DNA of 57,761 nt from Streptomyces spiramenti (GTDB taxonomy: Bacteria; Actinomycetota; Actinomycetes; Streptomycetales; Streptomycetaceae): assembly GCF_012034385.1 (NCBI RefSeq), contig NZ_JAAVJB010000008.1, positions 1 through 57,761 on the forward strand, given 5' to 3'. The number at the start of each line of letters is the position of its first letter. Within the stretch, counting starts at the first letter, position 1. This document shows positions 1 to 57,761 of the stretch, piece by piece. The translations under genes and the position numbers were made by a program. Under the pieces are notes generated by a model, which saw only the letters and a program-made list of their open reading frames with translations, had not been told where the DNA came from and searched no databases.

Positions 1-18
1 GTCGCCCCCCGGTCGCGG

Positions 19-3000
19 TCACGCCAGGCGCTGGCTGATGACCTTGGACACCCCGTCGCCCTGCATGGACACGCCGTACAGGGCGTCGGCCACCTCCATG
101 GTGCGCTTCTGGTGCGTGATGACGATCAACTGGGAGCTCTCGCGGAGCTCCGCCATGATGCGGATGAGCCGCTGGAGATTGGTGTCGTCGAGCGCCGCCT
201 CGACCTCGTCCATCACGTAGAAGGGGCTGGGCCGTGCCTTGAAGATGGAGACGAGAAGCGCCACGGCGGTCAGGGAACGCTCCCCACCGGAGAGGAGCGA
301 CAGTCGCTTCACTCGCTTCCCGGGCGGCCGCGCCTCGACGTCGACGCCGGTGGTGAGCATGTTCTCGGGGTCGGTGAGCACCAACCGCCCCTCGCCGCCG
401 GGAAAGAGCCGAGCGAACACGCCTTCGAACTCGCGCGCGGTGTCGTGGTAGGCCGCGGTGAACACCTGCTCCACTCTCTCGTCCACCTCCTTGACGACCT
501 GCAGGAGGTCGGCCCGCGTCTTCCTGAGATCCTCCAGCTGCTCGCCGAGGAACTGGTGGCGTTCCTCCAGCGCGGCGAACTCCTCCAGCGCCAGGGGGTT
601 GACCTTGCCCAACTGCTTGTACGCGCGTTCTGCCGCACGGAGGCGGCTCTCCTGCGCTGCACGGTCGAAGGGAACAGGGGCACGGCCGCCTGCCGGCTCC
701 CGCGACCCTTCCGGCAGCGGCGACGGCGGCACCGGCTGCTCGGGCCCGTACTCGGCGACCAGCACGTCCGGCTCGACTCCGAGTTCGTCCAGCGCCCGAC
801 CCTCCAACTGCTCGATCCGCAGTCGCTTCTCGGCACCGAGGATCTCGCCGCGGTGGACCGAGTCAGTGAGCCGGTCCAACTCGTCCTTCAACTCGCGGGC
901 CGTCCGGCGTTCGCTCTCCAGAGCGTTCTCCCGCTCCGTGCGCGCCTTCTCCGCGGCGTCGCGTTCCGAGGCCGCGCGTTCCAGCGACGCCTCGACGAAG
1001 GCAAGGAGCCGGCGGGCACCGGCTGCCACAGCCGCGCCGACGGCAGCCTCGTGGCGCAGTCGCGCACGGCGCTGCTCGGCACGCGCCCGTGCGTCGCGCT
1101 CGGTGGCGGCGGCGCGCATCAGGCCGTCGGCCCGCCCCGTGAGACCCCGGACCCGCTCCTCGTGGGTACGGACCTGAAGTCGCGCTTCCATCTCGGCCTG
1201 GCGGGAGGAGGCGCCCTCTTCGACGAGACGGTCCCGCGCGACGCGATCGGGCTCCTCGTCGGTGCCGGCCTCCTCGGCCGCGGCGAGTTGCTCGGTCAGC
1301 TCCACTGCTTCCTCCGAGGCCGACCGGGCTGCGTCACGCGCCCGCCCCACGGCACGTTCCGCTCGCTCCGTCTCCTCCGCCAGCGCTCGCGACTCCCCCG
1401 CGAGTCGGGCGAGCTCCTGCACGAGGGACGAGCGCTGCCGGTCCGCCGCATGTCGATGGACGCCGAGCTCCTCGACACGTTCGACGGCGTCCACCCGGCT
1501 CGCTTCAGCAGCCGCCAGGGCTGCCCGCGCCGTCTCGGCCTCGGCATCGCGCCGGGTGAGTTCCTCGGTCGCCTCGTCCACGGAGGCCTGGAGTTCGATG
1601 CGGCTCGGAGCCCCCGCGGAGCCGCCCCGCGCCAGGTGGCGGGAGACCACGTCGCCCTCCGCGGTGACCGCGGTGACCTCTGGCGCCACCTGGAGCAGGC
1701 GGTGCGCGTCCTCCAGGCCCGCTACCACCACCACGTCCCGCAGCAGATGGCGCACGGCGGGCATCAGCCCCGGCGGGCCGCTGACGAGGTCCCCCGCCCG
1801 GACAGCTCCGTCCGGAATCCCACCGTGCGCACGGGGCGGGGACGCTCCCTGTTCGGCGCCGGGCACGGTGCGCGCCCCGTCCGGCGACCGGCCGCTCCTG
1901 CCGCGGGTTTCCCCGTGACGGCCGTCCTCCTCCGGGCTGAACACATCCGGGATGTCCCCGTCGCCGGCCAGGAGCAGCGCGACACGGCCCGCGTCGTTCT
2001 TGCGGAGCAGACGCAACGCATCCACCGCCACGGCGGGGCCGGCCACCGCCACCGCGTCCGCCGCGGCCCCCAGCGCAGCGGCGACGGCGACCTCGTGCCC
2101 GGGCGCCACGGTCAGGAGGGCGGCGGTCGGCCCCAGCACACCCGAGGACAGCTCGGCCGCATCCAGAACCGCGGCGCTCCCGTCCCTGCGACGCAGTCCC
2201 AGCGCGAGGGCGTCCCGCCGGGCGGCGAGCGCGGCGCGCCGGCTGTCGATCCCCGCGCGGGTCTCACGGGCGTTCGAAAGCACCTCCTCGGCGGCGACGA
2301 GCTCAGCTCCGGCCGTCTCGTGCCGGGCGATCGACTCCGCGGCGTCGGCTTCCCGCCCTGCCGACTCGGTGCGGAGCGCGGCATACCTGACCTCGGCCGC
2401 CGCCGCGCGTGCCGCGGCGTCGTCCCGCTCGTGCTCCAGCCGCTCGATCTCAGTGCGCGCGGTGTCGGCCCGTGTCCCCGCGGCATTGGCGCGAGCCTGC
2501 AGGCGGGCGAGGTTCTCCCGCCGGTCCGAGCGGGTGCGTTCCGCGTCCCTGAGCCGACGCTCCTCGACCGTCAGCTGTGCCTCCAGTGCGGCGCGGGCCT
2601 CCCCCGCCGACTCCAGCGCCGATGCGGCCGCCTCCAGCGCCGCCCGTAGCTCGGCCTCCTGCTCGCGGAGGCGCGCCGCTTCACGGTCGAGTTCGTCGGG
2701 GTCCCGGCCGGTGCGCTCCTCCGGTGGGTGCGACCGCGCGCTGGAGACCCTGGCGTCCGCCAGGGAGATCGTGCCGCGGACACGCTCCGCCAGCTGGGAG
2801 AGTTCCTGCCAGGCCGCCTGCCCGCGTCGCAGCCGCGGGGAGAGTGTGCGCACCTGCTGTTCCAGGGAGGCCTCGCGGTGTGCGGCCACGCGCAGTCGTT
2901 CCTCGGCCTCGTGCTTCCGCGCGCGCAGACCCGCCTCGTCGGCGCTGTCGTCCGCCAGACCGCGGCGCTGCGCCACGAGGTCGTCGGCAAGGAGGCGGAG

Positions 3001-3678
3001 CCTGGCGTCCCGAAGGTCGGCCTGGACGACGGCCGCGCGACGGGCGGCGGCGGCCTGGCGGCCCAGCGGCTTGAGTTGCCGCCGGAGTTCGTCGGTGAGG
3101 TCCTGTACCCGGGCGAGGTTCGCCTGCATCGCGTCGAGTTTCCGCAGCGCCTTCTCCTTGCGCTTGCGGTGCTTGAGGACACCGGCGGCCTCCTCGATGA
3201 AGGCGCGTCGCCCCATGGGGTCGGCGTGCAGCACGGAGTCGAGCTGGCCCTGGCCGACGATGACGTGCATCTCCCGCCCGATTCCGGAGTCGGAGAGCAG
3301 TTCCTGGATGTCCAGGAGCCGGCAGGTGCTGCCGTTGATCCGGTACTCGCTGCCACCGTTGCGGAACATGGTCCGTGTGAGGGTGACTTCGGCGTAGTCG
3401 ATGGGGAGGGCACCGTCGGAGTTGTCGATGGTGAGGGAGACCTCGGCGCGGCCGAGCGGTGGTCTGCCGGTGGTCCCGGCGAAGATCACGTCTTCCATCT
3501 TCCCGCCACGCAGGGATTTGGCCCCTTGTTCGCCCATCACCCAGGAGAGGGCGTCCACGACGTTCGACTTCCCGGACCCGTTGGGCCCGACGACGCAGGT
3601 GATGCCGGGTTCGAATCTCAGCGTGGTGGCCGAGGCGAAGGACTTGAATCCCCTCAGCGTCAGACTCTTGAGGTGCAC
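19..3678 (-). CDS. smc: Chromosome segregation protein SMC
   Basis: This is the structural maintenance of chromosomes ATPase, which forms the condensin core with ScpA/ScpB and compacts and segregates the chromosome. The 1219-aa protein has the Walker A loop GPNGSGKS at residues 31-38, long coiled coils, a central hinge at about 520-700, and a C-terminal head with signature LSGGE near 1129 and Walker B YVMDEVEAALDD near 1154. The length is normal for the family. The hinge holds a low-complexity Gly/Arg/Pro/Asp stretch (about 575-640) that I take as a species-variable loop. The start is an ATG with the conserved family opening MHLKSLTLRGFKSF. It lies downstream of a small coiled-coil gene and acylphosphatase on the same strand; the gaps of 237 and 346 bp suggest separate promoters are possible. 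Confidence 0.98.
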   Translation of the reverse strand: MHLKSLTLRGFKSFASATTLRFEPGITCVVGPNGSGKSNVVDALSWVMGEQGAKSLRGGKMEDVIFAGTTGRPPLGRAEVSLTIDNSDGALPIDYAEVTLTRTMFRNGGSEYRINGSTCRLLDIQELLSDSGIGREMHVIVGQGQLDSVLHADPMGRRAFIEEAAGVLKHRKRKEKALRKLDAMQANLARVQDLTDELRRQLKPLGRQAAAARRAAVVQADLRDARLRLLADDLVAQRRGLADDSADEAGLRARKHEAEERLRVAAHREASLEQQVRTLSPRLRRGQAAWQELSQLAERVRGTISLADARVSSARSHPPEERTGRDPDELDREAARLREQEAELRAALEAAASALESAGEARAALEAQLTVEERRLRDAERTRSDRRENLARLQARANAAGTRADTARTEIERLEHERDDAAARAAAAEVRYAALRTESAGREADAAESIARHETAGAELVAAEEVLSNARETRAGIDSRRAALAARRDALALGLRRRDGSAAVLDAAELSSGVLGPTAALLTVAPGHEVAVAAALGAAADAVAVAGPAVAVDALRLLRKNDAGRVALLLAGDGDIPDVFSPEEDGRHGETRGRSGRSPDGARTVPGAEQGASPPRAHGGIPDGAVRAGDLVSGPPGLMPAVRHLLRDVVVVAGLEDAHRLLQVAPEVTAVTAEGDVVSRHLARGGSAGAPSRIELQASVDEATEELTRRDAEAETARAALAAAEASRVDAVERVEELGVHRHAADRQRSSLVQELARLAGESRALAEETERAERAVGRARDAARSASEEAVELTEQLAAAEEAGTDEEPDRVARDRLVEEGASSRQAEMEARLQVRTHEERVRGLTGRADGLMRAAATERDARARAEQRRARLRHEAAVGAAVAAGARRLLAFVEASLERAASERDAAEKARTERENALESERRTARELKDELDRLTDSVHRGEILGAEKRLRIEQLEGRALDELGVEPDVLVAEYGPEQPVPPSPLPEGSREPAGGRAPVPFDRAAQESRLRAAERAYKQLGKVNPLALEEFAALEERHQFLGEQLEDLRKTRADLLQVVKEVDERVEQVFTAAYHDTAREFEGVFARLFPGGEGRLVLTDPENMLTTGVDVEARPPGKRVKRLSLLSGGERSLTAVALLVSIFKARPSPFYVMDEVEAALDDTNLQRLIRIMAELRESSQLIVITHQKRTMEVADALYGVSMQGDGVSKVISQRLA

Positions 3679-3915
3679 GTGGTCGGACTTTACCGGGCGC
3701 GGTCACGGGAATATCCGTTTCGACTCTCCGCGCGCGGGGCACACCCCTCAGTGAGCCCGGCAACCAGTCGGCGCCGAACACCCGTTCCAGGTATTTCGCG
3801 AACTAATTCGGGCGCGGGTGCGGCCGTCGGAAGAAGGGCAGAAAAGAAGGGACGCCGAAGCGTCCCTTGCACATCCGCAGGGAGCGAATCGATCCGCTCA
3901 CCGGCCCACTGCGGA

Positions 3916-4125
3916 TCAGGTCAGCGCGGGTTCCGCGCTGTGGACGTCGATGGAATCGAGCACCGCGTCCGAGTGCCGAGTGACAGCAGCCGCCAACGCG
4001 TCGTTCTCCGCCTGGACCCGGATGAGCTGGGTCTCGAGGTCCTGAACGCGCTGCTGGAGCCGCCGCATTTCGGCGAGTACTCGGGGGTCGGGTCCGCCGA
4101 CGTAACCGAGAAGCGCCTTTGCCAT
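3916..4125 (-). CDS. Small coiled-coil protein (69 aa), unknown function
   Basis: A 69-residue acidic protein that I do not recognise as a named family. Residues 13-50 form a heptad-like pattern (VLAEMRRLQQRVQDLETQL) that predicts one amphipathic coiled coil. There is no signal peptide or membrane segment. The ATG at 4125 follows GGAGG about ten bases upstream. It sits directly upstream of smc and downstream of acylphosphatase, all leftward. From memory a similar small protein is common at this place in Streptomyces, but I could not check. The coiled coil and position make a link with SMC tempting, yet nothing in the sequence proves it. Confidence 0.75.
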   Translation of the reverse strand: MAKALLGYVGGPDPRVLAEMRRLQQRVQDLETQLIRVQAENDALAAAVTRHSDAVLDSIDVHSAEPALT

Positions 4126-4471
4126 GATGGATGGTCCTCCACAATGAGTGACCGACCAGAGGTCGTCGTGGGTCGGAAAGATCGCACCACGCGCTGCTGC
4201 CTTTGAGCTTCGGCGGGCTACACAGCCAAGGGTGCGCAGGAGTTTTCAGAGTCTCACCAAAAGGCATGCCGGTCAACACGATCACGCCTGGCGACCCGTC
4301 GTGATCAGCACGAAGAGGGGGCACCGGCGGTCTGTCGTGGCAGCGGGTCCGTCGTCCGGCCCGCGCGGTCCATGCAATGAGTGGATCTTTCGTTGGGCGG
4401 AAGCTTCGCACGTCGGAGCAGCTGCGGCAACCCCGCCTCCTGCGGCCGGCCACGAGAGTTCCCACGTGCCG
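4126..4471. other. Intergenic stretch without a recognised gene
   Basis: These 346 bp separate the acylphosphatase stop from the small coiled-coil gene. The only ORFs are in frames with no family resemblance. I see no strong hairpin or repeat. A promoter for the 69-aa gene and smc may lie here, but I cannot point to convincing -10 and -35 boxes. Confidence 0.5.
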
Positions 4472-4825
4472 TCAGCGGATTTCGAACTCCGCGTAACCAC
4501 CCCTGGGTGTGTCCCATATCTCGGTGCCTCCGGTGACCTCTCCGGGTGTGTCGCCGGAGCGCAGCCACTCCAGCAGATCTTCGCAGTCCCGACGCGTCCC
4601 CTCGGCCACCACTTGGACGCGTCCGTCGTCGAGATTGAGCGCGAACCCCCGTAGCCCGCCCACGGCCAGGGCACGGGCGCGGGTGAACCAGCGGAAACCG
4701 ACACCCTGCACCGTCCCACGCACCCAGACCGTCATCCGTGTCGGCGACCGGGGCGGTGCCGCCGGCGGTGCGACACCGCTGAGCAGCGGAACGCGGTCAC
4801 GGAACACGCCGCCGTGAACCACCAT
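4472..4825 (-). CDS. acyP: Acylphosphatase
   Basis: Acylphosphatase hydrolyses carboxyl-phosphate bonds of small acyl phosphates in the cytoplasm. The core [19 protein letters not shown] carries the VQGVGFR phosphate loop with its catalytic Arg, and [11 protein letters not shown] carries the catalytic Asn; the C-terminus is the typical GGYAEFEIR. The domain needs residues before WVRG for its first strand, and the internal ATG at 4735 has no ribosome site. I therefore prefer the ATG at 4825 (117 aa), preceded by AAGGGGAG; an ATG two codons earlier at 4831 is also possible. The chosen start adds about 30 Pro/Ala-rich residues that the enzyme does not need. Genomes of this group keep this gene next to smc. 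Confidence 0.93.
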
Positions 4826-4855
4826 CGACATCTCTCCCCTTCTTCCCGTCCGCAG

Positions 4856-4895
4856 GCGTCTCCGTGACCGCCGCGCGCTGCGGTCACGGAGACGC
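4856..4895. promoter_or_regulatory. Perfect 16-bp inverted repeat between divergent genes
   Basis: Arms GCGTCTCCGTGACCGC (4856-4871) and GCGGTCACGGAGACGC (4880-4895) are perfectly complementary around an 8-bp loop. The repeat sits between the acylphosphatase gene (leftward) and the CAP-domain gene (rightward), so it lies upstream of both. No T tract follows on either side. It could be a regulator binding site or a transcript hairpin that insulates the two promoters. Confidence 0.55.
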
Positions 4896-5079
4896 GGCTC
4901 AGGAACGGTCACACCTCTGCTGTCCCGTGTGACGCACGCTATCCCCGGGTTTCGGCCGGACCGCATCGTGGCGGCTGCAGCATGCCGTACAGTCCCACAC
5001 CATGCATCACCCTTTCGAGTGAGTCGCATCGTGAGTCAGTGGTGAACGAGTTGTCGAGTGACGAAGGACGGTACGTCTG

Positions 5080-5973
5080 ATGGGACGCCACGGCCGTTCC
5101 ACGCCGGTACGGCGCGCGGTACACCGCAAGCAGGGCCCGGCGCGGGCCGGTCTGCTCAGCGCCTCGGCAGCACTGACCATCGGTGCGATGGCGATCGGCA
5201 CCGGGGTCCTCCCGTCCCCCGGCGACACGGACGACCAGCGGGACGTCGCCGCGCACGAGGGCGACCGGAGCCTCGACGCAGCGTCCGCCGCCCCTGACCG
5301 TGAGCGGGACGACGCGACCAGCCGTGCGGCCGAGCGCGAGAAGGAACCGGAGGCGTCCGAGTCCCCGTCGGAGGAGCCGGAAGCCGACGAGGAGGACGAG
5401 GACACCGAGGTCGAGGACCCCACCGAGTCCGCCGAGCCCGACCCGGACCCCGAGCCCGCGGAGCCTGCGCCGGAGACCGTCGTCGAGTCCGAGCCGAGTT
5501 CCGCAGCCCCCTCCCCCGACAGGCCGTCCTCGCCCTCGTCCCCGCCCAGCAGCAACCCCAGCACTCCGTCCACGCCCCCGCAGAGCGACGACCCCGCCCA
5601 ACAGGCTGCCGCCCGCGTGCTGAGTATCGTCAACGAGGAGCGGGCCCGAGCGGGTTGCCGTCCGGTGACGAACGACGGCAACCTCGCCGTGCTGGCACAG
5701 GACTTCAGCCGCGACATGGCCGAGCGTGACTTCTTCGACCACACCGACCCCGACGGTCGCAGCCCCTGGGACCGCGCCGACCGCGCCGGGATATCGAACC
5801 TGGGCGGGGAGAACATAGCCAGGGGCCAGCAGAGCGCGGAGGCGGTGATGGACTCCTGGATGAACAGCGAGGGCCACCGCGCCAACATACTGAACTGCGA
5901 CTTCAAGACGCTCGGCGTGGGCGTCCACCTCGGTCCGGGAGGGCCGTGGTGGACACAGAACTTCGGCTACTGA
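5080..5973 (+). CDS. Secreted or membrane-anchored CAP-domain (SCP/PR1) protein
   Basis: A 297-aa exported protein of the CAP superfamily. Residues 1-20 are basic, residues about 22-45 (ARAGLLSASAALTIGAMAIG) form a signal peptide or anchor, and residues 48-165 are a disordered acidic and then Ser/Pro-rich spacer. The CAP domain follows, with AAARVLSIVNEERARAGC, FFDHTDPDG, GENIARG, WMNSEGHRANIL and the final WWTQNFGY. These hold the His, Glu, Glu and His residues that line the CAP cleft. The biochemical role of bacterial CAP proteins is mostly unknown. The ATG at 5080 has AAGGA about 12 bases upstream. The gene stands alone and points into mutM. Confidence 0.9.
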   Translation: MGRHGRSTPVRRAVHRKQGPARAGLLSASAALTIGAMAIGTGVLPSPGDTDDQRDVAAHEGDRSLDAASAAPDRERDDATSRAAEREKEPEASESPSEEPEADEEDEDTEVEDPTESAEPDPDPEPAEPAPETVVESEPSSAAPSPDRPSSPSSPPSSNPSTPSTPPQSDDPAQQAAARVLSIVNEERARAGCRPVTNDGNLAVLAQDFSRDMAERDFFDHTDPDGRSPWDRADRAGISNLGGENIARGQQSAEAVMDSWMNSEGHRANILNCDFKTLGVGVHLGPGGPWWTQNFGY

Positions 5974-6124
5974 GGCGCTCCCCCGGGCGGACCGCGCCGC
6001 CCGGGCTCCACCGACTCGCACGCACGACGGTCGCCCGGGCGATGGTTCCACGTGCGGCGGGTCGGTCCCACCGCTGTCGGGCGCCCAGGGGTACCGCGCC
6101 CCGGAGGACGCCTCACCCGGACAG

Positions 6125-7048
6125 TCACGGCTCCGGCTGGCACACGGGGCAGAAATAGCTCGACCGGTTGGTCCAGGAGCGCCGTCTGATCAGTGCACCG
6201 CAACGGCGGCACGGCTCGTCCTCTCGCCCGTAGGCGTCCAGCGACCGGGAGAAGTAGCCGGACTGGCCGTTGACGTTGACGTAGAGGCTGTCGAAGCTGG
6301 TACCGCCGGCGTCGAGCGCCGCGGTCATGACGTCGCGGGTTGCCCCGAGCAACGCCAGGGCCTCGCCGCGAGCGAGTCCGGCGGTGGGTCGTTCGAAGTG
6401 GATACGCGCCCGCCAGAGGGCTTCGTCCGCGTAGATGTTGCCGACGCCGCTGACGAGGCCCTGGTCGAGCAATGCCCGCTTCACCGTCGTCCCGCGCCTG
6501 CCCATCGCCGCCAGCCACTGCTCCTCGTCGAACCGGGGGTCGAGGGGGTCCCGGGCGATGTGAGCGACCGGCACGGGGAGCGACTCCGGGTCCCCCGGGA
6601 CGGTCGGGTGCAGCGAGAGACCACCGAAGGTCCGCTGGTCCACAAACCTGAGCTCCCCCGCGTCGGCGTCGTCGAAGACGACACGGACGCGGAGGTGCTT
6701 CTCGTCGGGCGTGGCCGACGGCTGGACGAGGAGCTGACCGCTCATGCCCAGATGCGCCAGCAGCGCGACCGTGGGCGCCTGCTCGTCCCGGCGGTCGCCG
6801 TCGTCGGGACCGGCTTCATCTCGCTCCCCGGGGCCACCGCCGGAGGCAAGAGGCACCCAGAGGTACTTCCCGCGGCGTCGCGGTGGGAGGGTCCGGCAGC
6901 CGCGCAGCCGGGCGGTGAAATCCTCCGCTCCGGCTTCGTGCCTCCGCACGGCACGGGGGTGGTACACCTCCGCGCGGGCGATGGTCCTGCCGGTGGTCCA
7001 CCGTTCCAGTCCCCGACGGACGACCTCGACCTCGGGAAGCTCAGGCAC
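6125..7048 (-). CDS. mutM: Formamidopyrimidine-DNA glycosylase (Fpg)
   Basis: This bifunctional glycosylase/AP lyase removes 8-oxoguanine and formamidopyrimidines. The GTG at 7048 gives the invariant start PELPEVE, whose Pro2 is the catalytic nucleophile and Glu3 the acid; the longer ORF would bury these residues, so it is rejected. The helix-two-turn-helix region reads [16 protein letters not shown], and the C-terminus is a zinc finger with CRRC and CPVC. The 307-aa length exceeds the usual 270-290 because of a roughly 20-residue Gly/Asp insertion after KYLWVPL. The start overlaps the rnc stop by 8 nt, so both are translated from one message. Confidence 0.97.
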
Positions 7049-7820
7049 TCGCGGTGCCGCCCGGCACGGGCTCCGATCCGGCCACCCTGGCGTCGGCCGA
7101 CTCGCGGATGGCGCGCCACGCGGTCTCGGCCGCCTGCTGTTCGGCTTCCTTCTTGCTGCGGCCGGTGCCGGTGCCGTGCGTGACACCACCGACGCGAGCA
7201 GCAGCCGTGAAGGTCTTCTCGTGGTCCGGTCCGGCCTCCGCGATCACGTACTCCGGCACTCCGAGCCCTTCAGCGGCGCTCAGTTCCTGAAGGCTGGTCT
7301 TCCAGTCCAACCCGGCACCGAGCCCGGCGGACCGCTCGATCAGCGGGTCGAAGAGCCGGTGGACAAGAGCGTCCGCGGCTTCCAGCCCCTTGTCGAGGTA
7401 GACCGCGCCGATCACCGCCTCCAGCGTGTCGGCGAGGATCGAGGCCTTGTTCCGGCCCCCGGTACCCTCCTCGCCCCTCCCCAACCGGACGAAAGCCCCC
7501 AGATCGAGGCCACGTGCGACCTCGGCGAGAGCTCGGGAGTTGACGACCGCGGCGCGCAGCTTGGCAAGCTGCCCCTCCGGCAGGTCGGGATGGGTGCGGT
7601 ACAGCGTGTCCGTGACCACCAGGCCGAGGACCGAGTCACCGAGGAACTCGAGCCGCTCGTTGGTCGGTAGACCGCCGTTCTCGTACGCGTAGCTCCGATG
7701 CGTCAACGCGCGCGCCAGAAGGGCGGTCTCAAGCCGGTGGCCGAGCCGCCCTTCCAGAATGGCGTGGGACGAGGAACTGTCCGCCGACGTCTCGTTCAGC
7801 GACGTACTGGCGTCAGACAT
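7041..7820 (-). CDS. rnc: Ribonuclease III
   Basis: RNase III cuts double-stranded RNA in rRNA processing and regulation; in Streptomyces its homologue (AbsB) also controls antibiotic production. The catalytic domain has the signature [15 protein letters not shown] and a second acidic site in [16 protein letters not shown] double-stranded RNA-binding domain follows ([14 protein letters not shown] to [14 protein letters not shown]). The ATG at 7820 gives 259 aa and is preceded by AGGGG. It lies 20 bp after rpmF and overlaps mutM, within the leftward yceD-rpmF-rnc-mutM operon. Confidence 0.97.
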
Positions 7821-7839
7821 GACCCCTGTCACCCGCCGA

Positions 7840-8013
7840 TCAGACCTCGAGAACCTGACGGCGGTTGTAAGTGCCGCAGTTGCCGCACGCGGTGTGCTGC
7901 AGCTTCGGCTCCTGGCAGCGGTCACACGTCGCCAGGTTCGGAGCCACAGCCTTCCACTGGGACCGACGGTGACGCGTGTTGCTGCGCGACATCTTCCGCT
8001 TCGGAACAGCCAC
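7840..8013 (-). CDS. rpmF: 50S ribosomal protein L32
   Basis: A 57-aa basic protein of the large ribosomal subunit. The opening [18 protein letters not shown] is typical of L32, and the C-terminal half has a zinc ribbon of two CxxC pairs (CDRC and CGNC). The GTG at 8013 has AGGAGAAG five bases upstream. All four zinc ligands are present, so this is the zinc-binding form; actinomycetes often keep zinc-free paralogues elsewhere. It lies between yceD and rnc with almost no spacing. Confidence 0.97.
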
Positions 8014-8015
8014 GG

Positions 8016-8651
8016 CTACTTCTCCTGTGGTTCGTCCCCGCCGGAGCGAGGAGACTTCGCTTGCTCTGCGGCCGGCTCGTCGGTGCCCTCGGCACCGGCG
8101 AACTCCTGCAGCGCCGCCCAACGGATGTCGACGGCTTCGTCGTGCTGATGGTCGGGGTCGTCCGCGAGCCGTGCACCGCACTCGGTGCACAACCCCGGGC
8201 AGTCCTCCCGACACACCGGCTGCAGCGGCAGTGAGAGCACCACCGCGTCACGCAGTACCGGTTCGAGGTCGAACAGGTCGCCCTCGAGACGGAACCCCTC
8301 CTCCTCGGCGTCGTCGCCGGCTTCCGCGGGGCGGATCCGGTCGTCGGCGTCGGGGTAGGAATACAGCTCCTGGAACTCCGCTTCGCACTGCTGGCTCAGC
8401 GGCTCCAGACACCTTACGCACTCGCCCGTCAGTGGCGCACGCGCGGTACCCGTGACGAGCACGCCGTCCATCACCGACTCGAGGCGCAGGTCGACCTCGA
8501 TCCGGCCGTCCCGGGGGACGCCGATGACCTCGGTCTCGAGATCGCCGGGCGAGTCCACCGTGCGGGACAGCCGCTTCAGCGCGCCCGGCCTCCGCCCCAG
8601 CTCCCGCGTGTCGAACACGAGGGGGGCACGGTGGTCGAGGGGGGCTTTCAG
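8016..8651 (-). CDS. yceD: YceD/DUF177 family protein
   Basis: DUF177 proteins are almost always encoded next to rpmF and are tied to 23S rRNA or ribosome maturation; the exact activity is not settled. The protein has the family opening [22 protein letters not shown], a CVRCLEPL motif in the middle and a C-terminal Cys cluster ([12 protein letters not shown]). Homologues I remember begin two residues before the Leu at 8651, but no ATG or GTG exists there. The CTG at 8651 has AGGA upstream and is my choice. The next in-frame starts are GTG codons at 8765 and 8768, which would add a non-family N-terminus. The identity is firm and the start is not. Confidence 0.88.
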
Positions 8652-8921
8652 GACGTCCTGCTTTCTACGCGGGCGGTGTGGGCCACACTGCGGGACGATC
8701 CGAGAGGTTCGTCCGGGCAGCCCGGACCGTGAGATGTCCACGGCCGAAGAGCAAGGGTACTTCACCACGCGCTCACCGCCCAATCGGCCTGTCGGCGGCC
8801 CTCGGAGCGGGTCGGGGAGAGCGAGCCCGGTCGGCGTGCGGCCTTGCCGTGCGGGCGGGCGCGCACCGCGGGCGCGCCCGCCACGGTGGTGCGGCGGGCC
8901 GAAACCAGTTCGGGGGGGGAC

Positions 8922-9932
8922 TCAGCGACCCTGTTCGTACCGGCGGAGCTGCTCGGAGTCGATCATGGCGGTGTCGAAGAGGCTGGTCTCGTCGAGGGTG
9001 CCGCCCGACCGGTAGCCGGGCGGGGCGGGCTGGTGCTGCCCGTAGCCGTAGCCGGAGGCATCGGCGTAGTCGGTGGCGGACGATGCGTCGTGGGCGCCGG
9101 ACGTGCTGCCGTACGCCGGCTCGACCTGCCCCGTGTAGTGGCTCGCCTGCCCTGTCCCGGCCGTGGCGGTGTAGTCGTAGCCGGATACCGGCGCCGCCTG
9201 CTGCCCGCCGTACCCCTGGAAGTCGTCCCCATAGTCGTAGGAGGGGCGGTCGCCCGGGTGGGAGTAGTAGGTGTCGGGCTGCTCCTGGCCGTAGTTGGCC
9301 GCCGCCTGGTCGGCCCGCTCGTCGGTCTCGCCCCGGAACGAGCCGAGCTCGTCGCTGGGGCGGTGCCCCGTGAGCTTCTGGCGCCCCCGTCCGACGGCCT
9401 CCAACGTCTTGCGCAGGACGGTCTCGATGGCGCCGAACTGCGCCTCGACGTAGGCGTCCGCCTGTACGACGAGCTCAGCCGGGTCCCCTTCGCGGCCCAG
9501 CAGCTTCGTCCGGCCGCGCTCGACGGAGCCGATGGTCTTGCCGAGGACCACCTCGAAGTTGGCGAGCTTGCTGTCCACGTAGTCGTCCGCTTCCTCCCGG
9601 ACGCTCGCTGCCTCGCGCTTCGCCTCGTCCAGGATGCGGGTCGCCTCGGCCTGGGCGCGCTGCACCACCTGGGTGTTGTCGACGAGGGTGCCGCGCTCGT
9701 TGCGAGCTGCCTCGACGATCGTCTGCGCCTCCTGCCGCGCCTCCGCCACCATCTGTTCGCGGCCCCCGAGGAGCTGCTGGGCCTCGGCGAGCGAGCCGGG
9801 CAGCGCACCGCGCACCTCGTCGAGGCGGCCGAGCAGGTCACCGCGGTTGATCACGCAGGACGCCGACATCGGCATCGACTTGGCGTTCTCGACCGCGGCG
9901 ACGATCTCATCGAGTTTCTGGTGTACGTCCAC
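8922..9932 (-). CDS. DivIVA-like coiled-coil protein
   Basis: A 336-aa protein with N-terminal MDVHQKLDEIVAAVENAKSM, a long Ala/Glu/Arg-rich coiled coil over about residues 50-190, and a disordered Tyr/Gly/Ser/Gln-rich tail. The coiled part resembles the DivIVA/Wag31 scaffolds and the stalk of ATP synthase subunit b, which explains the mixed names such proteins receive. Streptomyces DivIVA itself is encoded elsewhere, so this would be a paralogue in polar growth or cell-envelope organisation; that role is inference. The tail repeats short Tyr-Gly-Tyr and Tyr-Asp-Tyr elements. It lies between coaD and yceD on the same strand. Confidence 0.82.
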   Translation of the reverse strand: MDVHQKLDEIVAAVENAKSMPMSASCVINRGDLLGRLDEVRGALPGSLAEAQQLLGGREQMVAEARQEAQTIVEAARNERGTLVDNTQVVQRAQAEATRILDEAKREAASVREEADDYVDSKLANFEVVLGKTIGSVERGRTKLLGREGDPAELVVQADAYVEAQFGAIETVLRKTLEAVGRGRQKLTGHRPSDELGSFRGETDERADQAAANYGQEQPDTYYSHPGDRPSYDYGDDFQGYGGQQAAPVSGYDYTATAGTGQASHYTGQVEPAYGSTSGAHDASSATDYADASGYGYGQHQPAPPGYRSGGTLDETSLFDTAMIDSEQLRRYEQGR

Positions 9933-10010
9933 GGCAGTGACTGTACGGCCCCTCGCGGGCCCCGCGCAGCCGAGTCGCGGCTCCCGCGGGGAAGCCGCGG
10001 CGGCCGTGGC

Positions 10011-10520
10011 TCAGTCGCGCATCAGCTTCCCGCGAAGCTCACGGAGGACCGGGGCGGGCACCAGGTGCGACACGTCGCCGCCCCAGGCTGCGACTTCCTT
10101 GACCAGCGAGGAGGAGAGGAAGCTGTAGGTGGGGTTGGTGGGGATGAACAGCGTCTCGACCCCGGAGAGTCCGTTGTTCATCTGCGCCATCTGGAGCTCG
10201 TAGTCGAAGTCGCTGACTGCGCGGAGCCCCTTGACGATGGCGGGGATGTCCCGCTCCTTGCAGTAGTCGACGAGGAGGCCGTGGAAGGACTCGACGACCA
10301 CGTTCCCGAACTCGGCCGTCACCTCCTCGATCAGGGCGATGCGCTCCTCCAGGGAGAACAGTCCCTTCTTCGAGTTGTTGATCATCACGACGACGTGCAC
10401 GGTGTCGTAGAGCTTCGAGGCCCTGCCGATGATGTCGAGATGTCCACAGGTGATCGGGTCGAAGGACCCGGGGCAGACTGCGCGGCGCAACGGTCTCTCC
10501 TCGTTCCGGCGGTCGGTCAT
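10011..10520 (-). CDS. coaD: Phosphopantetheine adenylyltransferase
   Basis: CoaD transfers AMP to 4'-phosphopantetheine, giving dephospho-CoA in coenzyme A synthesis. The nucleotidyltransferase signature PGSFDPITCGHLDIIGRA includes the T/HxGH motif, and the C-terminal TYSFLSSSLVKEVAAWGG matches the family. The 169-aa product has normal length. Its ATG at 10520 overlaps the rsmD stop as ATGA, so the two are translationally coupled, an arrangement widely conserved in bacteria. The longer upstream reading frame is noise. Confidence 0.97.
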   Translation of the reverse strand: MTDRRNEERPLRRAVCPGSFDPITCGHLDIIGRASKLYDTVHVVVMINNSKKGLFSLEERIALIEEVTAEFGNVVVESFHGLLVDYCKERDIPAIVKGLRAVSDFDYELQMAQMNNGLSGVETLFIPTNPTYSFLSSSLVKEVAAWGGDVSHLVPAPVLRELRGKLMRD

Positions 10521-11101
10521 GACAGGTCGGTGTCGTCGACGGCGGCGTGACCGTACCAGAGCGTGCCCTCGCCGTAGCGGCGGGAGCGCAGTGGTGCGAA
10601 GCCGGGCGGCCACGAGAACGGCCCCCCGCGCGTTCCGCGTTCCACGGTGACGAGTGCGTCGTCCGCGATCCAGCCGCCTGCGAGGAGTGTGACAAGGATC
10701 TCGGCGATCTCCTCGTCGGTCACGGCGTAGGGCGGGTCGAGGAACGCCAGGTCGAAGGGACGCTCCGGGGGCGCCGAGGTCGCCACCTGCTCCGCACGCC
10801 CCGTGCGGAGCTCCGCGCCCGGCATCCCCAGGCCCCGGATGTTCTCCCGGACGACGCGCGCGGCACGCTGGTCGGCCTCCACCAGCAGTGCGTGGGACGC
10901 TCCCCGTGACAGTGCCTCGAGTCCCACCGCCCCCGATCCGGCGTACAGGTCGAGGACCCGCGCGTCGGTCAGGTCACCGAAGAGCGCCTGCCAGGTGGAG
11001 AACAGACCCTCCCGGGCCCGGTCCGAGGTCGGCCTGGTGCCGCCGCCGGGGGGTACGGCGAGTCTGCGACCGCCTGCCGATCCGCCGATGACACGCGTCA
11101 T
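10517..11101 (-). CDS. rsmD: 16S rRNA (guanine966-N2)-methyltransferase RsmD
   Basis: RsmD methylates G966 of 16S rRNA using S-adenosylmethionine. The opening TRVIGGSAGGRRLAVP and TRPTSDRAREGLFS are family-typical, followed by the SAM-binding motif VLDLYAGSGAVGLEAL and the catalytic FLDPPY. The ATG at 11101 gives 194 aa. An upstream in-frame start adds 11 residues without support. The gene is coupled to coaD through an ATGA overlap and lies 214 bp after recG. Confidence 0.96.
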   Translation of the reverse strand: MTRVIGGSAGGRRLAVPPGGGTRPTSDRAREGLFSTWQALFGDLTDARVLDLYAGSGAVGLEALSRGASHALLVEADQRAARVVRENIRGLGMPGAELRTGRAEQVATSAPPERPFDLAFLDPPYAVTDEEIAEILVTLLAGGWIADDALVTVERGTRGGPFSWPPGFAPLRSRRYGEGTLWYGHAAVDDTDLS

Positions 11102-11315
11102 GGAGTCCTCACTGTGCTGATCCGGCGGGAGCACCGCGCCGGTGCCGCCGGGGCTTCGCTGGTCCCCGGGTACGGGGAGGGCCCTGCGCCCCGTACGAGG
11201 CGCTGGGCCGCCGGATCCACGCTATACGGCGCGGGGCACCGGCCGCGCCGGTGGCCCCGTGCCACCCCGGGCGGGCACCGCTCGCCGGGACCGGCGCCCG
11301 TGCCACGCGCGCCGC

Positions 11316-13595
11316 TCACCCCTTGTCCAGGTAGCTCTCGCGCTCGGGATCGAGCAGCGCGTCGAGCACCGTGCGCAGCTCCGGTTCGCCCGCGAGTTCC
11401 GGGTCGTCGGCGATGAGTTCCGTCGCGGCGGTCCGGGCCTCGGCGATCAGTTCCTCGTCCTCCACGACCGTCAGCACGCGCAGCGAGCTGCGACCGCCCG
11501 ACTGTGCCTGGCCGAGCACGTCCCCCTCCCGCCGCTGCTCCAGGTCGATGCGTGACAACTCGAAACCGTCGAGGGTCCGGGCGACCGCGTCGAGCCGGGC
11601 GCGGGCGGACGACGCCTCGTGCGCCTCGCTGACCAGCAGACAGAGGCCCGGCGCCGTGCCACGTCCGACCCGGCCCCGCAGCTGGTGGAGCTGTGAGACC
11701 CCGAAACGGTCCGCGTCCATGACGACCATCGCGGTCGCGTTGGGGACGTTGACGCCCACCTCGATGACCGTGGTCGCGACGAGCACGTCCACCTCGCCGG
11801 TGGCGAAACGACGCATGACGTCGTCCTTTGCGTCGGGCGCCATGCGGCCGTGCAGCACCTCGACGCGGAGCCCCGAGAGCGGCCCGGCGGACAGGCCGGC
11901 GGCGACGTCGAGCACGGCCAGCGGCGGGCGACGGGCGTCCCCGCCCTCCTCGGGAGGCGCCTCCTCGACGGCGGGCTCCGCGGCGTCCGCGGCGGGAGCC
12001 CGGATGCCTCGGTCCGGTCCCGTGGTCGGCTCGTCGCCGATGCGGGGGCAGACGACGTAGGCCTGGTGCCCGGCGGTGACCTCCTCACGGACGCGCGCCC
12101 AGGCACGTTCGAGGAAGTGCGGCTTGTCCGCCGCGGGCACGACGTGACTGGCGATCGGGGAGCGCCCGGCGGGAAGTTCGTCCAGGACCGAGGTCTCGAG
12201 GTCGCCGAAGACCGTCATGGCGACGGTGCGCGGGATCGGTGTGGCGGTCATCACGAGCAGGTGCGGCGGCCGGTCGGCCTTCGAACGGAGCGCGTCACGC
12301 TGCTCCACGCCGAATCGGTGCTGCTCGTCCACGACCACGAGTCCGAGGTCCTGGAAACGCACCGCGTCCTCGATGAGCGCGTGGGTCCCGATCACCACAC
12401 CGGCGTCGCCGCTGACGAGCTCGAGCAACGCGCGACGACGGGCGGACACGCCCATGGACCCGGTGAGCAGCGCGACCTTGGTGCCGTTGTCCGCCCCTCC
12501 CAGCAGGCCTCCCTCGGCCAGGTCGCCCATCATCGCCGTGATGGACCGGTGGTGCTGTTGGGCGAGCACCTCCGTCGGCGCCAACAGCGCCGCCTGGCCG
12601 CCGGCGTCGACCACGGCGAGCATGGCGCGCAGGGCGACCAGGGTCTTCCCGGAGCCGACCTCGCCCTGCAGCAACCGGTGCATGGGGTGGTCGGTGGCGA
12701 GTTCGGCGAAGATCTCGTCACTGACCCGGCGTTGCCCCGCAGTCAGGGTGAAGGGGAGCCGCGCGTCGAATGCGTCAAGGAGTCCTTGCGCACGGGGCAC
12801 CCGGGGAGTCGCCCGGAGCAGGGTGGTCGACCGTCTCCGTCGCGCCAGAGCGACCTGAAGGACGAAGGCTTCGTCCCACTTGAGCCGCTCCCGCGCCGCT
12901 TCGAGCTGCTCGTACGTGCGTGGTCGGTGGACCCCGAGGAGCGCCTCCGGCAGGGGCAGCAGTTCCTGCCGTTCGCGCAATGCCTGGGGCAGCGGGTCCC
13001 CGATCCCCTGCCAGTCGGCAGCTTCCAGCACGTCGAGCACCGTGTCGACGGCCTTGGCGATCTTCCACGACTCGATCTGTTTGCAGGCGGGGTAGAGCGG
13101 GAGGAGGCGGTCGGCGAACGCCTGGGCGGCCTGGCCCTCGTCGTCGGTCTCGTCCTGGCCCACCAGCTGGTAGGCGGGGTGGGAGAGCTGCATCTTGCGG
13201 TTGAAGACGGACGCCTTCCCCGCGAACATGCCGCGTCGGCCGGGAAGCAGCTCCCGGCGGTGGTGGTGGACCGCGCTGCCGAAGAAGACCAGCTGGAGTC
13301 TGCCGCTGCCGTCGGTCACAGTGACCTCCAGACGCCGGCCCCGGCCGTGGTTGAAGGTGTGCACCCGGGCGTCGGCGATCTCGGCGACCACCGTGACGTG
13401 CTCGTCCAGGGGCAGGTCGGCGAGCCGGGTGAGCTCACCTCGCTCGGCGTAGCGGCGGGGGAAGTGGTAGAGGAGGTCCCCGACGGTGCGGAGGTCGAGT
13501 TGGTCGGCAAGCACCTTCGCGGTGGAGCCGCCCACCGCGTCGGAGAGCGGGCTGCGGGTGGAGTACGGGGCGGTCACGGGGCTATTGCACACCAT
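11316..13595 (-). CDS. recG: ATP-dependent DNA helicase RecG
   Basis: RecG remodels stalled replication forks and Holliday junctions. The N-terminal wedge/OB domain (about 1-250) contains TVGDLLYHFPRRYAERG. The helicase motor has Walker A GEVGSGKT, motif II VVDEQHRFG, motif III TATPIPRT and C-terminal motifs TTVIEVGVNVPNA and QLHQLRGRVGRG. A roughly 40-residue Ala/Pro/Glu loop is inserted between the two motor lobes. The ATG at 13595 gives 759 aa; an in-frame GTG at 13577 is also possible, and neither has an obvious ribosome site. A 33-bp tandem repeat lies just upstream. Confidence 0.96.
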   Translation of the reverse strand: MVCNSPVTAPYSTRSPLSDAVGGSTAKVLADQLDLRTVGDLLYHFPRRYAERGELTRLADLPLDEHVTVVAEIADARVHTFNHGRGRRLEVTVTDGSGRLQLVFFGSAVHHHRRELLPGRRGMFAGKASVFNRKMQLSHPAYQLVGQDETDDEGQAAQAFADRLLPLYPACKQIESWKIAKAVDTVLDVLEAADWQGIGDPLPQALRERQELLPLPEALLGVHRPRTYEQLEAARERLKWDEAFVLQVALARRRRSTTLLRATPRVPRAQGLLDAFDARLPFTLTAGQRRVSDEIFAELATDHPMHRLLQGEVGSGKTLVALRAMLAVVDAGGQAALLAPTEVLAQQHHRSITAMMGDLAEGGLLGGADNGTKVALLTGSMGVSARRRALLELVSGDAGVVIGTHALIEDAVRFQDLGLVVVDEQHRFGVEQRDALRSKADRPPHLLVMTATPIPRTVAMTVFGDLETSVLDELPAGRSPIASHVVPAADKPHFLERAWARVREEVTAGHQAYVVCPRIGDEPTTGPDRGIRAPAADAAEPAVEEAPPEEGGDARRPPLAVLDVAAGLSAGPLSGLRVEVLHGRMAPDAKDDVMRRFATGEVDVLVATTVIEVGVNVPNATAMVVMDADRFGVSQLHQLRGRVGRGTAPGLCLLVSEAHEASSARARLDAVARTLDGFELSRIDLEQRREGDVLGQAQSGGRSSLRVLTVVEDEELIAEARTAATELIADDPELAGEPELRTVLDALLDPERESYLDKG

Positions 13596-13661
13596 GCCGG
13601 TGACATCCGGGCGGCGGTGTCACCGGAGGCCCGGCCGCGCGTGGCCGTCCCGTACGGGGCG

Positions 13662-13850
13662 GGGACGGTCGCACGGGGCGGGGCTGGGCACGACGGGACG
13701 GTCGCACGGAGCGAGGCTGGGCACGACGGGACGGTCGCACGGAGCGAGGCTGGGCACGACGGGACGGTCGCACGGAGCGAGGCTGGGCACGACGGGACGG
13801 TCGCACGGAGCGAGGCTGGGCACGACGGGGCGGTCGCACGGAGCGGGGAC
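13662..13850. repeat. Tandem 33-bp repeat upstream of recG
   Basis: Five consecutive 33-bp units start at 13662, 13695, 13728, 13761 and 13794, with a diverged partial sixth from 13827. The core reads gggacggtcgcacggagcg and then aggctgggcacgac. Units 2-5 are identical by eye, while the first has ggggcgggg in place of ggagcgagg. The array fills most of the 295 bp between the DAK-family stop and recG. Since 33 is divisible by 3 it opens long false reading frames on both strands. No spacers separate the units, so it is not a CRISPR. Confidence 0.9.
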
Positions 13851-13890
13851 CACGCACGAACAGCGAAGGCAGGAGGGATGCCCCGCCCCG

Positions 13891-15795
13891 TCACTCCACC
13901 CCGATCAGCAGCGGGGACGCCTGGTGCCCGTGAAAGACCACCGTGTCGACGGCGAGACTCGCCCGCCGGACCCGCCGCTCGATGCGGTCCGCCAGCTCGG
14001 GGGGTGCTCCCGCCCCGGGGACGAGGGTGACCAGTTCACCTCCGGCAGCGAGCATGCGTTCTACCACGGTCAGGGCGACTTCCGCGAGGTCTCGGCCAAT
14101 GACCGCGATGTCGCTGTCGATCAGCCCCAGCACGTCGCCGGCCTGACATATCCCGGCGGTGGTCCACGCCTCGCCGGTGGCCACGGAGAGTTCGCCGAAG
14201 CGCGTGGCGCCGGCCGCGGCGGTCATGGCGACGACGTCCTCGTCGAACCTGCGCCCCGGCGTGTGGACCGCGAGGGCGGCCAGCCCCTGCACGGGGCTGC
14301 GAGTGGGAAGGACCGCGACCCGTACCCCCTCCGCCCGGGCCTGTGCCGCCGCCGCCGCGGCGGCGTGCCGGAGCCTGTCGTCGTTGGGAAGCAATACGAC
14401 TTCCTGTGCGTGGGCGCGGAGGATCGCTGCTGCCAGCTCCCCGCTGCCGGGGAGTTCGTGCCCGTGGACGATCAGCGTCTGGGCACCGGCCTCGTGGCAG
14501 AGCGCCGCGAGACCCGGCCCCGGCACGAGGCCGAGGATCGCGCGGGGAGCGCGTGGTGCGGAACCCGGGGTGCGGCCACCGAGGTGGGTGATCCGGATAC
14601 GGTGCGGCCGGCCGGCCTCGACACCCACCTCGACCGCGGCGCCCGGGTCGTCGGTGTGGACGTGGACGTTCCAGAGGCCGTCGCCGCCGACGACCACGAG
14701 CGAGTCGCCCACCTTCTCCAACCGGGACCGGAGCCGGTCGAGAGCGGTCGCGTCCGTTTCGAGGAGGTAGATGACCTCATGGCTCGGGCCGACCGGTCCA
14801 CGCGAGGCCGGGAAGGCGTCCGCGGCGGTGGCCCCGACCGTTTCGTGCAGCGCTGCGCCGGTGTCGTCGCCGGTCTCCGGCGGCGCGGGGCAGAGCACCG
14901 GTGCACCGTGCGGGGCGGCACCGTGCCCCGACGGGGCCTGGACGTGGTCGTACGGGGCGCCGTGGACCTCCCCCCGTGGCGACCCGGGGGTGGCGCCGGA
15001 GGCCGGTCCCGGCTGGGCCCCGTGTCCGGGGTGCGGGCGGGCCCCGTGGGCGCCTACGCCGTCGTCCTCCTCGCCGGAACGGGCGGCCGCCGCCCCGTGC
15101 GGGGAACCGCCGGCCCGCCGCGCGGGCGTCGCGTCCCTGCCGAGGCCATGGTGCGGACGCCGATTCGGGGCCCGTCCCACCACCGCCGCGTCCAGCGCGG
15201 CGAGGATCGCCACCAGGCCCCGACCGCCGGCGTCCACGACGCCGGCCGCGGCCAGCACCTGGAGCTGGTCAGGGGTGGCGACCAGCGCGGCCTGCGCGGC
15301 GGTGTGGGCGGCGGCGGTCACGTCGGAGAGGTCGGCGAGTTCACCGGCGGCGCCCTCCGCGGCGAGGGCAGCGGCCGCGGCGACGGTCAGGATGGTGCCC
15401 TCCATGGGGCGGGCGACCGCCCGGTAGGCAGCGTCGGAGGCGGCTCGCAACGCCCGGGCGAGGTCGGCCGGCCGGACCGGGCCCTCGTTCTCGGCGAGCA
15501 CGTGCGCGATGCCGCGCAGCAGTTCCGCCAGGATGGTCCCGGAGTTGCCGTGGGCGCCGATCAGCGCTCCGTGCGCCATGGAGTGGGCCACTTCGGCGAG
15601 GGTGGGGTCGCCCCCTGCCGCCGCCTCGACAGCCTGGGTGGCGGACTCGACCGTCAGGTACAGGTTGGTGCCGGTGTCGCCGTCCGCGACCGGGTAGACG
15701 TTGATCGCGTCGATCGACTCACGTGCCTGCCCCAGGTCGTCGAGGGCGTACCGGCACCAGCGACGGATCGCCGCGGCGTCCAGCGGTCGGGGCAC
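13891..15795 (-). CDS. DAK2/DegV-like kinase-domain protein (YloV/FakA-like)
   Basis: Proteins of this type combine a Dak2 ATP-binding domain with a C-terminal DegV/FakA-like domain; in Firmicutes FakA phosphorylates fatty acids bound by FakB. The N-terminus has SIDAINVYPVADGDTGTN, whose Asp residues bind Mg-ATP, and GALIGAHGNSGTILAELLRG. About residues 225-330 are a low-complexity linker rich in His-Gly-Ala, Gly and Pro. The FakA-like part starts near EVIYLLETDA. The GTG at 15795 has a perfect AGGAGG. No fakB-like gene is seen nearby, so the substrate is unknown. Proximity to recG and rpmB is typical of Gram-positives. Confidence 0.9.
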   Translation of the reverse strand: MPRPLDAAAIRRWCRYALDDLGQARESIDAINVYPVADGDTGTNLYLTVESATQAVEAAAGGDPTLAEVAHSMAHGALIGAHGNSGTILAELLRGIAHVLAENEGPVRPADLARALRAASDAAYRAVARPMEGTILTVAAAAALAAEGAAGELADLSDVTAAAHTAAQAALVATPDQLQVLAAAGVVDAGGRGLVAILAALDAAVVGRAPNRRPHHGLGRDATPARRAGGSPHGAAAARSGEEDDGVGAHGARPHPGHGAQPGPASGATPGSPRGEVHGAPYDHVQAPSGHGAAPHGAPVLCPAPPETGDDTGAALHETVGATAADAFPASRGPVGPSHEVIYLLETDATALDRLRSRLEKVGDSLVVVGGDGLWNVHVHTDDPGAAVEVGVEAGRPHRIRITHLGGRTPGSAPRAPRAILGLVPGPGLAALCHEAGAQTLIVHGHELPGSGELAAAILRAHAQEVVLLPNDDRLRHAAAAAAAQARAEGVRVAVLPTRSPVQGLAALAVHTPGRRFDEDVVAMTAAAGATRFGELSVATGEAWTTAGICQAGDVLGLIDSDIAVIGRDLAEVALTVVERMLAAGGELVTLVPGAGAPPELADRIERRVRRASLAVDTVVFHGHQASPLLIGVE

Positions 15796-16062
15796 GTTTC
15801 GGACCTCCTGAGCGGGGAGCTGGGACGTTCGCACCCTATGTCGAGCCACGTCCGTGGCGGTGCGGAAGACCCTGCACGCCAGGCCGGTTTTCACGCCCGG
15901 GAGACTCCGGGGTATGCTGCTCCGGTTGCCTGACTTCCGTCAGGCTGACCTCCTGGCGCCGAAGCGTCGGACCCCTGGGTCCGCGCGGTCGATCACGTCG
16001 GGCCCAAGCGTACGTCTTCCGTCACCCCGCAGCGCGGGGATGACCCGTCTTTGGAGTGACCC

Positions 16063-16248
16063 GTGGCTGCCAACTGCGATGTCTGCGGCAAGGGGCCGGG
16101 CTTCGGCAACAGCATTTCCCACTCGCACCGCCGCACCCCCCGCCGTTGGAACCCCAACATTCAGCGGGTGCGTGCGAAGGTGAACGGGACGCCGAAGCGC
16201 CTCAACGCCTGCACCTCGTGCATCAAGGCCGGCAAGGTCACGCGCTGA
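16063..16248 (+). CDS. rpmB: 50S ribosomal protein L28
   Basis: A 61-aa basic large-subunit protein beginning with GTG ([21 protein letters not shown]) after a GGAG site. Two CxxC pairs (CDVC and CTSC) are both present, so this is the zinc-binding copy. It is transcribed away from the DAK-family gene. The upstream 267 bp are shared by the two divergent genes and include the short inverted repeat CCTGACttccGTCAGG near 15930-15945. Confidence 0.97.
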
Positions 16249-16302
16249 CCCGGTGATTCTCCGCTGCGGCGGGGAACGGGTCCGGCGCAGCCTGCGGCTG
16301 TC

Positions 16303-16331
16303 AGGCCGGTCCGCCTCTGGCGGGCCGGCCT
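16303..16331 (+). terminator. Terminator after rpmB
   Basis: The arms AGGCCGGTCCGCC and GGCGGGCCGGCCT form a 13-bp stem with one G-U type pair and a TCT loop, followed by TT. It lies about 55 bp after the rpmB stop and fits an intrinsic terminator of the GC-rich, short-U kind usual in this group. Confidence 0.75.
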
Positions 16332-16714
16332 TTCGTATGCCCTCGAACAGGCGGCGACGCCCGAGCGCGGGCGCTCCACCCGGCGCCTGGACTTCGGATG
16401 CCGGACGCAGGGTGGCGGCGGGGGCCGGCGCGACGGACGGCGCGACGGGGCAGGAGCGCGGCCGATCGCCCCGTCGGCCTGTGTGGTCGCCCTGTCGTCC
16501 GCGTGAACGCGCGGTCGGCCGGTGGCCCGCAGGAGCCGGCCGTCGAAGCCCGGTGGTCGGGACGGCCTGGACGGTGTGCCTTCCGGCTGCGGACGGCGCC
16601 GCGCGGCCCCGTCCCACCGGCCCCCGAGCGGGGCGGCGCACCTCCGGGACGCGGAACGGCGGCCTCGGGCCGACCGGACTCTCCGAAGACTCCGTCGGTC
16701 CGTAGCAACCCGCG
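16332..16714. other. Intergenic stretch without a recognised gene
   Basis: This 383-bp gap between the rpmB terminator and the thiD stop separates convergent genes. All reading frames give Arg/Gly/Pro-rich text without family resemblance. I see no promoter, repeat or RNA gene in it. Confidence 0.55.
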
Positions 16715-17542
16715 TCAGCCGGGCCCGTTCGTCCCGCCGTCCGCGCGGCGGGTGAGGTGGCCGTGGTCGACGGGGCCGATCCCGCCGCCGAGGGCGAATC
16801 CGGCGGCGATCGCGCCCGTGACGTACTCTTTCGCCCGTGCGACGGCCTCCGGCACCGTGCTGCCGGTGGCCAGACCGGCGGCGATGGCGGAGGCCAGCGT
16901 GCAGCCCGTGCCGTGGGTGTGACGGTTGTCGAGCCGGGGCGCACGGAGCCAGTGTTCGGCGCTGCCGTCCGTCAGCAGGTCCACGGCGTCGCCGGGCAGG
17001 TGCCCGCCCTTGATCAGCGCCCAGCGCGGGCCGAGCGCGAGAACGGCCGCAGCCGCCGCGCGGAGCCCTTCCTCGTCGGCCACCGCGATACCGGTGAGTT
17101 GGGTGACCTCGTCGAGGTTGGGCGTGGCGACCGTCGCCACCGGAAGCAGAAGGTGACGGACTGCATCCAGGGCGTCATGGGCGAGGAGCGCGTCGCCGTG
17201 CTTGGAGACCCCTACAGGGTCCACGACCACCGGGACGTCGACGGACGCCAGGAGGTCCGCGACGGTCTCGACGAGTTCCGCCGACGCGAGCATCCCGGTC
17301 TTCACCGCCTGGGCCCCGATGTCGTCCACGACCGCCCGGAACTGTGCCACCACGGCTGTCGCGGGGAGGGGCCAGGCGCCTTGGACGCCCAGCGAGTTCT
17401 GGGCCGTGACCGCGGTGATGACGCTCATGCCGTGGGTGCCGAGCGCGAGCATGGTCTTGAGGTCGGCCTGGATTCCCGCGCCTCCGCCGGAGTCGGACCC
17501 TGCGACGGTGAGGACACGGGGCGGAGCGGGGCGGCCCGGCAT
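16715..17542 (-). CDS. thiD: Hydroxymethylpyrimidine/phosphomethylpyrimidine kinase
   Basis: ThiD phosphorylates HMP and HMP-phosphate to HMP-PP for thiamine synthesis. The ribokinase-fold protein (275 aa) begins [21 protein letters not shown], the substrate-binding motif, and has the phosphate-binding [16 protein letters not shown] near 210. Length and motifs are standard. The ATG at 17542 shares one base with the thiL stop (TGATG), so the two are coupled and presumably serve thiamine diphosphate formation together. Confidence 0.96.
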
Positions 17543-18528
17543 CAGGCCCCGTCCACGGCGACGGGGCTGTCGGCGTCACCGAAGTGGTCCCAGCCCCCGG
17601 CGGCGTCCCACGGGGCGTCGTCCACGGTGACACGGGGCAGCGCGGACGGGTGCCTCACCTCGCCGATGCGCCGCCAGCGCGCGGGCAGTTTCGTCTCGGG
17701 CGGGAAGCTGGCCACCAGCGCGTGGTCCTCGCCCCCGGTCAGGACCCACTGCAGCGGGTCCACCCCGACCGCGCTGCCGATGTCACTCATCTGTGCGGGG
17801 ACGTCGAGGTCCCCGGAACGGATGTTGATCCGTACCTTGCTGGCCTGGGCGATGTGGCCGAGGTCGGCGAGCAGACCGTCGCTGACGTCGGTCATGGCGG
17901 TGGCACCGAGCTCGGCGGCGAGCGGGCCGGCGGGGTAGGGCGGCTCGGGCCGGCGATGGGCCTCCACGAAGGCACGCGGGGAGCGGAAGCCGCGGGAGAG
18001 CACCGCGTTCCCGGCAGCCGACCAGCCGAGCCATCCTGTCACGGCCACGACGTCACCGGGGCGTGCTCCGGACCGGGTGACGGGCTCCCTGCTGCGAAGG
18101 TCGCCCAGGGCCGTGATCGACACGGTGATGAGGTCGCCGCGGACGACGTCCCCGCCTGCGACACCGGCCCCTGCGACGCCGCACTCGTCGCGAATGCCGT
18201 CCATGAGCTCGATCGGCCAGGTGGCGGCCAGGTCTGCGGGGACCACCAGCCCCAGGAGCACCGCGGTCGGCACGGCACCCATGGCCGCGATGTCCGCCAG
18301 GTTCTGCGCGGCAGCCTTGCGGCCGACGTCGTAGGCGGTGGACCAGTCGCGGCGGAAGTGCCGACCCTCGAGGAGGATGTCGGTGGTCGCGACGACGCGG
18401 CGGTCGGGGGCCGCCACGACCGCCGCGTCGTCGCCGGGGCCGAGTCGCACGGCCGGCGCGGTGGTGATCCGGGAGGTCAGTTCCCTGATCAGACCGAACT
18501 CCCCGAGTTCGCCCACGGTGCCCCTCAC
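17542..18528 (-). CDS. thiL: Thiamine-monophosphate kinase
   Basis: ThiL converts thiamine phosphate to the cofactor thiamine diphosphate. The 328-aa PurM/AIR-synthase-fold protein shows [36 protein letters not shown] and [11 protein letters not shown], which bind Mg-ATP and substrate. It is the first gene of a two-gene thiL-thiD unit. In the S. coelicolor region I recall, the same pair sits between rpmB and the Lrp-like gene. Confidence 0.97.
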
Positions 18529-18659
18529 TCAGCTCTCCTCATGTCGTGTCCCGCGAACGCGCGTCAACCCGCTGCGATCGGCGTCCGGTCCTGTCCCGGC
18601 GGCAGGGGGTGACGCGCTACGGTAGCGCCCCCGTTCCTCGAAGCCGCCCAGGAGGACCC

Positions 18660-18893
18660 GTGGTACAGGCCTACATTCTGATCCAGACCGAGGTGGGTAA
18701 GGCATCCACCGTGGCCGATGTCATCTCCAGGATCGACGGGGTGGTGCAAGCCGACGATGTCACCGGCCCCTACGACGTGATCGCACGGGCCGAGGCTCCC
18801 AGCGTGGACGAGCTGGGACACCTGGTGGTCGCCCGCGTGCAGCGTGTACCGGGGATCACCCGCACGCTGACCTGCCCCGTGGTGCACCTCTGA
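18660..18893 (+). CDS. Lrp/AsnC effector-domain (RAM) stand-alone protein
   Basis: A 77-aa protein that is only the ligand-binding half of an Lrp/AsnC regulator. AYILIQTEVGKASTVADVI and GPYDVIARAEAP are the RAM-domain strands, and no helix-turn-helix precedes them. Such stand-alone domains form multimers and bind amino acids; here it may modulate a full-length Lrp partner, which is inference. The GTG at 18660 has AGGAGG. The lipoprotein gene follows after 19 bp, so they are probably co-transcribed, divergently from thiL. Confidence 0.9.
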   Translation: MVQAYILIQTEVGKASTVADVISRIDGVVQADDVTGPYDVIARAEAPSVDELGHLVVARVQRVPGITRTLTCPVVHL

Positions 18894-18912
18894 CCCCTCG
18901 TATGATCGCCCG

Positions 18913-19506
18913 GTGACCTCTACCGTACGCCGCCGCCCGCTGCGGGCACTCGCCCTGTCGCTGCCGGTGGCCGCGCTCGTCGCGGCGTGCGGCTCCCCTG
19001 GGGAGCTCTCCGTCGAGGAGCCGCGACCGACCGGCGACGGGGCGGAGGTGTGCGAGGCGGTCATGGCTGCCCTGCCGGCCGCGGTGGAGGGCCAGGAGCC
19101 CCGTGACGTGGCGGGCCCGGCGCGGTTCACGGCCGCATGGGGCGACCCGGCGATCGTCCTGCGGTGCGGAGTGGAACGCCCCCGGGCGCTGGCCCCGGGC
19201 AGCGACTCGTACAACCCGATGTCGGACGCCGTCATGGTCGACGACGTCTCCTGGCTGCTGGAGGAACGGGAGAGCGGCGGCTACCTCTTCACCACGACCG
19301 AGCGGACCCTGTTCGTCGAGGTCGACGTCCCGGACAGCTACGCCCCCGAGGTGAACGTCCTGGTGGACGTCGCGGAGGCGCTGCACACGCATCTCCCCTA
19401 CGACCCGCTGTGGGAGAGCTACTACGACCACCCGCACGGGGCGGGGTCAGCCGGGCAGCGCGGCGCCGAGACCGAGGGCGCCGACCCGGGGCACGAGGGC
19501 CACTAG
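18913..19506 (+). CDS. DUF3515 family lipoprotein
   Basis: A 197-aa exported lipoprotein. Residues 1-12 are Arg-rich, followed by a hydrophobic segment and the lipobox LVAAC with Cys26 as the lipid site. The mature part has WGDPAIVLRCGVERP and SWLLEERESGGYLFTTTER, typical of DUF3515, whose function is unknown. The last 25 residues are Gly/Glu/His-rich and vary between species. The GTG at 18913 lacks a clear ribosome site and may rely on coupling to the gene before it. The stop codon TAG overlaps the first base of a MITE-like inverted repeat, so the C-terminus may have been set by that insertion. Confidence 0.88.
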   Translation: MTSTVRRRPLRALALSLPVAALVAACGSPGELSVEEPRPTGDGAEVCEAVMAALPAAVEGQEPRDVAGPARFTAAWGDPAIVLRCGVERPRALAPGSDSYNPMSDAVMVDDVSWLLEERESGGYLFTTTERTLFVEVDVPDSYAPEVNVLVDVAEALHTHLPYDPLWESYYDHPHGAGSAGQRGAETEGADPGHEGH

Positions 19507-19664
19507 GTCCTGTCGAGTAGCGCCGATGAGGCCCGCGGTGTCCGGTGCGGTGGCTCGCACGGCGGAGCGTCGCAGCTCGTACCCGCCGTACTCGCGTGAT
19601 GCGCCGACGCGGCGAGATGCCGTGCCAGGCGCCGCGGGCCAGGCGGGATCTACCGGACAGGACC
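19506..19664. mobile_element. MITE-like element with 15-bp imperfect terminal inverted repeats
   Basis: Left end GGTCCTGTCGAGTAG (19506-19520) matches the complement of right end CTACCGGACAGGACC (19650-19664) with two mismatches. The 159-bp body encodes no protein. GGTCCTGTC-type ends remind me of IS5-group elements in Streptomyces, but I could not check. I see no target duplication, so the insertion may be old. The rest of the 301-bp gap to ddl holds nothing I recognise. Confidence 0.55.
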
Positions 19665-19807
19665 CGGCACGGCCCAGCGGCGACGCGCTCCGGCCGCACG
19701 AGGCGGTCTGCGGGCCGGGGACGCGCCGCATGGGGCGGTGGCGTCCGCACTCCGCGGCATCCCGGCCCGGGCCGGTCGGAGGGGGCGCCGATGCGGTGGG
19801 CCGGCGG

Positions 19808-20950
19808 TCAGCGCAGTCCAGCGCTGCGCCCGAGCGCGGTGACGATGAGGTGGTCGACGAGCTGCTCGTAGCTCATCCCGCTCTGTTCCCACATCCGGGG
19901 GAACATCGAGATCGGGGTGAACCCCGGCAGCGTGTTCACCTCGTTGATGACCAGGCTGCCGTCCTCCTGGAGGAAGAAGTCGGCACGGGCCAACCCCTCG
20001 CACGACAAGGCCTCGAAGGCACGGACGGCGAGCTCGCGGACCCGAGCGGTCTGCTCCTCGGAGAGCGCGGCGGGCACGATCCCCTGGGCGGAGTCGATGT
20101 ACTTCGCCTCGAAGTCGTAGAAGTCGTACCCGGAGACCGGGGGGATCTCGGCGGGCACGCTGGCGCGCGGACCGTCCTCGAACTCCAGGACCCCGCACTC
20201 GATCTCGCGACCGCGCAGCAGCGTCTCCACGATCACCTTGGGGTCGTGGCGCTGCGCCTCCTCGATGGCCGCGTCGAGGGCCCCGGGGCCCTCGACCTTG
20301 CTGATCCCCATGGAGGACCCCGCGCGGGCGGGCTTCACGAACAGCGGCCAGCCGTAACGTTCCGCCAGGCCGAGCACGCGTTCGCGGGCCGCCTCGGGTT
20401 CCTTGCGGAGCTCCGCGGGGCGCAGCACCTCGTAGGGGCCGACCGGGAGGCCGAAGGAGGTGAAGACCCGCTTCATGTACTCCTTGTCCATGCCGACCGC
20501 GGAGGAGAGGACACCGCACCCCACGTAGGGCACGCCGGACAGTTCGAGCAGTCCCTGGAGCGTCCCGTCCTCGCCGTAGGGGCCGTGGAGCACCGGGAAC
20601 ACGACGTCGACCTCGCCGAGCGCCTTGGGGACGGCTCCCGGCTCGGTGTAGATGACCTCGCGACCGCCGGCGTCCATCGGCAGCAGCACCGATCCGGACT
20701 CCGAGTCGGTGAGGTCGGAGACGGCGGGGAGGCGACGGTCGGAGATGGCCATCCGGTCCGGGTCGTCGGCGGTCAGGGCCCAGCGGCCGTCCGCGGTGAT
20801 CCCGACCGGCAGCACTTCGTAGCGCTCGCGGTCGATGGACCGCAGCACTGCGCCGGCCGTGACCACCGAGATGGCGTGCTCGGAGCTGCGACCGCCGAAC
20901 ACGACGGCGACGCGAGGCTTGGGGCTCTGGGGGGAGTGCTGGCTGCTCAT
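19808..20950 (-). CDS. ddl: D-alanine--D-alanine ligase
   Basis: Ddl joins two D-Ala residues for the peptidoglycan stem peptide. The 380-aa ATP-grasp enzyme has the N-terminal signature VAVVFGGRSSEHAISV, LHGPYGEDGTLQG, the ATP loop VKPARAGSSMGISKV and the metal site INEVNTLPGF. The Tyr after KYIDSAQG-type residues fits the D-Ala rather than the D-Lac type of ligase. The ATG at 20950 opens the gene, with an AT-richer stretch (GTTAGGTAATCT on the coding strand) just upstream that could be a -10 region. Confidence 0.95.
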   Translation of the reverse strand: MSSQHSPQSPKPRVAVVFGGRSSEHAISVVTAGAVLRSIDRERYEVLPVGITADGRWALTADDPDRMAISDRRLPAVSDLTDSESGSVLLPMDAGGREVIYTEPGAVPKALGEVDVVFPVLHGPYGEDGTLQGLLELSGVPYVGCGVLSSAVGMDKEYMKRVFTSFGLPVGPYEVLRPAELRKEPEAARERVLGLAERYGWPLFVKPARAGSSMGISKVEGPGALDAAIEEAQRHDPKVIVETLLRGREIECGVLEFEDGPRASVPAEIPPVSGYDFYDFEAKYIDSAQGIVPAALSEEQTARVRELAVRAFEALSCEGLARADFFLQEDGSLVINEVNTLPGFTPISMFPRMWEQSGMSYEQLVDHLIVTALGRSAGLR

Positions 20951-21156
20951 ATCGGTTCGAGATTACCTAACGGCGCGATGGGCGATAAGACGCCTCACCG
21001 TACTCGGCCTTGGGTACGCGGCTCGTGACCTGTCCGGGGTAACCGGGCCGGTGCGGCCGGAGCCGGTCGCACGGGGCGCGCCCTCGCCGCTCCGGCCGTC
21101 CAGGCGCGTGCCGAGAGGGACGGCGCGTCCCCCCAGGGGGCGGCACCGTCCGCGCC

Positions 21157-22161
21157 TCAGCCCCCCTCGGCCTTGGCCGATCGCGCCATGAGCTCCTGGA
21201 GAGCCACCTTGGGCGAGGTGCCGCGGTGGACGATGTTCACCACGGTCTCGGTGATCGGCATTTCCACACCGTTGCGTCGGGCGAGGTCGAGCACGGAGCG
21301 GCAGGACTTGACGCCTTCAGCCGTCTGCCTGGTCGCGGCCCGTGCCTCGTCGAGCGTCATGCCCCGGCCGAGGCTGGTCCCGAAGGTGTTGTTGCGGGAC
21401 AACGGGGACGAGCAGGTCGCGACGAGGTCTCCCATCCCCGCCAGGCCGGCGAAGGTGGTGGGGTCCGCCCCCATCGCGAGGCCGAGCCGGCTCGTCTCCG
21501 CGAGGCCCCGTGTGATCAGGGACGCCTTCGTGTTGTCGCCCAGCCCCATGCCGTTGGCGATGCCGACGGCGAGTCCGATGACGTTCTTCACGGCACCGCC
21601 CAGTTCGCAACCGATGACGTCGGTGTTGGTATAGGGCCGGAAGTACGAGGTGTGGCAAGCGTGTTGGAGGCGACGGGCGACGTCTGGGTCGGCGCACGCC
21701 GCGACGGCCGCCGCGGGCTGCCGGGCGGCGACCTCCATCGCGAGGTTGGGGCCGGTCAGCACCGCGACCCGAGTGGCGGGCACATCGGCGACCTCCTGGA
21801 TGACCTCGCTCATCCGCTTGGCGGTACCGAGCTCGACCCCCTTCATCAGGGAGACCAGCACTGCGTCGTCGGCCAGCAGCGGGCGCCAAGCGGCCAGGTT
21901 CTCCCGCAGGGTCTGCGACGGGACGGAGAGTACGACGAACTCCGCGCCGGCGAGAGCCTCGGCCGGGTCGGTCGTCGCGCGGACCCCGTCCGGGAGGACG
22001 ACACCGGGCAGGTACTCGGCGTTGATCCGGGTCCTGTTGACCGTCTCCGCGATCTCCGGCCTGCGGGCGCAGAGGGTCACGGCACACCCCGCGTCGGCGA
22101 GGACCATGGCGAAGGCGGTGCCCCAGGAGCCGGTACCCAGGACGGCGACACGGCGGTTCAC
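21157..22161 (-). CDS. gpsA: Glycerol-3-phosphate dehydrogenase [NAD(P)+]
   Basis: GpsA reduces dihydroxyacetone phosphate to sn-glycerol-3-phosphate, the backbone of phospholipids. The 334-aa protein has the nucleotide-binding [14 protein letters not shown], the catalytic Lys region [16 protein letters not shown] and [13 protein letters not shown]. The GTG at 22161 overlaps the plsC stop as GTGA. A longer frame reading into plsC is spurious. Pairing with a 1-acylglycerol-3-phosphate acyltransferase makes biochemical sense, since one supplies the substrate chain of the other. Confidence 0.97.
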
Positions 22162-22994
22162 TCGCCTGCCTCCCGGTGCTGCGTCGCGGGCGTCGGGCCG
22201 GCGACCACGGGGTCGGCCGCCACGGGGCGCTCGCCGGGGGCCGCGCCGAGCGGCGGCGTCGGGTCGCCCGCGGGCGCGCCGTGGGGCTCGCGGCGGCGTT
22301 CGTGGCGCCTGGCGGGAGGTGCCTCGGACCGCACCTCGGCGAGGAGCGCGGTGATGGCGGCCATGATGCGCTCCGTGGCCTCCGCCAGGACCTCCGCCGT
22401 CGGCTCCCTGTCGTAGAGGTCGGTCAGCTCCACGGGGGCGCCGGCCACGACGGTGAGCGTCTTGCGCGGGAACAGCCGGACCTTCTTCTCCCGCGCGTAG
22501 GGCGGGACAGCCTCGTGCGCCCCCCACTGCGCCACGGGCACCACCGGGGCGTGGGTGAGCAGGGCGACCCGCGCCGCGCCGGTCTTCCCCTCCATCGGCC
22601 ACAGGTCGGGGTCACGCGTCAGGGTGCCCTCGGGGTAGAACGCCACGCACTCACCGGCGTGCACCGCGTCCACGGCCGCCTTGAACGCCCCCGCCGCGTC
22701 GGCCGTCTCCCGGTAGACGGGGATCTGGCCGGTGCGCCGCATCATCATGCCGACGAATCCGGAGCGGAACAGTCCCACCTTCGCCAGGAACCGCGGTACG
22801 CGACCGGTGTTGTACTGGTAGTGGGCGTAGGAAAGCGGGTCCAGATAGGAGTTGTGATTGACGGCGGTGAGGAATCCGCCGACCTCCGGGATATTCTCCG
22901 TTCCGCGCCAGTCCCGCTTGAACAGGACCAGCATCGGCGGTTTCACCAGACAGGCGGCAAATCGATAGCTGAAGCCGATTCTGCGGCGGGACAC
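22158..22994 (-). CDS. plsC: 1-acyl-sn-glycerol-3-phosphate acyltransferase
   Basis: PlsC-type enzymes acylate lysophosphatidic acid to phosphatidic acid at the membrane. The catalytic HX4D motif is in NHNSYLDPL, and the glycerol-3-phosphate binding motif is [10 protein letters not shown]. The protein starts at a GTG (22994) with basic [12 protein letters not shown] and hydrophobic residues. The last 60 residues (after about 220) are a disordered Pro/Ala/Arg tail containing HGAPAG. It is the first gene of a plsC-gpsA unit. Confidence 0.94.
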
Positions 22995-23203
22995 TCGGGC
23001 ACCATCTCCTCGGACACTGCTGCGGCGATCTGCCGCGGACAGCCGCACAAGTGTCGCCCCCGGCTCCTGGGCTGTCCAGCAGATCGTCTCATCACCGCGA
23101 CCGCGCGTCGGACCCCAGGGGGACGGTGCGTTCCGCGGGGTCGGCAGGTGACTCGTTACCGGAGGGTAGACAATGGCGTGATCGCCGACACGAGGGGGAG
23201 CCG

Positions 23204-23869
23204 ATGACCGGCGGCTGGGCCGTGGTGATGCCTGTGAAGCGGCTGGGCGGCGCCAAGACGAGACTGGCCGACACCACCGGCGAGGAGCTGCGGCCGGCGC
23301 TCGCCCTCGCGTTCGCTGAGGACACGCTGGCAGCCGTGCTGGAGTGCCCGGCGGTGTCGTCGGTCACCGTGGTCACCGACGACGAGGTGGTCGGGGCCGC
23401 GCTGTCGCGCCTGGGCGCCGGGGTGGTTCCCGACAGCCCGCGCGGTGGGCTCAACGCGGCGGTGGAACACGGTGTGGGGGCGGTCCGCGTCGACCGGCCC
23501 GGGGCGCCCGTGGCCGCTCTCAACGCGGACCTGCCGGCACTGCGCGCGGCCGAGCTGGGTCGGGTGCTCGACGAGGCCGAGGTCGCGCCCCGCAGTTTCC
23601 TGGCCGACGCGGCGGGAACGGGGACGACGCTCCTGGCGGTATTGCCGGGCGTGGAGCCGGCGCCGGGGTTCGGGCCCGCCTCGCGGATGCGGCATCGCGC
23701 GTCGGGCGCCGTGGAGCTGATGCCCGCGGATGTGGAGAGTGTGCGCCAGGACGTGGACACCGGCGAGGACCTGCTGGTGGCGATCGCGTTGGGCGTGGGG
23801 CCCCGAACGGCGCGGAGCACCCACCGGCTGGGGACGGGCTTCAGAAGGTCTGCAGCGTCACACAGCTGA
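23204..23869 (+). CDS. cofC: 2-phospho-L-lactate (phosphoenolpyruvate) guanylyltransferase
   Basis: CofC/FbiD activates phospholactate or phosphoenolpyruvate with GTP for coenzyme F420 synthesis. The 221-aa protein begins WAVVMPVKRLGGAKTRLA, the nucleotidyltransferase loop, and has AALNADLPALRAAEL and a GTGTTLLA segment near the active site. The ATG at 23204 has GGGGGAG upstream. In actinobacteria the enzyme uses phosphoenolpyruvate, by family knowledge. It is divergent from plsC and overlaps the 3' end of the convergent small OB-like gene by 29 bp. Confidence 0.93.
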   Translation: MTGGWAVVMPVKRLGGAKTRLADTTGEELRPALALAFAEDTLAAVLECPAVSSVTVVTDDEVVGAALSRLGAGVVPDSPRGGLNAAVEHGVGAVRVDRPGAPVAALNADLPALRAAELGRVLDEAEVAPRSFLADAAGTGTTLLAVLPGVEPAPGFGPASRMRHRASGAVELMPADVESVRQDVDTGEDLLVAIALGVGPRTARSTHRLGTGFRRSAASHS

Positions 23870-24038
23870 CGCGGCCGTCCTCCGGGTCGCGCTCGACGCG
23901 GACCCGCTGACCCGGCCGGAGCAGCAGGAGGCCCCCGGCGTCGAACGCGGCCCGGTCGAACTCCAGCGGCGTGCCGTCGTCGAAGAGCACGCTGCCGGTG
24001 CGGGTCTCGGCGTCGAAGGTGTGAGCGGTGGCCTGCAT
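23841..24038 (-). CDS. Small OB-fold/cold-shock-like protein (65 aa)
   Basis: A 65-residue beta-rich protein, with TFDAETRTGSVLFDDGTPL and LLLLRPGQRVRVERD. The pattern resembles a cold-shock/OB barrel, though the RNP motifs of real cold-shock proteins are not obvious. The ATG is at 24038. Its stop-proximal 29 bp overlap cofC on the other strand. It follows hupS by 51 bp and could be in its transcript. Function unknown. Confidence 0.8.
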   Translation of the reverse strand: MQATAHTFDAETRTGSVLFDDGTPLEFDRAAFDAGGLLLLRPGQRVRVERDPEDGRVSCVTLQTF

Positions 24039-24089
24039 GAGCCGAGCCTAACGGCTCGGGCCATGCAGGTCACCGCCTGCTCCGGCGCC

Positions 24090-24701
24090 TCACTTGCGTC
24101 GCGCCGGGGCCTTCTTGGCTGTGGTCTTGCGACCGGCCGCCTTCTTGGCGGGTGCCTTCGTCGCGATCGCGCGTCGGGCGGGCGCCTTCTTCGCGGTGGT
24201 CTTCTTCGCCGCGGTCTTGGCAGTCCCCTTCTTCGCCGTCGCCTTCTGGGCGGTGGTCGACTTCTTCGCTGCCGTGGTCTTCTTCGCTGCCGCCTTCTTG
24301 GTGGTGGCCTTGGCCACCGTCTTCTTCGCGGCGGCCTTCTTGGTCGTCGCCTTCTTGGTAGAAGTACCACCGGAGAGGCTGCCCTTGGGGGCCTTCTTCA
24401 CGGCGACGTCGTTCTTCGGCAGTTTCTTGGTTCCGGCGACCAGATCCTTGAAGCCCTGGCCGGCGCGGAATCGCGGCACCGAAGTCTTCTTGACGCGCAC
24501 GCGTTCACCGGTCTGGGGGTTGCGCGCGTACCGGGCCGGACGCTCGACCTTCTCGAACGAGCCGAAGCCGGTCACCGAAACCCGCTCGCCGGACACCACC
24601 GCACGGATGATCGCGTCGAGCACGATGTCGACGGCCTCCGCGGCCTGCTGACGGCCACCGAGCTTGTCGGCAATCGCTTCAACGAGCTGTGCCTTGTTCA
24701 C
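24090..24701 (-). CDS. hupS: HU-family nucleoid protein with Lys/Ala-rich tail (HupS-type)
   Basis: HU proteins bind and bend DNA. Residues 1-95 are a complete HU domain: MNKAQLVEAIADKLGG, GFGSFEKVERPARYARNPQTG, then SVPRFRAGQGFKDLV. Residues 100-203 are a histone-H1-like tail of KKA, AKK and TTKK repeats. This two-part build is the sporulation-associated HupS of Streptomyces, which compacts spore chromosomes. The upstream region 24735-24790 is unusually AT-rich (TATATA on the coding strand), consistent with a strong promoter. Confidence 0.96.
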   Translation of the reverse strand: MNKAQLVEAIADKLGGRQQAAEAVDIVLDAIIRAVVSGERVSVTGFGSFEKVERPARYARNPQTGERVRVKKTSVPRFRAGQGFKDLVAGTKKLPKNDVAVKKAPKGSLSGGTSTKKATTKKAAAKKTVAKATTKKAAAKKTTAAKKSTTAQKATAKKGTAKTAAKKTTAKKAPARRAIATKAPAKKAAGRKTTAKKAPARRK

Positions 24702-24826
24702 GTCTTCCCCTTCGGAGGCGGTGCTGGAACGAATGTGCTCAAGCTTTTTCGCACGTTAGGCAGATATATACAGCAAATCAAACCTGAAACGGGCGAATCA
24801 CCCTCGTGTCGCAACGAACTCGACCG

Positions 24827-25081
24827 TCACGGACTCGCGTCACCCTCGCCCCGCGACTGCCCCTCGACGGGTCGACCGGGGTCGAGTTCCGCGATGAAGC
24901 GATCGAGGCGACGAACCGCGCTCGGCAGGTCCTGCTTGGTCGCTGCCGTGATGACGAGAAGGCGTCGCACCAGTGCGCGCCGCTCGTCTTCGGTGACGTT
25001 CAACGAGCGCACTGCGGCGTGCGCGTATTTCAGCCGTGCGGCGACGAGGTCGTACAGCTCGAGTTGACCGTCGCGTTCCAT
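24827..25081 (-). CDS. Small helical protein (84 aa), unknown function
   Basis: An 84-residue protein (MERDGQLELYDLVAARLKYA, then DERRALVRRLLVITAATK) predicted to be mostly helical. I do not recognise a named family, though a similar small protein upstream of hupS is familiar from Streptomyces. The ATG at 25081 matches where the conserved-looking text begins; there is no clear ribosome site, so translation may be leaderless. The C-terminus is Glu/Gly/Asp-rich. It precedes hupS on the same strand by 125 bp. Confidence 0.7.
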   Translation of the reverse strand: MERDGQLELYDLVAARLKYAHAAVRSLNVTEDERRALVRRLLVITAATKQDLPSAVRRLDRFIAELDPGRPVEGQSRGEGDASP

Positions 25082-25742
25082 GCACCAATTGTGCCACTGG
25101 GGGCGAGTTGTCGCGGCTCCGGCCCCCAAGTGGGTGTCGGGACGACGGTGTCACGCCTGCGAGCCGGGTGGCAACTGACCGCGCCGTGGCAGTTTTCTGA
25201 CGGTTCGTCAGTTCGTCGCACTGGCCGAAAATGCTACGCGGAGCCGCTGTTCGACAACGGGGCGCTCCTGTTCCCACCGGAGGGGCAGCACACCGGAGCG
25301 CGACACCACCGGGGCCGGGCGAGCAGTGCGCGGGGCAGGGTGGAGGGCAGCGTCCCGGACCCCCGCTGCCCGCACGGCGCCGCCGCCCCAGGGGCTCCTT
25401 CCGGGGGCCCGCGACCTCGTGACCACGAGGGCGGCCGGCGCCGTCGACGACGACGGCCGAGCCGCCCCGGTGGAGCTCCCGACGGGTTCCCGGGCACGGC
25501 GGCGGAGTTCACCCGGTTGGCCGGGGCCCGGGGCGGACGGCGCTGTGGACCAGCGCCACGGGCCGACAGCGGCCATGACTGCGACCGTCGACGGCGTCCT
25601 CCGTCGCACACCGCACGTGAGCTCCGCACGGCCCGGCCGGGGTTCGGGGGCGCGGTCGGAGCGACGGCACGGGGCCGCCGAGGCGCGGCGCGGAGCGGCC
25701 CGGGAGGCTTGCTGGGGGCCGAACAGTGGTACGGCAGTGGAG
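25082..25742. other. Intergenic stretch without a recognised gene
   Basis: About 660 bp between the leuD terminator and the 84-aa gene. The part near 25170-25260 is less GC-rich (GTGGCAGTTTTCTGACGGTTCGTCAGTTCG) and could hold the promoter of the small gene; CTGACggttCGTCAG there is a short inverted repeat. The remainder gives only Arg/Pro/Gly-rich frames and one GCACGGGGC word near 25669. Confidence 0.5.
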
Positions 25743-25787
25743 AGCCCCGTGCGGGTGCCGAGTTCGACTCGACACCCGCACGGGGCT
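25743..25787 (-). terminator. Terminator after leuCD
   Basis: The arms AGCCCCGTGCGGGTGCCGAG (25743-25762) and CTCGACACCCGCACGGGGCT (25768-25787) pair over 20 bp with one G-U type mismatch and a 5-nt loop. It begins 43 bp after the leuD stop. No U tract follows, as is common for this genus. The stem is built from the recurrent GCACGGGGC word and its complement. Confidence 0.8.
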
Positions 25788-25830
25788 CGTACGGGGCGGC
25801 GGCGCCCCTACCTCTACGGTGTCCCGACCC

Positions 25831-26427
25831 TCAGGCGGTGAGGGTACGGGGCTTGAACGACGGACGGGCCGCCTCGTACGCGGCGATGTCGTCCTCCTGG
25901 CGCAGCGTGAGGCTGATGTCGTCCAGCCCTTCCAGCAGTCGCCAGCGGGCGTTGTCGTCCAGGTCGAACGACTCCCGGAACGAGGGCCCGCAGCGCACCT
26001 CTCGGGCGACGAGGTCGACCGTGATCTCGGTGGTCGGGTCGGCCTCAACCGCCTGCCAGAGGGTGTCGACCGCCGACTGCGGCAGGACGACTGTGAGCAG
26101 CCCGTTCTTCAGCGAGTTGCCACGGAAGATGTCGGCGAACCGAGGAGAGATGACCGCGGCGAACCCGTAGTTCTGCAGTGCCCATACCGCGTGCTCGCGG
26201 GAGGAGCCCGTCCCGAAGTCGGGGCCCGCCACCAGGACCGATGCGCCCGCACGCTCCGGTTTGTTCAGCACGAACTCCGGGTCGCGGCGCCACGCCTCGA
26301 AGAGCCCGTCCTCGAACCCATCGCGCGTCACCTTCTTCAACCAGTGAGCGGGGATGATCTGGTCGGTGTCGACGTTGCTGCGGCGCAGCGGAACCGCACG
26401 TCCGGTGTGCGTGGTGAAGGCTTCCAT
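25831..26427 (-). CDS. leuD: 3-isopropylmalate dehydratase small subunit
   Basis: LeuD pairs with LeuC to isomerise 2- to 3-isopropylmalate in leucine synthesis. The 198-aa swivel-domain protein has [17 protein letters not shown], the substrate-loop [17 protein letters not shown] and SLKNGLLTV. The ATG at 26427 lies 5 bp after the leuC stop, so both subunits are made from one message. Length is normal. Confidence 0.98.
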
Positions 26428-26432
26428 CGTGA

Positions 26433-27863
26433 TCAGACTCCCACGGGCTGTGCTGCGTCGGTGGTCTCGAGGTCGGCGGGCGAAGCCAGGTGGCCGGTGA
26501 CAGCGGTCGCGGCTGCGACCTGCGGCGAGACCAGGTGGGTTCGGCCGCCCTTGCCCTGCCGTCCCTCGAAGTTGCGGTTGGAGGTGGAGGCGGAACGCTC
26601 CCCCGGCGCGAGCTGGTCGGGGTTCATCCCCAGACACATCGAACACCCGGCGTGGCGCCACTCGGCACCCGCGGCGGTGAAGACCCGATCCAGCCCCTCG
26701 GCCACCGCCTGGAGCGAGACCCGTACCGACCCGGGTACCACGAGCATGCGAACGCCGTCCGCGACGGAGCGGCCCTCGATGACGGCCGCCGCGGCCCGCA
26801 GATCCTCGATGCGCCCGTTGGTGCAGGAACCGACGAACACGGTGTCGACAGCGATGTCCCGGAGAGGTTGGCCGGCGGTGAGGCCCATGTACTCCAGGGC
26901 CTTCTCCGCGGCGAACCGCTCGCTGGGGTCGTCGAAGGACCCCGGGTCCGGCACGACCTCCGACAGCGGTGCGCCCTGTCCGGGGTTGGTCCCCCAGGTC
27001 ACGAACGGGGCCAGCTCGGCGGCGTCGATGACCACCTCGTGGTCGAAGACCGCGTCGTCGTCGGTACGGAGGGTGCGCCAGTAGTCGACGGCGGCCTCCC
27101 GGTCGGCACCGTCGGGGGCGTGGTCACGGCCCTGCAGGTAGGCGAAGGTCGTCTCGTCGGGTGCGATCATGCCGGCGCGGGCACCCGCCTCGATCGACAT
27201 GTTGCAGATGGTCATCCGGGACTCCATCGAGAGCTTCTCGATGGCCTCGCCCCGGTACTCGATGACGTATCCCTGGCCACCGCCGGTGCCGATCCGCGCG
27301 ATGATGGCGAGGATCAGGTCCTTGGCGGTCACCGCGTCGGGCAGCTCGCCGGTGACGGTCACGGCCATGGTGCGGAAGGGCGCCATGGGCAGCGTCTGGG
27401 TGGCCAGCACGTGCTCGACCTGGCTGGTGCCGATGCCGAAGGCGAGCGCCCCGAACGCCCCGTGGGTGGAGGTGTGGCTGTCGCCGCACACCACGGTCAT
27501 TCCGGGCTGCGTCAGACCCAGCTGCGGACCCACCACGTGCACCACGCCCTGCTCGTCGTCCCCGAGCGGGTGCAGCCGCACGCCGAAGTCCGCGCAGTTC
27601 TTGCGCAGGGTCTCCAGCTGGGTGCGCGAGACCGGGTCCGCAATGGGCTTGTCGATGTCCAGCGTGGGCGTGTTGTGATCCTCGGTCGCGATCGTCAGAT
27701 CGGTCCGGCGCACAGTTCGGCCGCCCTTGCGCAGGCCGTCGAACGCCTGCGGGCTGGTGACCTCGTGAAGCAGGTGGAGGTCGATGTAGAGCAGGTCCGG
27801 CTCACCCTCCGCGCGCCGGACGACGTGGTCGTCCCAGACCTTCTCTGCCAGTGTCCGTCCCAT
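26433..27863 (-). CDS. leuC: 3-isopropylmalate dehydratase large subunit
   Basis: LeuC carries the [4Fe-4S] cluster that activates substrate. The three ligand cysteines are in [12 protein letters not shown] and GCSMCLGM, and [13 protein letters not shown] is the aconitase signature. The ATG at 27863 gives 476 aa and has GGAGGG six bases upstream; the longer frame to 28958 overlaps the divergent ndgR and is rejected. The 207-bp region to ndgR contains a likely IclR-type operator. Confidence 0.98.
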
Positions 27864-28037
27864 CGGAATCCCTCCGGCCCGGTTGTGCTCGGGCCCGCTT
27901 CGAGTCGGTGACCGTACCTGTGGCGCCCGTACGGGACCGCCGTCCGTTCCCCTCGCGTGCCGGACGGTGGTCGGCGTCCCGCGTCGGTGCGGGGCGCCCT
28001 GCATCCAGGGTGCCGGGGTTTGCACCCAGGCGAGCTT

Positions 28038-28058
28038 GCGTTTCACAGAGTGAGACGC
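28038..28058. promoter_or_regulatory. Likely NdgR operator between leuC and ndgR
   Basis: GCGTTTCAC-aga-GTGAGACGC is a 9-bp inverted repeat with one mismatch, centred 23 bp before the ndgR ATG. The short dyad of this size is typical of IclR-family sites. Family knowledge says NdgR/AreB homologues bind between their own gene and leuCD. The match to a published NdgR motif was not checked. Confidence 0.6.
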
Positions 28059-28070
28059 GAGTATCGTTGC

Positions 28071-28802
28071 ATGGACACATCTCGTGGCGACTCCAGCGGG
28101 GTCGGAGTGCTCGACAAGGCAGCCCTGGTGCTGGGTGCCCTCGAGTCCGGCCCCGCGACCCTGGCGGGACTGGTGGCGGCGACCGGACTTGCACGCCCCA
28201 CGGCGCATCGCATGGCGGTGGCGCTGGAATACCATCGGCTGCTCTCCCGGGACATGCAGGGCCGCTTCGTGCTCGGGCCACGCCTGTCGGAGTTGGCGGC
28301 GGCGGCCGGTGAGGACCGGCTGCTCGCCGCCGCGGGGCCGGTCCTCACCCATCTGCGGGACATCACCGGCGAGAGCGCCCAGCTGTACCGGCGCCAAGGC
28401 GACATGCGGATCTGCGTCGCGGCGGCCGAGCGGCTCTCCGGACTGCGTGACACCGTCCCCGTCGGCTCGACCCTGCCGATGAAGGCCGGGTCCGCGGCCC
28501 AGATCCTCATGGCCTGGGAAGAGCCGGAGCGGCTGCACCACGGGCTCCAGGGGGCGCGTTTCACCGCGACGGCGCTCTCCGGGGTGCGGCGCCGGGGCTG
28601 GGCACAGTCCATCGGCGAGCGCGAGCCGGGAGTCGCGTCGGTCTCCGCGCCGGTCCGGGGCCCGTCCAACCGCGTCGTCGCCGCCGTCTCGGTCTCGGGC
28701 CCCATCGAGCGGCTCACCCGGCACCCGGGGCGCATGCACGCCAAGGCCCTCATCGACGCCGCGGGCCGGTTGACCGACGCGCTCCGGCGCAGCGGCGGTT
28801 GA
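28071..28802 (+). CDS. ndgR: IclR-family regulator (NdgR/AreB type)
   Basis: NdgR controls leucine synthesis, nitrogen use and antibiotic production in Streptomyces. The 243-aa protein has an N-terminal winged helix ([22 protein letters not shown]) and a C-terminal IclR effector domain ([36 protein letters not shown]). The ATG at 28071 follows no clear ribosome site, so the message may be nearly leaderless. Divergence from leuC and the dyad between them suggest it regulates both leuCD and itself. The symbol is assigned by context. Confidence 0.93.
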
Positions 28803-29245
28803 CGCACGCGGCCGACTCCTGACTCGACGCGACGGAGCGGCCGACGCCGTCTGCGGGCTGGCTGGCTGGCTGGGGAGCGCCTGCCCGCCCGTGGATCGCC
28901 ACGGGGTCGCGGTCGCCGCTCGGATGCCGTCGGGCGCGCGGCGAGCCGGCGGGCTCACGCTCCCAGCGCACCTGCTCGGGAGCGCTGCACCGGTGCGGCG
29001 TCCATCGCCTCGGGGCGCGAGCCGGACCGTGGCCAGGAGGCCGTCACCGCGCGACGGTCGTCACGGCGTGAGACGTGTCACCTCGATGGCGCCGGGACGG
29101 GATGCCGCCGGGCACGCTGACGGTGCGCACCGGGTGAGCCCCGGGGACCTGGGGGTGGCCTTCCTCTCCCCCGGGGTCTTCCCGTTCTTCGGTGAGGTTC
29201 AGCCGCTGAGGCCGTCGCCGGGCGGGCGACACGGCGACACAACGA
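28803..29245. other. Intergenic stretch between convergent ndgR and tRNA genes
   Basis: About 440 bp with no credible gene. It contains a short run of ctgg (gctggctggctggctg near 28857-28872) and otherwise ordinary GC-rich text. The next feature is the tRNA-operon terminator. Confidence 0.55.
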
Positions 29246-29277
29246 ACTGAGCCCCGCACCGAAGTGCGGGGCTCAGT
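29246..29277 (-). terminator. Terminator of the tRNA operon
   Basis: A perfect 14-bp stem, ACTGAGCCCCGCAC and GTGCGGGGCTCAGT, closes a UUCG tetraloop on the minus strand, followed by TCGTTGTG. It lies 10 bp past the last tRNA-Glu and is the clearest intrinsic terminator in the window. Confidence 0.9.
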
Positions 29278-29286
29278 CCTACCAAG

Positions 29287-29359
29287 TACCCCCGACCGGA
29301 TTCGAACCGGCGCTACCGCCTTGAGAGGGCGGCGTGCTAGGCCGCTACACAACGGGGGC
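29287..29359 (-). tRNA. tRNA-Glu(CUC), second copy in transcript
   Basis: The minus strand folds as a 73-nt cloverleaf. The acceptor stem is GCCCCCG with CGGGGGT, the anticodon stem CCGCC/GGCGG carries loop CTCTCAA with anticodon CUC, and the T arm reads GGTTCGAATCC. CCA is not encoded. It is identical to the copy at 29391. Confidence 0.97.
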
Positions 29360-29390
29360 ATCCAGCTAGTGACCATCGAGACGGTCACCG

Positions 29391-29463
29391 TACCCCCGAC
29401 CGGATTCGAACCGGCGCTACCGCCTTGAGAGGGCGGCGTGCTAGGCCGCTACACAACGGGGGC
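29391..29463 (-). tRNA. tRNA-Glu(CUC), first copy in transcript
   Basis: Sequence identical to the tRNA at 29287 over all 73 nt, with a 31-nt spacer between the copies. Anticodon CUC reads GAG, the main Glu codon in high-GC genomes. CCA is not encoded. Confidence 0.97.
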
Positions 29464-29484
29464 CTTGATCTTGCTGGAAGATCG

Positions 29485-29556
29485 CTGGGCTACCAGGACT
29501 CGAACCTAGACTAACTGAACCAGAATCAGTCGTGCTGCCAATTACACCATAGCCCA
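29485..29556 (-). tRNA. tRNA-Gln(CUG)
   Basis: A 72-nt cloverleaf with acceptor TGGGCTA/TAGCCCA, anticodon stem ACTGA/TCAGT and loop TTCTGGT giving anticodon CUG (codon CAG), and T arm GGTTCGAGTCC. It is the first tRNA in a Gln-Glu-Glu transcript. Actinobacteria make Gln-tRNA indirectly through a non-discriminating GluRS, which fits the presence of gltX next to this operon. Confidence 0.97.
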
Positions 29557-29647
29557 CCAGAACTTGACTCTTTGCGGAGTCTTCGCTCGGGTCTTCGCCT
29601 TGCGGTCCCGGCCCCTTTCGGTTCCGGTTCGCTTGGCGACGGGAAGA

Positions 29648-29676
29648 ACATTACCCGATCGGGGACCGACCGCCAA
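29648..29676 (-). promoter_or_regulatory. Promoter of the tRNA Gln-Glu-Glu operon
   Basis: On the minus strand TTGGCG (29676-29671) and TAATGT (29653-29648) are separated by exactly 17 bp, a close match to vegetative (HrdB-type) consensus. The predicted start near 29641 leaves a leader of about 85 nt before tRNA-Gln. Confidence 0.8.
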
Positions 29677-30903
29677 AACGGGTTCCCCGAAGGGGGATCG
29701 AGGCACCGCCGGCGAGCCGCGGGAGACGCTTCCTGAGCCGCACGGGGCGGCGCCGGCGGCCGCGCACCGTCTCCCCGGGCGTGACCTGACCATCGGCGCC
29801 GTGGCACCCTCACCGCTGTCTCATCCCTCGTCGCCGCCGAACTGCCCCCGCGCAGCCCGCACAGGGCCGCGCCAGAGCCTTGCGGAGGCGCTGCCGGGAG
29901 CCGAGGTCGCCAGGGGTGTCAAGACGGAGCGCGAGCCGCAGCACGCGGGGGCGCATGTCTCGGACGGCCCTCTCGGACCGCCCCGTGCACCGGGCTACCG
30001 CCGCACGGGGCGGCCCCGTGCGGGCTCGTACGGGAGGGCACCGTGCGGCGGCAGCCCGGTGCAGGAGAAACGTGGCCGCCACGTGCCGGGCTGTGCGGGG
30101 TTCGGCAGGGACACCGCCGCCGCGCAGCCTGTCGAGAACGGCCGGGCCCGCCGGGTCGTTGATCGGTCCCCGCCGAGGAGCGCCGGCGCCGCTGCGTGCG
30201 CCCTGGGGTGACCGACGGCCCGGACAGCGCGGGGGGGGGCGGGCGGTCGCCGGTACCGGGGCGGGGAGCAGGGTGGTCCGAGCGCGCGGACAGCGTGGCC
30301 CGGGGCCGGCAGGGTCCGGGACGGCGGCCCCGGGCTCCCGCCTTTCGTCGACGCACAACGACCGCCCTCCCGCAGGACGACGACGGGCCTCTGCAGCGCG
30401 GTCGGCCGCCGCCGTACCCGCCGCACGGGTGCGGGCCCCGTGCTCGACCGCGACAGCGGGGCAGTTGTCGCGACGGTGGGTCGCACGGGGCGGCCGGAGT
30501 CCACCCGAGTCCGGCACGGCAGACGTCGCGAGCACCGGCGACGGGGCATGCGCACGGTTGAAGGGGCCACGGGCCGTGCCGTCCGGGCCGGTGACGCGAT
30601 GCCCCCGGGTCGGGCGGCCCGGCGGCGCCCGGTGCCACGCACGAGGAACCACCGCACGAGGAACCACCGCACGGGGCGAGCAGCACGCCCCCCGTCCACG
30701 GCGCGTCGCCCACGGGGCCGTCACACGCACGGGGCACAGGACACAGGCGGCACGGCTACAGACGGCACGGGGCGGGAGTCCCGCCCACCCCGCCGCGGTG
30801 CGGCCATCGGCCGCACCGCGGCCCTGAGCAGCCGTGGCCGCGGGGACTGGGCGGCCGGGAAGTCGGCGGAGCCCCCTGCGTCACCGGACGCTCCGGAGGC
30901 CCC
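29677..30903. other. 1.2-kb gene desert rich in GCACGGGGC words
   Basis: Between the tRNA promoter and the gltX stop no frame reads like a protein; all long frames are Arg/Gly/Pro/Ala strings with no ribosome site. The DNA is dense in GCACGGGGC and its complement (near 29738, 30003, 30012, 30483, 30671, 30729 and 30764), including the palindrome GCACGGGGCGGCCCCGTGC near 30004. A nine-G run lies near 30229. It could hold untranslated RNA or decayed DNA, but I see no defined element. Confidence 0.5.
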
Positions 30904-32415
30904 TCAGCCCGACGTGGAGAGTTTGGCGAGGGCCGCGTCGATACGGGCGAGCGTGCGGTCCCGTCCAAGGATCTCCAGCGACTCGAACAGCGGGAGGCCG
31001 ACGGTGCGGCCGGTGACGGCGACCCGCACCGGGGCCTGCGCCTTGCCGAGCTTCAGACCGTGCGCCTCCCCCGCGGCGAGCACCGCGTTCTTCAGCGCCT
31101 CCGCCTCCCACGCCGACTCCGCGACGTGTGCCCGCGCGGTGGTGAGCAGCTCCGCCGCCCCCGGCTTCATCGCCTTCTCCCAGGACTTCTCGTCGACGGC
31201 CGGCTCCGGCAGGAACAGGAAGTCGACGTTGTCGGTGATGTCCGAGAGCACCGTGAGACGCGTCTGCGCCAGGGGCGCGAGGGCGGCGAACGCCTCGGTG
31301 TCGAACTCCTCGGGCTTCCACGGCGCGTACGGGGCGCGCAACCACGGCTCGCAGGCGGCGGCGAATTCGTCCACGGGCAGTTCACGCAGGTGAACGGCGT
31401 TGATCGCCTCGGCCTTCTTGAGGTCGAACCGGGCCGGGTTGCCGTTCACGGCGTCGATCTCGAAGGCGTCGGCCATCTCCCGCAGCGTGAAGATGTCGCG
31501 GTCCTCGGCGATCGACCAGCCGAGGAGCGACAGGTAGTTGAGCAGCCCCGAGGGCAGGAAGCCCCGCTCGCGGTAGAGGTTCAGCGAGGACTGGGGGTCC
31601 CGCTTGGAGAGCTTCTTGTTCCCCTCGCCCATCACGTAGGGCAGGTGGCCGAACTCGGGGACGGCTCCGTCCACGACGCCGATGTCGGCGAGCGCGCGGT
31701 AGAGCGCGATCTGCCGGGGCGTGGAGGAGAGCAGGTCCTCGCCGCGCAGCACGTGGGTGATGCCCATCAGGGCGTCGTCCACCGGGTTGACGAGCGTGTA
31801 GAGGGGCGCACCGTTGGCGCGGACGATGCCGTAGTCGGGCACGTTGTCCGGCGTGAAGGTGAGCTCGCCGCGCACGAGGTCGGTGAAGGTGATCGTCTCG
31901 TCGGGCATACGGAACCGCAGGACGTGGCTGCGTCCCTCGGCCTCGTAGGTGGCACGCTGTTCATCGGTGAGGTCGCGGCAGGCGCCGTCGTAGCCGGACG
32001 GCCTGCCCGCGGCGCGAGCCGCCTCCCGGCGCTGGTCCAGCTCCTCGGTGGTGCAGTAGCAGCGGTAGGCGTGGCCCGCCTCCCGCAGCCGGGTGGCGAT
32101 GTCGGAGTAGATCTCCATGCGCTGCGACTGCCGGTAGGGGCCGTGGGCGCCGGGTGCGGTGCGGCCGGCGTCGAACGGCTCGGGGCCCTCGTCCCAATCG
32201 AGGCCGAGCCACCGGAGCGAGTCGAGGAGCTGCTGGTAGGACTCCTCCGAGTCGCGGGCGGCGTCGGTGTCCTCGATCCGCAGGACCAGGGCGCCGCCGT
32301 GGTGGCGCGCGAAGGCCCAGTTGAAGAGGGCGGTGCGGATCAGTCCCACGTGCGGGTTGCCCGTGGGAGAAGGGCAGAACCGCACGCGGACGGGGGGCAG
32401 GGCTGCGCTAGTCAC
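30904..32415 (-). CDS. gltX: Glutamyl-tRNA synthetase
   Basis: GltX charges tRNA-Glu and, in actinobacteria, also tRNA-Gln before amidation. The class I synthetase (503 aa) has the HIGH-like motif [19 protein letters not shown] and the KMSKS-like motif [11 protein letters not shown], with [18 protein letters not shown] between. The C-terminal anticodon-binding helical domain is complete. The GTG at 32415 overlaps the end of the fumarylacetoacetate-hydrolase-family gene by 8 nt, so they are coupled. Confidence 0.98.
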
Positions 32416-33199
32416 GCTTCACGACCTTGTTGGTGAGGGTTCCGATGCGTTCGACGGTGACGGCGACCTCGTCACCGACGGTGAGGGGACCGACACCTGC
32501 GGGTGTGCCGGTGAGGATGACGTCGCCGGGGAGGAGCGTCATCGCCTCCGAGATGTGGACGACGAGGTCCGTGATGGAGTGCACCATCTCACTGGTGCGC
32601 CCCAGCTGCCGCTGTTCCCCGTTGACCGTGCACATGACGGCGAGGTCGCCGGCGGCGTCCAGGTCGATGTCGGTCTCGACCCACGGGCCGAGGGGGCAGG
32701 AGGCGTCGAAGCCCTTGGCGCGAGCCCACTGGCCTTCGGCCTGCTGCGCGTCGCGGGCGGTCAGGTCGTTGGCGCAGGTGTAGCCGAGGACGACCTCGGA
32801 GACGCGGTCACGCGGGACGCGGCTGCACATGCGGCCGATGACGACCGCGAGCTCGGCCTCGTAGTGCACGTTCTGCGAGAACGTCGGGTAGGGCACGGGG
32901 TCGCCCGGACCGACGACGGTGGTCGACGGCTTGAAGAAGACCACCGGGGCCTCGGGGACGGCGTTGCCCAGTTCCCGCGCGTGCTCGGAGTAGTTGCGCG
33001 CGGCGGCCACGACCTTGCTCGGCAGGACGGGTGCCAGCAGTCGGACCTCGGAGAGCGGCACCTTGTGTCCGCTGCGGTCGAAGTCGCCGAACGGATGGCC
33101 CTTGATCAGTTCGACGAGCTGCCCGCCTTCGTCGGCCGGCTCTCCTTCGATGATGCCGAAACCAACGTTTCCGTCGATGGAGAATCTGGCGATGCGCAC
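32408..33199 (-). CDS. Fumarylacetoacetate hydrolase family protein
   Basis: FAH-family enzymes are metal-dependent hydrolases, decarboxylases or isomerases of beta-keto acids. The 263-aa protein has [18 protein letters not shown] with the metal-binding Glu residues, [17 protein letters not shown] and the C-terminal [13 protein letters not shown]. The substrate cannot be told from sequence; candidates are acylpyruvates or oxaloacetate. Coupling to gltX is conserved in Streptomyces as I recall, without a known reason. Confidence 0.93.
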
Positions 33200-33332
33200 G
33201 AAAGCTGCTGCCCTTCACTCGGAGGCCGGAGCGCGAACGATGTCGGCGCGCGCCGGGCGGTGCGTCGTTGTGCCGCAACAGGGTATCGGGCCGTTGTCGA
33301 CCGGCTCACGGCTCCGGGGGCGGACACGACGG

Positions 33333-33358
33333 CGCCCCCGCCGGTGATGGCGGGGGCG
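33333..33358 (-). terminator. Terminator after conservon 1
   Basis: CGCCCCCGCC and GGCGGGGGCG form a perfect 10-bp stem with loop GGTGAT. It lies 45 bp past the cvnD stop, between conservon 1 and the FAH-family gene. There is no U tract. A second potential stem, GCCGGTGCC-type, is adjacent. Confidence 0.65.
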
Positions 33359-33402
33359 AGCCGGCCGTGCCGGGCACCGGCGGCGCTGCCGCCGGTGGTG
33401 GT

Positions 33403-34014
33403 TCAGCGCAGGCGTGCCATGAGTGCGTGCTCGACCAGCGTGATCAGGGCGGACTTTGCGTCCGACCGGTGCCGCGCGTCCGTCGTGATGATCGGCGCGT
33501 CCGGCCCGATCTGCAACGCCTCCCGCACCTCCTCCGGCGAATACGGCTGATGCCCGTCGAACCCGTTCAACGCAATAACGAACGGAAGACCAGAATTCTC
33601 GAAGTAATCAACCGCAGGAAAACAATCCGCAAGACGACGCGTATCGACCAGCACCACCGCACCGATCGCACCACGCACCAAATCGTCCCACATGAACCAG
33701 AAACGATCCTGCCCCGGCGTACCGAACAGATACAGAATCAGATCCTGATCCAACGTGATACGACCGAAGTCCATCGCCACCGTCGTCGTGGTCTTACCAC
33801 CGGTATGCGTCAGATCATCGATCCCCGCAGACGCAGACGTCATCACCGCCTCGGTCCGCAGCGGATTGATCTCCGACACAGCCCCCACGAACGTCGTCTT
33901 ACCCACACCGAACCCGCCCGCGACCACGATCTTCGCCGACGTCGTAGACCGCGCCGCGGCCCCGGAACCTGCCGGAGCCGCACCGCCCCCACCGCTAGAG
34001 CTTCCGAAGTCCAC
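33403..34014 (-). CDS. cvnD: Conservon GTP-binding protein CvnD (copy 1)
   Basis: CvnD is a small Ras/MglA-like GTPase that ends a conservon and works at the membrane with CvnA, B and C. The P-loop is GGFGVGKTTFVGAV, the switch region DFGRITL, and LFGTPGQDRFW is the G3 motif; ALNGFDG replaces the usual NKxD. The GTG at 34014 overlaps cvnC by 20 bp, and AAAGGG lies upstream. The protein differs from the second conservon's CvnD only in the last residue (Arg vs Gly). Codons are strongly T-ending (GAT, CGT, GGT, ATT), unlike neighbouring genes. Confidence 0.95.
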   Translation of the reverse strand: MDFGSSSGGGGAAPAGSGAAARSTTSAKIVVAGGFGVGKTTFVGAVSEINPLRTEAVMTSASAGIDDLTHTGGKTTTTVAMDFGRITLDQDLILYLFGTPGQDRFWFMWDDLVRGAIGAVVLVDTRRLADCFPAVDYFENSGLPFVIALNGFDGHQPYSPEEVREALQIGPDAPIITTDARHRSDAKSALITLVEHALMARLR

Positions 34015-34177
34015 TGAGCACCCTTTCAAGCAACGTCACATCAGGCTGACCACCCGGCTCACCCTCATGACCAGGCTGATGAATAGCGACAAGCCCGGCC
34101 TCCGCCAGATCGGCGACCAGAATCCGAGCCACACCCAACGGCATCGCCAACAACGCCGAAACCTCGGCAACCGACTT
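33403..34177. repeat. Near-identical direct repeat, copy 1 (cvnD and end of cvnC)
   Basis: This 775-bp block matches 38587-39361 at a constant offset of 5184 bp. I count about four differing bases: two at the cvnD stop end, one near 33457 and one near 33806. The match stops sharply at 34177 inside cvnC, then resumes as patches over 34236-34330 and much of cvnB. Confidence 0.95.
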
Positions 34178-34480
34178 CATCTCGTAGCACAGCTGGCAGA
34201 TCCGCTGGTGTTCCGGAAGCTGGCCATGGAGCCGGGCGGGTTCGACGCTGGTACTGACCAACGCCTCGATGGCCAACTGGTACCGGGGCCTGGTCCGGCC
34301 ACCGGTCATCGCATACGGACGCACCAACGGCTGCCGGGGCTCGGTGCGCGGCGGAACACCCTGCCCGCTCCCGGGCCGTGAGCCGCTGGGCGCCGAAGGG
34401 AAGTCGAAGTGTCCGGGCCGGCCGCCATGGGTCCGGTCGGGGTGGTCGCCTCCGGAAGATCCGGTCGGGGGCGTCGTCAC
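33995..34480 (-). CDS. cvnC: Conservon DUF742 protein CvnC (copy 1)
   Basis: CvnC proteins are DUF742 winged-helix-like adaptors. The 161-aa product has a disordered Gly/Ser/Pro N-terminus (1-50), then LVRPYAMTGGRTRPRYQLAIEALVST, and a helical part SVAEVSALLAMPLGVARILVADLAEAGLV. Two Cys residues (ICQLC) may bind metal or form a disulfide. The GTG at 34480 has AGGAGGAG. The C-terminal third is nearly identical in DNA to the second copy, while the N-terminus differs and is longer. Confidence 0.94.
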   Translation of the reverse strand: MTTPPTGSSGGDHPDRTHGGRPGHFDFPSAPSGSRPGSGQGVPPRTEPRQPLVRPYAMTGGRTRPRYQLAIEALVSTSVEPARLHGQLPEHQRICQLCYEMKSVAEVSALLAMPLGVARILVADLAEAGLVAIHQPGHEGEPGGQPDVTLLERVLSGLRKL

Positions 34481-34582
34481 GTCTCTCTCCTCCTCCTGAT
34501 GCCGTCGGTGTGGCCGTTGCGCTCTCGCCGTCAAGTGTTATCGCACCTTATGGCGAGGGCGGTCAATCCGCACGGTTGTCTC

Positions 34583-35005
34583 CTAGTTGAGCAGACTCCC
34601 CTGGAGTTCGGCCCGGAGGTCGGGGGTGAGGACGGCACCCGCGCGGTCGACGAGGAGCGCCATCTCGTACCCGACGAGGCCGATGTCGGCGTCCGGGTGG
34701 GCGAGCACCGCCAGCGACGAACCGTCCGAGACCGACATGATGAAGAGGAAACCGCGCTCCATCTCCACCACCGTCTGGTTCACCGGACCGCCCTCGAAGA
34801 TGCGGGAGGCGCCGGCCGTCAGCGAGGTGAGCCCCGAGGCCACCGCCGCCAACTGGTCGGCACGGTCACGCGGGAAACCCTCGGACATCGCGAGCAGCAG
34901 ACCGTCGGCCGACACCACGACGGTGTGCGACACCCCGGGGGTGCTCTCCACAAAACTGGTGATCAACCAGTTCAGGTTCTGCGCCGCCTGACTCATCGGG
35001 CTCAC
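34583..35005 (-). CDS. cvnB: Conservon roadblock/LC7 protein CvnB (copy 1)
   Basis: CvnB is a roadblock/LC7-fold protein that probably binds or activates the CvnD GTPase. The 140-aa product reads NLNWLITSFVESTPGVSHTVVVSADGLLLA in parts typical of the fold, with a conserved EMERGFLFIMSVSDGSSLAV. The GTG at 35005 follows AGGAGC and lies one base after the cvnA stop. Five or six residues differ from copy 2. Confidence 0.95.
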   Translation of the reverse strand: MSPMSQAAQNLNWLITSFVESTPGVSHTVVVSADGLLLAMSEGFPRDRADQLAAVASGLTSLTAGASRIFEGGPVNQTVVEMERGFLFIMSVSDGSSLAVLAHPDADIGLVGYEMALLVDRAGAVLTPDLRAELQGSLLN

Positions 35006-35006
35006 A

Positions 35007-38000
35007 TTAACGCTCCTGATCGTTTACGGGGCCGAAGCCCTCGTGGTCGTTCTCCGCGCGGTCCCTACCGGCACCGCGTCCCTGCCTGACGCCGCGGTGG
35101 AGGTCGGTGAGGCGGCCCCGGACATCCTCTGGCGCCCGGGAGACCTGCCGACCGCCAGCCGGCGGCTCGGACCGGGTGTGCTCCACCAGATTGGCTTTCG
35201 GTACCCGCCTGGGGAGGCCCGAGCCAGTGGTGTCCGCGGGCTGCGCCTCGCGGTGCGGGCCACGGCCCCACTGCCGGTCCTGCGGCGTCCGGTCCGGGGT
35301 TTCCACCGGTCCCTGCCGTCCCTGCCGCTGCGCCCTGTCGTCGGGACGACGTCGGGGTTCGCGACGGGGCAACCCTGCGCCGGTGGTGGGGGTTTGACCC
35401 TCCGACACGAGCTCCGCACCGTGAGAGCCTACGCGGTGCGCGGCCCCAGGGGGAGTCGCAGGGTACGCATCCTCACCCTCCGGCCGCCGGTCGGGGGTGG
35501 TGTTCGGGTCGCTCGTCGCGGGGTCGAACCGGTGTCGTGCGGCCGGTTCCGGGTGGGTGGCGGGGGTGTGAGGGGGCTGTGTGCCGGGAGTGTCCGGGCC
35601 GTATTCCTGGCCGGAATAGGTGCCCTCGGGGACGTTGGTCGCGCCCGTGGCCCCCGGGTGGAGCGGAGCCCCGGGGGACGCTCCGTGCCACCCGTTCCCA
35701 CCGCCCGGCCGCCACGGAGCGGTGCGGTCCGCGACCGCACCGTGCGCCCCGTGGGCGGTGGCGCCGTCCGGGGTGCCGTGAGGGGTGCCGTCGGGTGACG
35801 GAGCGTGGGCGGGTGCTGCCGCCCGGGCGTCGGAGGGCTCCACGACGATGCGGCGTTCACCTCGCCGCAGCGACCGGCCGACGTGGTCCACTGCCTGGCT
35901 CTCACCGTAGCGGGAGTCGTCGAAACCGAGCTCGGCGGCGGTTCGCGGGGACGCTTCGACGTCCGGTACGGGGCGTTCGGCGACCACGGGGGAAACGGTG
36001 AACCGCTCGTGCGCGTCGTGGGGGGCCGCCCCGTGCCCGCCGTGGGTGATGCCCTCCGGGAGCATCACCAGACAGGTGGTGCCCACCTGCTCACCGGACG
36101 GCCGAAGCTGCACGCGGATGCCGTGCTGCTGCGAGAGACGTGCCACGACGAACAGCCCCATGCGGCGGGAGACGTCGAGGTCGGCGACGGGAGGTTCGGC
36201 CAGGCGGTGGTTGATCAGCGCGAAGTCCTCGGCCGGCAGCCCCACGCCGCGGTCGTGGATCTCCACCATGACGCGCCCGTCGGGCAGTCGGGTCGCCGTG
36301 ACGCGGACCCTGGTGTGCGGCGAGGAGAACGACGTCGCGTTCTCCAGGAGCTCGGCCAGCAGGTGGACGAGGTCGGTCACGACCGCCCCGTGGAGCTCGC
36401 CCGGGGGCACCCCGACGATGTCGATCCGCTCGTAGTGCTCGACCTCGGAGGCCGCGGCGCGCACCACGTCCAGGAGCGGCACGGGGCGGCTCCAGCTCCG
36501 GTCGGGCTCCCGCCCCGCGAGCACCAGGAGGTTGTCGCCGTTGCGGCGCATCCGGGTGGCGAGGTGGTCGAGGCGGAAGAGGTGCTCCAGCTGCTCGGGA
36601 TCCGCCTCGTTGTCCTCGAGGCCACCGATCAGTTCGAGCTGCCGTTCCACCAGGCTCTGGTTGCGGCCGGCGAGGTTGGTGAACACCGTGTTCACGTTGC
36701 CGCGCAGCAACGCCTGTTCGGAGGCGAGCCTGACCGCCTCGCGGTGGACGTGGTCGAACGCTCGCGACACCTCGCCGATCTCGTCCCGGCCCGTGACGCG
36801 GATCGGGCTGACCCGGGTGTCCACGCGGCCGGGGTCCGGCTGCGACAGCTGGGACATCAGCGAGGGGAGCCGGTGTTCGGCGACCTCCAGGGCGGCGTCG
36901 CGCAACCTGGTCATGTTGCGGCTCATCGCCCGGGCCATCAGACCGGCGATGACGAAGGCGGCGAGCAGAGCGGTGACCGCGAGCGCCGAGTTGGTGATCA
37001 TGCTGGTGCGGGCGTCCGCCGCGACGGCCCGTGCCTCGTGCACGGCGTCCTCGACGAGCTCCCGCTCCACGTCCCGGTAGGCGTCGAATCGGACGGTGAC
37101 CGCCTCGAACCACGCGCTCGGGGTGACTCCGGCGTCGGCGAGCCCGGCGCTGCCCGCGTCGGGCTCCACGAGCGCGGCGGCCATCTCCGCCACCGGGTCC
37201 TGCCCGCCCTCGCCGGCCGCGGCCAGAGCGCGGTCCAGCCGCGCCACGTCCTCCGGCCGGGCGGCGGAGACGAACTCGTTGCGGGCGATGCGCTCCAGGT
37301 GGAGGTACGAACTGAGGGTGACCCGCAGCTGAGCGCGCGCCTCGACGTCCTCGTCCCCCAGCAGGATGTGGGTCCCCAGGGCCCGCTGGAGGGAGCCTGC
37401 CGCCTGAGCGAGGGAGATCGCGTAGACCGAGCGGCCGTAGGAGGCGAGGTCGTCGGAGCCGAGGCCCAGCTCGTTGGCGAAGGACATCACCGGATGCTGG
37501 ATCGCGACGTAGCCCATCTCGGTCTCGGCATCTCCCGATGCGCCGCTCCAGGCGGCCGACCGAAGGTCGTCGAGCCCCGCGGCGGTCTCCGCCACCTCGG
37601 CGGCGCGCCGGTCGAGCCGCGCGTCCGACGGGGCGCTCGCGAGGCGCGACTCGAACTCGGCCCGTGCGCGGTCCGTGTGTGCACGGGTCCGCTCCACGAC
37701 CGGGTCGTCGCTGCTCCCCGACAGGAGCGGCTCCGCGGTGAGGTCCCGCTCGTCAAGAAGTGCGTTGGCGTACGTGGTGGAGGCGCGGACCAGTTCCGCC
37801 ACGCGCTCCGCACGGTCGGCCCCGCGCCAGGTGTCGTAGTGGGTGTGGACGCGCAGACCGGCGAAGACGAGGGCCACGAGGACCGGGAGGAGGAGGATGG
37901 CGTAGAGCCTCGGCGCGACGCGCCAGTTGCGTGGGGCGAGACGGCTGCCGCCCGAAGGGGCGTCCCACTCCCCCACGGGCCGGCCACCAGCGCCGGGAGC

Positions 38001-38087
38001 GGCCGGGGTGAAGTTTCCGCGCTCCGGTGGTGGCGACGACGTGCCGCCCGGGGTTGTCGCGTGACTGCTGCGCCTCACTCGCCTCAC
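35007..38087 (-). CDS. cvnA: Conservon sensor histidine kinase-like protein CvnA (copy 1)
   Basis: CvnA is the membrane sensor of the conservon. In order: basic/Pro-rich N-terminus, a membrane segment (LYAILLLPVLVALVFAGL) near residue 62, an external nitrate/nitrite-sensing-like helical domain to about 360, a second membrane segment (ALAVTALLAAFVIAGLM), a HAMP-like linker, a dimerisation region with FRLDHLATRMRRNGDN, and an ATPase domain with ELLENATSF, EIHDRGVGLP and GLFVVARLSQQHG. The last 350 residues are disordered with HGA and HGT repeats. No response regulator is encoded nearby; output is through CvnB-D. Confidence 0.94.
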   Translation of the reverse strand: MRRVRRSSHATTPGGTSSPPPERGNFTPAAPGAGGRPVGEWDAPSGGSRLAPRNWRVAPRLYAILLLPVLVALVFAGLRVHTHYDTWRGADRAERVAELVRASTTYANALLDERDLTAEPLLSGSSDDPVVERTRAHTDRARAEFESRLASAPSDARLDRRAAEVAETAAGLDDLRSAAWSGASGDAETEMGYVAIQHPVMSFANELGLGSDDLASYGRSVYAISLAQAAGSLQRALGTHILLGDEDVEARAQLRVTLSSYLHLERIARNEFVSAARPEDVARLDRALAAAGEGGQDPVAEMAAALVEPDAGSAGLADAGVTPSAWFEAVTVRFDAYRDVERELVEDAVHEARAVAADARTSMITNSALAVTALLAAFVIAGLMARAMSRNMTRLRDAALEVAEHRLPSLMSQLSQPDPGRVDTRVSPIRVTGRDEIGEVSRAFDHVHREAVRLASEQALLRGNVNTVFTNLAGRNQSLVERQLELIGGLEDNEADPEQLEHLFRLDHLATRMRRNGDNLLVLAGREPDRSWSRPVPLLDVVRAAASEVEHYERIDIVGVPPGELHGAVVTDLVHLLAELLENATSFSSPHTRVRVTATRLPDGRVMVEIHDRGVGLPAEDFALINHRLAEPPVADLDVSRRMGLFVVARLSQQHGIRVQLRPSGEQVGTTCLVMLPEGITHGGHGAAPHDAHERFTVSPVVAERPVPDVEASPRTAAELGFDDSRYGESQAVDHVGRSLRRGERRIVVEPSDARAAAPAHAPSPDGTPHGTPDGATAHGAHGAVADRTAPWRPGGGNGWHGASPGAPLHPGATGATNVPEGTYSGQEYGPDTPGTQPPHTPATHPEPAARHRFDPATSDPNTTPDRRPEGEDAYPATPPGAAHRVGSHGAELVSEGQTPTTGAGLPRREPRRRPDDRAQRQGRQGPVETPDRTPQDRQWGRGPHREAQPADTTGSGLPRRVPKANLVEHTRSEPPAGGRQVSRAPEDVRGRLTDLHRGVRQGRGAGRDRAENDHEGFGPVNDQER

Positions 38088-38534
38088 CTCTCGGTCCGGG
38101 CCGGGGTCCGGCCGCCGTCGTTTGCGGGTTTCACGGGGATTTCAGCACGGGTGGGCGGGGTGGGCCAATCCCCCGGCATCCCTGCCGTTTCACACCTTTG
38201 ACTCTCCGGAAATCCGCCATAGCGCATGATCGGCGGAGAAAACGGATTGATCACCGGGCCGTACGGAGGCGAGCGGGCACGGTCGGTTGCGATTCGAGGC
38301 CGCATACACGCAGAACCGTTGCGGAGCCGGCCGGCCGGTCGTGGGAAGACCCACACGGGGGGGGACGCACACCGGACGGATGGTGTGGCGTGGGGCACAT
38401 GCGCCCGCCGAAGCGCGAGGTGTGGGCCGAGGGGCACACACGCGCGGGCCGGCCGACGGGGCCGCGGGCAGCGGCTGACAAACAGCGCCGCGAGGGACGA
38501 CCGGGCCCGGGACCGAGAACCGGCAGACACAAAG
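38088..38534. other. Leader region of conservon 1
   Basis: These 447 bp separate cvnA copy 1 from the terminator of conservon 2. The part next to cvnA (38190-38260) is less GC-rich (TTTCACACCTTTGACTCTCCGG and GCGCATGATCGG) and probably holds the promoter, but I cannot fix the boxes. No gene is credible here. Confidence 0.5.
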
Positions 38535-38572
38535 AAGTCGGCCGCCGTCCCGAAAGGAACGGCGGCCGACTT
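38535..38572 (-). terminator. Terminator after conservon 2
   Basis: AAGTCGGCCGCCGT and ACGGCGGCCGACTT make a 14-bp perfect stem around CCCGAAAGGA. On the minus strand the stem is followed by CTTTGTGTC. It starts 14 bp after the cvnD copy 2 stop, so it ends conservon 2 before conservon 1 begins. Confidence 0.85.
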
Positions 38573-38586
38573 CGAAGTTCCGGGCG

Positions 38587-39198
38587 TCAGCCCAGGCGCG
38601 CCATGAGTGCGTGCTCGACCAGCGTGATCAGGGCGGACTTCGCGTCCGACCGGTGCCGCGCGTCCGTCGTGATGATCGGCGCGTCCGGCCCGATCTGCAA
38701 CGCCTCCCGCACCTCCTCCGGCGAATACGGCTGATGCCCGTCGAACCCGTTCAACGCAATAACGAACGGAAGACCAGAATTCTCGAAGTAATCAACCGCA
38801 GGAAAACAATCCGCAAGACGACGCGTATCGACCAGCACCACCGCACCGATCGCACCACGCACCAAATCGTCCCACATGAACCAGAAACGATCCTGCCCCG
38901 GCGTACCGAACAGATACAGAATCAGATCCTGATCCAACGTGATACGACCGAAGTCCATCGCCACCGTCGTCGTGGTCTTACCACCGGTGTGCGTCAGATC
39001 ATCGATCCCCGCAGACGCAGACGTCATCACCGCCTCGGTCCGCAGCGGATTGATCTCCGACACAGCCCCCACGAACGTCGTCTTACCCACACCGAACCCG
39101 CCCGCGACCACGATCTTCGCCGACGTCGTAGACCGCGCCGCGGCCCCGGAACCTGCCGGAGCCGCACCGCCCCCACCGCTAGAGCTTCCGAAGTCCAC
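38587..39198 (-). CDS. cvnD: Conservon GTP-binding protein CvnD (copy 2)
   Basis: Same GTPase as the gene at 33403, with P-loop GGFGVGKTTFVGAV and G3 LFGTPGQDRFW; only the last residue differs. The GTG at 39198 is inside the end of cvnC copy 2. By eye, the DNA of both copies is identical apart from about four positions across the duplicated block. Codons are T-ending, so the GC at third positions is far below that of cvnA or cvnB. Confidence 0.95.
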   Translation of the reverse strand: MDFGSSSGGGGAAPAGSGAAARSTTSAKIVVAGGFGVGKTTFVGAVSEINPLRTEAVMTSASAGIDDLTHTGGKTTTTVAMDFGRITLDQDLILYLFGTPGQDRFWFMWDDLVRGAIGAVVLVDTRRLADCFPAVDYFENSGLPFVIALNGFDGHQPYSPEEVREALQIGPDAPIITTDARHRSDAKSALITLVEHALMARLG

Positions 39199-39361
39199 TG
39201 AGCACCCTTTCAAGCAACGTCACATCAGGCTGACCACCCGGCTCACCCTCATGACCAGGCTGATGAATAGCGACAAGCCCGGCCTCCGCCAGATCGGCGA
39301 CCAGAATCCGAGCCACACCCAACGGCATCGCCAACAACGCCGAAACCTCGGCAACCGACTT
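38587..39361. repeat. Near-identical direct repeat, copy 2
   Basis: Partner of 33403-34177 in the same orientation. Long exact identity at synonymous sites, while the cvnA genes of the two operons are diverged, points to gene conversion after an old tandem duplication. Confidence 0.95.
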
Positions 39362-39589
39362 GACCTCGGCCATGCAGAGCTGGCAGATCCGCTGGTGTTC
39401 CGGCAACAGCCCTTGGAGCTGAACCGGTTCGACGCTGGTACTGACCAACGCCTCGATGGCCAACTGGTACCGGGGCCTGGTCCGGCCACCGGTCATCGCA
39501 TACGGACGCACCAGTGGCTGATCGCCGTCATCGTCGTACGGCCCGTGATGCGTGCCGTAGGAACCCTGTGAGGCGGGCGGGGTCGTCAT
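39179..39589 (-). CDS. cvnC: Conservon DUF742 protein CvnC (copy 2)
   Basis: A 136-aa DUF742 protein. The N-terminus is shorter than copy 1 (about 25 residues before LVRPYAMTGGRTRPRYQLAI). The centre differs (PVQLQGLLPEHQRICQLCMAEVKSV in pieces), but the end from SVAEVSALLA on is the same at DNA level. The ATG at 39589 has GGAGGAG five bases upstream. It overlaps cvnD by 20 bp. Confidence 0.94.
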   Translation of the reverse strand: MTTPPASQGSYGTHHGPYDDDGDQPLVRPYAMTGGRTRPRYQLAIEALVSTSVEPVQLQGLLPEHQRICQLCMAEVKSVAEVSALLAMPLGVARILVADLAEAGLVAIHQPGHEGEPGGQPDVTLLERVLSGLRKL

Positions 39590-39652
39590 AGCTCCTCCGG
39601 GTGGACATGAGGTCGGCGATGCGGACAGTGGTGCTCATGTGGGGGAGCTGGG

Positions 39653-40078
39653 TCAGTTGAGAATGCTCGTCTGGAGCTCGGCCCGCAGGTCGGGGGTGAG
39701 GACGGCGCCCGCGCGGTCGACGAGGAGCGCCATCTCGTACCCGACGAGGCCGATGTCGGCGTCCGGGTGGGCGAGCACCGCCAGCGACGAACCGTCCGAG
39801 ATCGACATGATGAAGAGGAAACCGCGCTCCATCTCCACCACCGTCTGGTTGACCACGCCGCCCTCGAAGATGCGGGAGGCGCCGGCCGTCAGCGAGGTGA
39901 GCCCCGAGGCCACCGCCGCCAACTGGTCGGCACGGTCACGCGGGAAACCCTCGGACAACGCGAGCAGAAGACCGTCGGCCGACACCACCACCGTGTGCGA
40001 CACCCCGGGGGTGTTGGACACGAAGCTGGTGATCAACCAGTTCAGGTTCTGGGCCGCCTGACTCATCGGGCTGTTCAT
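39653..40078 (-). CDS. cvnB: Conservon roadblock/LC7 protein CvnB (copy 2)
   Basis: A 141-aa roadblock/LC7 protein almost the same as copy 1. Differences include SNTPGV for ESTPGV, LALSEG for LAMSEG, GGVVNQ for GGPVNQ, and the C-terminal LQTSILN. The ATG at 40078 shares one base with the cvnA stop (TGATG) and follows AGGAGC, so the two are coupled. Confidence 0.95.
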   Translation of the reverse strand: MNSPMSQAAQNLNWLITSFVSNTPGVSHTVVVSADGLLLALSEGFPRDRADQLAAVASGLTSLTAGASRIFEGGVVNQTVVEMERGFLFIMSISDGSSLAVLAHPDADIGLVGYEMALLVDRAGAVLTPDLRAELQTSILN

Positions 40079-43000
40079 CAACGCTCCTGCCGGTAGGGGG
40101 AACCGAGTCCCTGTCCGGTGTTCTCGCCACCGGTCGTCGTTCCCGCCTGACGGCCCTGCTGGATGCCGCGGCGGAGATTGGTCAGTCGGCCCCGGACATC
40201 GCTGGGAGACCGGGAGACCTGCGGGCCGGTCGGCGCCACCTTGGTCTCCTTCTCCTTGGCGGTGCCGGCGACCAGGTTGGCACGCGGTACGCGCCGGGGA
40301 AGCCCCGAGGTGGTGACGCCACCGGCGGCCGGGGAGCGCAACTGCTCCGCACGGCGCCACCGTTCGTCGTTGGGCGATTCCCAGTTGGGTCCGTTGCCGG
40401 TCGCCGGCGGCGCCGCTGGCGTCTCGGGCCGGGACGGGGGCAGCTCCCGCGGGGCGGGCGGCGCCGGGGCGGGCGCCGCGGGGGGCTGGTGCGCCTGCGG
40501 CGGCGCGGAGGCCTCGCGGGGCAGCTCGTGCGGGGCCGGGGCGCCGTTCCGCGCTCCGAACCAGGTCGACTCGACCTGCTCGAAGATCGGGGTGCGCTCC
40601 GAAGGCCCGCCCGCGCCGTAGTGCTGCCCCTGGTGCAGCGCCGTCTGCTCCTGCTGCGGCGGCGGGGTGTAGTGCCCGAAGAGGTCGTGCGTCCCTTCCG
40701 CCTGCTGCGACCCGATGGCCGGCATCTCGGTGGTGGGCTGGTGATCGCCGGGCCCGGGACCGCTGTAGCCGTGCTGCTGCCCGTGGCGGTCGCCCGTCCG
40801 GTTCCCGTGGGGCCCGCCGCCGTACGCGCCGTGCGGGTCCTGCCCCTGCGGTGCGTGGTGGACGCCGAACGGTCCGGTGAGCTCGCCGGTGTCCCCCGGG
40901 GAGGAGACGGGGCTGGTGAACTCCGTCGCCCCACCGCCGCCCTGGTGACCGCCCTGCGCCGGGTAGCCACCGGTCGCCCCTTGACCGTGGCCCGACTGCT
41001 GCCCCGGGTGACCGGCGCCGCCGACGTGCCCGTGCGGCTGGCCCTGACCGGGCGGCAACGCGCCCGCCGGGGGGTAGCCCCCGCCGTCCACGGCCGGGAA
41101 CTCGCGGGTCGCGGAGAAGTCGTCGCCCGCGGGGTACTGCCCGGGGGCGTGGCCTGCGCCGAAGCCCTGGTCGTGACCGCGCGGGGCCTCGCCGTCCTGC
41201 ATCGGGGGTATTCGCCCGGTGTCCTCACCACGGCTCGCCCAGCTGGGACGGTCCGCGGGACGCGCGGCGTTGCCTGCCCCGGGGGCCTGGCCGGTGGGGC
41301 CGGGTCGCCCGCCCGCCGGCTCGGCGTCCTGGGGACGGGCCGTGCCGGGGCGGGAAGGGAGCGCCGCCCGGGTGGGCGGAGCGGACATCTGGTTGCGGTT
41401 CGGCGGCCCGCCGACCTCGGCGTCGCCGGGCTGGCGGCGCGGCGGCGTCTCACGGCGCAGCGTCGCGGACGGCGGTTCGGCCGCGCCCCGGGCGGCGGCC
41501 CCGTTCGGGGCGGGCTTGGGACGCCCGGCGGTCTGGGCCACCTCGGCGGGCAGCATGACCAGCGCGGTGGTGCCGCCGGAGTCCGAGGGACGCAGCTGGA
41601 TGCGGATGCCGTGCCGGAGCGACAGACGGCCGACCACGAACAGGCCCATGCGGCGGGAGACGGAGACGTCCACCGTCGGCGGGTTGGCCAGTCGCTCGTT
41701 GATTTCCCCGAGGTCCTCGGGGGAGAGGCCGATGCCCGTGTCGTGGATCTCGACGAGGATGCGCCCGTCGGGCAAGGCGTGACCGGTGACCTTGACCTTC
41801 GTCTGCGGCGAGGAGAACGATGTCGCGTTCTCCAGCAGCTCGGCGAGGAGGTGCACGAGGTCGTTGACGACGCGGCCGGCGACGTCGGTCTTGGGGACCG
41901 CCGACAGCTCGATCCGCTCGTACTGCTCCACCTCGGACGCGGCGGCGCGCAGCACGTCCACGAGGGGGACGGGGCGGGTCCAGCGACGTCCGGGCTCCTC
42001 GCCCGCGAGGACGAGGAGGTTCTCACCGTTACGACGCATGCGGGTCGCGAGGTGGTCGAGCTTGAAGAGAGAGGCGAGCTGGTCGGGGTCGGCCTCGCGG
42101 GACTCCAGCTCGGAGATCAGCGACAGCTGCCGCTGGATCAGGCCCTGGCTGCGCCGCGAGAGGTTGGTGAACATCGCGTTGACGTTGCCTCGGAGCAGCG
42201 CCTGCTCGCCGGCGAGGCGGACCGCTTCGCGGTGCACGTCGTCGAACGCCTCGGCGACCTTGCCGATCTCGTCCCGGGTGTGGACACCGACCGAGGCGAC
42301 CGAGGTGTCGATGTCCTGCGGGTCGGCCTCGCTCATCTGGCGGACGACCTCGGGCAGGCGCCGGTGGGCGACTTCCTGCGCGGTGTCCTGCAGTCGCCGC
42401 AGCGACCGGACCATGGAGCGGGCGACGACGAAGGCGCCGACGAGCGAGATGCCGAGGACGAGGATGATCACGGCACCGTTGAGGATGGCGTCGCGCTGTG
42501 CCTCGTCGCGAAGCTGCTCCGCCTGGCGCTCCATCTCGGCCAGCAGGGTCTGCTCGATGGAGTCCATCGCGTCGACCTTGGAGCGCAGCAGGTCGTAGGC
42601 GTCCTGGTCGGAGAGCTGCTCGTCCGCCAGCGCGCCCTCGGCGTCGAAGACGCGGTCGGCGAGCTGACCGGCGCTCACCACGTTGGCGATACCGCCGTCG
42701 AGCGGCTCGGTGATCTCGTCGTTGCCGTAGAGCTGCTGGAAGCTCCGCATCGACGCCTGCTCGTTCTGCTGCGCCGTCTTGCCGTAGCGCCAGTCGCTGG
42801 ACGAGAAGCCGTCGCCGCCGCGGGCCGAACCACCGCTGATCATGGCGCGCTGGATGGAGGCGTATTCCTTCGCGGCGGAGAACGCGGCCAGCGCGCGGGT
42901 GGAGTTGATCATCTCCTCGTTGCTGGTGGCCAGGGCCATGTCCTGGGAGAGCGCGAGGAGGGAGTCGATCAGCTCGTTGTAGCGACTGACGGTCTGGGAT

Positions 43001-43635
43001 ATGTACGCCGGGTCGTCGTACGCCTCGTCGCGGATGTCGCGGAGCTGGTTGAGCTGCCGGCCGATGCTGAGCACGCGGTTGCTGATGCCGGAGAGGGTGC
43101 TGTCGTCGCGGTCGATGCCGAGTGTCGCGTCGGCGAATGCGGACCGGGCACCGTCGGTGCGGTCGCGCAGCGTCGCGATGTTGCTGCCCTTGGCGCTGCT
43201 GTCACTGATCAGCGGCCCGGCGGAGCGGTCGCGCTCCTCCTGGAGCGCGGTCGCCAGGCGGGTCGCCTGCCGCGTCATGTCGGTGAGCAGCTGCATGTTG
43301 TCCAGCTGCTCGATGTCCTGGTTGGTGTCCTGGATACGGAAGACACCGAGCGCGGTGGCCGCGACGACGGGAAGAGCGATCAGCGAGACCAGGCGGGTGC
43401 TGATGCGCCAGTTGCGCATCGCCAACCGCGAGCCGACGGCGTTGGCCTCGGCGGGGTCGGTCTCGGGGACCGGGCCTTCGCCGACGCGCTCGGGGGCGGC
43501 GTCGTCGGTGCTGCCCGCGGCATGGAGGGGCTCGCCACCGTGGGGCTGCTGCCCTGTCGCCGGGCTGCTGCCCGACGGACCGCTGGGCCCCGCCTCCCCG
43601 GTGGCACTGCCTTCCTTCTTGAAACGTCCCTGCAC
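40078..43635 (-). CDS. cvnA: Conservon sensor histidine kinase-like protein CvnA (copy 2)
   Basis: An 1185-aa sensor with the same layout as copy 1. The first membrane segment is LVSLIALPVVAATALGVF near residue 85; an external nitrate-sensor-like domain follows; the second segment is AVIILVLGISLVGAFVV; then come HAMP, FKLDHLATRMRRNGEN and the ATPase motifs ELLENATSF, EIHDTGIGLSP and GLFVVGRLSLRHG. The C-terminal 400 residues are a Gly/Gln/Pro/His-rich disordered tail ending RRVPRANLV. The GTG at 43635 begins QGRFKKEGS. The sensor domains of the two CvnAs share little, whereas the downstream B-D proteins are nearly the same. Confidence 0.94.
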   Translation of the reverse strand: MQGRFKKEGSATGEAGPSGPSGSSPATGQQPHGGEPLHAAGSTDDAAPERVGEGPVPETDPAEANAVGSRLAMRNWRISTRLVSLIALPVVAATALGVFRIQDTNQDIEQLDNMQLLTDMTRQATRLATALQEERDRSAGPLISDSSAKGSNIATLRDRTDGARSAFADATLGIDRDDSTLSGISNRVLSIGRQLNQLRDIRDEAYDDPAYISQTVSRYNELIDSLLALSQDMALATSNEEMINSTRALAAFSAAKEYASIQRAMISGGSARGGDGFSSSDWRYGKTAQQNEQASMRSFQQLYGNDEITEPLDGGIANVVSAGQLADRVFDAEGALADEQLSDQDAYDLLRSKVDAMDSIEQTLLAEMERQAEQLRDEAQRDAILNGAVIILVLGISLVGAFVVARSMVRSLRRLQDTAQEVAHRRLPEVVRQMSEADPQDIDTSVASVGVHTRDEIGKVAEAFDDVHREAVRLAGEQALLRGNVNAMFTNLSRRSQGLIQRQLSLISELESREADPDQLASLFKLDHLATRMRRNGENLLVLAGEEPGRRWTRPVPLVDVLRAAASEVEQYERIELSAVPKTDVAGRVVNDLVHLLAELLENATSFSSPQTKVKVTGHALPDGRILVEIHDTGIGLSPEDLGEINERLANPPTVDVSVSRRMGLFVVGRLSLRHGIRIQLRPSDSGGTTALVMLPAEVAQTAGRPKPAPNGAAARGAAEPPSATLRRETPPRRQPGDAEVGGPPNRNQMSAPPTRAALPSRPGTARPQDAEPAGGRPGPTGQAPGAGNAARPADRPSWASRGEDTGRIPPMQDGEAPRGHDQGFGAGHAPGQYPAGDDFSATREFPAVDGGGYPPAGALPPGQGQPHGHVGGAGHPGQQSGHGQGATGGYPAQGGHQGGGGATEFTSPVSSPGDTGELTGPFGVHHAPQGQDPHGAYGGGPHGNRTGDRHGQQHGYSGPGPGDHQPTTEMPAIGSQQAEGTHDLFGHYTPPPQQEQTALHQGQHYGAGGPSERTPIFEQVESTWFGARNGAPAPHELPREASAPPQAHQPPAAPAPAPPAPRELPPSRPETPAAPPATGNGPNWESPNDERWRRAEQLRSPAAGGVTTSGLPRRVPRANLVAGTAKEKETKVAPTGPQVSRSPSDVRGRLTNLRRGIQQGRQAGTTTGGENTGQGLGSPYRQER

Positions 43636-44184
43636 TAGCGTCGCAACCTCTGGACAAGGCGCCCCACCGCTGCTGCGGCGGAACGGTGTTGAACCTGGAG
43701 CCAGGAGCTCCGTGGCGGTCGTGGGTGACCTTAGCGTCCCCGGATCGGCCGGCGTCGTGGTGGTGGTGTGCACCTGCGGCGTGACGGTCGATATCCCACG
43801 CGGTCCGTGGAATTCCAGCACAGAGCCACATCTCCAACAAGGGCCGGGATCACTCCTGGGCCATGATTGACGCTCCGCGCGCACCCCACCACGAGCCGTG
43901 GGGGGCAAGTTCGGAGGAAGCGGACTTTTGCTCGTCACCGCGCCACCGCCGCCGCCGCGCGACCAGGACGCGCAGGACCACCGGAAGTCGGCGCGTGCAC
44001 CCATTGACCGTCTTTGTCCCGGCGGGCCACCGCACCGGAATGGCGCCTTTGCATCCCCTCTCGTGATGAACCTCACAGGCGATCACCTGGGGCTTCGGCG
44101 TGGCGAGCCGACCGCCCGTCCTAGCCTCTGGTGGATGAGCCGTCCGGCGGCGAACCGAGCAGGACCGACGAAGAGGCAGCCCTC
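43636..44184. other. Divergent region between cvnA copy 2 and the repeat-peptide gene
   Basis: About 550 bp with no gene on either strand. It should hold the conservon 2 promoter and that of the small ORF. I note TTGACCGTCTTTGTCC near 44005 and CGTCCTAGCCTC near 44117 on the plus strand, without a convincing pairing. A hairpin CCCACCAC/GTGGGG-like is at about 43886-43905. Confidence 0.45.
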
Positions 44185-44361
44185 GTGAAGACGACACTCA
44201 GCAACCGCCCCACCGCCAACCCGCGTCGCACCACCCTCGTGCACCTCGCGGACACCGCAGACCTCACGCCGGAGGCCGGCCCCGTGGCGGAGTCGGTCGT
44301 GCTGCCGACCCAGACGGCGAACCCCCGCCGCACGACGCTGGTGGACCTGCCCGACGCGTGA
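44185..44361 (+). CDS. 58-aa repeat peptide with two TANPRRTTLV units, unknown function
   Basis: The GTG at 44185 (GAGG eight bases upstream) opens a 58-residue ORF that I cannot assign. It contains PTANPRRTTLVHLAD near residues 9-23 and QTANPRRTTLVDLPD near 43-57, separated by an acidic spacer. The two copies use different synonymous codons (cgtcgcaccaccctcgtg vs cgccgcacgacgctggtg), which argues that the peptide, not the DNA, is conserved. There is no signal peptide. Precursor peptides of ribosomal natural products can look like this, but no modifying enzyme lies nearby. It is divergent from conservon 2. Confidence 0.65.
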   Translation: MKTTLSNRPTANPRRTTLVHLADTADLTPEAGPVAESVVLPTQTANPRRTTLVDLPDA

Positions 44362-45427
44362 CGTCGCGACGGCGTCCCGGGCCTGAGGGCCCGGGGCACC
44401 GTCCGGACGAGGCGCGGTCACGTCGTCCGCGAACCGGGACCCGGTGGAGCCGATTCGGTGGGCTCTTCCGGGTTCTTGCCTTTCCGGGGCGGGCGAGGGG
44501 CGCGGCGTCGTGCAGTCCTCTTCCCGTGTCGGCCCACTGCTCCTCCCCCACCGCCGGCGGCACGAGGGGCGACGAGCGCGGCAGTGACGGGGCGTGGGGC
44601 GTGACGAGGCTGGCGCAGGAGGCCGGGCGCCGGGCAGATCGCGGGAGGCTCCCCGGAGGCCACGGGCGCGCCGGTCGGCGGCGCGGGACCTCGGCCCGCG
44701 AGGTGACGACGTGTCGGTGGCGGCTGCGCGGTGGGGCGCCGTGGCTCGTCGGACACTCGCGACGCCGCGGGTGAGCGGCCGACCCACGCGGTGGGGGCTG
44801 CCCCGGACAGCACCGAACGGGTGGTGCGGGGCGGGCCGTCGGCGGGGTGCCGGCCCGCACGGTGGCGGTACACGGGGGCCCGGGGCCGGCCGTCGGTCGG
44901 GGATTTCACCCTCGGCGTCCGGAGGCGGGCTCGGACGCGGAACGGCGCCCCGCCGGGGGGCGGGGCCGGCCGCGACACGTCACGGTGCCCGCGGGGCCGT
45001 GTCCGCGGTCGGCACGGGGCGGTGGCGGTGGCTCGTCACGGCGCCGTCGTGGCCGCGCGACGTGACACTCCGCACGGTGCGGGGCGGCGGCCCGCCGACG
45101 CGGGACCGGTGCGGCTCGGCCTGCCCGGAGGCGGCGGTGTCGAGCCCCGTCCACGGCGCCATGAGGCGCCGCCCGCTCGACCGTCCGGGGGCTTCCCGGC
45201 GCCCTCCCCCGCCGGGACTGGGCGGTCCCGGGAACCGGACGAAGGGGCCGCGTCGCACGCCCGATGGCACGGCGCGCCGCTGCGCTGGGTGGTGGTGGCC
45301 GCCGTGGGCGCGGGCCCGGCGGGGTGACGACCGGCCTCCGCACGCCCGGTCCGTCCCACGTGCGCTGCCGGAGCGCCGCACCGCCGCACGCTCCCGGGCG
45401 TGCGGCGGTGCCCGACGCACCTGCTCA
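44362..45427. other. 1.1-kb gene desert
   Basis: No frame here resembles a protein; long frames are Arg/Gly/Pro strings without ribosome sites. The region is full of CGTCACGG, GCACGGTG and GCACGGGGC words (for example near 44990 and 45016). Composition is like the desert before gltX. The right end abuts a MITE-like element. Confidence 0.5.
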
Positions 45428-45591
45428 GAGCGTGTTTGAGACCCCACGTCGGCTTAGCTCGCGGCGCCAGATGCGGTCAGCTGCACGGCGGAGGGGAACC
45501 CTCATACCGGGTTGTATTCGGGTGTTCCTGACAACGCAGCAGGCGGCCGTAGCTGGCGTCGCGGGCCCGGCGTGGGGTCTCAAACGCGCTC
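45428..45591. mobile_element. MITE-like element with 21-bp terminal inverted repeats and TCA target duplication
   Basis: The left end GAGCGTGTTTGAGACCCCAC-G (45428-45448) matches the complement of the right end (45571-45591) with one mismatch. TCA flanks both sides (45425-45427 and 45592-45594), a 3-bp target duplication of the TNA type made by IS5-group transposases. The 164-bp interior encodes no transposase, so it would need one in trans. The interior is less GC-rich (GGTTGTATTCGGGTGTTCC) than its surroundings. The remaining bases to accE hold nothing recognised. Confidence 0.85.
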
Positions 45592-45718
45592 TCAGCGCCG
45601 GAGGCGCCGATCCGCACCGCCCGGTGACGGACCCACGGTGGTGGAGCGGCACCCCCCCCCGCAGAGGCGCTCCGGGTGGCGAGGCCGGTGACGGGGCGCG
45701 GGCCGGGATGCCCGAAGG

Positions 45719-45925
45719 TCAGTGCTGCCAGCTGTGGGCGGAGCGGAAGCCGGTGGTCCGCTCCAGTCGGCGCCAGCCGACGGAGGTGCGGTGGACGGCG
45801 ACGGGGCGCGGCGTCGTCTCGCGGGCGCGGCCGGCGCGGGCGATCAGCAGAGCGGTGACGGCGGCGAGCTCCTCGTCGCTGGCGTTGCCCCGTTCGACCC
45901 GCACCAGGTTGGTATCGGTGGTCAT
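45719..45925 (-). CDS. accE: Acyl-CoA carboxylase epsilon subunit
   Basis: Epsilon subunits are small actinobacterial proteins that stabilise the alpha-beta carboxylase complex. The 68-aa product has NLVRVERGNASDEELAAVTALL and the C-terminal Trp/Arg-rich GWRRLERTTGFRSAHSWQH, both typical. The ATG is at 45925 with GGGGAGAA upstream. It follows the carboxyltransferase gene by 79 bp on the same strand, as accB-accE does in Streptomyces. Confidence 0.93.
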   Translation of the reverse strand: MTTDTNLVRVERGNASDEELAAVTALLIARAGRARETTPRPVAVHRTSVGWRRLERTTGFRSAHSWQH

Positions 45926-46004
45926 GTGGTTCTCCCCTCAGATCTGTGTGGCTGCGGTGATCGGTTCGATGCCGCCCGGCCCGCCGCCGTGGCGGCCGGC
46001 CGCG

Positions 46005-47588
46005 TCACTGCGGCGGGTTGCCGTGCTTGCGGGAGGGCAGGTCGGCGTGCTTCGTCCGCAGCATGTCGAGCGAGCGGATGAGGACCTCCCTGGTGTCGGC
46101 CGGGTCGATGACGTCGTCGACGAGGCCGCGCTCCGCGGCGTAGTAAGGATGCATCAACTCGGCCTTGTACTCCTTGACCATGCGGGCGCGCATGGCCTCG
46201 GGGTCCTCCGCCGCGGCGATCTGCCGGCGGAAGATGACGTTGGCCGCGCCCTCGGCCCCCATGACGGCGATCTCGTTGGTCGGCCAGGCGTAGGTGAGGT
46301 CGGCGCCGATGGACTGCGAGTCCATCACGATGTAGGCACCGCCGTACGCCTTGCGGAGTACGACGGAGATACGCGGCACGGTCGCGTTGCAGTACGCGTA
46401 GAGCAGCTTCGCTCCGTGGCGGATGATGCCGCCGTGCTCCTGGTCGACGCCCGGCAGGAAGCCGGGAACGTCGAGCAGGGTGATGATCGGGATGTTGAAC
46501 GCGTCGCACATCTGCACGAAGCGCGCGGCTTTCTCCGACGCCTCGATGTCGAGCACGCCGGCCAGGGACTGCGGCTGGTTGGCGACGATGCCGACGACGC
46601 GGCCGTCCATCCGGGCGAGCGTGCAGATGATGTTGGTGGCCCAGCGCTCGTGGATCTCCAGGAACTCCCCGTCGTCCACCAGTTCCTCGATGACCTGCCG
46701 CATGTCGTACGGCCGGTTGCCGTCCGCGGGCACCAGGTCGAGCAAGGCCTCGCCGGACCGGTCCGTCGGGTCGTCGCTCTCGATGACCGGGGGGTTCTCC
46801 CGGTTGTTCTGCGGGAGCAGCGAGAGCAGGTACCGGACCTCCTCCAGGCAGCTCTCCTCATCGTCGTACGCGAAGTGCGCGACGCCGGAGGTCCCCGCAT
46901 GGACGTCGGCACCGCCGAGGCCGTTCTGCGTGACCTGGGCCCCGGTGACCGCCTGCACGACGTCCGGCCCCGTGATGAACATCTGCGAGGTCTCGCGGAC
47001 CATGAAGACGAAGTCCGTCAGGGCCGGGGAGTACGCGGCGCCACCGGCGCACGGGCCGAGCATCACGCTGATCTGCGGGATCACTCCCGAGGCGCGGGTG
47101 TTGCGCTGGAAGATCCCTCCGTAGCCGGCGAGCGCGCTGACGCCCTCCTGGATCCGCGCGCCCGCCCCGTCGTTCAGCGAGACGAGCGGGGCGCCGGCCG
47201 CGATCGCCTTGTCCATGATCTTGTGGATCTTCTGCGCGTGGGCCTCGCCCAGCGCGCCGCCGAAGATCCGGAAGTCGTGGGCGTAGACGAAGACGGTGCG
47301 ACCGTGGACGGTGCCCCAGCCGGTGATGACGCCGTCGGTGTAGGGCTTCTTGTTCTCCAGCCCGAAGCCGCTGGCACGGTGACGGCGGAGCGGCTCCATC
47401 TCCTGGAACGAGCCTTCGTCGAGGAGCAGGTCGATACGCTCGCGCGCCGTCAGCTTGCCCTTGGCGTGCTGCGCCTCGGTGGCCTTCTCACTCGGGCCCC
47501 GGACCACCTCGTCACGGATCGCACGCAGTTCTGACACGCGGCCACGGGCGTCGGGTGACGGCAGGGAGGTCTGGAGCTGATCGGTCAT
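46005..47588 (-). CDS. accB: Acyl-CoA carboxylase beta subunit (carboxyltransferase)
   Basis: This subunit transfers CO2 from biotin to acetyl- or propionyl-CoA, giving malonyl- or methylmalonyl-CoA for lipids and polyketides. The 527-aa protein has both crotonase-fold halves: GGAAYSPALTDFVFMV with the first oxyanion site and PGVDQEHGGIIRHGAKLLYAY with the second. The residue after GGAY is Ile (AYIVMDS), as in S. coelicolor AccB, where PccB has Asp; by family knowledge this position sets substrate choice, so acetyl-CoA is likely accepted. The next gene is accE. Confidence 0.95.
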   Translation of the reverse strand: MTDQLQTSLPSPDARGRVSELRAIRDEVVRGPSEKATEAQHAKGKLTARERIDLLLDEGSFQEMEPLRRHRASGFGLENKKPYTDGVITGWGTVHGRTVFVYAHDFRIFGGALGEAHAQKIHKIMDKAIAAGAPLVSLNDGAGARIQEGVSALAGYGGIFQRNTRASGVIPQISVMLGPCAGGAAYSPALTDFVFMVRETSQMFITGPDVVQAVTGAQVTQNGLGGADVHAGTSGVAHFAYDDEESCLEEVRYLLSLLPQNNRENPPVIESDDPTDRSGEALLDLVPADGNRPYDMRQVIEELVDDGEFLEIHERWATNIICTLARMDGRVVGIVANQPQSLAGVLDIEASEKAARFVQMCDAFNIPIITLLDVPGFLPGVDQEHGGIIRHGAKLLYAYCNATVPRISVVLRKAYGGAYIVMDSQSIGADLTYAWPTNEIAVMGAEGAANVIFRRQIAAAEDPEAMRARMVKEYKAELMHPYYAAERGLVDDVIDPADTREVLIRSLDMLRTKHADLPSRKHGNPPQ

Positions 47589-47827
47589 GTAAAGACCCTA
47601 CGAAACCGGCGGCCCGGAACACCTCGTGGGATCCGTACAGTCTCCGTCCCGTTTTCATGGTCCGGACGAACAGATCGCCGGGGTCCCGCGCGGTCGGCGC
47701 GCACCACGGGGCGCGTTGCGCACGTGGCGGGCGGGGGGGGGCGTGTGGTTGCTGCCCCGTGCGGGGCGGCCGCCGCCCGGGGCGCGGGCAGCCCGGGACC
47801 GGCGCCCCGTGCGGGGCGGCGGGTCGG

Positions 47828-49444
47828 TCAGTCGGTGGGCTCCAATCCGGCCCTCAGCAGCCCGAAGGTGTAGGCATCGTCCAACGCCTGCCAGGAGGCG
47901 GCGATGACGTTGTCGGCGACGCCCACCGTCGACCACTCGGCCGAACCGTCACTGGTTGTGACCAGAACGCGCGTCGTGGACTCCGTTCCCTGCGTGCCGG
48001 CCAGGATCCGGACCTTGTAGTCGACGAGCTGCATCCGGGCGAGTTCCGGGAAGGTCCGTTCCAGCCCGTTCCGCAGCGCGCGGTCGAGCGCGTGCACCGG
48101 ACCGTTTCCCTCTCCCCCGGCGATGACGCGCGTCCCCTTCGCCCAGAGCTTCACGGTCGCCTCGTTCTCGAGTCCGCCGTCGGCGCGTTGGTCGGTGATC
48201 GTGCGCCAGCTCTCCAGGCGGAAGAAGCGGCGGACGCGGCCCAGCACCTCGTCGCGGAGCAGCAGCTCGAAGGACGCGTCGGCGGCCTCGTAGCTGTAGC
48301 CCTGGAGCTCACGCTCCTTCGTCCTCTCGACGATGCGGCCCACCAGGTCCCGGTCGCCCGCGAGGTCGTAGCCGAGTTCCTTTCCCTTGAGCTCGACCGA
48401 GGCGCGACCGGCCATGTCCGAGACGAGCATGCGCATCGTGTTCCCGACCCGCTCGGGATCGATGTGCTGGTAGAGGTCCGGGTCGACCTTGATCGCCGAC
48501 GCGTGGAGACCGGCCTTGTGGGCGAACGCGGAGATGCCGACATAGGGCTGGTGCGTCGCCGGGGAGAGGTTGACGACCGCGGCGATCGCGTGGGAGATGC
48601 GGGTCATCTCCGGGAGGCAGCCCTCGGGCAGAACCCGGCGGCCGTACTTGAGCTCCAGCGCCGCGACGACGGGGAAGAGGTCGGCGTTGCCGACCCTCTC
48701 GCCGTAGCCGTTGGCGGTGCACTGCACCTGGCTCGCGCCGCCGTCGACCGCGGCCAGCGTGTTCGCCACGGCACACCCCGTGTCGTCCTGCGCGTGGATC
48801 CCGAGACGGGCCCCCGTGTCGGTGAGGACGGTGCGGACCACCGCCTGGACCTGTGCGGGGAGCATGCCGCCGTTGGTGTCGCAGAGAATGACGACCTCGG
48901 CTCCGGCGTCGTGGGCGGTCGCGACCACGCTCCGCGCGTACTCCGGATCGGCAGCGTATCCGTCGAAGAAGTGCTCGCAGTCGACGAAGACGCGTCGGCC
49001 GCGGGAGCGGAGGTACTCGACCGTGTCCCGCACCATCGCGAGGTTCTCCTCCAGTGTGGTGCGGAGGGCGAGTTCGACGTGCCGGTCGTGGGACTTGGCG
49101 ACGACGGTGACGACCGGGGCGCCGGAATCGACCAGCGCCTTGACCTGCGGGTCGTCCGCTGCTGCGATGCCGGCCTTTCGGGTCGCGCCGAACGCCACGA
49201 GCGTGGCGTGGCGGAAGGTGATCTCCCGCCTGGCGCGCTGGAAGAACTCGGTGTCACGGGGGTTGGCCCCCGGCCACCCGCCCTCGATGTAGCCGACGCC
49301 GAACTCGTCGAGCAGCCGGGCGATGGCGAGCTTGTCGGCGACGGTGAGGCTGATTCCCTCGCGCTGGGCACCGTCGCGGAGGGTGGTGTCGAAGACGTGG
49401 AAGCCGTCGCTCGGCGGAGCGGTGGCCGGGGCGTCCGTGGTCAT
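47828..49444 (-). CDS. cimA: Citramalate synthase
   Basis: CimA condenses pyruvate with acetyl-CoA to (R)-citramalate, a threonine-independent route to isoleucine. The 538-aa protein has the HMGL-like barrel (VFDTTLRDGAQREGISLT, with metal and catalytic residues), HAQDDTGCAVANTLAA with the metal-binding His-Asp region, and a C-terminal LeuA-type regulatory domain after about 390. 2-Isopropylmalate or homocitrate synthase are alternatives; length and the opening favour CimA. The ATG is at 49444. A hairpin with T tract sits 105 bp upstream. A GC-rich CGCCCC-GTGC-GGGGCG hairpin at 47803-47818 may help terminate it. Confidence 0.9.
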   Translation of the reverse strand: MTTDAPATAPPSDGFHVFDTTLRDGAQREGISLTVADKLAIARLLDEFGVGYIEGGWPGANPRDTEFFQRARREITFRHATLVAFGATRKAGIAAADDPQVKALVDSGAPVVTVVAKSHDRHVELALRTTLEENLAMVRDTVEYLRSRGRRVFVDCEHFFDGYAADPEYARSVVATAHDAGAEVVILCDTNGGMLPAQVQAVVRTVLTDTGARLGIHAQDDTGCAVANTLAAVDGGASQVQCTANGYGERVGNADLFPVVAALELKYGRRVLPEGCLPEMTRISHAIAAVVNLSPATHQPYVGISAFAHKAGLHASAIKVDPDLYQHIDPERVGNTMRMLVSDMAGRASVELKGKELGYDLAGDRDLVGRIVERTKERELQGYSYEAADASFELLLRDEVLGRVRRFFRLESWRTITDQRADGGLENEATVKLWAKGTRVIAGGEGNGPVHALDRALRNGLERTFPELARMQLVDYKVRILAGTQGTESTTRVLVTTSDGSAEWSTVGVADNVIAASWQALDDAYTFGLLRAGLEPTD

Positions 49445-49548
49445 GGCGGTGAGACTCCTGTCGGTGGACACGCTGCTGGGGCGTGCCGCTCCTGCTGCCT
49501 CCGACTCGCGCGGGGCGTCCTCCGGTGGGGTGGTCCGGAAAACGAAAA

Positions 49549-49572
49549 GACCCCTCGCGGATGCGAGAGGTC
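49549..49572 (-). terminator. Intrinsic terminator or attenuator before cimA
   Basis: On the minus strand GACCTCTCGC-ATCC-GCGAGGGGTC is followed by TTTTCGTTTTCC, the only long T tract after a hairpin in this window. It lies 341 bp after the ilvE stop and 105 bp before cimA. A 13-codon ORF (MIMGDSAPVPSGP, 49664-49623) precedes it, but has no run of Ile codons. It either ends a transcript from upstream or attenuates cimA. Confidence 0.8.
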
Positions 49573-49913
49573 TGCGCGCGGGTCCTGGCACTGTTCGCCG
49601 CTGCCGCCGAATGGTGGGACGGTCAGGGGCCGCTGGGGACCGGCGCGCTGTCACCCATAATCATGGAGAGCGAAAGCACGCCTTGAGTGTTCCACACAGG
49701 TTCCCGGGCCGCCTCCCATGTCTCACCATCCGGACCGCGTACGGGTGGGCCGGCGCGCACCGGTCGAAGCGCGTTCACCGCGGCGCACGGGGCGGGGGCG
49801 TGGAACGAGACGCGTTGCGCCCCACTCCGCGCCCCGGAGCGCACGGTGCCGGCCCGGACGGCGGAGGCGGGCACCGTGCGTCGCGCCGCTGGGCGACGCC
49901 GTCCGCAAGGGAG
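49573..49913. other. Intergenic leader between ilvE and cimA
   Basis: About 340 bp without a gene apart from the 13-codon ORF described with the hairpin. TGTGTGGAACACTCAAGG and GATTATGGG lie near 49660-49700 on the minus strand and are less GC-rich, so the cimA transcript may start here. One GCACGGGGC word is present near 49787. Confidence 0.45.
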
Positions 49914-51014
49914 TCAGAGAACCCGGTGGAGCCACCCGTGCGGGTCGGGCGCGAGCCCGGACTGAACGGCGAGCAGCTTCTGGCGCAGGAGGGTGGTGAG
50001 GGGGCCGGGCCCGCCGTCGCCGACGGTCCAGGAAGCGCTGGTGGACTTCACCGAACCGACCGGGGTGATCACGGCCGCGGTGCCGCAGGCGAACACCTCG
50101 GAGATGGACCCGTCGGCGTTGCCCTGGCGCCAGTCGTCTTTGGTGAGGCGGATCTCACCGGTGGCGTAGCCGAGGTCCTCGGCGATCTTCAGCAGCGAGA
50201 GCCTGGTGATGCCGGGGAGCAGCGTCCCCGTCAGCTCCGGCGTGAGGACCCGTGCGTCGTCGCCGGTGCCCTCGACGAAGTAGAGGTTCATTCCCCCCAT
50301 CTCCTCGATCCAGCGACGTTCCACGGCGTCGAGCCACACGACCTGGTCGCATCCGTGCTGAGCGGCCTCGGCCTGGGCGACGAGCGAGGCGGCGTAGTTG
50401 CCCGCGCACTTCGCCTCGCCGGTGCCGCCGGGAGCGGCCCGCACGTACTCCTCCGAGAGCCACACCGAGACGGGCTTCACCCCGCCGGGGAAGTAGGCGC
50501 CGGCCGGGGAGGCGATGACCATGAAGAGGTACTCGTTGGCCGGGCGGACGCCCAGGCCGACCTCGGTGGCGAACATGAAGGGCCGGAGGTAGAGCGACTG
50601 CTCCGGCTCGCTCGGCACCCACGCCTCGTCCTGGCGGATCAGCAGGTCGATGGCCTCGACGAACGTCTCCTCCGGGAGTTCGGGCATCGCCAGCCGACGC
50701 GCCGATCGCTGGAACCGGCGGGCGTTCTCCTCCGGACGGAAGGTCGCGACTCCGCCGTCGGGCTGCCGGTAGGCCTTCAGCCCCTCGAAGATCGACTGCG
50801 CGTAGTGCAGCGTCATGTTGGCGGGGTCCATCTGCAGCGGCGCGTAGGGCTGGAGCCGGGCGTCGTGCCAGCCCCGGCCCTCACTCCAGCGGATGGTCAC
50901 CATGTGGTCGGTGAAGTGGCGCCCGAAGCCGGGTGCGGCCAGCACCGCCGCGCGGTCCTCGTCCGACAGTGGCTGTGCGGACGGCTTGAGGTCGAAAGCC
51001 AGGGGCGTCGTCAT
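49914..51014 (-). CDS. ilvE: Branched-chain amino acid aminotransferase
   Basis: IlvE transaminates the keto acids of Leu, Ile and Val with glutamate, and also starts their catabolism. The 366-aa fold-type IV PLP enzyme has GEAKCAGNYAASL with the Schiff-base Lys, EEMGGMNLYFV and FACGTAAVITPVG. The ATG at 51014 has AAGGA eight bases upstream. A GGACGTCCTAGTA motif lies about 80 bp upstream of the start (51089-51101). Confidence 0.97.
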   Translation of the reverse strand: MTTPLAFDLKPSAQPLSDEDRAAVLAAPGFGRHFTDHMVTIRWSEGRGWHDARLQPYAPLQMDPANMTLHYAQSIFEGLKAYRQPDGGVATFRPEENARRFQRSARRLAMPELPEETFVEAIDLLIRQDEAWVPSEPEQSLYLRPFMFATEVGLGVRPANEYLFMVIASPAGAYFPGGVKPVSVWLSEEYVRAAPGGTGEAKCAGNYAASLVAQAEAAQHGCDQVVWLDAVERRWIEEMGGMNLYFVEGTGDDARVLTPELTGTLLPGITRLSLLKIAEDLGYATGEIRLTKDDWRQGNADGSISEVFACGTAAVITPVGSVKSTSASWTVGDGGPGPLTTLLRQKLLAVQSGLAPDPHGWLHRVL

Positions 51015-51208
51015 CTGCGGGTCCTTCGCTGGGTGTGTGGGCGGACCGCGCCTCCTTCTCGGGCGCCGCGCACCGCGTCCGTGCACAGTACTAGGACGTC
51101 CCAGCAGAGGTGGCCGCGGCGGCGTCGAGCGGTGGTGGAGGCGGTCCGGTGCGCGGCGGGGCGGCCGGCACGGGGCCGACGCCGCGCCGAGCACGGGGCG
51201 ACAAGGAG

Positions 51209-51242
51209 GCACCGCACCGCCGGAGTCCGGTCGGTGCGGTGC
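51209..51242 (-). terminator. Terminator after leuB
   Basis: GCACCGCACCG and CGGTGCGGTGC pair perfectly over 11 bp around a 12-nt loop. It lies 35 bp past the leuB stop. There is no U tract. It suggests ilvE has its own promoter. Confidence 0.75.
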
Positions 51243-51276
51243 GGGTACGGCGTGACGACCCTGTGGGGCCCTGCCG

Positions 51277-52317
51277 TCAGGCGGTTACTCGCGAGGCGAG
51301 GGCGTCACCGATCGCCGAGGTGGTGCGCGGCGCTCCGTCGCGCGAGGCGAGGTCCGCGGTGACGGCGTCCTCGATCTTCTCGGCCGCAGCCTCGTGACCG
51401 AGGTGTCGGAGCAGGAGGGCGGCGGAGAGGACCGTCGCGGTGGGGTCGGCCTTGCCCGTCCCCGCGATGTCCGGGGCGGAGCCGTGCACCGGCTCGAACA
51501 TCGACGGGAAGGCCCCGGTGGGATTGATGTTGCCGGAGGCGGCGAGCCCGATGCCACCGGTCACGGCAGCCGCGAGGTCGGTGAGGATGTCGCCGAAGAG
51601 GTTGTCGGTGACGATCACGTCGAACCGCTCTGGCTGGGTCACGAGGAAGATGGTGGCGGCGTCCACGTGCAGGTAGTCGGTGGCGACGCCGGGGTACTCG
51701 GCGCCGACACGCTCGACCGTGCGGGACCACAGGTGACCGGCGTGGACCAGCACGTTGTTCTTGTGCACCAGGGTCAGCTTCTTCGCCGGCCGAGCCGCGG
51801 CCCGCTCGAAGGCGTCACGCACGACACGCTCGACGCCGTAGGCGGTGTTGAGGCTGACCTCGGTGGCGACCTCGGCCGGCGTTCCGGTGCGCATGGAGCC
51901 GCCGTTGCCGACGTAGGGGCCCTCCGTGCCCTCGCGGACCACGACGAAGTCGATGTCGGGGCGACCGGCGAGGGGAGTGGCGGTGTTGGGGAACAGCCGG
52001 CTGGGGCGCAGGTTCACGTAGTGGTCGAACGCGAAACGCAGCTTCAGCAGCAGACCTCGCTCCAGCACGCCGGAGGGTACGCCGGGGTCGCCGACGGCGC
52101 CGAGGAGGATCGCGTCGTGCCCGCGGAGCTGTTCCAGCTCCGCGTCGGGGAGTGTCTCCCCGGTGGCGTGCCAGCGACGTGCACCGAGGTCGTACTCGGT
52201 GGTCGCGAGCTTGACGTCCGAGGGCAGGACGGCGGAGAGGACCTTAAGCCCCTCGGCCACCACCTCGGGGCCGATGCCGTCACCGGGGATCACTGCGAGA
52301 TCGATACTGCGAGCCAT
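51277..52317 (-). CDS. leuB: 3-isopropylmalate dehydrogenase
   Basis: LeuB oxidises and decarboxylates 3-isopropylmalate in leucine synthesis. The 346-aa protein begins [20 protein letters not shown] and has the family region [16 protein letters not shown] near 285-300, with [12 protein letters not shown] carrying the catalytic Lys. Length is standard. It is separate from leuCD, which lie 25 kb away, as in other Streptomyces. Confidence 0.97.
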
Positions 52318-52445
52318 GTGGGGAACCTACTATCTCGGTCCACTGTGTGACACGGTCCGTCCGCGATGCGGACGGAGAAGGGTGGTCGCACGAGCACCTC
52401 GGGGCCGCGAACGGCCCCGCCGGCGGGGTCGAGCGGTTCCACCGG

Positions 52446-52580
52446 TCAGTGTCCGGTCGAACCGCCGTTGTCGCGTCGGTCCATCGCGCGCTGGAGCGCG
52501 TCGGCGGCACTGCGACGCTCGGCGTCGTCGGCGCGGGCGGCGTGGCGGTGGCGGACACGGGTGGGTGCGTTCGCGGGCAT
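52446..52580 (-). CDS. Small basic protein (44 aa), unknown function
   Basis: A 44-codon ORF with a strong GAGGAG site seven bases before ATG at 52580. The product begins PANAPTRVRHRHAARADDAE and ends DALQRAMDRRDNGGSTGH, a likely helix rich in Arg and Ala with a polar end. I do not know the family; the ending NGGSTGH feels conserved in Streptomyces, but I could not check. It is 128 bp before leuB on the same strand. A hairpin GGGGCCG-CGAA-CGGCCCC at 52401-52418 may terminate it. Confidence 0.6.
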   Translation of the reverse strand: MPANAPTRVRHRHAARADDAERRSAADALQRAMDRRDNGGSTGH

Positions 52581-53004
52581 GGGTGTGCTCCTCAACCGTT
52601 CGGAACCCGGCTTGCGGGAACGGGGTGCAGATATCGGGAGCCGCGGGGCGGGGCCTCGGCGCGTCGGGGGTCACCCGACCTGATGCGCAGGCCGCTGTCG
52701 CCGTTCGCTGGATGATGCGAGAACGTTCGGCTCCTACAAAGCTAGAGCACGCTGCCGTCCGTGTCTCCACAAGTAGGCGGACGTCCTAGTATCTGAGACG
52801 CGATCATGTGCCCCCGCAGGTCACGGCGGCACCGCCCGCCCCGCCCCACCCGAAGGCTTCACCGCCCGGACGGGGCGTGGACGCCCCACGACCCGGCGCG
52901 CCCGACCCGTCGGACCGCACGACGGAGAGGCATGCCCGTGCGACGGGCGGGGGACGGAGAGGCCGGCCCCTGCGACGGGCGGGGCGCCCCGCCCGCCCCG
53001 CCCG
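52581..53004. other. Leader region with GGACGTCCTAGTA motif
   Basis: About 420 bp. The part 52720-52800 is less GC-rich and holds GTGTCTCC, GGACGTCCTAGTATC and TGAGAC, with GTCTC/GAGAC arms closing a larger dyad (52763-52799). GGACGTCCTAGTA also occurs before ilvE. The part 52900-53004 contains a G/C palindrome with arms GACGGGCGGGG and CCCCGCCCGTC (52974-53006) overlapping the HAD stop that may terminate that gene. Confidence 0.5.
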
Positions 53005-53775
53005 TCACCGCTGGAGCGTGCCCGCACGGGTGTCGCCGGGCGGCCCCGGCAGAGCACCCGCGGCCGACGGTGCCCCGGGGGCGGCGATCGCCGGGAGCAG
53101 CTCCGCGAGGCCGGTGATCCGCGCTACCGCGGCGGTCTCCTCGGTGGGCACCGTGCCGGAGCGGTCCAGCCATACCCCGGTGAGCCCCGCGTCGGCCGCG
53201 GCCCGCGCGTCCGTGTCCCACCGGTCGCCGACATAGGCGACCTCCTCAGGCTCCAGGTTCATCGCCATGCAGGCGGCGTGGAACGCGTCCGGGTCCGGTT
53301 TGGCGCATCCGAGGTCGTCCGAGCAGACGAGCACCTCGAACCGGTCCCGGATGCCCAGTCGCCGGAGTTTGTGGTCCTGGAAGCCGGCGGCCGAGTTGGA
53401 CAGCAGCCCCTGGCGCAGCCCCGCCGTCTCGACGGCGTCGAGGGCGGGGAGGACGTCGGGGAAGATCCGCCACTCGTCCTGGAAGTGCTCGCGGTACCGT
53501 CCGTACCAGCCGTCCGCCTCCTGGTCGGTGAGGACGCGCCCGAGGAAGCCGCGCACACGCTCGCGGCGGTGCTCGCCGAGGGTGAGCTCCCCCTGCACGA
53601 AGCGCGCGTAGTGCAGGCACATGACCTCGTGCCAGCGTCTCACGGCGTCGCCGGCTTCCGGCTCCGTGAGGACGATCCCCTCGGCTGCCAGATGTCTGAG
53701 CACGCCTGCACGCTCGGCGCCGGAGTAGTCGAAGAGGGTGTCGTCGATGTCCCACAGGACTGCACGGATCGGCAT
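53005..53775 (-). CDS. HAD-superfamily hydrolase
   Basis: A phosphatase-like protein of 256 aa. Motif I is VLWDIDDTLFDYS with both catalytic Asp residues; motif II is LLSNSAAGFQ, motif III Lys is in AKPDPDAFHAAC, and motif IV is YVGDRWDTDARAAADAG. A helical cap sits between I and II. The substrate is unknown; the shape resembles YjjG-type nucleotidases and haloacid dehalogenase-like phosphatases. The ATG is at 53775. The last 25 residues are Ala/Gly/Pro-rich. It is leftward, after pruA. Confidence 0.92.
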   Translation of the reverse strand: MPIRAVLWDIDDTLFDYSGAERAGVLRHLAAEGIVLTEPEAGDAVRRWHEVMCLHYARFVQGELTLGEHRRERVRGFLGRVLTDQEADGWYGRYREHFQDEWRIFPDVLPALDAVETAGLRQGLLSNSAAGFQDHKLRRLGIRDRFEVLVCSDDLGCAKPDPDAFHAACMAMNLEPEEVAYVGDRWDTDARAAADAGLTGVWLDRSGTVPTEETAAVARITGLAELLPAIAAPGAPSAAGALPGPPGDTRAGTLQR

Positions 53776-54014
53776 CTTTCGGGGCCGCCTTTCGGTGCGG
53801 TACGCGCACGTGCGCCTCGGAGCGATGGTAAGCACGGTTCTCCCGCCGGCGGCGTCCCACGGGGCAGAGAGCGCCTCACGCGGAGACTCGCGCGCCACGG
53901 GACGCGCGGGCCGCCCGGTGGTGCGCGAGCGGGTGGGACACAGAGCCGGCGGGGCCGCCCCGTGCACGGCGCCCGGGTACGCGGGTGGACGTCGCGTGAG
54001 GACGTCCGGGCGGA

Positions 54015-55646
54015 TCAGCCCATGTGCGGGTAGCGGTAGTCGGTCGGCGGGACCAGCGTCTCCTTGATGGCCCGCGTCAGCGTCCAGCGCATCAGGTTCT
54101 GCTTGGCGCCGGCCTTGTCGTTCGTGCCGGAGGCCCGACCGCCCCCGAACGGCTGCTGTCCGACGACGGCGCCGGTGGGCTTGTCGTTGATGTAGAAGTT
54201 GCCCGCGGCGTAGCGGAGCACCTCCGCCGCGTGCGCGGCGGCGGCGCGGTCGCGGGCGATCACCGCGCCGGTCAGGGCGTAGTCGGCGACCGACTCCATC
54301 TGGTGGAGCATCTCCTCGTAGCGGTCGTCCTCGTAGACGTGGACGGCGACGATCGGTCCGAAGTACTCGTCCCGGAAGATCTCGTTCTCGGGGTCGGTGC
54401 AAGTGATGACGGTCGGCCTGACGAAGTAGCCCGTCGAGTCGTCGTAGCTGCCTCCGGCGACGATCTCGCAGGTCGGGTCGGCCGCGGCGCGGTCGATGGC
54501 GGCCTTGTTCTTGGCGAAGGCCCGGTCGTCGATCACGGCGGAGAGGAAGTTGGAGAGGTCGGTGACGGGGCCCATGCCCAGCCCGTCGACCTCGGCGACC
54601 AACTCGTCACGGAAGCCGTTCTCCCAGATGGAGGCCGGGATGTACGCACGGGACAGGGCGGAGCACTTCTGGCCCTGGAACTCGAACGCGCCGCGGGTCA
54701 CCGCGGTCCGCAGCACCGCGGGGTCGGCGGACGGATGGGCGACGAGGAAGTCCTTGCCACCGGTCTCGCCGACGATCCGGGGATAGCCGCGGTAGTTCTC
54801 GATGTTCTCGCCCACGGTGCGCCACAGGTAGCGGAACGTCGGGGTGGAGCCGGTGAAGTGGATGCCGGCGAGGTCGCGGTGGTGCAGGGCGATCTCGGAG
54901 ACCTCCTTGCCGTCACCGGTGAGGAGGTTGATGACCCCGGGGGGCATCCCCGCTTCCTCCAGGAGCTCCATGAGCAGCACGGCGGCGTGGGTCTGGGTCG
55001 GCGACGGCTTCCAGAGGACCACGTTCCCCATCAATGCGGGGGCGGTCGGCAGGTTGCCCGCGATCGCGGTGAAGTTGAAGGGCGTAATGGCGTAGACGAA
55101 ACCCTCGAGCGGGCGGTGGTCGAGGCGGTTCCACACGCCGGGCGCGTTGGCGACCGGCTGCTCGGCGAGGATCTCGCGCGCGTAGTGGACGTTGAAGCGC
55201 CAGAAGTCGATCAGTTCGCAGGGGGTGTCGATCTCGGCCTGCTGGGCCGTCTTGGACTGGCCGAGCATGGTGGAGGCGGCGAGCTTCTCCCGCCACGGAC
55301 CGGCGAGCAGTTCGGCGGCGCGCAGGATGACGGCGGCACGGTCGTCGAACGACATCGCGCGCCAGGCCGGCGCGGCGGCGAGGGCCGCGTCCACGGCGTC
55401 GCGGGCGTCGTCCGCCGTGGCGTTCGCGTAGGTGCCGAGCACTGCCGCGTGGTTGTGGGGTTGCACCACGTCGAAGCGGTCGCCGCCGCCCATGCGCTTG
55501 ACGCCGCCGATGGTCAGCGGCAGGTCGATCGGGTTGCCGGAGAGCTCCTTGAGCTGCTGCTCGAGTCGAGCTCGCTCGGTGCTGCCGGGTGCGTAGGTGT
55601 GCACCGGCTCGTTCACCGGCACGGGGACCTGGGTCACAGCATCCAT
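54015..55646 (-). CDS. pruA: 1-pyrroline-5-carboxylate dehydrogenase
   Basis: This NAD-dependent enzyme makes glutamate from P5C, the second step of proline breakdown. The 543-aa aldehyde dehydrogenase has VGETGGKDFLV with the catalytic Glu and FEFQGQKCSALSRAY with the catalytic Cys. The ATG at 55646 fits the AAGGAG site better than the ATG at 55652, which is only three bases from it. The stop lies 239 bp from HAD. It follows putA, but a terminator between them suggests partly separate transcription. Confidence 0.96.
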   Translation of the reverse strand: MDAVTQVPVPVNEPVHTYAPGSTERARLEQQLKELSGNPIDLPLTIGGVKRMGGGDRFDVVQPHNHAAVLGTYANATADDARDAVDAALAAAPAWRAMSFDDRAAVILRAAELLAGPWREKLAASTMLGQSKTAQQAEIDTPCELIDFWRFNVHYAREILAEQPVANAPGVWNRLDHRPLEGFVYAITPFNFTAIAGNLPTAPALMGNVVLWKPSPTQTHAAVLLMELLEEAGMPPGVINLLTGDGKEVSEIALHHRDLAGIHFTGSTPTFRYLWRTVGENIENYRGYPRIVGETGGKDFLVAHPSADPAVLRTAVTRGAFEFQGQKCSALSRAYIPASIWENGFRDELVAEVDGLGMGPVTDLSNFLSAVIDDRAFAKNKAAIDRAAADPTCEIVAGGSYDDSTGYFVRPTVITCTDPENEIFRDEYFGPIVAVHVYEDDRYEEMLHQMESVADYALTGAVIARDRAAAAHAAEVLRYAAGNFYINDKPTGAVVGQQPFGGGRASGTNDKAGAKQNLMRWTLTRAIKETLVPPTDYRYPHMG

Positions 55647-55760
55647 GGCCATGGGCTCCTTCGTGTGGGTCGCTTCGTCGGGTCGCGTGGTGGTCGGTTG
55701 TCGTGGTGGCGGGGACGCCGGATCCGCACCGTGCGTGGTCGGCGCCGCGCGCCGACGGCC

Positions 55761-55794
55761 GCCCCGTGCGCGCCCCGCGAGCCGCGCACGGGGC
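55761..55794 (-). terminator. Terminator after putA
   Basis: GCCCCGTGCGCG and CGCGCACGGGGC form a perfect 12-bp stem with a 10-nt loop, beginning 7 bp past the putA stop. It uses the GCACGGGGC word. No U tract follows. Confidence 0.7.
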
Positions 55795-55801
55795 GCGTGG
55801 T

Positions 55802-56728
55802 TCAGCCCCGGCTGACGAGCGAGCGGGCGAAGAAGGCGAGGTTCGCGGGTCGCTCCGCCAGGCGTCGCATGAAGTAGCCGTACCAGTCGGTCCCGTAGGG
55901 GACGTACACGCGCATGCGGTGCCCCGCCTCGGCGAGGCGGTGCTGCTCGGCCTCCCTGATGCCGTAGAGCATCTGGAACTCGTACTCGCCCGGCTTGCGC
56001 CCGAAACGGGCTGCCAGCGCCTCGGTGATCGCGACGAGGCGCGGGTCGTGCGAGCCGATCATCGGGTAGCCGCCCCCGGCCATCAGGGTCTTCAGACAGC
56101 GCACGTACGCCCGGTCCACCTGGTGCTTGTCCTGGTACGCGACGTCGGCGGGCTCCCGGTAGGCACCCTTGACCAGCCGCACGCGGGAACCTGCCACGGC
56201 CAGAGCCGCGCAGTCGTCCTCGGTGCGGTACAGGTAGGACTGCAGCACCGCTCCGGTCTGCGGGAACTTGGCGCGCAGGTCGGCGAGGACGGCGAGCGTG
56301 GAGTCGACCGTGGTGTGGTCCTCCATGTCGAGCGTAACCGTCGTGCCCGCGGCGGCGGCGGCTTCCACGACCGGCAGCACGTTGTTGTGGGCGATCTCGT
56401 GGCCACCGGGGAGTGCCTGTCCGAAGGCGGAGAGCTTGACCGACATCTCGGCCCGTTCGCCCAGTCCCTCGGCGGCCAGCGCCTCGGCCAGGGCAAGGTA
56501 GGCGTCACGGGCGCGCAGTGCCTCGGAGGCGTCGGTGACGTCCTCACCCAAGTGGTCGAGGGTCACCTCGAGTCGACGGTCGGTGAGGGACCTGACCGCG
56601 GCCAGCGCGGAGTCCAGCGTCTCGCCGGCGACGAAACGGTCGACCACTGGGCGGGTGACGGGGGCGGATGCCACCACTCGGCGCAGCCCGTCGCTGCGCG
56701 CGGCGGCCAGAAGCACGGGACCCAGCAC
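55802..56728 (-). CDS. putA: Proline dehydrogenase
   Basis: FAD-dependent proline dehydrogenase oxidises proline to P5C, passing electrons to the membrane. The 308-aa monofunctional barrel has TLDMEDHTTVDS, SYLYRTEDDC, VRLVKGAYREP and the C-terminal YVPYGTDWYGYFMRRLAERPANL. The GTG at 56728 has GGAGG seven bases upstream. It precedes pruA by about 155 bp and is divergent from a PucR-type regulator, so proline induction is likely; this is inference. Confidence 0.95.
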   Translation of the reverse strand: MLGPVLLAAARSDGLRRVVASAPVTRPVVDRFVAGETLDSALAAVRSLTDRRLEVTLDHLGEDVTDASEALRARDAYLALAEALAAEGLGERAEMSVKLSAFGQALPGGHEIAHNNVLPVVEAAAAAGTTVTLDMEDHTTVDSTLAVLADLRAKFPQTGAVLQSYLYRTEDDCAALAVAGSRVRLVKGAYREPADVAYQDKHQVDRAYVRCLKTLMAGGGYPMIGSHDPRLVAITEALAARFGRKPGEYEFQMLYGIREAEQHRLAEAGHRMRVYVPYGTDWYGYFMRRLAERPANLAFFARSLVSRG

Positions 56729-56977
56729 GGGGCACCTCCACTGAAACAGTCCGACGGATCTCTCACCCGCAATCTAAGGATCACGCGCGGCCCGTCCCAT
56801 CGACATGTGTCACGCCGCCGTGGCCGTGATCTCATACAGATGTATGAACGTCCCGGCTGCCGCAGAATGGGCGCGGGTACGGGAGCCCCACCTCGAGGGG
56901 GACGGTCGGCCCCGCGTCGCCTCTCCGGTCGGCGCGGAGCGGAGGCACGGCGCGGGCGCGAAGAACGGTGGCGGAGG

Positions 56978-57761
56978 ATGCGGGCGGACTTTCAGGAGCT
57001 GGTGGACGAGGTGTCCGCGTTGCTCGACACTCCCGCGACCCTCGAGGGCAGGGACTTCGGACTGATCGCCTTCGGCGCGCACGACAGCGACGACGACCGG
57101 GTGATGGACCCCGTGCGGACCAGTTCGATCCTTCGGAGGGGCTCCACGCCGGCGGTGCGCGCATGGTTCGAACGGTTCGGCATCACGCGGGCCGACCGGC
57201 CGGTCCGTATCCCGGCGGCACCCGACGCCGGTGTCCGCACGGGCCGCATCTGCCTCCCCGCGCGCAGCGAGGGCGTGGTGTACGGGTACATCTGGCTGCT
57301 CGACGACGGCGCGCTGTCGCTGGACGACCCTCGGCTGGCGACCGCATGGGGCGTGGCGGAACGGGCGGGGGCACTGCTCGCCGCTCAAGCCGGTGCCGGT
57401 GCCCGCAGCGGCGACCTCCTGGCCGAGCTGCTCTCGGCCGGGCCCGCCGGGGCGGAGGCGGCAGCCGCCGCGCTGGCGCCGGTGGCGCGTGTGGGCACCG
57501 GCGAGGCACTGGCAGTGGTGACCGTAGCCCCGTGGGCCGGCAGGGGCAGCACCCCGGCGGGTGTCGTGCCGGGGGTAATCGCCGCGTGCGTGGTGCCGAA
57601 CGCGGACGGGGCGGCGCTCGCCGTGCTGGTCCGTCTCCGGAGCGACGGCGCGGAGGAGCGCGCCGTCGCGGCGGCGCGAACCTCCGGGGCCTTGGTCGCC
57701 GACATCCTGCGGACGCTCCGCGGCCGTGCCGAGGCCGGTACCAACCTCCTGGACATCGACC
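56978..57761 (+). CDS. PucR-type transcriptional regulator, partial (runs off window)
   Basis: The 261 visible codons begin MRADFQELVDEVSALLDTPATLEG, continue with a GAF-like sensor part (RICLPARSEGVVYGYIWLLDDG) and enter the region before a C-terminal helix-turn-helix that would lie outside the window. Homologues divergent from putA in Streptomyces act as PutR-type proline regulators by context. GGAGG touches the ATG at 56978, too close to work well, so the start may be upstream in the same frame at 56840. Function is inferred from position. Confidence 0.8.
   Translation, partial: MRADFQELVDEVSALLDTPATLEGRDFGLIAFGAHDSDDDRVMDPVRTSSILRRGSTPAVRAWFERFGITRADRPVRIPAAPDAGVRTGRICLPARSEGVVYGYIWLLDDGALSLDDPRLATAWGVAERAGALLAAQAGAGARSGDLLAELLSAGPAGAEAAAAALAPVARVGTGEALAVVTVAPWAGRGSTPAGVVPGVIAACVVPNADGAALAVLVRLRSDGAEERAVAAARTSGALVADILRTLRGRAEAGTNLLDID

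Follow-up and report, generated by a model that had tools for sequence, protein, structure and literature searches.

The window analysed here, a 57,761-nucleotide stretch of Streptomyces spiramenti DNA, contains a genuine single-copy gene for a protein of 58 residues, which carries two copies of one short motif and is under selection at the protein level. We propose, with a probability of about 0.6, that this small protein is a disordered bivalent adaptor or ligand that docks by its two linear motifs on a partner, for which Cvn1 is a candidate. We favor this reading because the protein has no confident fold and because its conserved octamer occurs twice, joined by a linker that changes freely. 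The gene and the features around it are listed in Table 1.

Table 1. Positions in the window of the small protein gene, its control elements, and neighboring genes
Feature	Position	Strand	Basis
Small protein gene, almost certainly the SCO5545 orthologue; 58 aa, GTG start	44185–44361	+	Translation, family orthologues, dN/dS
Shine-Dalgarno-like GAAGAGG, 8 nt 5' of GTG	44170–44176	+	Sequence
Motif copy 1, TANPRRTTLV	44212–44241	+	A11 N12 P13 R14 R15 T17 L18 invariant
Motif copy 2, TANPRRTTLV	44314–44343	+	T44 A45 N46 P47 R49 T50 L52 invariant
Crp-like operator GTGA-N6-TCAC (GTGATGAACCTCAC)	44063–44076	+	166 of 174 loci with site
−10-like hexamer TAGCCT	44122–44127	+	TANNNT spacing in relatives
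Candidate Crp target DNA at the small-gene promoter, GTGAGCAAACTCACA			
Control region common to the small gene and the divergent cvnA1	43636–44184	.	Position; ScbR2 24-mer in locus L058
cvnA1, histidine-kinase-like first gene of conservon 1	40078–43635	−	Gene call; Pfam NIT, HAMP, HATPase_c
FAA-hydrolase-family gene, here named fahA	32408–33199	−	Pfam FAA_hydrolase
gltX, class I Glu/Gln-type tRNA synthetase	30904–32349	−	Pfam tRNA-synt_1c
Acyl-CoA carboxylase epsilon subunit gene, here named accE	45719–45925	−	Pfam ACC_epsilon

Translation of the forward strand from 44185 to 44361 gave VKTTLSNRPTANPRRTTLVHLADTADLTPEAGPVAESVVLPTQTANPRRTTLVDLPDA*, 58 codons in all. Despite an in-frame GTG at 44131, which would give 76 residues, 44185 is the likely start, because the N-termini of the orthologues lie at MKTT or near it. 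The initial annotation had described a small ORF with two TANPRRTTLV units whose codons vary at several third positions, and had considered it translated because of its conservation at the protein level. The units were found as described in this ORF: 7 of their 10 codon pairs differ, at the third base only, and every change is synonymous. The protein-level conservation was borne out by orthologues throughout the family and by dS values exceeding dN. Given this conservation, the protein is almost surely translated in the cell.

The ratios for the three nearest relatives were between 0.18 and 0.24. Comparison of the window with S. lonarensis gave a dN/dS of 0.033/0.179 (0.18, with dS about five-fold greater than dN); the values were 0.069/0.286 for S. 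bohaiensis and 0.172/0.942 for S. otsuchiensis. Over 2,996 of 3,000 random pairs the median was 0.47, because the linker and the tail drift and dS is partly saturated. Codons for the invariant motif residues vary freely among 174 distinct coding sequences, although the pattern used to pick these sequences already required most of the residues concerned; for R14 they were CGC (80), CGG (57), CGA (18), AGG (7), and CGT (6). By the terms of the initial annotation, frame-disrupting differences in close strains or an absence of homologues from relatives would have counted against its reading. Instead, the three nearest strains all preserve the reading frame, and homologues occur throughout the family.

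Searching with the protein gave matches at E ≤ 3e-7 in 34 of 36 relatives from the genus; the two genomes lacking a match were G001 (79% complete) and G010 (93% complete). A profile made from a 17-row alignment (A1) matched 291 of 297 Streptomycetaceae genomes at E ≤ 1e-3, including 285 of the 289 good assemblies and members of 15 of the 17 genera. Four of the six misses (G061, G077, G088, and G097) have a diverged two-motif ORF just 5' of fahA, and another (G197) is a 71% complete assembly that yields no fahA either and is thus uninformative. G074, the single genome of its genus in the set of 297, lacks the small gene. In G010 and G074, cvnA and fahA lie side by side with no motif between them; because both genes are kept in these genomes, we conclude that the small gene is essential to neither. 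The profile search of up to 268 genomes outside the Streptomycetaceae produced no convincing relative; nine genomes had weak partial matches (E of 8e-4 to 0.0097) spanning 18–53 model positions, a number above the two or three expected at that limit. By these comparisons the small gene appears confined to the Streptomycetaceae so far. Plasmids and phages gave no match to the protein, and a mobile gene was therefore rejected.

The motif residues were completely conserved in alignment A1, with A11, N12, P13, R14, R15, T17, and L18 of the first copy and T44, A45, N46, P47, R49, T50, and L52 of the second identical in all 17 rows. The repeated linear motif, of eight residues, can be written [IT]ANPRRTxL, and its two copies are separated by a variable linker; they lay 30–54 residues apart in a set selected for having two motifs. 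The initial annotation had suggested looking for one to four repeats. Both copies were found in 170 of 171 distinct ORFs by a relaxed motif and in 160 by the strict one; these ORFs, from 186 loci, were picked by score against a profile that itself contains both copies. The sole exception (L125) has only the second copy in recognizable form. A short motif conserved in two copies on a variable linker, as found here, is what characterizes a repeated-linear-motif protein.

The motif was also sought elsewhere by scanning 61 genomes with a 17-base DNA pattern for ANPRRT that disregards the final N, and 24 loci away from the small gene were inspected among the matches listed. One case among these matches was recurrent, a long-frame protein in four genomes of another family, which we take to be of the von Willebrand type; its resemblance was judged a coincidence. 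The remaining matches listed were one-offs, mostly in spurious-looking frames.

The window protein had no match in Pfam and no sequence relative in the PDB at E ≤ 10. Matches of 37 orthologues to Pfam and NCBIfam at E ≤ 1 were scattered, with any one family appearing in at most 2 of the 37. The earlier statement that the peptide has no known family therefore stands for Pfam, NCBIfam (above cut-off), and the PDB. An AlphaFold2 model based on 37 sequences had a mean pLDDT of 62.2, a pTM of 0.14, and one six-residue helix. This low-confidence model is suggestive, and no proof, of disorder; the protein is probably mostly unstructured, and disorder may be its working principle. No signal peptide was apparent by eye, and the protein is probably cytosolic.

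If docking is bivalent, each motif copy would engage one of two similar sites on a partner, which could be a dimer or two molecules, and docking would bridge, clamp, or block that partner. The small gene has an activator-type promoter of its own, which bears a Crp-like operator and lies in the DNA that also serves as control region of the developmental conservon cvn1.

The neighborhood was surveyed by mapping six genes in 121 loci with the small gene, 120 fetched and the window; six genomes were represented twice, leaving 115 distinct loci. In all 120 testable loci (114 distinct), the nearest mapped upstream gene was cvnA on the opposite strand; the remaining locus had too little upstream DNA for the test. 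Downstream, fahA followed on the same strand in 101 of 121 loci, at a gap of 73–1804 bp with a median of 122 bp, and the usual order was small gene, fahA, and then gltX. In 19 of the 120 loci with enough DNA, the downstream gene was instead accE or pccB on the other strand. With duplicates removed, the counts were 95 for fahA, 19 for accE or pccB, and 1 too short. Pfam also identified a Roadblock (CvnB) gene and a carboxyl transferase gene among the neighbors, and the NIT sensor domain of the window CvnA1 was recognized at an E of 5.1e-34. The 40 gene-called neighborhoods, judged by position, held no further gene at a constant place beside the small gene.

On a CvnA1 tree made by a quick search, the 19 loci, of which the window is one, group together and need one change (L187 was left out of this count). 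Because they form one group, a single inversion appears to have moved the small gene together with the conservon block. In the window, positions 30904–44361, with the small gene and two conservons, are inverted relative to most sampled Streptomyces; therefore fahA and gltX stand behind the second conservon. The inversion is common to S. lonarensis, S. oceani, S. sulphureus, and others. All sampled members of the inverted clade have retained the small gene, although it is parted from fahA-gltX there.

Between the small gene and accE lies a MITE-like element of about 174 bp (45423–45596) with 30-bp terminal inverted repeats that are 90% complementary. At least 40 further copies, with 83–96% identity, are present in its own genome, as judged from 40 scored among 102 candidates.

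The locus could be tied to the literature through a ScbR2 binding site. PMC4595836 describes sco5544–5545 as a divergent pair with a promoter bound by ScbR2 in EMSA, and gives the bound 24-mer. Locus L058 contains this 24-mer without a mismatch, 242 bp ahead of the small gene. Because it sits between the small gene and cvnA, the small gene is almost certainly orthologous to S. coelicolor SCO5545, which has the same place, divergent from cvnA1 (SCO5544); the two were compared by locus. The initial annotation had placed the ORF before conservon 2 in the opposite direction. Its divergent orientation is correct, but the numbering is not: judged from the SCO5544–5545 pair, the neighboring conservon is the orthologue of cvn1, not cvn2 of the published numbering. 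In Table 2 of PMC4595836, SCO5545 is annotated as a putative uncharacterized protein with a fold change of 0.952. Literature searches by the SCO5545 name and by the motif letters returned no paper, and the papers examined on cvnA1 contained no functional description of it.

In the promoter region, 166 of 174 loci have GTGA-N6-TCAC within 300 bp upstream of the small gene. The chance expectation, from shuffling the bases of 60 loci, was about 0.004 per locus, to be read with the fact that the loci are related and are not independent trials. TANNNT starts 60 bp after the operator start in 136 loci and 59 bp after it in 25 (161 of the 166), in a count that took the hexamer nearest to 60 bp and so favored that spacing. 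Five loci had no TANNNT between 50 and 72 bp. The 59–60 bp spacing is borne out because an unselected count of every TAGNNT from the operator to the start codon placed 138 of 142 at that distance. One longer sequence, GTGAGNAAACTCACA, was found once each in 12 of 26 genomes, in 11 of them at the small-gene promoter and in G010, a genome lacking the small gene, at the matching place before fahA; it was absent from ten genomes outside the family. GTGA-N6-TCAC is also kept 5' of fahA in both G010 and G074, where the nearest hexamers are 66 and 82 bp away. Within 400 bp before fahA, none of 18 genomes outside the family had GTGA-N6-TCAC, and five of them had the looser GTG-N8-CAC.

PMC10033298 gives GTG-N8-CAC as the GlxR consensus and cites GTG-N6-GNCAC second-hand as the S. 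coelicolor Crp consensus. The operator of the small gene, whose closest known counterparts are those of GlxR/Crp-controlled promoters, fits the former and lies at a fixed distance from the −10-like hexamer. It differs at one position from the Crp consensus as cited second-hand. Binding and control of the small-gene promoter by Crp are predicted.

Since its linkage to cvnA1 is constant, Cvn1 is the first candidate for the partner. A sharper form of the bivalent-ligand proposal, with the partner named, is that the small protein is a dedicated accessory factor of Cvn1, using its two motifs to bind a protein of that system, CvnA1 or a different one, and modulating the kinase/GTPase cascade. We regard this as possible but rather unlikely, and any link of the small protein to Cvn1 is putative. 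The divergent arrangement with cvnA1, found in every testable locus and kept through the inversion, argues for it, as does the finding that 18 genomes outside the family lack both the small gene and a recognizable cvnA in the 1.5 kb before fahA. The role of cvn1 in development also fits: BldC and BldD (PMC5859096) and WhiAB (as cited in PMC6428758) are reported at the cvnA1 promoter in addition to ScbR2, and WhiB (PMC4850268) is reported at cvnA1. Partial distance correlations over 99 loci were 0.36 for the N-terminal part of CvnA1 (controlling for GltX and FahA), 0.11 for the kinase part, 0.39 for FahA, and 0.14 for GltX. The value for FahA is as high as that for the CvnA1 N-terminus; the control sets differ among these correlations, and the test does not discriminate between CvnA1 and FahA. 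Two further points against a dedicated Cvn1 factor are that G010 and G074 keep cvnA1 without the small gene, and that shared promoter DNA alone could explain the linkage.

The analogy for such a factor comes from CvnE and CvnF, which are likewise encoded by extra genes that go with a conservon; according to PMC13343842, CvnA8 is bound by CvnF8 and stimulated by it. The same paper has CvnE and CvnF accompanying CvnA proteins that lack a sensor, whereas the CvnA1 next to the small gene carries its own NIT sensor. CvnE is a P450 and CvnF has a GAF domain; the small protein has no domain of either kind and no Pfam match to P450 or GAF. Moreover, the cvnE and cvnF genes are downstream in the cvn operon, whereas the small gene is upstream of cvnA1 and divergent from it.

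A still more specific version, which we consider distinctly improbable, combines these elements. A cAMP-Crp-controlled, two-headed peptide would dock a dimeric Cvn1 component and make the developmental switch responsive to nutrient state. In many species a conserved rare AUA codon before the first head might further tune the level of the peptide. This codon is at residue 10, where Ile is encoded by ATA in 77 of 124 orthologues (e.g., L002 and L262) and, in the 120 loci, in 56 of 79. By comparison, the share of ATA was 1.25% for the 12,671 Ile codons of 806 called neighboring genes, and 3 of 122 for the other Ile codons of the small gene itself. Mapping ATA against the other Ile codons onto the CvnA1 tree takes ten changes or more. 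In the window copy, residue 10 is Thr, and the copy has no ATA. The kept ATA may reflect regulated translation or an overlapping DNA signal.

In codons 2–16 of 1,183 called genes, 45 of 765 Ile codons were ATA, at least 25 of these in CvnA2-type kinases. Such kinases (e.g., L236, L241, and L250) keep an ATA in their first membrane stretch, where one position has ATA for 45 of its 67 Ile codons, and the Ile three codons earlier is never ATA; 78 instances were counted by pattern, with some genomes represented twice.

In an alternative reading, the small ORF is a leader peptide whose own translation controls fahA-gltX by attenuation or ribosome stalling. In its favor, a rare codon just ahead of motif 1 could slow the ribosome. 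The position of fahA next on the same strand in most loci (101 of 121), at a short median gap, and the operator kept 5' of fahA in both genomes without the small gene are consistent with such a role. The inverted clade decides against it as the main reading: in 19 of 120 loci the small gene is followed by a mapped gene of opposite strand, and the protein is still conserved, although these loci represent one inversion and hence one natural experiment. In addition, L038 has two called genes intervening, and the C-terminal motif is conserved as well as the N-terminal one. The window copy lacks the ATA codon, and no Rfam RNA was matched at E ≤ 1 in 43600–46000, which also led us to reject a structured RNA at this locus. 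A leader function is, on balance, improbable.

Even less probable is a RiPP-like precursor that is modified and cut at the Arg-Arg pair. The initial annotation had suggested a modified peptide with Arg-Arg as a possible processing site, and the short ORF, the Thr-rich repeats, and two sub-threshold NCBIfam matches to lasso-peptide precursors (albusnodin and triculamin types) fit that picture. The small protein resembles these precursors in being a short ORF with one weakly similar stretch, but it scores far under the curated cut-offs (12.4 bits versus 30, and 11.4 versus 65), and each match was found in only 1 of 37 orthologues (E ≤ 1), the window copy. It also differs from them in having two internal motif copies, and no maturation genes were recognized beside it. 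An adjacent conserved enzyme had been proposed as a check; by position in the 40 gene-called neighborhoods, the constant neighbors are cvnA and either fahA-gltX or accE-pccB. The Arg-Arg pair lies inside the conserved TANPRRTxL, and conservation extends to both ends of the protein and does not mark a core; the pair looks like part of a recognition motif rather than a cleavage site. The neighbors and the family scores thus led us to reject a processed peptide, and they gave no support to modification.

Finally, the frame might be suspected of having arisen by chance or of being an artefact of repeats, and so of being no gene, as might any short frame in GC-rich DNA rich in spurious ORFs. This idea is refuted because the small gene is conserved across genus and family, and the dN/dS ratios, together with the presence of both copies of the motif in all but one of 171 ORFs, leave it next to no likelihood.

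Being nearly universal among the Streptomycetaceae genomes examined, not convincingly found elsewhere, and equipped with one motif in two conserved copies, the small protein is probably basic to the life of these antibiotic producers. Its gene has a control region in common with cvn1, a conservon that directs both the formation of aerial growth and the making of antibiotics. If the two-headed peptide does dock on Cvn1, it would represent a new kind of cytosolic signaling ligand.
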